NCBI GenBank assembly: GCA_020247545.1
Contig: JADCIX010000015.1
Location: 1-37,142 of the forward strand
DNA length: 37,142 bases
DNA from: Rhodocyclaceae bacterium
Lineage (GTDB): Bacteria; Pseudomonadota; Gammaproteobacteria; Burkholderiales; Usitatibacteraceae
Direction: 5' to 3'
Shown: piece after piece, positions 1-37,142 of the stretch
How the letters are laid out: every line of letters starts with the position of its first letter
Numbering within the stretch: the stretch's first letter is position 1
The notes under the pieces: model-generated
Seen by the model: only the letters and a program-made list of their open reading frames with translations
The model's database searches: none
What the model was told of the DNA's origin: nothing
Program-made: the position numbers and the translations under genes

Positions 1-126
1 GTCAGTCCAGCGAGGATCAAGCGCATTGAGGACAAACACAATCACACACCGCGCGCCGCGCTGGGCTATCTGACACCGTTTGAGGTAGCATTTGATTGCC
101 CTCCGCCGGTCGGCATTTGCTGTTGA
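1..126 (+). CDS. Transposase C-terminus (IS30-like), partial
   Basis: An open frame enters from the left edge and ends with TGA at 124–126. Its last residues include NHTPRAALGYLTPFEVAF, which resembles the end of the DDE transposase of the IS30 family (pattern N-x-R/T-P-R-x-x-L-G-x-x-T-P-x-E-V-F). Only about 41 codons are present, so it cannot be said whether the element is complete to the left. It lies just past the end of the minus-strand methyltransferase gene. IS3 and IS481 transposases have a related RPHxALGxxTP ending and are the main alternatives. Confidence 0.5.
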   Translation, partial: VSPARIKRIEDKHNHTPRAALGYLTPFEVAFDCPPPVGICC

Positions 127-166
127 TACCGCGTAAATGCTTGGAAATGCCCGCCGTTGTTCGTGT

Positions 167-943
167 TTACAACATTGGTCCGTAGTAGACGCGGGTATCG
201 TATTCAAAGTTGACAACACCGCTCACTTGATGCGTGTCGAATACTTCGCGGGCGCGTGCGGCCAGCGGTGCGTAATTCGGATGATCCTTTCCGGGCACGT
301 AAGACGATGAATGTAACCTCCCCATTAGCCCAGCAAAATCGAAGTGCTGGCAATTATCAAACGCGGCCTCCTGAAACTTGCCGCCGAAAAACGGTTCAAA
401 CACAGTAGGGTCTTGAATGTTCTTGTGATTGATCTCGTTGTAGTCGGTAGCGTAACGTTGCAGCAGATCTTCGTAGTCGCGCAGAAAGGGCGTTGAATCC
501 ACCCTGCGATCGTTCCATACCAAGACGACAAAACCATCGTCTTTCAAAATGCGCCGAAACTCAGCGCGTGTCTTGTCGCGATCAAACCAGTGAAAGGCTT
601 GGCCTGCCACGACAAAATCCATTGCTTGCCTGGGTAAACGCGTGGCTTCGGCGGTGCCGTTCATGCTGGTAAAACGACCGTAGTCAGCGAGGTACGCTTC
701 ACCCGCTTCGCGCATTTCGCGGTTGGGCTCAACACCTACCACTGGGTTGCCGTTGTCGAGAAACAGCTCTGCCAGAAACCCCGTTCCCGAGCCTATATCG
801 GCGATGACACTTTCGGGTGTGAGGCCGCAGTTGGCGGCCAATAAATCCAAAATTTCGACCGGATAGTGGGGCCGGCAATTGATGTAATCGGCGACGCGGT
901 CGGAGAATCTTGTTGTGGCGTTGGCTTTTGGACTGGGGGACAT
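167..943 (-). CDS. Class I SAM-dependent methyltransferase
   Basis: Predicted cytosolic methyltransferase of 258 aa. The SAM-binding motif I is visible as ADIGSGTG (about residues 48–55), followed by an acidic motif II-like GVEPN and the post-motif region AGQAFHWFD. The AFHWFD signature is typical of the UbiE/Methyltransf_11-like group in which a class I fold acts on small molecules, but the substrate cannot be told. The frame stays open upstream to 1027, overlapping the acyl-CoA dehydrogenase end. I chose the ATG at 943 because the extra 28 residues are Pro/Ser-rich and unlike the fold, and the family usually begins just before the FSDRVADY segment. It lies downstream of the acyl-CoA dehydrogenase gene on the same strand and may be cotranscribed. 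Confidence 0.8.
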   Translation of the reverse strand: MSPSPKANATTRFSDRVADYINCRPHYPVEILDLLAANCGLTPESVIADIGSGTGFLAELFLDNGNPVVGVEPNREMREAGEAYLADYGRFTSMNGTAEATRLPRQAMDFVVAGQAFHWFDRDKTRAEFRRILKDDGFVVLVWNDRRVDSTPFLRDYEDLLQRYATDYNEINHKNIQDPTVFEPFFGGKFQEAAFDNCQHFDFAGLMGRLHSSSYVPGKDHPNYAPLAARAREVFDTHQVSGVVNFEYDTRVYYGPML

Positions 944-986
944 GATTACCGGTGCGACGGAGTGAGGAGTGAGACGATTGACGGAG

Positions 987-2795
987 TTAGAACCAGTTGG
1001 GCTGCATGTCGAGTGAGGTGGTATCAAGATTTTGGACTAGGTCCAGCATCGGCCCGACCTTCGGTAACTCAACCACAAAGAAGTAACGACACGCTTGCCA
1101 TTTACCATGGTAGAAGTCGCTTTCGGCAGATGTGTAGTGCCGCGAGGCGGCGAGAGATTGTTCGAGCCACATCCACGCGATCACCACGTGTCCAAAGGCT
1201 TCGAGAAATGATGAGGAGTTGGCGAGTGTGTGATTGATATCGCTTGCAGCCCATGCGGTTTGCGTCACTATCGCCAGCCGTTCTGCATAACTCGCAAGTT
1301 GGGCGGCAAAGGCGCGTGTGTCAGCGTTTTGGCTGGCTGCTGCTGCGGTAATCGTTGAGGTGATGCGTTGGCCCAGCAAGCGTAGAGCCGCGCCGTTCTG
1401 CATCACCACCTTTCGTCCCAGCAGATCTAAACCTTGAATGCCGTGTGTGCCTTCATGGATCGCGTTGAGTCGATTGTCGCGGTAGAACTGCTCAACGGGA
1501 AAGTCCCGCGTGTAGCCATAGCCGCCGAGCACTTGAATGGCGAGGGAGTTGGCTTCCAAACACCACTGCGACGGCCAGCTCTTGGCAATTGGCGTCAGGA
1601 TATCGAGCAGCAGCGTTGCTTCCTTGCGGGCTGCCTCATCGACTGAGGTTTTTTCCTCATCCACCAGTTTTGCGCAATACAAATTGAGTGCGAGCGCACC
1701 TTCCACGTAGGCCTTTTGTGCGAGCAACATGCGTCGCACGTCGGTGTGTTGGATGATGGGGATCTGTTTGCTCGTGGGATCTTTGTCGCCTGGTGGCCGA
1801 CCCTGTGGACGCGATTTTGCGTATGCGAGTGAGTGAAGGTAGCCCGTATATCCCAAGACTGTGGCGCCCAGGCCGACACCGATTCTGGCCTCGTTCATCA
1901 TGTGGAACATACAAGCAAGCCCCTTGTTGGGCTCTCCCACAAGATAACCGACCGCGCCTTCCTTACCCTGCGGCTTGTATTTGCCTTCGCCAAAATTCAA
2001 CAGGCAATTGGTCGTGCCGCGGTAGCCCATCTTGTGGTTTAGCCCTGCGAGGACAACGTCATTGCGTTCACCAATCGTGCCGTCTTCGTTGACCAGATAC
2101 TTCGGCACAATAAACAACGATATTCCCTTCACACCGGGCGGCGCATCAGGCAATCGCGCCAACACTAGGTGTACGATATTTTCGGCAAGCTCGTGTTCGC
2201 CGCCCGAAATCCACATCTTGTTGCCGAACAAGCGAAAGGTATTGTCGGGTTGCGGCATCGCGCGCGTCTTGATGTCAGACAGCGAGGAGCCGGCTTGTGG
2301 CTCAGACAAACACATCGTGCCAAAGAATCGACCAGCCAGCATCGGCTTCACGAACATGTCGATCTGCGCTTGTGTACCATGCGCGAGCAACAGATTTGTA
2401 TTGCCGATGGTCAGAAATGGGTAGGCGGCGGTGGAACAATTTGCCGCAATGAAATACGCCATCATCGCTTTGTCGATGACCACCGGCAGCTGCATGCCGC
2501 CAAGCGACTCATCTTGTGATGCCGCCACCAATCCCGCCGCATTGAACGCCTCGATGGCGGCCTTTACCTCGGGAATCACTGTCACGTGTTGGCCGTCGAA
2601 ATGCGGTTCGTTTAAGTCACTTTTACGGTTGTGCGGAGCAAATAAATTTTCCGCCAGCTTTTCTGCCGTGTCGAGAACCGCATCGAAGGTTGCTCGATCG
2701 TGTTGGTGATAACGTTCGCGCGTCGTCAGCAAAGTAGCATCGAGCCATTCGTAGAGCAAAAAATTCAGGTCGCGACGACAGAGAAGTAGAGACAC
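987..2795 (-). CDS. Acyl-CoA dehydrogenase (large, C-terminally extended)
   Basis: FAD-dependent acyl-CoA dehydrogenase of 602 aa, longer than the ~380-aa short-chain enzymes. It belongs to the ~600-aa class with an extra C-terminal domain, which includes DmdC-type methylmercaptopropionyl-CoA dehydrogenases. The FAD-binding signature is [13 protein letters not shown], followed by [11 protein letters not shown]. The catalytic glutamate region is [11 protein letters not shown], and [17 protein letters not shown] precedes it. After about residue 460 comes the helical C-terminal extension. The first codon is GTG and no clear Shine-Dalgarno is seen on the minus strand, so the exact start is uncertain. 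The preferred acyl chain cannot be deduced. The next gene upstream is a short-chain dehydrogenase on the same strand, separated by a hairpin-rich gap. Confidence 0.9.
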
Positions 2796-2850
2796 TTTAG
2801 GAGGTTCTAATGTTGGTATAGCTGACTAGCTTTGCTACTGGTGGGGCTGA

Positions 2851-2965
2851 CTGGATCCCGCCCCACGGGGCGCACTGGTTGCGCGAGCGCGAGGCCAAGC
2901 CTTTCGAAATCCTCGCTCCACCCTTCGCGGGGATCTCGATGATGCCGCGCTTACGCGGCATCATC
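2851..2965. repeat. Hairpin-rich intergenic block
   Basis: The gap between the short-chain dehydrogenase and the acyl-CoA dehydrogenase holds a perfect 6-bp dyad (CGCCCC/GGGGCG, 2859–2872), a GC-rich stretch with several short dyads, and a 12-bp perfect stem at 2938–2965. Its compactness suggests a REP- or MITE-like intergenic repeat, but no second copy exists in this window to prove it. Confidence 0.35.
2938..2965 (-). terminator. 12-bp stem-loop at the end of the short-chain dehydrogenase gene
   Basis: GATGATGCCGCG and CGCGGCATCATC form a perfect 12-bp stem with the 4-nt loop CTTA. The stem includes the stop codon of the short-chain dehydrogenase (2961–2963). No T-run follows on the minus strand, so this may protect the mRNA 3' end or belong to a repeat rather than be a classic intrinsic terminator. 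Confidence 0.5.
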
Positions 2966-3713
2966 TTGGCTTTCTCGGCATACGTTGGAAGACGCGGTCG
3001 TACAACCAATTCGGCGCAATACGAAGTAACCGCGCCGCAATCCCCATCGACCACGGGATCACGGTGAAAGAGGTTTTTCGCTCAATGGCACGGGCAAAAC
3101 GGATGACGGCTTGGTCGACATCGATCAGGAACGGCATTTTGAATTTATTCACCGCTGTCATCGGCGTGCGAATGTAACCTGGGCAAATGGTAACAACGGC
3201 GACACCAGCCGAACGTAATTCGACGCGCAAACTTTCACAGTAGCGAATTACCGCTGCCTTGGATGCGGAATAGGCCCCGCCACCAGGGATACCCCGAAAC
3301 CCCGCGACACTTGCGATACCAACGAGCGTGCCGCCGCCTTTGGCTTTCATCGGTTCAACAAACGGATGAAAAGTGTTCACCATGCCCATGACGTTGATGT
3401 CGAAGATGTCTTGGAATGCTGGTAGGTCGTCTTCAATTTCGGTCAACGTGCCGCGCGACACACCCGCGTTGGCGATCACAATATTGGGCACGCCGTGTTT
3501 TGCCATGAAGTCGACAGCAGCCGACATAAGCGCTTTTGCATCCCGGACGTCACAGACATAGCACTCAGGCTTCGGCGTGAGGCTGGCGGCGACACGGTCA
3601 AGCCAATCGCCCCGTCTGGCAACCAAAGCTAACTGCGCACCTTGACCCGCGTAGTGACGGGCGAGTGATTCGCCGATACCGCTAGAGGCACCCGTAATGA
3701 AGATTTTTAGCAT
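2961..3713 (-). CDS. Short-chain dehydrogenase/reductase (SDR)
   Basis: Classical NAD(P)-dependent SDR oxidoreductase of 250 aa, the usual family length. The cofactor motif TGASSGIG is at residues 7–14, followed by NAG at 82–84. The catalytic triad is Ser135, Tyr148 and Lys152 in YSASK, with the correct 13-residue Ser–Tyr spacing. PGYIRTPM follows as expected. An arginine after the first strand (VARR) hints at NADP(H) preference. The substrate is unknown. A run of hydrophobic and basic residues near the C-terminus (about 225–250) could touch the membrane. It follows the dsbA terminator, so it is probably transcribed separately from the argS operon. Confidence 0.9.
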   Translation of the reverse strand: MLKIFITGASSGIGESLARHYAGQGAQLALVARRGDWLDRVAASLTPKPECYVCDVRDAKALMSAAVDFMAKHGVPNIVIANAGVSRGTLTEIEDDLPAFQDIFDINVMGMVNTFHPFVEPMKAKGGGTLVGIASVAGFRGIPGGGAYSASKAAVIRYCESLRVELRSAGVAVVTICPGYIRTPMTAVNKFKMPFLIDVDQAVIRFARAIERKTSFTVIPWSMGIAARLLRIAPNWLYDRVFQRMPRKPR

Positions 3714-3772
3714 GGTTACAGTTTATCAGCGGGCTGTCTTCACGCCGTGAAATTGCCGCCCCAAAACAAAAA

Positions 3773-3792
3773 ACGGCACCCGAGGGTGCCGT
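3773..3792 (-). terminator. Intrinsic terminator of the argS–SPOR–dsbA operon
   Basis: On the minus strand a stem ACGGCACCC/GGGTGCCGT is followed by TTTTTTGTTTT. It lies 22 nt past the dsbA stop and is a textbook Rho-independent terminator for the leftward operon. Confidence 0.85.
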
Positions 3793-3814
3793 CCGAATTC
3801 GCGCCTTGGAAAAT

Positions 3815-4531
3815 CTATTTCTTTGCTGGCTCCGCTGCACGCGTGTTCGCTTTTGCGGGCGCGGGTGGGCGGGTAGAACTTGCGGGGTTTGCAACGTTTT
3901 GAGCGCGGAGCTCATTGATGACCCTGTCGGTAGTTGCGAGCATAGCGGACGCGTTGCCTAAGAAATGCACCATTACTCGGCCATTCACGACGATAGTCGG
4001 AGTGCCGGTCACCTTGTATAGGCCCATAAGCTGTCGGCCACGCTTGACTTTCGATTGAACTGTGAATGATTGTTCAACTGATTCATATTGTTTGGGATCT
4101 ACACCATTTTTTTCCAACCACTTTAAGTAGGTCGGTTTGTGACCCAGGATAACTCGCTCGTTGTGCAAGGCTTCAAAAATCTTCTTATGTAGGCGTTCGC
4201 GCTGACCCATCGCGTCGAGCGTGTGAAACACGGTGATCTCGTCAACGCCCATTAGGTTGAGCCCAGCAGGAACAGCCCTGAACGTAACGTCAGGCGGTAA
4301 GCGTTTTACCCATGCTTCAAGCGGCGGCTCGACGATCGAGCACGCTCCGCAGCCATACGAAAAAAACTCCAGCACTTCGATCTTTCCATCATTTGGAACT
4401 GATTGCGGCGGGTCGAGCAGCGAAACTTCGCGCGACCCCTGTGCGGCGGCAGCGCCGAGGAAAAACGTGGCGGCCAGAGTGGCGGCAGCGCCCGTAATCA
4501 CCTTCACTAGATTCTTGGAAGAAGTTTGCAT
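3815..4531 (-). CDS. dsbA: Periplasmic thiol:disulfide interchange protein DsbA-like
   Basis: A 238-aa DsbA-family oxidoreductase. A cationic, hydrophobic signal segment (about residues 5–31, ending near AAAAQ) predicts export to the periplasm. The thioredoxin-fold active site is FFSYGCGAC, with cysteines 61 and 64. The family cis-proline loop is GTPT, followed by VVNGR. A low-complexity Ala/Pro/Lys tail (about 210–238) follows the fold. The redox dipeptide Gly-Ala is unusual, because DsbA normally has Pro-His (CPHC), and this dipeptide sets the redox potential. It is the last gene of argS–SPOR–dsbA, with 54 nt after the SPOR gene. That context is the common betaproteobacterial dsbA locus and supports the name despite the changed motif. 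Confidence 0.85.
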   Translation of the reverse strand: MQTSSKNLVKVITGAAATLAATFFLGAAAAQGSREVSLLDPPQSVPNDGKIEVLEFFSYGCGACSIVEPPLEAWVKRLPPDVTFRAVPAGLNLMGVDEITVFHTLDAMGQRERLHKKIFEALHNERVILGHKPTYLKWLEKNGVDPKQYESVEQSFTVQSKVKRGRQLMGLYKVTGTPTIVVNGRVMVHFLGNASAMLATTDRVINELRAQNVANPASSTRPPAPAKANTRAAEPAKK

Positions 4532-4585
4532 TGCAGTTCCTATAGTCCCTTTGATTTTGTGCGAAACGCTTGTGGCGAATTGACG

Positions 4586-5233
4586 TTAGTCAGATTTGAC
4601 GACGCTCGCGCCGATCCCATTCTGGGACAGCACACTTTTGATTCTGTTCACTTCATCTTGGCTCTTGTATGGGCCGAGGCGCACACGGAATAACGTGCCT
4701 TTGTCTGCAACGTTGACGGGTTTCACGGTGGCTTCGAATCCGGCGAACGCAATTTTGGCCTTTAGATTTTCTGCGTCGGTTTCACTTTGGAAGGCACCAG
4801 CCTGCAAATAGAGGATTTCGTTCAAAGACTTGGGCGGCGCTGCGTCTTTGCCAGTGTCCTTGGCGGAATCTTTTGGAACCTCTTTTGCAGCGGGTGTGTC
4901 GGGCGCTTTTTTGTTCGCCCCGTCCTTTTCGCCGGGCAGGATTTGATAAAACTCAAATCGCGGTTTGTCGGAATTTGCCGGATCAGTCTTTACACCAGCG
5001 GGTGCTTGCGTTGACTTAGCGGCCGGTAATGATTCAACCGGCCTGGTCCTTTCAACAAACGGGTTTGACGTGCGGTTTAGCCAGATGGCCACACCGAGCG
5101 CCAAGAAGATGCCGAGCAGCAGGCCGATGATGATACCGGCGAACAATGGGTTCATGCCGGGTCGCTTGCGTCCCCCACCACCTGCTCCACCGGCTCCACG
5201 AACTGGTGCCTTCGGTTTCATGTCATATGCCAT
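4586..5233 (-). CDS. SPOR-domain membrane protein
   Basis: A 215-aa bitopic inner-membrane protein. A basic, Gly-rich cytoplasmic N-terminus (1–27) precedes one membrane helix at about 29–50 (LFAGIIIGLLLGIFLALG). A Pro/Lys/Asp-rich periplasmic linker (about 55–135) follows, and then a SPOR domain (about 140–213) with LQAGAF and FRVRLGPY, the typical strand motifs. SPOR domains bind denuded glycan strands of septal peptidoglycan, so a divisome-associated role is expected (FtsN-like or DedD-like architecture). The ATG lies 2 nt after the argS stop, so it is translated from the argS mRNA. Calling it FtsN would go beyond the evidence. Confidence 0.85.
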   Translation of the reverse strand: MAYDMKPKAPVRGAGGAGGGGRKRPGMNPLFAGIIIGLLLGIFLALGVAIWLNRTSNPFVERTRPVESLPAAKSTQAPAGVKTDPANSDKPRFEFYQILPGEKDGANKKAPDTPAAKEVPKDSAKDTGKDAAPPKSLNEILYLQAGAFQSETDAENLKAKIAFAGFEATVKPVNVADKGTLFRVRLGPYKSQDEVNRIKSVLSQNGIGASVVKSD

Positions 5234-5235
5234 GG

Positions 5236-6900
5236 CTACATTTTCTCCGGTGCGGATACGCCCAACACAGCAAGGCCATTTCTGAGTACTTGGCGTACTG
5301 AAACGATGAGCGACAAGCGAGCAAGTTTCAACTCCTCGTCTTCAAGCAAGAAACGTTCGGCATTGTAGTAGGTGTGTAATTTTGCGGCGAGCTCGCCCAA
5401 GTAATTGGCGACGATATGGGGTGCCAACTCGCGTGTGGCGAGGCTCAAGGTCTCGGGAAAGTCGGCAAGCGCGCGCATTAATTCAGATTCGTAGGGAGAA
5501 ACGAGTGGCGACAGCTCCGCATTCGCTAGGCTGGAAATTTCCCCGCCCCACTGCTCGAGTACGCGGCAGATGCGCGCGTGAGCATATTGAACGTAGTAAA
5601 CGGGATTGTCTTCTGAGTGACTCTTGGCGAGGTCAATATCGAAGGTCAGCTGCGAATCGGACTTGCGCATGATAAAGAAGTAACGGGTTGCGTCGCGCCC
5701 AACTTCATCAATCAAATCGCGCAAGGTCACGTAGCTGCCAGCGCGTTTGGATATCTTTACTTCTTCGCCACCGCGCATCACCGTGATCATTTGATGCAAC
5801 ACGTAGTCGGGGTAACCAGTGCGAACGCCCAACTGCATTGCTTGCAAACCCGCTTTGACACGCATTAACGATCCGTGATGGTCGGCACCCAACTCGGTGA
5901 TGGCGCGTGTGAAGCCGCGCTGCCACTTGCTAACGTGGTAAGCAATATCGGGCACAAAATAGGTGTAGGTGCCGTCTGACTTTCGCATGACGCGATCTTT
6001 GTCATCACCCCATTGCGTGGTCTTCAACCAAAGCGCACCGCCTTCTTCATAGGTGTGGCCGTTGGCGATCAGTTGGTTAACCGTCTTCTCGACCAAGCCG
6101 TCGGTATAAATTGAAGACTCAAGAAAGTAGCTGTCGAACTGAACATCAAATGCGCGTAGATCGAGGTCCTGCTCGTGGCGCAATTCAGCGACGGCAAACT
6201 TGCGCACGGCGTCAGTGTTCTCACCTTTTGCGTCTGCCGGATTTTCCAGCGCATAACGCTCGGCAATCTCCGCGATGTAGTTACCACGATACCCATCTTC
6301 CGGAAATGGTGCGTCGATACCGGCGCGTTCTCGCAGCCGGGCAATTGCCGAGGCTGTCAGATTGTTTATTTGCGCGCCCGCGTCGTTGTAGTAGAACTCG
6401 CGGGTGACTTTGTAGCCTTGTGAACGCAGTAGCCGCGACAACGTGTCGCCAATCGCCGCACCGCGACCATGTCCCACGTGAAGTGGGCCGGTCGGGTTGG
6501 CGGAAACAAATTCAACCATGACACTTTCGCCGTTGCCCACATCGCTGTGACCGAAGGTGTCACCAAGTTCGCGGACGATGTTGACGATGCGCGTTTCGGC
6601 GTCGCGCGACAACCGTACATTGATGAATCCGGGCCCGGCAATTTCTGGTGTTGACGCGAGCAGGGAAGATGCGGGCAAAGCGGCGACCAAAGCATCGGCG
6701 ATGTCGCGCGGCTTTTTACCGAGTTTTTTCGCGAGCTGCAACGCGCTATTCACGGCGAAGTGGCCGTGATCAGGATTCTTCGGTTTCTCGACCGCGATTT
6801 CAAAACGCGGGGTTTCGTCCTTGAGTGCCGGAAACGCGGAGAAGAGCGCCTCTTCAAACAGTGCGGCAACGGCGGACTTGTTGTCGGATAACGTGGTCAT
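5236..6900 (-). CDS. argS: Arginyl-tRNA synthetase
   Basis: Class I aminoacyl-tRNA synthetase that charges tRNA-Arg, 554 aa, within the usual range. An N-terminal Add-1 tRNA-binding domain (about 1–100) precedes [15 protein letters not shown], the HIGH motif (residues 141–144). The KMSK-equivalent [12 protein letters not shown] follows, then the helical DALR anticodon-binding domain at the C-terminus. The frame extends nine codons upstream to 6927, but that ATG sits directly on a TATAAT box, so I took the ATG at 6900. First gene of the argS–SPOR–dsbA operon. The SPOR gene starts 2 nt after its TAG stop. Confidence 0.97.
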
Positions 6901-6925
6901 AAAAGTGCGAAAAACGTAATCGCAC

Positions 6926-6931
6926 ATTATA
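6926..6931 (-). promoter_or_regulatory. -10 box of the argS operon
   Basis: The minus strand reads TATAAT, a consensus -10, 25 nt before the argS ATG at 6900. No strong -35 is seen at 16–18 bp; TTGCCG lies 13 bp upstream, which is too close. The assignment rests mainly on the perfect -10 and its position. Confidence 0.5.
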
Positions 6932-7059
6932 TCGGCTGAGTTGCCGGCAACCCTAATGAGAAATCAGAGACAGATTGAAAACTCGTTTATTGGCGGGCGT
7001 TTTCAGCCAAAATGCCGTGAAAAAGACCGTCTTTATTGGGGGTTTGTATTTTGGTGGAG

Positions 7060-9369
7060 CTAGACGTCAACCGGATCGACATCAACCACCCAGCGTACCG
7101 CGCGCGAATCGACGGAGCGTAATGCGTCAATCCAGCTGGTGAGAAATTGTTGCATGCTACGGCGCGAATCGGCTTGCAGCATGAGTTGTTTACGTACGTA
7201 TCCCGCTTTGCGTTCGAGCGTCGCGGTGACGGGTTCCCAAACGCGCAGCCCGCCCGCCTCGATGGTTTCGGCGAGCGTACTCTTGGCAAGCTGCTGTGCG
7301 CGATGGAGGAAGCTGTCCAGCGCGGCAGCATTGCGTGATTCAGTCCGAAGCAATGCGAGGTAAGAGTAAGGCGGCAGATGCATGAGCCTTCGCTCAATCA
7401 ACGCCGCACTAACAAACGCCGCGTAGTTGTGGCTGGCTACAGCTTGGTAGACGGGGTGCTCGACAAATCTCGTTTGGATGAGTACACGACCCGGCAACTG
7501 GGCCCGCCCCGCGCGCCCGGCAACTTGCATCAGTTGTTGCGCCATCCGTTCCGCGGCGCGAAAGTCTGCCGAGAACACCGCGCCGTCGGCATTCACAACG
7601 CCGACGAAGGTCATCTTCGAGAAGTCGTGCCCTTTTGTCAGCATTTGTGTGCCAACCAAGATATCGATTTCGCCTTTTTCCGCAGAGGCAAAAATGGCTT
7701 CTGCGCTCCCGCGGCGTCGAGTCGAATCGCGATCAACCCGCGCGATGCGACGGTCGGGGAACGCAGCGGTTAACGCGTCTTCGATACGCTCGCTTCCCTG
7801 TCCGGTCGGGTGCAGATCAGTCGAGGCGCATTCGCCGCATTTGAGCGGTAGTTTTGCTTCAGCGCCACAGTGATGGCAGCGTAATCGCTTTATTCCCCGG
7901 TGGAACACCATACGTGCGCTACAGCGCCGGCATTCGGGCATCCAGCCGCAACCGCCGCAGACCAATGCCGGCGCAAAACCGCGTCGATTGATAAAGACCA
8001 GCGCCTGCTCGCCCCGCTTGATGGTCTCATCGATGGCGCGAATCATCGATTGTGTAATGCCGTCAGGTGCTTTCTCGGCGTCGAGGTCAACAAAACTAAC
8101 GGTAGGCAGGTCGGCTTGAACCACAGCGCGCTCGCGCAAGACAAGGCGGGTGAAGCGTCCACGCGCCACGTTGTCGAGCGTCTCAATGGATGGCGTCGCG
8201 GAGCCGAGGACGATGGGGCATCTGGCCTGACTCGCACGGAAGACCGCAACATCCCGTGCGGAGTACCGCACACCTTCCTGTTGTTTGTATGAGGCGTCGT
8301 GTTCTTCATCCACAATGATGATCCCCAGACGTGGCATCGGCGTAAATACTGCAAGACGTGTGCCGATGACAATATCGGCTTCGCCGTCTTGGGCGCTGCG
8401 CCATGCAACAAAACGTGCAAGGTTCGACATACCACTATGTGCCGGGGCGACTTGGTGGTTCGGGAATCGAGACCGTACATGCCGCAAAAAGGCTGGGGTC
8501 AAGTTGATTTCTGGAACCAGCACCAATGCTTGTTTTCCGAGTCGCAACACTTCGGCAATCGCGGCGAGATAGACCTCGGTCTTGCCACTGCCGGTAATCC
8601 CATCCAGCAGGAACGCTTGATAGCCGTCAGCACCGGGGTCCAGCACTTTTATGATCGCCACGACAGCCGCCTGCTGCTCATGGTTTAGCGCCGGCGCGGA
8701 TGACTGCGTGTTTGTTGACGGGGTAGTCGTCGTTGATGGATTGGCCGCAGCAAACGACGACGGCATCGCTGAGGCGTCGAGCGATTCAACCCAGCCCGCC
8801 TCTCGTAATCGCTTCAGCAGCGCGCTTGAACGAACGTGTCGCTGGCGCAGGGCGCTTTCCAACTGCGGTCCGTCGGCCAGCCATTGCAGAATACTGCGCT
8901 GCACGGAGGAGCGCACCGGCAGCGCCTCAATTGCCAAGCGCCCTGCCGAAGTAATGCCAACTGCGCGCATGGATGCGTGCAGTTTATCGGGCAGCCTCTT
9001 TACGCTTCGCAACATCGGCGGAATGGCGTTCAACGCGATTTGGCCGATCGGCGCGTGGTAGTAGGCCGCGCAGAACTGAAATAAAGCCATCAGGTCCGCT
9101 GAAACTGCAGGCATATCGCTCCGGACGGATTCGATTGCGCGCAGCTTTTCCAAGGGAATATTGGATTCGGCACCCACCGCAACAACGATGCCGACGACAC
9201 GCCGGCGGCCAAATGGCACGATGACGAGACGCCCTGGCTCCACATCCAACTCGTTGGGAATCAGGAAGTCAAACGTGTTGGCCAATGGCACGTCGAGGCC
9301 AATTTTGGCGATCTGAGTGACGGCGGGCGAACCAGGCGGGGTCGACGATGCAGGCATATTGTTCAGCAC
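7060..9369 (-). CDS. priA: Primosomal protein N' (replication restart helicase PriA)
   Basis: Superfamily 2 DNA helicase of 769 aa that reloads the replisome at stalled forks. It has an N-terminal 3'-DNA-binding domain and a winged-helix region (about 20–200), Walker A GSGKT with Lys263, and DEEH as motif II. A zinc-binding insert with four CxxC-type pairs (CGGCGW, CRRC, CHHC, CGEC) is diagnostic of PriA. GRAGRAQLPG is the late helicase motif. The first codon GTG (9369) has an AAGG seven nt upstream. An ATG four codons later (9357) is an alternative. It stands alone, between hemE upstream and argS downstream, all on the same strand. Confidence 0.95.
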   Translation of the reverse strand: MLNNMPASSTPPGSPAVTQIAKIGLDVPLANTFDFLIPNELDVEPGRLVIVPFGRRRVVGIVVAVGAESNIPLEKLRAIESVRSDMPAVSADLMALFQFCAAYYHAPIGQIALNAIPPMLRSVKRLPDKLHASMRAVGITSAGRLAIEALPVRSSVQRSILQWLADGPQLESALRQRHVRSSALLKRLREAGWVESLDASAMPSSFAAANPSTTTTPSTNTQSSAPALNHEQQAAVVAIIKVLDPGADGYQAFLLDGITGSGKTEVYLAAIAEVLRLGKQALVLVPEINLTPAFLRHVRSRFPNHQVAPAHSGMSNLARFVAWRSAQDGEADIVIGTRLAVFTPMPRLGIIIVDEEHDASYKQQEGVRYSARDVAVFRASQARCPIVLGSATPSIETLDNVARGRFTRLVLRERAVVQADLPTVSFVDLDAEKAPDGITQSMIRAIDETIKRGEQALVFINRRGFAPALVCGGCGWMPECRRCSARMVFHRGIKRLRCHHCGAEAKLPLKCGECASTDLHPTGQGSERIEDALTAAFPDRRIARVDRDSTRRRGSAEAIFASAEKGEIDILVGTQMLTKGHDFSKMTFVGVVNADGAVFSADFRAAERMAQQLMQVAGRAGRAQLPGRVLIQTRFVEHPVYQAVASHNYAAFVSAALIERRLMHLPPYSYLALLRTESRNAAALDSFLHRAQQLAKSTLAETIEAGGLRVWEPVTATLERKAGYVRKQLMLQADSRRSMQQFLTSWIDALRSVDSRAVRWVVDVDPVDV

Positions 9370-9669
9370 TTATGAACCTTAACAGGTGCCAACTGAGCCT
9401 GCCAACTACGCGGTGTCAAATGAGACCGGCGCCTGTGGATAACTTTGTGCATACTCCGCGTCACGCAACGTTCTGCGGCGACGTTTTTATCCTTCAACGG
9501 ATAATTGTGCGCTGCGGGAAATTTAGAAAATCAATTAAATCAATAGGTTGGTAGTGCTATTTCATCTGCTGCAAGAAAAATCAACCCGAAGTATATGGAA
9601 CGAGGTCTCTGTGCATAAGCAAGAGAAATTTGCCACAAAATGAAAAAAAATTCGCTTGACTTGGCCGTT
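9370..9669. other. Intergenic region between hemE and priA
   Basis: About 300 bp with no supportable gene. It is AT-richer than its neighbours between about 9500 and 9660. It should hold the priA promoter and the hemE 3' end, but no clear hairpin terminator and no convincing -35/-10 pair was found. The open frame at 9540–9923 (minus) is out of phase inside hemE and was discarded. Confidence 0.5.
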
Positions 9670-10737
9670 TTACACACCCCTAGCACTGGCGCGGTGTACC
9701 GCGTTAACGAGCGCTTCAACATGAGCGGGATCGGTAAATTGCGAGATTCCGTGCCCCAAGTTAAAGACATGACCGTTGGCATCTCCGTCCGAGGCGTATT
9801 CCCGCAAAACTCGGCGCGCTTCCTGTTCGATGATCGCCGGCGGCGCAAACAGCGTCGACGGATCCAGATTGCCTTGTAGAGCCACTTTGCTGCCCACCCG
9901 TCGCTTGGCGTCGGCGAGATCAATCGTCCAATCGCAGGCTAAGGCGTCGGCCCCGCAATCAACCATGGATTCGAGCCATAACCCGCCGCCCTTGGTGAAG
10001 AAAATTCGCGGTACCACACGGTTGTCCGCGGTCCGTTTTAGGCCGGCCATGATCTCTTGAACGTACTTAAGGGAAAACTCTTTGTAGGCGGCGTGTGCAA
10101 GCATGCCGCCCCAAGTATCGAACAGCATCACGGCCTGCGCGCCAGCGTCGATTTGTGCGTTCAGGTAGGCGATTACGCTTTGCGTGTTCTTTCTGAGAAT
10201 GTCGTGCAACAGGTCGGGACGCTGGAACAACATGGTTTTAGTCAGGCGGAAGTCATCCGATCCGCCGCCCTCAATCATGTAACAGGCAAGGGTGAACGGA
10301 CTGCCGGAAAACCCGATCAGCGGCACCCGGCCATCCAGCGTTTTGCGAATCTGTGAGACCGCGTCGAAGACGTACTGCAGGGACAACATATCCGCCATCG
10401 GCAAGCGTGCGACATCGTCTTCGTGGCGAATTGGACGTTTAAACTTTGGACCCTCACCCTCCGCAAAGTACAGACCCAGACCCATCGCGTCCGGGATGGT
10501 CAAGATGTCCGAAAAGAGAATTGCTGCATCCAGCGGAAACCGATCAAGCGGCTGGATCGTGACTTCGGTGCAGTAGTCTGGATTCTTTGCGAGCCCTAAA
10601 AAGCTGCCTGCCTTTTTACGCGTCGCGTTGTATTCAGGAAGATACCGTCCGGCCTGACGCATGATCCAGATCGGCGTGTAGGGGGTGGGCTCGCGCATCA
10701 AGGCACGCAGAAAGACGTCGTTTTTGAGTGTGGACAT
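9670..10737 (-). CDS. hemE: Uroporphyrinogen decarboxylase
   Basis: Cytosolic heme-pathway enzyme, 355 aa, that decarboxylates the four acetate side chains of uroporphyrinogen III to give coproporphyrinogen III. Both family signatures are present: [15 protein letters not shown] near the N-terminus (about 23–37) and [16 protein letters not shown] (about 143–158). The invariant Asp of the active site is in [13 protein letters not shown]. The length matches the family. The ATG at 10737 begins [13 protein letters not shown], a normal start for the family. The gltD terminator lies just upstream, so hemE must have its own promoter in the 70-bp gap or depend on read-through. Confidence 0.97.
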
Positions 10738-10752
10738 GGCAGAAATAAAAAA

Positions 10753-10774
10753 GGCGCGACCGAATGGCCGCGCC
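10753..10774 (-). terminator. Intrinsic terminator of gltB–gltD
   Basis: On the minus strand GGCGCGGCC and GGTCGCGCC form a near-perfect stem around ATTC, followed by TTTTTTATTT. It sits about 30 nt after the gltD stop and before the hemE start. Confidence 0.85.
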
Positions 10775-10805
10775 CCTGCATTATGTCACCGGCAGGCGAA
10801 AATCT

Positions 10806-12269
10806 TCAGCGCGGTAAATCGGATGTGCCCATCAGGTATTCGTCAACCGAGCGGGCACATTGGCGTCCTTCGCGAATTGCCCAAACGACTAATGACTGGC
10901 CCCTGCGCATGTCGCCCGCGGCGAAGACCTTGGGATTTGTCGTCTGGTAGGCCATCGTGCCTTCCGTGGCGGCCTTGACGTTCTGCCGCTGATCCTTTTC
11001 TACCCCGAGCGCCGCAAATTGTTCGAGCAGGCCCGTCTGTGTCGGCGCAACAAAACCCATCGCCAGCAAGACGAGATCTGCCTTCATCTCAAACTCAGAG
11101 CCGGGTACTTCCTGCATCCGCATTTGACCCCCCTGGTCTTTCCACTCGACCCGCGCCGCAATTAGCTTTTCAACCTTGCCATTGCTACCCTCAAACCGCT
11201 TTGTCGCCACGGACCAATCACGTTCGCAGCCTTCTTCGTGTGACGACGAGGTGCGAAGCTTTACCGGCCAGTACGGCCACACCAGCGGTTTGATTTCTTC
11301 CTCAGGTGGCATCGGCATCAATTCGAATTGGGCAATCGAAGCGGCACCATGACGGTTCGACGTGCCAACGCAGTCGCTACCGGTATCACCGCCACCGATG
11401 ACCACCACATGTTTACCGGTGGCCATTGTCTGGTTAGCTATTTTGTCCCCCGCAACAACTTTGTTCTGCTGCGGCAAAAAATCCATTGCGAAATGAATCC
11501 CGTCGAGATCACGACCCGGCACCGGCAGGTCGCGTGGCTGTTCGGCACCACCCGCAAGAACGACGGCGTCGAAATCTGCCATTAACACCGAGGCAGGTGT
11601 CGAGTTTGCCAAACTCGCACCGATATGTTGGCTGACCCTAAATTGCACGCCCTCGGCTTGCATTTGCGCGACACGCCGGTCAATGTGTGACTTCTCCATT
11701 TTGAAGTCAGGGATGCCGTACCTGAGTAGGCCGCCGATACGGTCATTCTTTTCAAATACGATGACGTCGTGGCCGACGCGCGCAAGCTGCTGGGCGGCGG
11801 CGAGTCCCGCCGGGCCGGAACCAACAATTGCCACGCGCTTGCCGGTCTTGCGTTTGGGCGGCTGCGGCACGACCCATCCCATCTCCCAACCTTTATCGAT
11901 GATCGCGTGCTCGATAGATTTGATGCCAACCGCGTCATCATTGATGTTTAGCGTACAGGACGCTTCGCAGGGTGCCGGACAAACACGACCGGTGAATTCC
12001 GGAAAGTTATTGGTCGAGTGTAGGGTGGTGAGTGCTTCTTGCCAATTCTGGCGGAACACCAAATCATTAAAGTCGGGAATGATATTGTTAACCGGGCAGC
12101 CTGACTGACAAAACGGGATGCCGCAGTCCATACAACGAGCCCCCTGTGTCTTGGCTTCTTCGTCCGACAGATGCAGGACAAATTCTTTGAAGTTTTTGAC
12201 ACGTTCGGTTGTGGGGAGCGCAGGCTCGCTGAGCCGGTCAAATTCTTTGAAACCCGTGATTTTTCCCAT
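10806..12269 (-). CDS. gltD: Glutamate synthase (NADPH) small subunit
   Basis: Beta subunit of glutamate synthase, 487 aa, which passes electrons from NADPH through FAD and Fe-S clusters to the large subunit. N-terminal cysteines Cys46, Cys49, Cys54 and Cys58 ([13 protein letters not shown]) and a second set in CPAPCEASC ligate the 4Fe-4S clusters. [13 protein letters not shown] is the FAD dinucleotide fold and GGGDTGSDC the NADPH fold. [20 protein letters not shown] near the C-terminus completes the family pattern. The frame opens at 12305, but the conserved family N-terminus [10 protein letters not shown] begins at 12269. It follows gltB by 80 nt on the same strand. Confidence 0.96.
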
Positions 12270-12349
12270 TTGCGATTTTCCGTGTTTGTCGGGTGTCACG
12301 ATCAACTCAGCATCAGATTAGATGCCGAGTAAACGTGGTGTTGTTCGGA

Positions 12350-15300
12350 TTAAGCGGCTTTTTGTGTAAGTGATGATTTTTTAGCAGCCAGTTCCTTCAA
12401 GGCGCGCCGATACTCAGTCGGCATTACCTTGACGAACTTCGGCAGCCACACCGCCCAGTTGGCGAGAATGGTTTTTGCACGCTCACTGCCGGTATAACGC
12501 GCATGGTGTTCGATGAGCGACATAAGGATGTCGATGTCGGCGCGCCCAAGATGACTTTCCGGCGACGCTTTGTCTGCCACAGCCTCGAGACCGACCATTG
12601 CCATATTGCAACGTTTGTCGAACTGGCCGTCTTCGTCAAGCACGTATGCCACACCACCGGACATGCCGGCGGCAAAGTTGCGACCGGTTGCACCAAGTAC
12701 CACGACGGTGCCGCCGGTCATGTACTCACAACCGTGATCCCCCGTGCCCTCCACCACAGCAGAGGCACCTGAGTTGCGGACACAAAACCGCTCTCCCGCC
12801 ACACCGCGGAAATACGCTTCACCAGCTGTGGCACCGTACATCACCGTGTTACCTACAATAATGTTTTCGGTCGGGTCGCCTTTGAACCCGGCATTCGGCC
12901 TGACAACAATCTTTCCGCCACTCAGCCCTTTGCCGACATAGTCATTGGCTTGGCCGGTCAAGTCGAGTGTGACGCCGTTTGCCAAGAACGCACCAAAACT
13001 CTGGCCCGCCGTGCCGGTTAGCTTCACGGTGATCGTGTCGTCCGTCAGTCCATCATGCCCAAAACGTCTGGCCACATCTCCGGACAGCATTGCACCCACG
13101 GTGCGGTTTAAGTTACGTACTGTTGTATTGATCACAACCTTCTCTTGCTTCTCCAGCGCGGGTTTGGCTTCTGCAATCAACTGATTATCGAGAGCACCGT
13201 CCAAGCCATGATCCTGCGTTTCGTTATGCAGACGGGCTACCTCTTTGGGCATCGCCGGCATATGGAAAATTCGCGAAAAATCGAGCCCTTTGGCCTTCCA
13301 ATGGCTAATCCCTTTTGCCGTATCAAGGAGGTCGGCGCGACCAATCAGCTCATTGAACGAACGGACACCAAGACTTGCCATGATCTCGCGTGCCTCTTCC
13401 GCGACAAAAAAGAAATAATTCACCACGTGTTCGGGCTGGCCGGAGAATTTCTTACGCAAATCAGGATCTTGTGTTGCGACTCCGACTGGGCAGGTATTGA
13501 GATGACACTTTCGCATCATGATGCAGCCTTCAACCACCAGCGGCGCGGTTGCAAATCCGAATTCGTCTGCGCCCAGCAGGGCACCAATAACGACGTCACG
13601 GCCTGTCTTTAATTGTCCGTCAACCTGTACCGCGATACGGCCTCGCAAGCGGTTCAGTACCAAAGTTTGTTGCGTTTCGGCTAAGCCTAACTCCCAAGGT
13701 GTGCCGGCATGCTTGATAGACGAAACGGGTGAGGCGCCCGTGCCGCCGTCATGACCGGCGATGGTGACGTGGTCTGCCTTCGCCTTCGCCACACCGGCTG
13801 CAACCGTGCCAACACCAACTTCGGAGACAAGCTTTACGGAAATGGAAGCAGCTGAATTTGCATTCTTCAAGTCGTGAATTAGTTGCGCCAGGTCCTCGAT
13901 GGAATAGATGTCATGGTGAGGCGGCGGGGAAATGAGCTCCACACCCGGGGTCGAGAAGCGCAGCTTGCCGATGTATTCGGATACCTTGTGTCCGGGAAGT
14001 TGCCCGCCTTCACCGGGCTTGGCACCCTGGGCCATCTTGATTTGAATCTGATCCGCAGATTGCAGGTATTCCGCAGTGACACCAAATCGTGCCGAGGCGA
14101 CCTGCTTGATTTTGGACCTTAATGAGTCCCCCTTGTACAGGGGGATATCCGCGACAACGGCATCGCCGAGCTTGCTCTTGAGTGTTTCGCCGTCCTTCTG
14201 GATTGAGATGGAGCGCTTGGGGTCTTCACCGCCCTCGCCGGTGTTTGACTTTCCGCCAATGCGGTTCATGGCTAAGGCGAGCGTTGCATGTGCTTCTGTC
14301 GAGATCGATCCCAGTGACATCGCACCAGTCGCGAATCGTTTGACAATTTCCTTTGCAGGCTCAACTTCATCAAGAGGAATTGCCGGGCCTAGCGGTTTCA
14401 ACTCAAACAAACCCCGCAGCGTCATATGGCGCTTGGTTTGGTCGTTGATGATCTTCGCGTATTCCTTATAGGTGTCGTAGGAATTCTTTCGTGTCGAATG
14501 TTGTAGCTTCGCAATGGCCTCCGGTGTCCACATGTGCTCTTCGCCTCGTACACGGAAGGCATATTCGCCGCCGGCGTCCAGCTGGGTACGCAGCACTGGG
14601 TCGTCGCCGAATGCTTTGGTATGCAAGCGCATCGCCTCTTCCGCGATTTCGAAGATGCCGATGCCTTCGACATTCGATGCGGTGCCGGTGAAGTATTGGT
14701 TGACGAAAGCCGACGACAGTCCGACCGCTTCAAAAATCTGCGCGCCGCAGTAGCTTTGGTAGGTCGAGATGCCCATCTTGGACATTACCTTAAGCAGGCC
14801 CTTTGATACTGCTCTGATGTATTTTTTTTCAGCTTCGTGTTTGTCGTAATCGCCGAGGTAGTCGTTCAGGTTATGCAGCGTTTCCAACGCGAGGTAGGGG
14901 TGAACCGCAGCAGCACCGTAGCCACCCAGCAGGGCAAAGTGGTGCACCTCACGCGCTGAGCCGGTTTCAACGACCAGCCCGGTGGAAGTACGCAATCCTT
15001 TGCGCACGAGATGCTGGTGAATGCCGGCGACAGCGAGTAATGCGGGAATCGCGACGCGTTCTGCGTTGACCAGTCGATCCGTGACAATCATGAGATTGAA
15101 TCCCAGCCGAATTGCGTCTTCCGCGTGCGCACACAGACTCGCCATCGCCGCTTCGATGCCTTCTGGTCCCCATGCCGCCGGGTAGGTAATGTCAAGCTCT
15201 TCGCTGCGAAGGTAACCGCCGGTAAACAAATCGATGTGGCGGATTTTTTCCATATCTGAAGTGGTCAGCACCGGCTGGGGCACCTCCAGCCAGCGCCCGG

Positions 15301-16990
15301 GGTCGGTATGGTGGATGTCGAGGAGATTCGGGCGCGGGCCGATGGTGATCGCGGTGGACATCACCAACTCTTCGCGGATCGGATCAATCGGTGGATTCGT
15401 GACCTGTGCAAATAGCTGCTTGAAATAGTGGTACAGATTGCGCGGCTTATCCGACATCACCGCGAGCGGAGAATCGTTGCCCATTGAACCTGTGGGCTCA
15501 ATACCGTTTTGCGCCATTGGCACCAAGATCACCTTGAGATCTTCTTGCGAATAACCGAACGCTTGTTGTCGATCCAACAGGCTCACGGAAGACGGAACGG
15601 CGGGTGCCGGCTCTGGCAGATCGTCAAGTCGAATGCGCGCCTGTCTCACCCATTCGCGGTAGGGTTTCGCTGTGGCAAGCTCGCGCTTCAGCTCGTTGTC
15701 GTCGATGACCTTGCCGCGTTCGATGTCAACCAAGAACATCTTGCCCGGCTGCAACCGCCACTTCTTGACAATTTTTTCTTCTGGAATATCGAGCACCCCG
15801 GCCTCGGATGCGAGCACTACCATATCATCGTCGGTCAGGATGTAGCGGGCGGGGCGCAGTCCGTTGCGATCCAATGTGGCACCGATCTGACGACCGTCGG
15901 TAAAGGCCATCGCGGCAGGGCCGTCCCACGCTTCCATCAGTGTTGCGTGATATTCGTAGAATGCCTTGCGATCCTCATCCATCAATTTGTGGCCGCTCCA
16001 CGCCTCGGGGATCATCATCATCATGGCGTGGGCCAATGAGTAACCGCCCATCACCAGCATTTCTAGGCAATTGTCGAAGGACGCGGAATCAGATTGGCCG
16101 TCATAAATCAACGGCCAGATTTTTTTCAGGTCATCCTTTAGGATCGGTGAGGCAATCGCCTGCTGGCGCGCCCGGATCCAATTGACGTTGCCACGCAGGG
16201 TATTGATCTCGCCATTATGCGCAACCATACGAAACGGATGCGCCAAGTCCCAAGTTGGGAAGGTGTTGGTCGAGAAGCGCTGGTGGACAAGTGCGAGCGC
16301 GGTGACCATTGTCGGATCCAGCAGGTCGGTGTAGTACTTGCCAACTTGGTCTGCCAGCAGCATGCCCTTGTATACAACGGTGCGTGTTGAGCATGACGGT
16401 ACATAGAACTCTTTGCCATGGCGTAAGTTGAGTGCCTGAACGGCGTGGCCGGAACGTTTGCGAATGATGTAGAGCTTTCGTTCCAAATCATCTTGCGACA
16501 TTTCACTTGTGCCGCGGCCAATCAAGACTTGGCGAATCACCGGCTCGACGGCGATGGTCGCCTGTGACAGGCCCTCGTTATTGGTAGGGACGTCGCGCCA
16601 CCCCAACAACAATTGTCCCTCGGCTTGGATTGCCCGTTCGATTTCCTGTTCACAGGCCATGCGTGAGGCTGGCTCTTGCGGCAGAAAGACCATCCCCACG
16701 CCGTACTGTCCAACTGCCGGTAGGGTAATGCCTTGTTTTCCGCAAACCCGTCGCATGTGTACATCGGGCAATTGAATGAGAATACCTGCGCCGTCGCCGA
16801 GCAGTGGGTCATATCCCGTCGCGCCGCGATGCGAAAGATTGTCGAGAATCTTCAAGCCCTGTGCAACTAAGGAGTGGGATTTATTCCCCTTGATGTTGGC
16901 GATGAACCCCACCCCGCAGGCGTCGTGTTCATGGTGAGGGTGGTAAAGCCCTTGAGCGGGCGGAGAGGAGTGGACTTGTTGGTGAGGCAT
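12350..16990 (-). CDS. gltB: Glutamate synthase large subunit
   Basis: Alpha subunit of glutamate synthase, 1546 aa, that makes two glutamates from glutamine and 2-oxoglutarate. A 24-residue propeptide is followed by Cys25 (CGVGFIA), the N-terminal nucleophile of the class II amidotransferase domain (about 25–430). A central linking domain and an FMN-binding synthase domain follow. The 3Fe-4S cysteines are in [15 protein letters not shown] (about 1155–1169), and a C-terminal beta-helix domain rich in Gly motifs ([32 protein letters not shown]) closes the protein. GGAG lies 10 nt before the ATG. First gene of gltBD, ending at the terminator at 10753–10774. Confidence 0.98.
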
Positions 16991-17489
16991 GAGAAAAATT
17001 CTCCGATTCTGACATTGCGGGTCAAGCCGCTCGGGCGCGTGAAGGTACGGTTACGCGAAAACCAAAGGGCTGATGTAACTGGTGTCCATATTGAGTCGGC
17101 TTGTGGCCGAAAACCAGTGATGCCGGGGAATTGCGCCAAGGTTGTGTGGCACGCGGGGCAGCTGGAGCAAGATAGACTGCGCATCATAGCGCCCAAATTG
17201 GTGCGCCGCAATAATGCAGGCACCCGAGGCATCCAAAGAATCGAGTTGATGGCGCGGTTTGGTGCGCCAAGCCGTCTCGGCACGGCAACTGCGGCGCAAC
17301 TGTTCTGGTCACAAAATATGGGCATAATCGCTTGCATGTAAGTAAAAGTTGCGCTTTAATAAACCGAGGTAACTTCATAATTTTGAAGAAAATTGCATAC
17401 GAACTCCCAAGGTCTAGCGTTGCGTGGTTGGTTGGGGCTTCGGTTGATGCAAGTTTCTTTCTGAATCGATGACAAGCGAGGGATACGCT
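16991..17489. other. Divergent intergenic region between gltB and the Ig-repeat lipoprotein
   Basis: About 500 bp that must carry the leftward gltB promoter and the rightward lipoprotein promoter. GC-rich up to about 17,300 and AT-rich from about 17,310 to 17,400. Frames open on both strands (for example 16,874–17,341 plus) are mirror frames or lack recognisable sequence, so I call no gene. No RNA family or strong promoter pair was recognised. Confidence 0.4.
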
Positions 17490-20012
17490 GTGGCTAATCA
17501 AATTTACACTGGTACCGCGAACGACAGCATCCACGGGCTTACGTGGCGGCAACGTGGTTTGATCGTTTTGCTCATCCCGCTATTGTCTGCACTGCTGTCC
17601 GCCTGCGGTGGTGGCGGTGTATCGGGCAGCACCGGCTCAGGTGGCACTGGGCCGAGCACCGGCACTCCGACGTTGACGCTTACTCTAACCGACCCAACCA
17701 CTAACGCGGCTGTCACCACCGTTGCGCCTGGTAAACCCGCAAAAGTGAGCGCGACGTTCAGAACCGGCACCAACGCGCCTATCGCTGGCGCAGTCGTCAC
17801 TTTTCGCACCGATAATACCCTTGGCTCTTTTGTGCCCACAAACGCTACTGCCGTGACTGACGCGACGGGCGTCGCCTCGGTGCTCCTATACCCTTCGACC
17901 GCTGCGGGTGCCGCAACCGTGACTGGTAGCACACAGACCGTTGTCGCGGGGAGTGCTTCGACGACGGCCATCACCGGCTCAGTGGCTTTTACGGCCACCC
18001 CAGCGCCGGCCATCGCAGTCGGGTTATTTGACCCGGGAACCGGGGCCGTACGGACCTCCATCAGCGCGGGTAGTCCAGCGCGCGTGACAGCAACTTTGCG
18101 TCAGAATACCGGCGCACCCGCATCGGGTGTGGTCGTCACCTTCGCAACCGACACCAGCCTCGGTGTTTTCTCACCCGCATCTGGGACCGCGTTGACCGAC
18201 GCAAATGGCGTGGCCAGCGTGCTGCTGAACGCGGCCAGCTTGACCGCGTCCGGCGCAGGGGTGGTAACCGCAAGCGGTCAAATTGGTAGTGGCTCAACTG
18301 CTTCAGCAGTGAGTGGCTCAGTCGGATACTCGACTGGCGCAGTCAATATCAGCCTCTCGCCGATCACCCTTGGCACTAGCAATCTCTCAGCGTTCGGAAC
18401 CACCAGCGTTAGCGTCACGGTTGACACCGGCGGAGTTGCAACCTCGACCCCGTTTACTGTCACGTTTACCTCACCATGCGCATCTAATGGTAAAGCGGCG
18501 TTGAGTTCGCCCGTTTCCACCGTCAACGGCGTCGCGACGGCGTCGTATCGCGATATTGGCTGCGCGGCGAGCGATGTCGTCACGGCAACCCTTACGGGTC
18601 TCGCGATTTCCCGCTCGGCGACCATCAACGTGGGAGCATCCGGCGTCGGCTCCATACAGTATGTATCAGCCACGCCGACATCGATCTCGTTGCGCGGCAC
18701 CGGTGGTTTGGGGCGGCAAGAAACCTCGCAAGTCTCTTTCCGCGTCGTTGATGTTGGCGGGAATCCACTAGGTGGACGCACCGTCAACTTCAGTTTGAAC
18801 ACAACGGTGGGCGGCATTTCGCTCAGCTCAACGCAAGCCACCTCTGACCCTTCCACCGGCCTCGTTGTGACGAACGTGCAGGCCGGCACCGTTAGCACGC
18901 CGGTACGGGTGACGGCGTCGACCAACACCGGATCGCAGACCCTCACGACGCAGTCCGATCAGTTAACCATTACAACGGGCATCCCGGCGCAGGACAGTTT
19001 TTCGCTTTCAATCTCGACCTTCAACATTGAAGGGGGGAATGTTGACGGCGTCACCACACAGGTGACCGTTCGTATGGCCGACCATTTTAAGAATCCCGTC
19101 CCTGACGGAACGGCGGTCACTTTTACCGCTGAGGGCGGCTCGATTGTTGGCTCCTGCGTCACGACAAATGGCGTCTGTACGGTGCCGTTTACCAGTCAAG
19201 CGTTAAGACCTGACAACCGCCGCGTCACCGTGCTTGCGTACGCGGTGGGAGAAGAGGGTTTCACCGATTTGAACGGCAACGGCTGGTTTGACTTGAGCCC
19301 AACCAGTGAGCTCATTGACTCAAACGGTAAATCGACGGACATCGGCGAGGCGTTTGTGGACTTCAACGAAAACGGCATACGCGACGCCAACGAACCGTTC
19401 ATCGATTTCAATAATAACGGCATCTTTGACGGCCCAGACGGTAAGTACAGCGGCGTGCTTTGCGATGAAACCGTTTCGGGAAGAAGCTCTCCCGGTTCCT
19501 GTGCCACAACCAAAACACTGCACGTTAGGGGAAGCGGGGTGGTGGTGCTTTCAGGCTCAATACCCGTGTTTACCTTGACGGCCTCCTCAACCACGCCAGC
19601 CGGCGGGATCCAGCTTCCCACCTGCGTCAACGGTACACCATTTGTAAACTCCCCCGTCTCTTTTCGGCTTGACATCACGGATGAATGGGGCAACGCAATG
19701 CCGGCGGGCACTACCATTGCCCTTGCCACCTCCAACGGTACATTGACCTCCCTGCCCCTTTCGTTTGTTGTGCCGAACACAACTGCCTGCGCCAACCCCG
19801 GCACTGGCAATTGCCCGTCTTCCGCTCCTCAGCTTCTTCGGAGTGGCTTCGGCTCTTTCTTCGGAACAATCATAAGCGATGCGACACAGTCTCTCGCTAC
19901 CGCAGCCCCGCCACTGCAGTGCTCCAACACACGTAACTCGGGTCAGTTAACCGTTACGGTAACCACGCCGCGCGGTAGCGTGACCACAGTTGCCTACGGG
20001 GTGAGCGACTAA
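17490..20012 (+). CDS. Ig-like (Big_1/invasin-type) repeat lipoprotein
   Basis: Predicted outer-membrane or surface lipoprotein of about 840 aa. A basic stretch (WRQRG) and hydrophobic segment lead to a lipobox LSAC with Cys39, followed by a Gly/Ser/Thr linker. At least four Ig-like repeats of about 90–100 aa follow, each with a pattern like PAKVSATFRT…GAVVTFRTD…GVASVLL; this A/G-x-V-V-T-F and DxxGxAxVxL pattern is the Big_1 (invasin/intimin) fold. Around residues 592–650 three Asp/Asn-rich loops (DLNGNGWFD, DFNENGIRD, DFNNNGIFD) look like calcium-binding EF-hand or dockerin-type loops inserted between Ig domains. GTG at 17490 has GAGGGA upstream; ATG at 17469 is an alternative with no ribosome site. 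A role in adhesion or the envelope is likely, but the ligand is unknown. Confidence 0.8.
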   Translation: MANQIYTGTANDSIHGLTWRQRGLIVLLIPLLSALLSACGGGGVSGSTGSGGTGPSTGTPTLTLTLTDPTTNAAVTTVAPGKPAKVSATFRTGTNAPIAGAVVTFRTDNTLGSFVPTNATAVTDATGVASVLLYPSTAAGAATVTGSTQTVVAGSASTTAITGSVAFTATPAPAIAVGLFDPGTGAVRTSISAGSPARVTATLRQNTGAPASGVVVTFATDTSLGVFSPASGTALTDANGVASVLLNAASLTASGAGVVTASGQIGSGSTASAVSGSVGYSTGAVNISLSPITLGTSNLSAFGTTSVSVTVDTGGVATSTPFTVTFTSPCASNGKAALSSPVSTVNGVATASYRDIGCAASDVVTATLTGLAISRSATINVGASGVGSIQYVSATPTSISLRGTGGLGRQETSQVSFRVVDVGGNPLGGRTVNFSLNTTVGGISLSSTQATSDPSTGLVVTNVQAGTVSTPVRVTASTNTGSQTLTTQSDQLTITTGIPAQDSFSLSISTFNIEGGNVDGVTTQVTVRMADHFKNPVPDGTAVTFTAEGGSIVGSCVTTNGVCTVPFTSQALRPDNRRVTVLAYAVGEEGFTDLNGNGWFDLSPTSELIDSNGKSTDIGEAFVDFNENGIRDANEPFIDFNNNGIFDGPDGKYSGVLCDETVSGRSSPGSCATTKTLHVRGSGVVVLSGSIPVFTLTASSTTPAGGIQLPTCVNGTPFVNSPVSFRLDITDEWGNAMPAGTTIALATSNGTLTSLPLSFVVPNTTACANPGTGNCPSSAPQLLRSGFGSFFGTIISDATQSLATAAPPLQCSNTRNSGQLTVTVTTPRGSVTTVAYGVSD

Positions 20013-20035
20013 ACGCCATTGCGTGAACAAGTAAC

Positions 20036-20062
20036 AACGGGCACTTCGGTGCCCGTTGCGCT
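20036..20062 (+). terminator. UUCG-loop terminator
   Basis: AACGGGCAC and GTGCCCGTT form a perfect 9-bp stem capped by the extra-stable TTCG tetraloop, followed by GCGCTTTT. It lies 23 nt after the lipoprotein stop and before the sugar-transferase start. Confidence 0.8.
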
Positions 20063-20085
20063 TTTGGGCAAGAACAAAGGTTTCG

Positions 20086-21180
20086 ATGACTGAAGTCCTT
20101 CTACCGGCGTTTATCACAGCGTGTTTGGCGGCGACGCTGGGCACTTGGTTGATACTTCGCAGCCGCTTGGCCATGCAAGCGCTGGATCGGGTCGATAAAC
20201 CAAACGCGATGCACGCGGTGGCCGTTCCCCGAATCGGCGGACTGTCGTTGATGGTGGCAGCCGCGCTAAGTTATTTGATTTTGACAAATGTCATAGCAAT
20301 GCCGCCCCTATTGGCAACGATCTTTTTGGTTGCGTTGACACTTTCGGCATTGTCCTTGATAGACGACCTGCGCGGACTAACGCCGATTGTTCGGCTGCTC
20401 GCGCATTTGGCTGCAGCCTTGATTGTGGTGGCTTTCAGTAGCCAAGCGGTCTTACCCAGCAATCAAGTCGTCCCCGGCACCAGTCTGATCTCCGTTACGC
20501 TGGCCGTCATCGCGGTTGCGTGGATGACCAATCTGTACAATTTTATGGATGGCGCTAACGGCCTTGCCGGACTGATGGGTATGATTGGTTTTGCCGCGAT
20601 GGCGTGGGTGGCCGCAGACCATGCCCAACTAGAACTGGCGCGGCTGAGTATGGTGATCGCAGGCGCGTGCAGTGGTTTTTTGTTTTTTAACTTTCCCCGA
20701 CCACGCGTGTTTTTGGGCGATGTCGGCTCGATCCCGCTAGGTTTTCTCGCCGCTACCCTCGGCATCTTCGGTTATCAACAAAACGTTTGGACCTGGGCCT
20801 TCCCGGTCCTCGTATTCAGCCCGTTTATCGTCGATGCCACCGTTACCCTCGCAAAACGCATCGCTCGTCGCGAGCGTATTTGGGAGGCGCACCGGCAACA
20901 TTATTATCATCGATTGATCTTGGATCTTGGCTGGTCGCACACCCATACGGCGGCAGTGTATGTAGCGCTGATGGTGGCTACTTCCGGATACAGTTTGGCG
21001 CTGCTCCGTGCGCCTTCGGATAGCGGGATTCCGTTACTTGGAAGCGCGAGCATTACCCAGAAACTGGTGCCTTGGGTGGTAACATATGCACTAATTCTTG
21101 TCTCATTAGAGTGGCGGCTGCAACGGGAACACCAAAGAAGAAAAAACGTGCCTGAAGAAAAAAAACAAGGAGCGAAATGA
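20086..21180 (+). CDS. WecA/MraY-family undecaprenyl-phosphate sugar-1-phosphate transferase
   Basis: Multi-pass inner-membrane enzyme of 364 aa that moves a sugar-1-phosphate from a UDP-sugar to undecaprenyl phosphate, the first step of an O-antigen or exopolysaccharide unit. Family motifs appear in order: DKPNAMHAVAVPRIGG, the Mg-binding LIDDLRGL, NLYNFMDGANGLAGL, FLGDVGSIPLGF, and the cytoplasmic His motif HRQHYYHRL. About ten hydrophobic helices are visible. The frame opens at a TTG inside the upstream terminator; the ATG at 20086 with AAAGG just before is the better start. Its stop overlaps the next gene by ATGA, so the two are translationally coupled. Which UDP-HexNAc is used cannot be read from the sequence. 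Confidence 0.9.
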   Translation: MTEVLLPAFITACLAATLGTWLILRSRLAMQALDRVDKPNAMHAVAVPRIGGLSLMVAAALSYLILTNVIAMPPLLATIFLVALTLSALSLIDDLRGLTPIVRLLAHLAAALIVVAFSSQAVLPSNQVVPGTSLISVTLAVIAVAWMTNLYNFMDGANGLAGLMGMIGFAAMAWVAADHAQLELARLSMVIAGACSGFLFFNFPRPRVFLGDVGSIPLGFLAATLGIFGYQQNVWTWAFPVLVFSPFIVDATVTLAKRIARRERIWEAHRQHYYHRLILDLGWSHTHTAAVYVALMVATSGYSLALLRAPSDSGIPLLGSASITQKLVPWVVTYALILVSLEWRLQREHQRRKNVPEEKKQGAK

Positions 21181-23084
21181 CTTCATTTTCCATCAATGAG
21201 CGAGCACTGCTTGCTTTTGCACACGATGTGCTGATGCTAGGCCTATCTTGGGTTATCACTTTACTGCTGTTCTTTACCGCTGTGCCGGGTGCCCCGGAGA
21301 TCACCAAAACATTGCTGTTACAGGTTCTGTTTGTTGCCGTGCCGGTACAGGCGCTAGTGGCGACAATTTTTGGGATGTACCAAGGTCTGTGGCGCTACGC
21401 TAGCCTTCCGGATGTCCAGCGCATCGTTGTGACCGTTTTCGCGGGTACCCTAGCTGTCGCCGCAACACTCCGGGCGGGTAACTGGGTGGGCATGTTGTCA
21501 TTCCCCTACTTTTTTGTACAAGCGCTGCTGTTGGTGGTGTTGATGGCCGGCAGTCGTATCAGCTACCGCAGTTGGAAAGAATGGTCGCTTTACGGCAGGG
21601 CCGATGACCAAGGCACCCCAGTGATCATCCTTGGTGCAGGCGATGCGGCGGTTGGCCTGTTAAAAGAACTTCTGCGTAGTCGTGACTGGCGAGTGTTGGG
21701 GCTGTTGGATGACGACCCGAATAAGCGCTACCGTCTCATTCATGGCGTGCGCGTACTGGGTGCGCTCGACGAGTTACCCCGGCTAGCCCGTACGCTGAAA
21801 GTGAAACATGTCATCATCGCCATGCCGTCCGTGGTTTATCAGAAGCGTCGCCAAATTATCGAGATTTGTAACCGCGCTCGTGTGACCGTCATGACGGCAC
21901 CAAGAATTGGTGAGGTTTCGACTACGGCCAATTTGTTGGTAGGCAAAACGCCGGCACCAAAGATTCGTCGCCTGTCTTTCGAAGATCTGGTTAAACGTGA
22001 GCCCATTGTGCTGGATGACGCCGGACTGCACGATCTGATCACTGACAAGGTGGTGATGGTGACTGGCGCTGGCGGCTCAATCGGCTCGGAACTCTGCCGT
22101 CAGATCGCGGCCTACGCGCCGTCGATGCTCGTGTTGTTCGAGCAAAACGAATTTGCGCAGTACAAGATAGAGCAATCGCTTAGGGATGAATTTGAGAACT
22201 TGCCGATTGCCAGCGTCATTGGCGACATCAAGAACGTGAAGCGGGTGAATCAGACATTGCATCAGTACGCGCCGTCAATCGTTTTCCATGCGGCAGCCTA
22301 CAAACATGTACCGCTGATGGAAGAAAGTAATGCGTGGGAGGCTGTGCAAAACAACGTGCTTGGTACGCTGGTGTTGGCGCGCGCGTCGATCGAATACAAC
22401 GTCCAGAAGTTTGTGCTCATCTCCACCGACAAGGCCGTCAACCCCACTAACGTGATGGGGGCGACCAAGCGGCTATCAGAGATGGTCTGCCAAGCCTTGC
22501 AACAAACTGGTGGCAACACGCGTTTTGAAATGGTACGTTTTGGTAACGTACTGGGCAGCGCAGGTAGCGTGATCGCACGTTTTGAAGAACAAATTGCGCG
22601 TGGTGGCCCGGTCACCGTTACCCATCCTGAGATGGTGCGTTACTTCATGTCGATTCCTGAGGCGGCGCAGTTGGTCTTGCAGGCGGGCGCAATGGGCTTG
22701 GGCGGGGAAGTGTTTGTGCTCGACATGGGCGAGGCGATTCGGATTGTTGACCTCGCGCACGACATGATTCGTTTATCCGAAGCAACGGACGACGAAATCA
22801 AAGTGATCTACTCAGGCTTGCGGCCCGGTGAAAAGTTGTTTGAAGAGTTGCTAATGGATGATGAGCACACGCGCGCCACGCCGCATCCAAAATTGCGCGT
22901 TGCCAAAGCACGGGAAGTGACAAAGGACTTCATCGAAACGCTGAGCGCCTGGTTGTATCAAGACAAGCTGCCCGATGACTCTGACGTGCGCCGCGACCTC
23001 AAGCGCTGGGTGCCGGAATATGTGGCGCAGGTGCGTCCGAAGTTGAAGTCAGTCGCCGGTGCTATAGGAAGAAAGTCTGCTTGA
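21177..23084 (+). CDS. Membrane-bound nucleotide-sugar 4,6-dehydratase (WbpM/CapD/PglF type)
   Basis: Inner-membrane enzyme of 635 aa that probably converts UDP-GlcNAc to the 4-keto-6-deoxy intermediate used for rare sugars such as QuiNAc or FucNAc. Four hydrophobic helices fill about residues 10–125. A first Rossmann domain follows (VIILGAGDAAVGLLKEL, about 150–170), then the catalytic extended SDR domain with TGAGGSIGS at 296–304. The active-site segment reads STDKAVNPTNVMGATK: Met replaces the usual Tyr of YxxxK, as in the long WbpM-type enzymes. GLRPGEKLFEELL is another family signature. Its ATGA overlap with the upstream transferase makes a two-gene operon that ends at the hairpin at 23,108. 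It is the last chromosomal gene before the tRNA-Arg fragment. Confidence 0.92.
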   Translation: MTSFSINERALLAFAHDVLMLGLSWVITLLLFFTAVPGAPEITKTLLLQVLFVAVPVQALVATIFGMYQGLWRYASLPDVQRIVVTVFAGTLAVAATLRAGNWVGMLSFPYFFVQALLLVVLMAGSRISYRSWKEWSLYGRADDQGTPVIILGAGDAAVGLLKELLRSRDWRVLGLLDDDPNKRYRLIHGVRVLGALDELPRLARTLKVKHVIIAMPSVVYQKRRQIIEICNRARVTVMTAPRIGEVSTTANLLVGKTPAPKIRRLSFEDLVKREPIVLDDAGLHDLITDKVVMVTGAGGSIGSELCRQIAAYAPSMLVLFEQNEFAQYKIEQSLRDEFENLPIASVIGDIKNVKRVNQTLHQYAPSIVFHAAAYKHVPLMEESNAWEAVQNNVLGTLVLARASIEYNVQKFVLISTDKAVNPTNVMGATKRLSEMVCQALQQTGGNTRFEMVRFGNVLGSAGSVIARFEEQIARGGPVTVTHPEMVRYFMSIPEAAQLVLQAGAMGLGGEVFVLDMGEAIRIVDLAHDMIRLSEATDDEIKVIYSGLRPGEKLFEELLMDDEHTRATPHPKLRVAKAREVTKDFIETLSAWLYQDKLPDDSDVRRDLKRWVPEYVAQVRPKLKSVAGAIGRKSA

Positions 23085-23107
23085 CGTGGCTAGTTGAGTG
23101 GCAAAGA

Positions 23108-23135
23108 AAAAGCCGTACAGCGTGCGGCTTTTCTT
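23108..23135 (+). terminator. Intrinsic terminator of the sugar-transferase/dehydratase operon
   Basis: AAAAGCCG and CGGCTTTT form a perfect 8-bp stem around a 9-nt loop, ending in TTTTCTT. It lies 23 nt after the dehydratase stop. Confidence 0.85.
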
Positions 23136-23152
23136 GTCGCCAAGGATCGCTC

Positions 23153-23178
23153 GCCGCATTTTTAATGCGTAATGCGGC
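23153..23178. repeat. Overlapping inverted repeats near the island boundary
   Basis: GCCGCATT (23153–23160) is matched by AATGCGGC (23171–23178). A second stem, CGCATT/AATGCG with a TTT loop (23155–23169), overlaps it, so two alternative hairpins are possible. Function unknown; it lies between the operon terminator and the tRNA fragment. Confidence 0.4.
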
Positions 23179-23333
23179 ATTCCACATTTCTTAGTGTTGT
23201 CGATTGGCACGGGAGGCGGCGGTCGCTGGAACCTGTCGACCACGAGCGGATGCATCTGCACGGCACAAGTTACGCACAGTTTGCGCAAGCTGCCCAACTG
23301 GGCTTAGCAAACTTTGATATGTGTTTGAATTCA

Positions 23334-23380
23334 TGGCGCGCCCGACACGATTCGAACGTGCGACTTCTACCTTCGGAGGG
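23334..23380 (-). other. attL: 3' fragment of tRNA-Arg(CCG)
   Basis: Read on the minus strand, these 47 nt are the 3' part of tRNA-Arg. The anticodon loop CTCCGAA (anticodon CCG) is followed by the 3' anticodon stem GGTAG, variable loop, T-arm GCACG-TTCGAAT-CGTGT, acceptor strand CGGGCGC, discriminator G and encoded CCA (23334–23336). The 5' half (acceptor, D-arm, 5' anticodon stem) is absent. The sequence stops matching a tRNA two bases 5' of the anticodon loop. Such a 3' tRNA copy is the usual footprint of a tyrosine recombinase that crosses over in the anticodon loop. With this orientation the integrated DNA lies to the right, and the intact tRNA should be at its far end. A simple tRNA pseudogene is the alternative. 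Confidence 0.85.
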
Positions 23381-23729
23381 CATAAATTAGCGTCGTTTTT
23401 ATGTTTCACTAATCGGCTTGGCGCGACGTTGATTGGCCACAAAACCTCGTTAACCTCTTGATAAGCAAAGAAATTTAATGTGTGGTTTAAAGTCAATCAA
23501 CAACTATTAAGACAAGAATAACACAGCAATTTGTCAGGTCCTTGATTCTGATGCGCTGGAAGTAAATTTCACGCGCCAAACTACTTGCGACTTCTACCCT
23601 CCTAGTTTAAATTGAAGTCAGTCGGAGCCGACCCGACGAGAAAAACCGGATCTAGTGTCCGGCTTCTGATTCGAAACCTGAATTGGAAATTTCCATAAGC
23701 ACGGCCCATTCCCAAACTCCGTCCGGACT
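23381..23729 (+). promoter_or_regulatory. Leader of the recombinase gene, with candidate promoter and att-like repeat
   Basis: About 350 bp without a gene, AT-rich between 23,450 and 23,540. TTGCGA (23585–23590) and TAAATT (23608–23613), 17 bp apart, make a possible sigma-70 promoter for the giant recombinase. Its -35 overlaps TGCGACTTCTACC (23586–23598), an exact 13-bp direct repeat of part of the tRNA fragment (23359–23371). That coincidence would let the recombinase bind near its own promoter, but this is inference. A small dyad CCGGA/TCCGG lies at about 23,647–23,663. Confidence 0.4.
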
Positions 23730-26700
23730 TTGCGAGGCCTAGGCGAAGTTGATTCGCCCCTAACGACCCGAAGCTCAGTCGACCGCAGCAAAATTTTGCT
23801 GTTAGGTCAGACCTACTTTTCTGCGTCCATATCGCGCGCCAATCCGGCGCGCGTACTCATTTGGTCAAACCGGAATGAGTCTAGCCACTTGCGTGGCATC
23901 GAAAACCCTTTCTTCAATTTTTCGATTGGACGCCCCTTGGATCAGCCCGATTTTTTGTCAACCTCCGATAGCCACTTTTCTGTGGAGGAAAAGTCACGCC
24001 TGTACGCATTGACCTGCGAAGCCCTAAGGCTTTCGCCAGATCGCGTTGAAGATCTCACTAAAGTTGCGCGGGCCGCCGGTAGGGGCTTCACCACATTGAT
24101 TGGAAGAATTTCGCACGCAGCCGAGTGGGCGAAAGCTTTTCACGATTTAGCTGACAGTGATCTGACGCTGCTAGCGCGTCCGCGAGCTAGGCATAGAGGA
24201 TTTGACCAACATGCGTTGGCGGTACTGCTTATTCGCCAGCCACGGGCTTCTCTACAGATGGCTGAGCAAGCCGAATGCGAGGCGGTTGCCGCATTGTCGC
24301 TCATGCAACTCATAGGCGACGCTGGGCATAGCGCGCCACAATATTTTTATCGTGGTCTAGAAAAAGCATATTTTGAGAATGCGCCGGTATGGACCGAAAT
24401 TCGCAAAGTAGCGCTGGTCGGTTGGCGCTATTCGCAGAACGTCTTTGCCGAATCGCACAACGAATTACATCGGAATTTCGTAAAAAAACTGAGCGAATTG
24501 CGCCAACGGGGCCTACCAGAAGTTGGCTTGTTGCTACCCCGTCGGACTTCGAATGCAAATTGTCCGCTGCCGCAGAAACTGATCGCGAAGGAAGTCCAAT
24601 CCACAATTCAAGAACTAGTCGAAGGCAAAAATGATATTTCGCCCAATCTTGACCTTTACCAACTGGTTCTGAGTGACGACCACTTCAAATCACCCCTTAC
24701 CAGTTTTCGAGTCGGCTACGATTGGGACGCGCTGCAGCCAGAACAACTGAAGCCCCTATTGGCGCGGTTGGCAATCGTCATTGCCGACATAAGTCCCGAG
24801 AACAAATCTCGTCGACTTGCGGGATGTGCGCTCGTCGTTGCACTGTTCGCGCGAACGTCAATTTCTAGGTGTCTTCAGCTGCCCATTTCGCGGAAGGGAA
24901 CATTACACCTAGACCTTCAGTGTGGAATTATTCGCCGAAAAATTGACGTGGTGGCAAAGCGCACTGATGAGGGTCGGGGACCGCGCACCAATGGATTCTG
25001 GTTTCGAACGCCAATTCCCGAAAACATTTGCGCAATCCTCTTCGATGCGCAGCGTCGCTTCCCAGAAGCGAAGAGCATGGGTCAGCTACTAAGGGAATTT
25101 TCTGTTGATGAAAAGACATGCTTTGAACTTCTGAATCTCGACTGCGATTTTATTCATCGGCCCGAATCCGCCCGCTTCGCGCGATCAATGTCGACCGCTA
25201 TGTTGGCACTCGGTTTGCATCCTTCCGTTGTCTTTTTGGCGAGTGGCGATACGACGGTTGTTCCAAGCGGCGAAGCTCACTACCTAAGTCGCGCGCAGTG
25301 CGAGATTCACTTCGCAGTTTCAGCCTTCTGTGAATGGGCTGGTCTTCATCAGCCACGGCCTCTAAAGAGGAATCGCAAAATAGGCTCACCGAAGCTGCCC
25401 GAGTTCAATGAACAACGGTCGGCTTTCGTAGCGCTACAGACGCTAGTGCAAAACGAGAAAAGCAGGATCACAACGCGCGCTCGTATGGAAGAACGCACAA
25501 AATTCTTCAATCTATATGTGAAGGCAGTCGCTTTGCAGGTCACGTGGGGAATTGGCGAACGAGTTGCGCGGTTTGAAACGCTCACGTTCAACCGCCTCTT
25601 TGGAATTGAGGAAGCGGTGCTCGTCACAGACAAAGCTACAGACACGTATAGCAAGATTCGATGCGTACCGGTTAGCGACGCCATCAGAAAAACGTTGCTG
25701 CACTTTCTTGAGCACATGCGATCGCATGCAGACTGGTTAGAAAAGAATGGCCAACAAAAATGCGCACAGCACCTTCGCAAGATCGCGAGCGGAGAGCGTC
25801 AAACACTAGGTGCCTTTGAGCTGCTTTACGCAGCCGAAGACGGGCAACTTTGCACGCGGGCATTGACAGTCAACGATGTCCGCGAGTTGGCCAATGCAGT
25901 CTGGCCTGGCGAATTGAATCGACCACGACACTTTTTCGTCAATGAATTTGTAAGTCGACGCGTTGCTCAAGTGGCAATCGACGCCTTCACTGGGCGGCAC
26001 TGTAGGGGAGCAGCGCCATTCGGCTTAGGTAGTGGACTTTCCGTCGCGCAATATGTTTTGTATTTGCGCGAGATCATCAACCAAGTTCACAAAGACCTGA
26101 AAATTACTCCCTTAGTTGGATTTGGTAGAACAGCCGAGCGGTTCTTAGTGATGCCAATCGTCGCAATTCGCCCTAACCTTGAGCCGCTCAGCAATCAATT
26201 TCTAATGGATCGAATTGAAGCGGACGATTCTCTAAGCCCGGACGTTGTTCACCCGGCCGACGGCTGCCCTTTCGACAGCGACACGCTGCTTGCGGTCGGA
26301 AAAGTACGCTACTTGAGGCGCCAGTATCTTCGCAGTTCTGTCGCCGGCAAATATCCCGCAGGAGCGCTGCTTTTCTGCTTAGCTTTTTTCGATGGCGTTT
26401 CAACGCCACACGAGCTTAGGGCCTATTTTTCAGCGATTACTGAAGGACAAGCGCATGACATTGGTGGACCCGTCGTTGTTGAGCTGGAGAAGGATGGCTC
26501 GGTCTTTTCGCAGCGTTTAATCTCACGTTCTACGATTTTGGCGGCTGGCCTACATACGTCCGCCACAACTCGATGTTCACTAGCGGAAGCCGAGTCTGAG
26601 TTGAGACTGCTGTTGGCTGAGCTAGATTCAGGATGGCGTTCCGCACAAAATCGGCGGGCAATGGAACTGGTTTCCGCATTGGTCAGTCATTCGTTGACTT

Positions 26701-28850
26701 ACGAAGTTCCGCAACATCTTCAAGTCGCGGTGCATCACAAAGCGCCGATCCTCAACAAAGAGAATTTAGCGCGCATTTTGCAAGGGGCCCCAAATTTAGC
26801 CGACGCTGTAATTTCCAAGCGGCGCCCGGCTAGCCACGGCCGCTCCAAAGACTTTGAAACAGTACTTCAAGTGGCGCGGCACTGGGCAAACGAAGAAAAC
26901 CGGCTCGGCGAGCAGCAGGCAAGAAAAGCTGGACTAGTTCGAGACCTGAAAGTGCTCATCGATTGCCAATCATTCGACGAGGCCGAAGCACTTTTGGCCG
27001 AGTGGATCATTGCGGAATGTGCCACGAAACCCCTGGGCAACCGACTCAAAATTCAAACGATTCTGCGCTACGCCATTTTTTCAAAGCGCTTCTTTCGAAG
27101 GGTCCGATTCGAGGGCGGCACAGACTTTGATTTCGACACCTGGCGCGAGATCATTGAGGACCTTGAAAAAGGCGAGGGTGACAACAAAGAAGAGGCCGGT
27201 TGGGTAATGACCCATGTCGCTACTTTTCTCAATTACATTGGGAAGGCGGTGCCCGTAAAGCTAATTGGTAAAAATTCACCAACACCGCGCGCACCGCGCG
27301 CGCCCGTTTACGTGGCGGAAAAGGAGTTGCAATTAATCTGTGAGCACTTAAAGCAAGAGCGCGGCGATTCCAATCCGAGCGAGACCGAGCAATTGCTGTT
27401 GAGGTTCATGCGCAAAGCACCTGTCCGTCCTTGCGAGGTGCTTTTTGCAAAATTGAATCATGTCAATCCCGATGCTGGCGTCTTTGCCGTCACAACAGGC
27501 GGACATGCACACTTGAAATACGACTCAACGCGCGGGCTCGTCGGAATCCCGGCTGAATTGCGAGCCGAGTTTACACATCTGGTTGCACGTCGAAAGTCTT
27601 TTGGTGCGGCGCAGGATGTTCCGCTTTTCGGAAACCATTCCACCGATCAGGAGACGTCGTTTCAAGATTTTTCAGAGGCTATCGTGGCCGCGACACGCTA
27701 TGTAACAGGCCGAAACGACTTTCGTTTCTACGATCTGCGCGCAAATGCGGTCACTGACTTGATCGCTGCGCCAGGGCCAATTCTTGCTCGGCTTTCAACC
27801 GCCGTCACCACTCGGCAGCACATGACCGATTCCGACATCGCAACTGAGCACTCTCGCGTCGCGCTTGCGGCTCGCCAAGCACGTCACACAATATTTGCAG
27901 CCTTACGCTCATACGCCGCTTCGGGATTTCTCGAGCTCGCTGAGCACCTTCGATACCAAACAAGCGACATTGAGGCATCAAGCGCCTTCGTCGCTGCAAT
28001 GTGTCGCTCAACAATCTCGGTGATCGATAAGCGAGCATCAAAAGCTCGCGAAGGTGGTCAATTTCAATCGGCGCGTTCACAGATCTTGTTCGATCAAGCT
28101 GCCATCGTAGCCACTACATTTGCCAAGGTAGTGCTGGCCGATACAGCCGCGCCCCCGCCAATTTCTTCGATACCTGCAGCGCACACTCAGCACGAGCGAC
28201 TGGTGCGCGCGGGCTTACTGGTTGAGTACGGCCATGGAAACCGCGCCGCAGCAGAGCACCAATCGATTCAAAGTGAGCTTGTCAGTGTGCTCATCCGCCA
28301 AGTTGAACTACTGAAGAAAACGATTGGTCTTGTGCAAAAAAAAGCGCCGCCAGCTGCAGTCAACCTTATCCGCAATGACACATTGCTGAGTCAGCTTATT
28401 CAGGATGTTCCAACTTGGCTGACGAGTAAGCCAGATGCCGTGCAGCTGTTGCGCAGAGGCCTTCTTTCAACTGTTGCTAAGCCCCAATCGCACCTGACTG
28501 TCCCAGACTTTGACGTTCTCAAGAGCTGGTTGCCTTGGCTCAAATCGCTGCCTGAAATTGGCGTACAAGTTTTTCTGCAACCGAATTCTCTCTTGTTAAG
28601 CCCAGAGTTAGCACACTTGCTTCGCGCCAATTGCGTGGCCGTTACAAGCCATGCTTCAAAGAGCGGTGGTGTGGGCGCCCTTAAATTTGGACCGCGAGAG
28701 GATCGCGACGAGCATCTACTGACGCGAACAGAAATTCAATTGCCTTCAACGCAAGTTACCGGAAGAGTGGGGCGGCTACTCATCCAAGGTTTTATTTTGC
28801 TTGAGGCGGCCAGATGTCAAACACTCACAAAGGAGATGAAAAATGTCTAA
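23730..28850 (+). CDS. Giant three-domain tyrosine recombinase (integrase)
   Basis: A 1706-aa protein next to the tRNA-Arg attL, the expected place for the element's integrase. Three recombinase-like regions are seen. Region 1 (about 350–510) has an LFARTSISRCLQL box I with the catalytic Arg apparently lost. Region 2 (about 560–790) has GERVARFETL (Arg611), Lys635, His734, GRHCRGAAPFG (755–765) and Tyr775/Tyr778; the second Arg appears to be Val. Region 3 (about 1200–1400) has VRPCEV (Arg1233), Lys1263, YDLR (Tyr1334, Arg1337), RHT (His1386) and Tyr1395, with the canonical nine-residue His–Tyr spacing, so it is probably the active domain. About 300 more residues follow. Integrases are usually 300–450 aa. 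The first codon used is TTG with no clear ribosome site, so the start is uncertain and up to about 100 N-terminal residues may be wrong. It overlaps the next gene by 8 nt. Confidence 0.75.
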   Translation: MRGLGEVDSPLTTRSSVDRSKILLLGQTYFSASISRANPARVLIWSNRNESSHLRGIENPFFNFSIGRPLDQPDFLSTSDSHFSVEEKSRLYALTCEALRLSPDRVEDLTKVARAAGRGFTTLIGRISHAAEWAKAFHDLADSDLTLLARPRARHRGFDQHALAVLLIRQPRASLQMAEQAECEAVAALSLMQLIGDAGHSAPQYFYRGLEKAYFENAPVWTEIRKVALVGWRYSQNVFAESHNELHRNFVKKLSELRQRGLPEVGLLLPRRTSNANCPLPQKLIAKEVQSTIQELVEGKNDISPNLDLYQLVLSDDHFKSPLTSFRVGYDWDALQPEQLKPLLARLAIVIADISPENKSRRLAGCALVVALFARTSISRCLQLPISRKGTLHLDLQCGIIRRKIDVVAKRTDEGRGPRTNGFWFRTPIPENICAILFDAQRRFPEAKSMGQLLREFSVDEKTCFELLNLDCDFIHRPESARFARSMSTAMLALGLHPSVVFLASGDTTVVPSGEAHYLSRAQCEIHFAVSAFCEWAGLHQPRPLKRNRKIGSPKLPEFNEQRSAFVALQTLVQNEKSRITTRARMEERTKFFNLYVKAVALQVTWGIGERVARFETLTFNRLFGIEEAVLVTDKATDTYSKIRCVPVSDAIRKTLLHFLEHMRSHADWLEKNGQQKCAQHLRKIASGERQTLGAFELLYAAEDGQLCTRALTVNDVRELANAVWPGELNRPRHFFVNEFVSRRVAQVAIDAFTGRHCRGAAPFGLGSGLSVAQYVLYLREIINQVHKDLKITPLVGFGRTAERFLVMPIVAIRPNLEPLSNQFLMDRIEADDSLSPDVVHPADGCPFDSDTLLAVGKVRYLRRQYLRSSVAGKYPAGALLFCLAFFDGVSTPHELRAYFSAITEGQAHDIGGPVVVELEKDGSVFSQRLISRSTILAAGLHTSATTRCSLAEAESELRLLLAELDSGWRSAQNRRAMELVSALVSHSLTYEVPQHLQVAVHHKAPILNKENLARILQGAPNLADAVISKRRPASHGRSKDFETVLQVARHWANEENRLGEQQARKAGLVRDLKVLIDCQSFDEAEALLAEWIIAECATKPLGNRLKIQTILRYAIFSKRFFRRVRFEGGTDFDFDTWREIIEDLEKGEGDNKEEAGWVMTHVATFLNYIGKAVPVKLIGKNSPTPRAPRAPVYVAEKELQLICEHLKQERGDSNPSETEQLLLRFMRKAPVRPCEVLFAKLNHVNPDAGVFAVTTGGHAHLKYDSTRGLVGIPAELRAEFTHLVARRKSFGAAQDVPLFGNHSTDQETSFQDFSEAIVAATRYVTGRNDFRFYDLRANAVTDLIAAPGPILARLSTAVTTRQHMTDSDIATEHSRVALAARQARHTIFAALRSYAASGFLELAEHLRYQTSDIEASSAFVAAMCRSTISVIDKRASKAREGGQFQSARSQILFDQAAIVATTFAKVVLADTAAPPPISSIPAAHTQHERLVRAGLLVEYGHGNRAAAEHQSIQSELVSVLIRQVELLKKTIGLVQKKAPPAAVNLIRNDTLLSQLIQDVPTWLTSKPDAVQLLRRGLLSTVAKPQSHLTVPDFDVLKSWLPWLKSLPEIGVQVFLQPNSLLLSPELAHLLRANCVAVTSHASKSGGVGALKFGPREDRDEHLLTRTEIQLPSTQVTGRVGRLLIQGFILLEAARCQTLTKEMKNV

Positions 28851-29715
28851 CAGTGCTCAACGCGCGTATATCGCGAAACAGGTGCGTAAGAAAAATTACC
28901 AAGTGCTTCTGCAAGAAGTTCCGCGGGCAGATCCAATGGATCCTGAACCAATGGAACAAGTACATGCGAACGAGAGAGCCGAAGGAAGAACACTTCGAGA
29001 TACGCTGACTACGCAACCGGAAAACACCGCACTTATCATCGATCCTGCGTGTGGCTTGAAGTCACTCGTGATGGTGCCAGCGCAACACCCAGACTTGCCC
29101 GAGTTAGAACCGACGGGTGCTACCGAAGAAATCAAAGCGCAAGAACTTGTTGAGGATATGGTCCATATTCAATCATTGACGCGCCAACTAATAGCGGGTC
29201 TTGTCGCGGGAACGATCTCAAGCTTCGACGATATTGTTGGATACGTTCCGCCTGAATCCTTGGAGAAAGTGCTCGAGCAAGTCGCGAGAGCATACAAGAA
29301 GAATCCGGTTACGCTAAACACTAGTCGTGAGCAATTTTCAATTGGGGGAATTGCAAACGGCGCACCGATTAAGGTGGCATCAAGCCAAAAACTCCTCGTT
29401 CGCGGTGTTTATCGGGGTTGGTCGAGCGGCAGTTTTGACACCACAATCATAGGGTTGGCGCACGACTCGTCATTGCTTCGCGACGAAGAATTTTTGAAGT
29501 TCTTTGGGGAGCAGATGGAAACTGAAGTTTTGTTGTCCACTGCTGCCAATGGACTAACCCTTCGTGCGCTAAAGTTTTCGGCTGACTTCGAGTCTGAGGT
29601 ACAGGTCAATATCTGCCGCGTGTGGAACCTACGACGTGGTAAGTGGGAGTTGCATCTCACAGAACTGGTGGAAGAGGCTGATTTTCTGGCCAAACGCCTA
29701 GCGCTCAAAAATTGA
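28843..29715 (+). CDS. Hypothetical protein coupled to the giant recombinase
   Basis: A 290-aa protein I do not recognise. The ATG lies inside the last codons of the recombinase gene (ATGTCTAA, 8-nt overlap) with AAGGAG seven nt upstream, so translation is coupled and the two products probably work together. The first 25 residues are basic (AKQVRKKNYQ), followed by an acidic, Pro-rich region. The middle (about 100–160) is predicted helical (ELVEDMVHIQSLTRQLIAGLVAG). The C-terminal half is beta-rich with hydrophobic strands and no cysteines. No helix-turn-helix, transmembrane segment or nuclease motif is evident. A recombination-accessory or directionality role is a guess from position alone. 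Confidence 0.75.
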   Translation: MSNSAQRAYIAKQVRKKNYQVLLQEVPRADPMDPEPMEQVHANERAEGRTLRDTLTTQPENTALIIDPACGLKSLVMVPAQHPDLPELEPTGATEEIKAQELVEDMVHIQSLTRQLIAGLVAGTISSFDDIVGYVPPESLEKVLEQVARAYKKNPVTLNTSREQFSIGGIANGAPIKVASSQKLLVRGVYRGWSSGSFDTTIIGLAHDSSLLRDEEFLKFFGEQMETEVLLSTAANGLTLRALKFSADFESEVQVNICRVWNLRRGKWELHLTELVEEADFLAKRLALKN

Positions 29716-29835
29716 GCTAACGCATAGCTGATGAACTGCGTCTGAAATAGATCGACTATCCGCACCGCGATCTTGCGAAACACAGGCAAGGCCAAAAAAT
29801 GTTCTTTTGCAATTCGGACAAGTACGCTCTAGCCT

Positions 29836-29851
29836 AGAAGCATGAGCTTCT
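29836..29851. terminator. Weak stem-loop between convergent genes
   Basis: AGAAGC and GCTTCT pair around ATGA, with TTT on the plus strand directly after. It lies between the convergent 290-aa gene and the GIY-YIG gene, where a terminator is expected, but the stem is only 6 bp. Confidence 0.3.
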
Positions 29852-29868
29852 TTGGGGAACGAAGCGGC

Positions 29869-30618
29869 TTAGCGATACCATAGCAACTCTGCAGGGACAT
29901 CGAGCTCCTCCCTTGAGCGGAAACCGTGCGCGGCTAGAACGCGTGACTCGACCTCCGCCAATTGATTGCGGTACTTCGAGTTATCTTTCATTAGGCCGAT
30001 CGACATAGGTATGATCGGAAAGGCATAGCACATGACTACCCAGCCTACTCCTGAAGCGAGAGCTATGACCATACCTTTTTCCTCGTTTGCAAGAAATGCC
30101 AGCGCGAACACAGCCGCGGTTACGAGTTTGTACGCGGTGACGTCACTCTTTGTCATCGCCTGTTCAATCGGCGCTTGCTCTTCCTTCAGCTGGCGAAGAA
30201 CTGCCGCCTTTCGTTCCTCGAGTTCTCGCCTCATGGCCAGCTTCTTTTCTCGCTCCTTCGCCCGCAGCTCGGTAGCAGCACGACGATTTTGTGCTGCTGC
30301 TTCAGCCTCGCGTCGTGCTTTCTCAAGCGGATTCGTACCGACGATCTTTAGCGCTTGACTGATGATGCGAACGGCATCATCGGCTGGCAAGCGGAAGAAC
30401 TCTTGGCGTTCTAGGCGATGGCTGCTCAGCCGCTTAAAGATGGCCTGCTCAACGGCGAACCCGTCCTCGACTTCCCAGTAGTGATGAACTTTCCACCGGC
30501 CTGGTACGCCGGTTGGTGAGCTCAACTCGGTTGCCCGGTCGTGCGGGTCACGCGTGCTGAAGCCGAACTTCACCAGTTCCGGCACGTGGACGTTTGTGAG
30601 AAGGTAGACGAACTCCAT
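29869..30618 (-). CDS. GIY-YIG (T5orf172-like) protein with coiled coil and membrane segments
   Basis: A 249-aa protein with three parts. Residues 1–85 look like a GIY-YIG nuclease of the T5orf172/Mug113 type: FVYLLTN as the GIY strand, VKFGFSTRDPHDRATEL with the Gly and catalytic Arg, and an EFF motif (RQEFFRL) at the Glu position. Residues about 95–155 are a highly charged Arg/Glu/Ala/Lys segment that should form a coiled coil. Residues about 160–205 hold two hydrophobic stretches (LVTAAVFALAFLA and VIALASGVGWVVMCYAFPIIP) likely to be membrane helices. A membrane-anchored nuclease is the simplest reading. Target unknown. It is a single gene convergent with the recombinase operon. Confidence 0.75.
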   Translation of the reverse strand: MEFVYLLTNVHVPELVKFGFSTRDPHDRATELSSPTGVPGRWKVHHYWEVEDGFAVEQAIFKRLSSHRLERQEFFRLPADDAVRIISQALKIVGTNPLEKARREAEAAAQNRRAATELRAKEREKKLAMRRELEERKAAVLRQLKEEQAPIEQAMTKSDVTAYKLVTAAVFALAFLANEEKGMVIALASGVGWVVMCYAFPIIPMSIGLMKDNSKYRNQLAEVESRVLAAHGFRSREELDVPAELLWYR

Positions 30619-30652
30619 GGCTATTCGGACTGGCTAAAATATTTACGGATAA

Positions 30653-30681
30653 TGCATAAATGGCCGAAACGTGATGGGCAA
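30653..30681 (-). promoter_or_regulatory. Candidate promoter of the GIY-YIG gene
   Basis: On the minus strand TTGCCC (30676–30681) and TATGCA (30653–30658) are separated by 17 bp, 35 nt before the ATG at 30618. The rest of the 307-bp gap (30,619–30,925) shows no supportable gene; the 66-codon plus-strand frame in it lacks a ribosome site and coding character. Confidence 0.4.
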
Positions 30682-30925
30682 TTTACCATCGACGACTCAT
30701 TTCCTCGCTCATCCACATGAATAACTCGCAGCAGTGTTAAAGATTTCGCCAAAACGGAACCTTACCCATTTTCTTTGCCCAAAAATGTACCATTCCAAAA
30801 GCTTAATGCTTCTCCCTTTCTACGCAATGCCAGAAAGATCGCGTCAAGCGTCAGTCGAACCGACAAAAACAGTGAATTTGGACGATCCGAGGTTGTGTCA
30901 AAACCACGGATCATTGATAGCGTAC

Positions 30926-31702
30926 TTACTTTAATCTCAGCTTCTCGTAGTGTTGCTCCACGATTCGTTTCATATCGTCAGGCAAATAAGGCATCACTCT
31001 CACTTCAATTTCTTCGGGAACATCAAACATTGCTTCCGCGATGCCCCCTGCAATACAGGCGATAGTGTCCGAATCTCCCCCGATTGATACGGCATTTCGA
31101 ATGGCGTCTTCCACGTTCTTTGAACGCAATGCGCAAATAATCGCGGCGGGGACGGTAATCGCTGCCTCAACTGTTGGAGTCATCTGGCGTCGCCAGTCTG
31201 CAACCGACTCCCAGAGCACGTAGTCGTATTGTTTGGACAATTCGGTTTCAATAGCCTTTGCAGATTTGCCTTGCTTGGCCATCACAATGGCCGACGTCAC
31301 GGCGCGAACCGAACGAATCGATTCTAGGTGGTCGTGGCTTACAACAGCGGTCTTCTCCGCGATATCGCCAGCGAGCATGCCGTCGTGTGAATACAGAAAG
31401 CCAACAGGGCTGACCCGCATCGCACCACCATTGCCCCAACTCTGATACGCAGGCATATCGGGTGTGATCACCCAGCACCAGAAGCGCGATCCGTATCCTC
31501 GATTACCATACCGGTTTCCCCAATCCCGCAGGGAGTCAGCGATATCGCGATCGTTGAGTAGTGCATCTGCGATCGCGATTGTGCAAATCGTGTCATCCGT
31601 AAACGAGCAGCCTTCCGTGAAAAGCTCAAACCGTTTTGTCTTGATATTCAACGGGCCGTTGAACTGTGACCCGATGATGTCTCCCGCAATAGCACCTAAC
31701 AT
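30926..31702 (-). CDS. ADP-ribosylglycohydrolase (DraG/ARH family)
   Basis: A 258-aa cytosolic hydrolase that removes ADP-ribose from proteins or other acceptors, or processes free ADP-ribose derivatives. The family motifs are all present: GAIAGDIIGS at the N-terminus, the metal-binding FTDDT (about 37–41), NGGAMRVSP in the middle and GGDSDTIACIAGGIAEA near the C-terminus, whose Asp residues complete the binuclear Mg site. The frame opens eight codons earlier (31726), but the ATG at 31702 is preceded by AAGGGAG and gives the normal family N-terminus. It lies 113 nt downstream of the Macro-like gene on the same strand, and the two products fit one pathway of ADP-ribose recognition and removal. 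Confidence 0.92.
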   Translation of the reverse strand: MLGAIAGDIIGSQFNGPLNIKTKRFELFTEGCSFTDDTICTIAIADALLNDRDIADSLRDWGNRYGNRGYGSRFWCWVITPDMPAYQSWGNGGAMRVSPVGFLYSHDGMLAGDIAEKTAVVSHDHLESIRSVRAVTSAIVMAKQGKSAKAIETELSKQYDYVLWESVADWRRQMTPTVEAAITVPAAIICALRSKNVEDAIRNAVSIGGDSDTIACIAGGIAEAMFDVPEEIEVRVMPYLPDDMKRIVEQHYEKLRLK

Positions 31703-31720
31703 GGGCTCTCCCTTACACAT

Positions 31721-31736
31721 ACGCACACATGTGCGT
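31721..31736. promoter_or_regulatory. Dyad upstream of the ADP-ribosylglycohydrolase
   Basis: ACGCACA and TGTGCGT form a perfect 7-bp inverted repeat with a 2-nt centre, 18 nt before the hydrolase ATG. It could be an operator for a dimeric regulator; it does not resemble the dyad at 32,306. There is no T-run, so a terminator is unlikely. Confidence 0.4.
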
Positions 31737-31815
31737 CAATTCCAGAACGCCATATCTCCTGAGGCCTTGTCAATACCAACGCCAAAGTTTGGCGGATTGA
31801 AATTCTCGATCGCAG

Positions 31816-32217
31816 TCAGGAAAGGTTGCGAGGGAGTACGAATTCGCGCCAGTCCTCTGCAAAGCTGCAATTGGCAGGCGCTCCCATAAACATCGGCGCT
31901 ATCTGCCGGTCTTCGAAGCCCGCAATGCCGCAACCGATGCGGGTGACAAAGAACGACGCATCCGGATGCGCCTTTGCGTAGGCGATGAAGTCCGCAACAT
32001 GTTTGCGGATATCGCTAAGCGACATGCGGTCCATTTCATGATTGAGCGTCGGAACGGCATAAGACTGGCCGGTTTTGCCGATACCCACGCCGACTTCAGC
32101 GCCGAAGTGTTGGTAAGCCGCATAGGCTGCGCCTCCGCCGTGGTGTCCATTCAGGTTGCTGCCGAACACAAAAATTACCTTGCCCGTCGGGCGAGCGCCG
32201 TCTTCGTGAAATTTCAT
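31816..32217 (-). CDS. Macro-domain-like protein (A1S_2505 / phage non-structural family)
   Basis: A 133-aa single-domain protein. The N-terminal VIFVFGSNLNGHHGGGAA corresponds to the ADP-ribose-binding loop of Macro-like proteins (G-S-N-L-x-G-x-H-G-x-G-A-A). YAVPTLN and FFVTRIGCGIAGF are the later conserved strands of the A1S_2505-type family, known from phages and mobile elements. Binding or hydrolysis of an ADP-ribose derivative is expected from fold similarity, not shown. The ATG has AAGGAG seven nt upstream. First gene of a leftward unit with the ADP-ribosylglycohydrolase, transcribed from the promoter at 32,311–32,340 and divergent from the NrtR-type regulator. Confidence 0.8.
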   Translation of the reverse strand: MKFHEDGARPTGKVIFVFGSNLNGHHGGGAAYAAYQHFGAEVGVGIGKTGQSYAVPTLNHEMDRMSLSDIRKHVADFIAYAKAHPDASFFVTRIGCGIAGFEDRQIAPMFMGAPANCSFAEDWREFVLPRNLS

Positions 32218-32305
32218 CGTTGAATCTCCTTAGATGGTTACTTGCCAGGCGCAGGCTGCAGTGCTGGTTGCGCAAGGATGATATTGTGGCTGAACAAATA
32301 AGATA

Positions 32306-32340
32306 GTTGCATAATACAACGAACCATGTTAGATTGGCAA
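32306..32340 (-). promoter_or_regulatory. Promoter with overlapping operator-like dyad
   Basis: On the minus strand TTGCCA (32335–32340) and TATTAT (32311–32316) are 18 bp apart, a good sigma-70 promoter for the Macro-like gene. The -10 sits in the middle of GTTG-TATTATG-CAAC (32306–32320), a dyad whose occupation would block RNA polymerase. The divergent NrtR-type regulator is the obvious candidate to bind it; this is inference from position. Confidence 0.55.
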
Positions 32341-32376
32341 CCATTCACTCCACCAAAGCACAAGCAAACCCAACAA

Positions 32377-33174
32377 ATGTCCCTCTCGACGCCAAAAACA
32401 ATCAGCAACGCCCAACCAGACTTTGAGCGCCCTTCGACGACCGTAGATGTCGTGATGTTTGCGGTGCGTGACGGTCGCCTACATGTATTGCTTGTGAAGC
32501 GGGCGGATGCGCCAGGCGAGCCATTCCCAGGTCATTGGGCGCTACCGGGCGGCTACATTGACGTCTCAAAGGACGATAGCCTAGAAGCCTGCGCGTTACG
32601 TAAGCTAAAAGAAAAGACCGGTGTCGTGAGCCCCTACCTGGAGCAACTTGGCAGTTGGGGTAGCAAAACACGCGATCCGCGTGGTTGGCACAGTACACAT
32701 GCGTACTTTGCACTACTGCCTGCCGCAAGTGTCATCACACCCGTCAGCGGCGCGAACGCGGCGGAGGCGGACTGGGTTCCTATTGCCAGCAAGGGTGTTG
32801 TCCACAAGTTAGCGTTTGACCACCAAGTCATCTTGGAGGCTGCAGTAGAAAGGTTGCGCAACAAGGTGGAATACACATCCTTGCCGGCGTTCCTGCTACC
32901 TGAAACATTTACGTTGACCGAATTGCAGACCGCGTTCGAAACTGTACTGGGGCGCGCGCTGGACAAGAGCTCCTTCCGAAAGCGCGTAGAAGACGCCGAG
33001 CTTGTCGTGGCGCTAAAGAATAAATTCAGGGAGGGTTCAAACCGACCAGCCCAAATCTACAAACTTCGCTCGAAAACGGCCCCCGTGTTCTTTCCTCGTG
33101 CCATTAGCGAGACCAAGAGTAGGCCCGTCAAATCAACAGCAAAAGTCCGTCGTACAAGCGAATCAAATTTCTAG
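32377..33174 (+). CDS. NrtR-type transcriptional regulator (Nudix domain plus winged helix)
   Basis: About 265 aa. The N-terminal Nudix-fold domain (about residues 10–150) has WALPGGYID, but the Nudix box is degenerate: the REUxEExGU block reads RKLKEKTGV, the preceding Glu is Asp, and two extra residues lie between Gly and that position. Loss of the metal-binding glutamates points to a sensor, as in NrtR, which binds ADP-ribose or related NAD metabolites. The C-terminal part (about 165–250, LLPETFTLTELQTAFETVLGR and RKRVEDAELV) matches the NrtR winged-helix DNA-binding domain. An in-frame ATG at 32326 is possible but lies 5 nt from the dyad; neither start has a clear ribosome site. It is divergent from the Macro-like and glycohydrolase genes, which it probably controls. 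Confidence 0.85.
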   Translation: MSLSTPKTISNAQPDFERPSTTVDVVMFAVRDGRLHVLLVKRADAPGEPFPGHWALPGGYIDVSKDDSLEACALRKLKEKTGVVSPYLEQLGSWGSKTRDPRGWHSTHAYFALLPAASVITPVSGANAAEADWVPIASKGVVHKLAFDHQVILEAAVERLRNKVEYTSLPAFLLPETFTLTELQTAFETVLGRALDKSSFRKRVEDAELVVALKNKFREGSNRPAQIYKLRSKTAPVFFPRAISETKSRPVKSTAKVRRTSESNF

Positions 33175-33201
33175 AAGCCGTCACAACCCATGGAGATCGC
33201 C

Positions 33202-33375
33202 ATGAAATGGAACAGCATTTACGGAATGAAGCCAATCAATAGCGCTGCTGCAGCAGTCTCGCGTCGATACCGAAAGAAGTGCACTCCAAAAGCGACTGCC
33301 TACGCCGAACGCAACGCGGAGCGGGCGTTGGAGAGGGCAAAGTGGGCACGCCAGAATTCGCCCTATTGGAAGTAA
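33202..33375 (+). CDS. Small basic hypothetical protein
   Basis: A 57-aa product, rich in Ala, Arg and Lys, with a long amphipathic stretch TAYAERNAERALERAKWARQ that should be helical. The ATG at 33202 has GGAG six nt upstream; the earlier in-frame ATG (33190) has no ribosome site. It begins 27 nt after the regulator gene and is followed closely by the next gene, so it is probably expressed from the same mRNA. No family recognised. Confidence 0.55.
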   Translation: MKWNSIYGMKPINSAAAAVSRRYRKKCTPKATAYAERNAERALERAKWARQNSPYWK

Positions 33376-33400
33376 CGTGGATCCATTTATGGGAAACAAA

Positions 33401-33730
33401 ATGACAACCCCTAAGGAATATCGCATCTACGTCATACGGCTCGATGAGCGGGTACTGGCGAGCAAGAAGTTTTCTCGTGAAAACCCGAATCGTAATCCGA
33501 CAAAACCGTGCGTATACGTAGGCTCAACTTTTCATTCGCCAGAAAAGCGTTATGAGCAGCATCTGACAACAAAATTAGGTAACAGTTTCGTGAGGCTGTG
33601 GCATCAAGGGTTGCATAAACAAATGACCGCCAAGCAACCCGTATTCCTGACGCGCGAGGAGGCCAAAGCCCATGAGGCAGCACTTGCCGAACGCTTACGT
33701 CGCCGCGGCTTTGGTGTGTGGTCGCGATAG
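33401..33730 (+). CDS. Minimal GIY-YIG-like protein
   Basis: A 109-aa protein with the layout of a stand-alone GIY-YIG domain: YRIYVIRL as the first strand, VYVGSTFHSPEKRYEQHL carrying the Gly and the catalytic-type Arg, and a C-terminal helix with glutamates (EEAKAHEAALAERL). The match is to the small, poorly characterised members of the superfamily, sometimes given unrelated names in databases, so nuclease activity is uncertain. I chose the ATG at 33401, with GGGA six nt before it; GTG 33377 and ATG 33389 are in frame. It is the second GIY-YIG-like gene of the island and differs clearly from the one at 29,869. Confidence 0.65.
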   Translation: MTTPKEYRIYVIRLDERVLASKKFSRENPNRNPTKPCVYVGSTFHSPEKRYEQHLTTKLGNSFVRLWHQGLHKQMTAKQPVFLTREEAKAHEAALAERLRRRGFGVWSR

Positions 33731-33764
33731 CCTAGAACAAAGGCCAATAAATTTAGGAAACCTT

Positions 33765-34190
33765 ATGACTCAAACAACCGCCATGGATCAAGCTCTGGTT
33801 GAGGCTTATCTTGAAGCCGAATATCGAGTGCATGCTGAACCACCGATCACGCTCCGAATCGGCTTACCCTCCCATGCGCTGCGCAAACTCCATCAGTTAC
33901 ACGGTGGAAACAGCGCATTTATCACCGCTTTCAATCCATTCAGTCAGGAACTGAGTGAGGAAGAAAGCCTCGCTCGCCAAGAACTTCTCAAGGCTGATTT
34001 ACTTGCAGCGGGGTGCTTCGTCCTTCCGGGGATTGGCCGTCGTTTCTTAAATGAAATGTCGCGCGAGCCAAGTTTTTTAGCCGTTGGCATAGCGGCGGAA
34101 GCAGCTAAAGCAATTGGCACGAAGTATGAGCAAAACGCGATTGTCTACAATCAGGCAATTGCCGTGCCTGAGCTCGTATTGCTAAGGTGA
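33765..34190 (+). CDS. DUF3293 domain protein
   Basis: A 141-aa protein matching the DUF3293 pattern as I know it: an opening helix VEAYLEAEYRV, then FITAFNPFSQEL (the 'xITAxNP' core), an LLKADLLAAG helix, EPSFLAVGI, and the closing KYEQNAIVYNQ…PELVLL. The biochemical role of this family is not established. The frame opens at 33672, overlapping the previous gene, but the ATG at 33765 with TTAGGAAA upstream gives the normal family length. It lies in the plus-strand run of small cargo genes. Confidence 0.75.
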   Translation: MTQTTAMDQALVEAYLEAEYRVHAEPPITLRIGLPSHALRKLHQLHGGNSAFITAFNPFSQELSEEESLARQELLKADLLAAGCFVLPGIGRRFLNEMSREPSFLAVGIAAEAAKAIGTKYEQNAIVYNQAIAVPELVLLR

Positions 34191-34389
34191 GATACGGACT
34201 AGATTGACCGAGAACTGATTGTTTCAAAGGGGGGAGTTGTTCCAGATTGCCGACCCTGACGTGTTGTCGAACTCGGCTAAAAGGAGATCATGTAGTGAAA
34301 AACCAAGGCGTAGTAAGACACATCCAGAGCAGTGCCCCACCGAGCCATATATTGGCGAAACCTTTAACTCCGGTGTGCCGAGGTGGCCA

Positions 34390-34821
34390 ATGACCTGCAG
34401 AAAAGGGGACATCGCCATCGTGGTCCGTGCAAAGCATGAATGCAACCTTGGCACCATCGTCAGAATCCTCGACGTTGATGATGGCAAGGGTGATTTGGCG
34501 TTTAAGAACGAGTCGCTGGTGTGGAGCGTATCTTGTGACTATCCGATGACTTGGTCCAAAAATGGGCGGCTCTTCCTTCGCACGGAAGGACCCGTACCGG
34601 ATTGGAAGTTGCAGCCGATTCGTGGTGGCGACAAGTCGGAAAAGGCTAACAGCGAAAGCAAGTCATGCCGGAGCGCCAAGTTGCAGGAGCAGAGAGAAGA
34701 GATAGTTTCCAATATGTCGTTGAGTGAAATTCGAACCATGGATTATTTTGGCTTCACTGTCTCCGAATATGTGGTGGCAGTAGAGGCGGGGATGCTGAAA
34801 TGGCCAAAGGTGCGGACATGA
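34390..34821 (+). CDS. Hypothetical protein of mobile-element type
   Basis: A 143-aa product. The first 75 residues (CRKGDIAIVVRAKHECNLGTIVRIL and later VPDWKLQPIRG) resemble a small beta-rich, KOW-like domain often seen in hypothetical proteins of plasmids and prophages. A charged linker and a helical segment (LSEIRTMDYFGFTVSEYVVAVEAG) follow. The frame is open back to 34219, but that codon is TTG without a ribosome site and the extra residues look non-coding, so the ATG at 34390 is preferred. Its TGA overlaps the next ATG (ATGA at 34818), so the two are coupled. Function unknown. Confidence 0.65.
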   Translation: MTCRKGDIAIVVRAKHECNLGTIVRILDVDDGKGDLAFKNESLVWSVSCDYPMTWSKNGRLFLRTEGPVPDWKLQPIRGGDKSEKANSESKSCRSAKLQEQREEIVSNMSLSEIRTMDYFGFTVSEYVVAVEAGMLKWPKVRT

Positions 34822-35270
34822 CTAAGAAGCTACTCGTACGAACCAATCCGTATAACGGCGGCCTTGTCTTCGCTCGTGAGGAGCGCGCGTTACTAATCTC
34901 GACCATCCACCAAGCGATCGACTCCTCCAAGACGTGGGGGGAATTCAGAGCAGCGATACCAGCCAAAGAATATTCCAAGATCATCGTGGGAGCCTTTGAA
35001 GATGGTGGTGAAAGACGGCCAGCAAAATCAGCGCCGTTTGATCCTGAGCAGTTGCCTGGTTGGTCTGATGGCGACTACCCACCTTGGCTGCAATCCGAGA
35101 TGGAAGCGGTGCTCCCGCGAAACCTGCTCCAACAATTCGGACGCCTTGACACCACCAACCTGAATGGCAGTTTCTGGTACATACCTGAAGAAAACAAAGC
35201 CGCCATTTGCGCTGCGCTCACCTCACTCGGCGTGACGGTCGAGGATGCCGAGCACCTTCGGTTTCACTGA
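34818..35270 (+). CDS. Hypothetical protein
   Basis: A 150-aa cytosolic protein with no family I can name. The start shares ATGA with the upstream stop, which favours 34818 over the in-frame ATG at 34800. The middle is rich in Pro and Trp (GWSDGDYPPWLQSEMEAVLP). The end, TTNLNGSFWYIPEENKAAICAALTSLGVTVEDAE, resembles the C-terminus of small proteins found on plasmids and integrative elements. No membrane segment, nuclease or DNA-binding motif is evident. Confidence 0.7.
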   Translation: MTKKLLVRTNPYNGGLVFAREERALLISTIHQAIDSSKTWGEFRAAIPAKEYSKIIVGAFEDGGERRPAKSAPFDPEQLPGWSDGDYPPWLQSEMEAVLPRNLLQQFGRLDTTNLNGSFWYIPEENKAAICAALTSLGVTVEDAEHLRFH

Positions 35271-35329
35271 TCGACACGTCACTCAAGACGCCCGTGAAAC
35301 GCCAACCTGGATCACTTTAGAACCCAAAC

Positions 35330-35358
35330 GGCGGGCACTGTTTTTCCCGTGCTCCGCC
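35330..35358. other. Stem-loop between two small cargo genes
   Basis: GGCGG-GCAC pairs with GTGC-T-CCGCC (one bulged T) around a 10-nt T-rich loop. No T-run follows on the plus strand. It could attenuate transcription or protect RNA ends before the gene at 35,384. Confidence 0.35.
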
Positions 35359-35383
35359 ACACCATCATTAGGAGATAGACCAC

Positions 35384-35605
35384 ATGAAAGTTACTCGTAG
35401 AGTTTCAACGGGATCATTTTTTGGCGGAGATGGAAAGGGGTTTCTCATACCAATGCGCAATAACAGGACACCTGGGAAGGTAGTGGTAGCTGGCCCGAGA
35501 TATGAAGGCCCTGACTTAGGCGACCTTGGAGAGGCGAAAATTACGCCCGAGTTGCTCGCAATATGGGAGGGGCTTGTCCCTCGTAAAAGTGAAACCAAAG
35601 AATGA
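35384..35605 (+). CDS. Small hypothetical protein
   Basis: A 73-aa product, basic and Gly/Pro-rich at the start (VTRRVSTGSFFGGDGKGFLIP) and acidic toward the end. AGGAG lies nine nt before the ATG, which supports real translation. No recognised family. It is the last small gene before the Sir2 gene and may share its transcript. Confidence 0.55.
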   Translation: MKVTRRVSTGSFFGGDGKGFLIPMRNNRTPGKVVVAGPRYEGPDLGDLGEAKITPELLAIWEGLVPRKSETKE

Positions 35606-35730
35606 CTTCCTCATGCATTGAGTTTCGCAACCATCGACACGGTAAAAGGATAGATCCAGCATCTAGTAAAGGATGTAGGCTCAATATGCAAACGCCCGCT
35701 TCGAGATTACAAAGCTTATGAGGCCTTGAC

Positions 35731-37032
35731 GTGTATTCAATTGATCAAATTGAACAAGCGGTTACGCTGGCGCAACTTCCGCAGGTTAAATCCGTGTCCT
35801 ACATCGGGCACGGCGATATCGAGATGCTGCGCGCGCTCGTCGATCGCACAGATGCGCTTGTTCAGGTCTTTGACTATTCGGATCAATGGCGGGTAAGCAG
35901 CACCTTGGCGTTTGATGACGAGGGGATAACACCGTCGCATCTGCCACGGCGTCCGGATTGGTTTGCGGAGCGGGTGAGGTTCTTCGCTGAGGGCATCGCA
36001 CCCGGCGACTTACTTATTGATGACACGTTCCGCTTAAAGTCGCCCAAGGAGTCGGGGCTTCAGCTTCTGGACTATCGACAAGCGCGGGTCGTTTATCTAC
36101 CCAAGCAATCGTTCTCAATTAAGAGCGCGCCGCTTTACTACAAATGGACAGCCACTCCACATGGGATGGTCGGGTACCAGATGCCATCGTACCGATTGAT
36201 GCGGGATATTGAAGCTGAGTATGTCGTAACCTTGGCGAGAAACGTATCTCGCGCAGCCAGCGCACTTGTTGCGTGCGATGGCATTGTCATTACGGCTGGG
36301 GCGGGACTAGGTGTCGACTCCGGTCTGCCAGACTTTCGTGGTGAGAAGGGATTTTGGAGGGCCTATCCCGCGCTTGCCGATAGCGGGATTCGCTTTGAAG
36401 ACATCGCGGATCCTGCTTCCTTTGACAGTCATCCGCAGCGAGGCTGGGGATTTTATGGCCATCGTCTTCGCCGCTACCGAGAAACAACGCCACATGCGGG
36501 ATTCAACATCCTCAAAAATTGGGACGCCTCATGCCCCCAAGGTTCTTTTGTTGTGACGAGCAATGTGGACGGGCAGTTTCAGAAAGCAGGCTTTCCGGAA
36601 AACGACGTGTGGGAGATTCACGGCTCAATCCATCAACTGCAATGTACAGAGCCCTGTTCGCATACCGTCTGGCCAGCGACGGATGTGCACCCAGTCGTCG
36701 ATGAGACCGTTCTTGAAATGACGTCCCCGCTGCCGCACTGCCCTCGCTGCGGTGCATTAGCGCGCCCGAATATTCTGATGTTCAATGATTTTGCCTGGGT
36801 GAATCGACGGGCAACGGCGCAACGATTGCGGTTCGATGAGTGGCTGCAAAATGCAGAACGCATCGTAGTCATCGAACTTGGTGCCGGTACGGCAATTCCG
36901 TCGATTCGCGAGATGGGGCAGCGAATCGCGAATAGGAAGGGTGGCACGCTAATTCGCATCAACCCTCGTGCACCCCGTTGGCCGGTCAAATTCCCCCACC
37001 CTTGGCCACTTCAAATTCCCCCACCTCGCTGA
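35731..37032 (+). CDS. Sir2-family NAD-dependent protein with novel N-terminal domain, 3' end disrupted
   Basis: Residues about 1–170 match no family I know. The Sir2 domain follows: GAGLGVDSGLPDFRG (190–204, NAD-binding), TSNVDGQF (the TQNID motif), catalytic-type His297 in IHGSIHQLQC, and zinc cysteines Cys305, Cys309, Cys337 and Cys340, then RPNILMF and IELGAG. GAGxGVDSGLPDFRG defines a bacterial subgroup distinct from CobB. Such proteins use NAD for deacylation or ADP-ribosylation, or to make ADP-ribose derivatives. GTG start with GAGG seven nt upstream. The last strand (IRINPRAP) runs into IS21-type terminal repeats, so the final ~20 residues are element-encoded and the natural C-terminus is lost, although all catalytic motifs remain. 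Confidence 0.88.
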   Translation: MYSIDQIEQAVTLAQLPQVKSVSYIGHGDIEMLRALVDRTDALVQVFDYSDQWRVSSTLAFDDEGITPSHLPRRPDWFAERVRFFAEGIAPGDLLIDDTFRLKSPKESGLQLLDYRQARVVYLPKQSFSIKSAPLYYKWTATPHGMVGYQMPSYRLMRDIEAEYVVTLARNVSRAASALVACDGIVITAGAGLGVDSGLPDFRGEKGFWRAYPALADSGIRFEDIADPASFDSHPQRGWGFYGHRLRRYRETTPHAGFNILKNWDASCPQGSFVVTSNVDGQFQKAGFPENDVWEIHGSIHQLQCTEPCSHTVWPATDVHPVVDETVLEMTSPLPHCPRCGALARPNILMFNDFAWVNRRATAQRLRFDEWLQNAERIVVIELGAGTAIPSIREMGQRIANRKGGTLIRINPRAPRWPVKFPHPWPLQIPPPR

Positions 37033-37142
37033 GCGATTAGCGGCGTAATTCTGCGCCGGTTCTTAGCTCATCGGGAGCCACACTGGCAGGACGTATCTTC
37101 CCCCCTCGAACCAACGAAGGGGTATGGAGTGAACGTCTTGAA
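36969..37142 (+). mobile_element. Left end of an IS21-family insertion sequence
   Basis: TCAAATTCCCCCACC occurs twice with a 25-bp period (36986–37000 and 37011–37025), inside a run of GGCC-containing repeats. Multiple terminal repeats of this kind, read outward as GTGGGGGAATTTGA, are typical of IS21-family ends and bind the transposase. The break in Sir2 similarity suggests the element begins near TGCACCCC at 36969; IS21 ends commonly start with TG. The right part is outside the window. Confidence 0.65.
37129..37142 (+). CDS. istA: Start of istA (IS21-family transposase), partial
   Basis: GTG at 37129 is preceded by GAAGGGG at a 6-nt spacing and encodes VNVL before the window ends. A subgroup of IS21 transposases begins MNVLKP, and the gene would lie at the expected distance (about 160 bp) from the left end. 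Only four codons are visible, so the call depends on the terminal repeats next to it. Confidence 0.45.

Follow-up and report, generated by a model that had tools for sequence, protein, structure and literature searches.

The protein considered here, Q, is encoded within a DNA stretch of 37,142 nucleotides that was analysed as a whole and is called the window below. An earlier note on this DNA claimed a single open reading frame for 1706 residues, and this ORF is indeed present in the ORF listing, with a predicted TTG start (Table 1); the start site is tentative because the open frame is longer, at 1722 amino acids. In its own genome, Q has a single match, namely, itself. A Pfam scan of Q gave no match, and NCBIfam and PHROGs indicated a recombinase only weakly, between residues 1104 and 1352. 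The ORF of 290 amino acids located 3' of Q showed no family match near any curated cut-off. The ORFs downstream of Q and of its relatives G403 and G010 each overlap the preceding gene, and no similarity was detected when the three were compared with one another.

Table 1. Features of the Q locus, in window positions
Feature	Position	Strand	Basis or remark
47-bp 3' part of tRNA-Arg(CCG), left edge of the island	23334..23380	-	match to the intact gene on contig C30
13-mer TGCGACTTCTACC inside the tRNA fragment	23359..23371	+	sequence search
Repeat of the 13-mer within the element, 5' of Q	23586..23598	+	candidate second binding site
Q, predicted fused Y-Z giant recombinase, 1706 aa	23730..28850	+	ORF, homologue search, profile comparison, HMM
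YR1, residues ~315-545, degenerate recombinase-like, Tyr518 kept	24672..25364	+	profile comparison, alignment
YR2, residues ~550-797, R611, K635 and R733 kept, no Tyr, box-III His = R756	25377..26120	+	profile, alignment
YR3, residues ~840-1040, predicted pseudo-recombinase domain	26247..26849	+	reach of Z HMM; predicted fold of homologue
YR4, residues ~1085-1450, R1233, K1263, Y1334xxR1337, R1385/H1386, Y1395	26982..28079	+	NCBIfam, PHROGs, profile, alignment
Downstream ORF, 290 aa	28843..29715	+	overlaps Q by 8 bp

The earlier note also placed Q at a tRNA-Arg site. The insertion into tRNA-Arg stands, but only a 3' fragment of the gene lies in the window, where ARAGORN found no tRNA and an Rfam scan at gathering scores gave no match; the intact tRNA-Arg(CCG) gene is located on another contig, C30. 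In the congener G013, the left flank of the window (96.2% over 1727 bp) is continuous into an intact tRNA-Arg(CCG) gene, followed by DNA homologous to C30, and this uninterrupted 9-kb stretch has no match to window DNA past 23380, which places the left end of the island at 23381. In the 13.8 kb of window DNA that follow, we found no right end. The 13-mer in the tRNA fragment occurs only once more in the window, on either strand. The genes at 29869-37032 appear to be cargo with an NAD/ADP-ribose theme (T5orf172, ADP-ribosylglycohydrolase, A1S_2505-family, NUDIX-NrtR regulator, DUF3293 and SIR2 proteins). The final 170 bp of the contig (36973-37142) align at 98.8% identity with DNA of G010 (L045:510-679), and the assembly may have been broken by a repeat. 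On C30 (L014 1-6853), the intact tRNA-Arg gene is adjoined by an arm-type integrase, truncated and 1.5 kb away from it, and by a pair of IS21-like genes (all by eye), so more than one element may be present at this locus; the DNA flanking the tRNA occurs on this contig once more, in a copy with 75% similarity, possibly the trace of tandem islands.

A search with the single sequence of Q retrieved G403, a fused relative of 1677 amino acids from another genome of the same order (E 1e-17), and, in G656, an 843-aa protein related to Q that is followed by a 732-aa recombinase gene. Beyond the genome of Q, such searches gave matches in 0 of 28, 1 of 399, 1 of 369 and 0 of 398 whole genomes (each number includes the genome of Q itself), and no close relatives in the genome_contigs, viral_contigs, plasmids and phages sets. 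The lead from the G656 pair brought us to plasmid gene sets in which two large genes, denoted Y and Z, are neighbours. Y encodes about 725-775 amino acids and is usually annotated 'hypothetical' (in Vibrio, 'integrase'), whereas Z, located 3' of Y, encodes about 1000-1060 amino acids and is annotated integrase. Of the 8 annotated loci fetched, 7 have a small ORF of 137-234 amino acids in front of Y, named X by its position. Aeromonas contains an unannotated copy of the Y-Z gene set. Seven Acinetobacter plasmid loci (L015-L017, L020-L023) carry Y-Z annotated as a hypothetical protein and an integrase; in six of these, Y immediately follows a small ORF. A profile of Q and G403 matched 11 of 399 genomes, that is, the genome of Q, G403 and nine others, both single-sequence finds included; among the nine, Y directly precedes Z in six, the break is a different one in two (G271 and G010), and one (G252) stops at a contig end. 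Scans of IMG/VR gave no match with A1, A5 and A8, one relative with A9, and, with A7, two loci that by HMM are ordinary integrases or nothing further. For the 'hypothetical protein plus integrase' pairs encountered on Acinetobacter plasmids, tblastn gave matches in 234 and 262 of 72,556 records, mostly partial and below 60% identity.

How does Q relate to these gene pairs? In hhalign comparisons, the Y family aligns with residues 319 to about 800 (probability 99.7, E 1.8e-25) and the Z family with residues 848 to about 1450 (probability 96, E 2.2e-9), each E-value being that of a single comparison; the crossed pairings of each half with the other family gave no match (E 0.21 and 0.45). A larger Z-family HMM also finds Q (E 2.6e-6), reaching residues 877-1115. 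What has to be counted against this assignment is that the link between Q and Z depends on the hhalign comparison and on this larger HMM: BLAST of Q against Z proteins gave no match, and the first two Z HMMs missed Q as well. By these comparisons, Q is a head-to-tail fusion of Y, with two recombinase-like domains, and Z, with one degenerate domain and one that looks catalytic, and belongs to what we define here as the Y-Z recombinase family, that is, proteins or gene pairs with an N-terminal half homologous to Y and a C-terminal half homologous to Z, in that order. Because each half corresponds to a gene with two domains, and the two genes are neighbours in relatives, the best domain count is four (YR1-YR4). 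The three recombinase-like regions recognized in the earlier note are all supported, but the extra domain at about 840-1040 had been missed. The notion of several recombinase units in one chain, one apparently catalytic and the rest degenerate, likewise survives; the notion that the regions represent three separate recombinase genes does not, given that the homologues show two genes with two domains each. Three separate RIT or GInt genes as the source of these regions are ruled out by gene layout.

The assignment of the individual domains is of uneven strength. Against eight hand-picked ordinary recombinases, a comparison free of wrong-frame picks, the family profiles gave E 3.9e-16 for YR4, 8.2e-8 for YR2, 0.001 for YR1 and 0.49 for YR3. 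Against a larger set, YR1 reached E 6.6e-6 in one run and 1e-5 in another, the latter score being reached by none of 60 column permutations; the 29 recombinases of this set had been chosen by an automatic rule, the longest ORF covering the match, which selected the wrong frame in at least four cases (L089, L100, L103 and L107). The YR2 family profile matches XerD (E 5.8e-6) over a stretch of 27 residues. The YR3 profile shows no similarity to recombinases (E 0.3-0.49), and neither YR1 nor YR3 matched a recombinase in sequence searches of the PDB; a recombinase-like fold of YR3 is nevertheless predicted in a homologue (AF2, with VIA for a second look), where 2 of the 5 AF2 models averaged above 60. 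Thus, the tyrosine recombinase catalytic-domain fold is assigned by profile to YR1, YR2 and YR4, which are recombinase-like in sequence, and by the model of the homologue to YR3, which is recombinase-like in its predicted fold.

An alignment of 20 Y-Z systems suggests which domain could be active. In YR1, which corresponds to the first region of the earlier note and is recombinase-like at the profile level, a Tyr is present in all 20 systems (Y518 in Q) and no conserved Arg pair is seen (by eye). YR2 retains the first Arg (R611) and the Lys (K635) in all 20 and the second Arg in 19; the earlier note, right about the recombinase-like character of this region, considered the second Arg lost, but it is kept in Q as R733. 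The GH (box-III) His of YR2 is found in 18 of the 20 and is R756 in Q, the box-II His position in Q is N730, and at the Tyr position 9 of 15 systems have Tyr (by eye) and Q has Gly. In YR4, the Lys, second Arg and Tyr are invariant and the first Arg is found in 19 of 20; the box-II His is present in 16, with Tyr in Q and G403 and Arg in two, and the GH (box-III) His in 19, with Q alone having Arg. R, K, R and Tyr are all retained in YR4 alone, which is the domain that looks catalytic in the Y-Z family. The R-K-H-R-H/W-Y set of Q (Table 1) differs at both His positions, and in this the YR4 of Q is unusual. The catalytic residues listed previously for this region, R1233, K1263, Y1334xxR1337 and Y1395, fall on catalytic columns, with the exception of the His, whose column is occupied by R1385 and not by H1386.

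Apart from Q and G403, fused proteins are encoded in L058 (at least 1523 amino acids, running off its locus) and in the one-contig genome G031 (1798 amino acids; Y, E 7.8e-60; Z, E 4.3e-74). In two Gallionella MAGs, YR1 is in one gene and YR2 plus Z in the next. The congener G010, also a one-contig genome, contains an unfused version (L045:5126-10888) in which the break, by reading, seems to lie inside YR2, and which is located away from the intact tRNA-Arg(CCG) gene of G010. Predicted gene breaks in the Y-Z family fall between Y and Z, between domains or inside one: the 20 systems in our tree (which leaves out G152, G252, L016, L018, L020, L022 and L023) comprise 4 fused, 13 split between Y and Z, 2 split between YR1 and YR2, and 1 split inside YR2. 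A single fused clade forced on this tree was rejected (AU p 0.003), the tree being saturated, with terminal branches mostly of 0.7-2.4 substitutions per site, such that the order of fusion and splitting is not readable from it.

We consider it moderately probable that Q is a single-chain form of a two-protein (Y plus Z) tyrosine recombinase of integrative islands, in which YR4 cuts, YR1-YR3 serve as pseudo-subunits and Q moves the island. Under this hypothesis, YR4 would cut and rejoin DNA at the attachment sites, and YR1-YR3 would bind half-sites and hold YR4 in the synapse, a built-in synapse, as already envisaged in the earlier note, that would require fewer chains than a Cre- or XerD-like tetramer. 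Q would drive both integration and excision of the island with its left end in tRNA-Arg(CCG), the small protein encoded 3' of Q possibly acting as a cofactor. Several facts count against this scenario, namely, the Tyr and Arg in place of the box-II and box-III His of YR4, the second, truncated integrase by the intact tRNA gene, the lack of tRNA genes in the other module loci scanned (L005-L007; ten without L083; and a set of nine, partly the same), and the behaviour of YR3, which shows no profile similarity to recombinases and whose fold in the homologue reached averages above 60 in two of five models.

The somewhat improbable alternative is that a different integrase made the tRNA-Arg insertion, with Q being either cargo or part of another element nested at this tRNA. 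The sequence at C30:4580-5338 (-), which reads as the N-terminal part of an arm-type integrase with its start facing the tRNA and lies next to the IS21-like pair (by eye), is compatible with this possibility, and so is the similar second copy of the DNA flanking the tRNA, a trace that tandem islands could leave; moreover, C7 and C30 are separate, unjoined contigs. However, that integrase is cut short, whereas the distance from the attL junction to Q is 350 bp, and the second copy of the 13-bp core falls between the two. It is unlikely that Q is a decaying recombinase, its fusion and lost His residues marking an inactive relic: the box-II and box-III His of YR4 are replaced, as is the GH His of YR2, but the frame of 1706 codons is open, R, K, R and Tyr are retained, and the fused relatives G031 and L058 keep all YR4 columns tabulated.

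At 7 of the 11 junctions listed, the neighbouring large genes share 4 bp, so that a small indel could join them; could the fusion, then, be an assembly or frameshift artefact of a Y/Z gene pair? This is highly improbable because there are four fused proteins, divergent and from four records, and one of these proteins comes from a one-contig genome. A variant of the proposed mechanism, which we regard as quite unlikely, is suggested by the invariant Tyr of YR1 in the absence of a conserved Arg pair, together with the conserved Arg-Lys-Arg of YR2, a domain where Tyr is inconstant and missing in Q. By analogy with Flp, whose subunits donate Tyr in trans between chains, YR1 might donate its Tyr in trans to YR2, to form a composite second active site. 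Each Y-Z chain would then be a recombinase complete in itself, with two unequal active sites, and Q would be a single-chain synapse.

If Q is active as a single-chain recombinase, a chain with four recombinase-like domains would represent a natural fused synapse, in which the control of strand-exchange order by unequal subunits becomes directly testable, and could offer a one-gene recombinase. Furthermore, the 'hypothetical protein plus integrase' gene pairs on Acinetobacter plasmids are tied to one family with wandering gene breaks. XerD and Cre have one catalytic domain per chain and four chains per synapse; Q resembles them in the sequence of YR2, the catalytic residues of YR4 and, by the model of the homologue, YR3, but differs in having four recombinase-like domains in one chain. 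RIT elements and Tn554, which are mentioned in PMC10214605, combine several tyrosine recombinases in one module as separate genes, and we know of no fused four-domain chain among modules of this type; neither Q nor its relatives have the three consecutive separate recombinase genes of RIT. In the searchable literature, which covers few subscription papers, we found no fused four-domain recombinase chain. The Gamma-Mobile-Trio, reportedly described by Mahata in 2024, is said to be a three-gene recombinase module of Gammaproteobacteria. A passage in PMC12715929 describes it as a mobile element with an abundance of offensive and defensive systems. In Vibrio and Acinetobacter, the X-Y-Z gene sets may represent the Gamma-Mobile-Trio or a cousin of it; nine X, Y and Z proteins gave no match to an NCBIfam model of that name, although NCBIfam may contain no such model.

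Among the closest parallels are GInt and the SE elements. GInt consists of ginABCD, that is, three separate integrase genes and a small HLH gene (Bardaji 2017, PMC5385486); its recombinase-related proteins act together, GinC being without the first Arg, in a site-specific island with cargo (PMC5385486). Q shares with this system several recombinase-related units, one or more of them degenerate, and a site-specific genomic island with cargo, but is set apart by its gene layout, a single fused gene followed by the 290-aa ORF, with relatives that have two large genes and two domains per half. SE elements carry an intA-tfp-intB-srap operon, with a large recombinase, Tfp without the catalytic motif and a small protein, and form a strand-biased circle with a 6-bp footprint (Idola 2023, PMC10214605). 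The Q module similarly combines a large recombinase, a catalytically degenerate recombinase-like part and a small protein in one operon; however, compared by layout, its genes do not follow the intA-tfp-intB-srap order and its domains are grouped differently. Multi-recombinase modules are already known, as exemplified by GInt and SE, and the fused four-domain chain is, within the searched literature, a new form of them.
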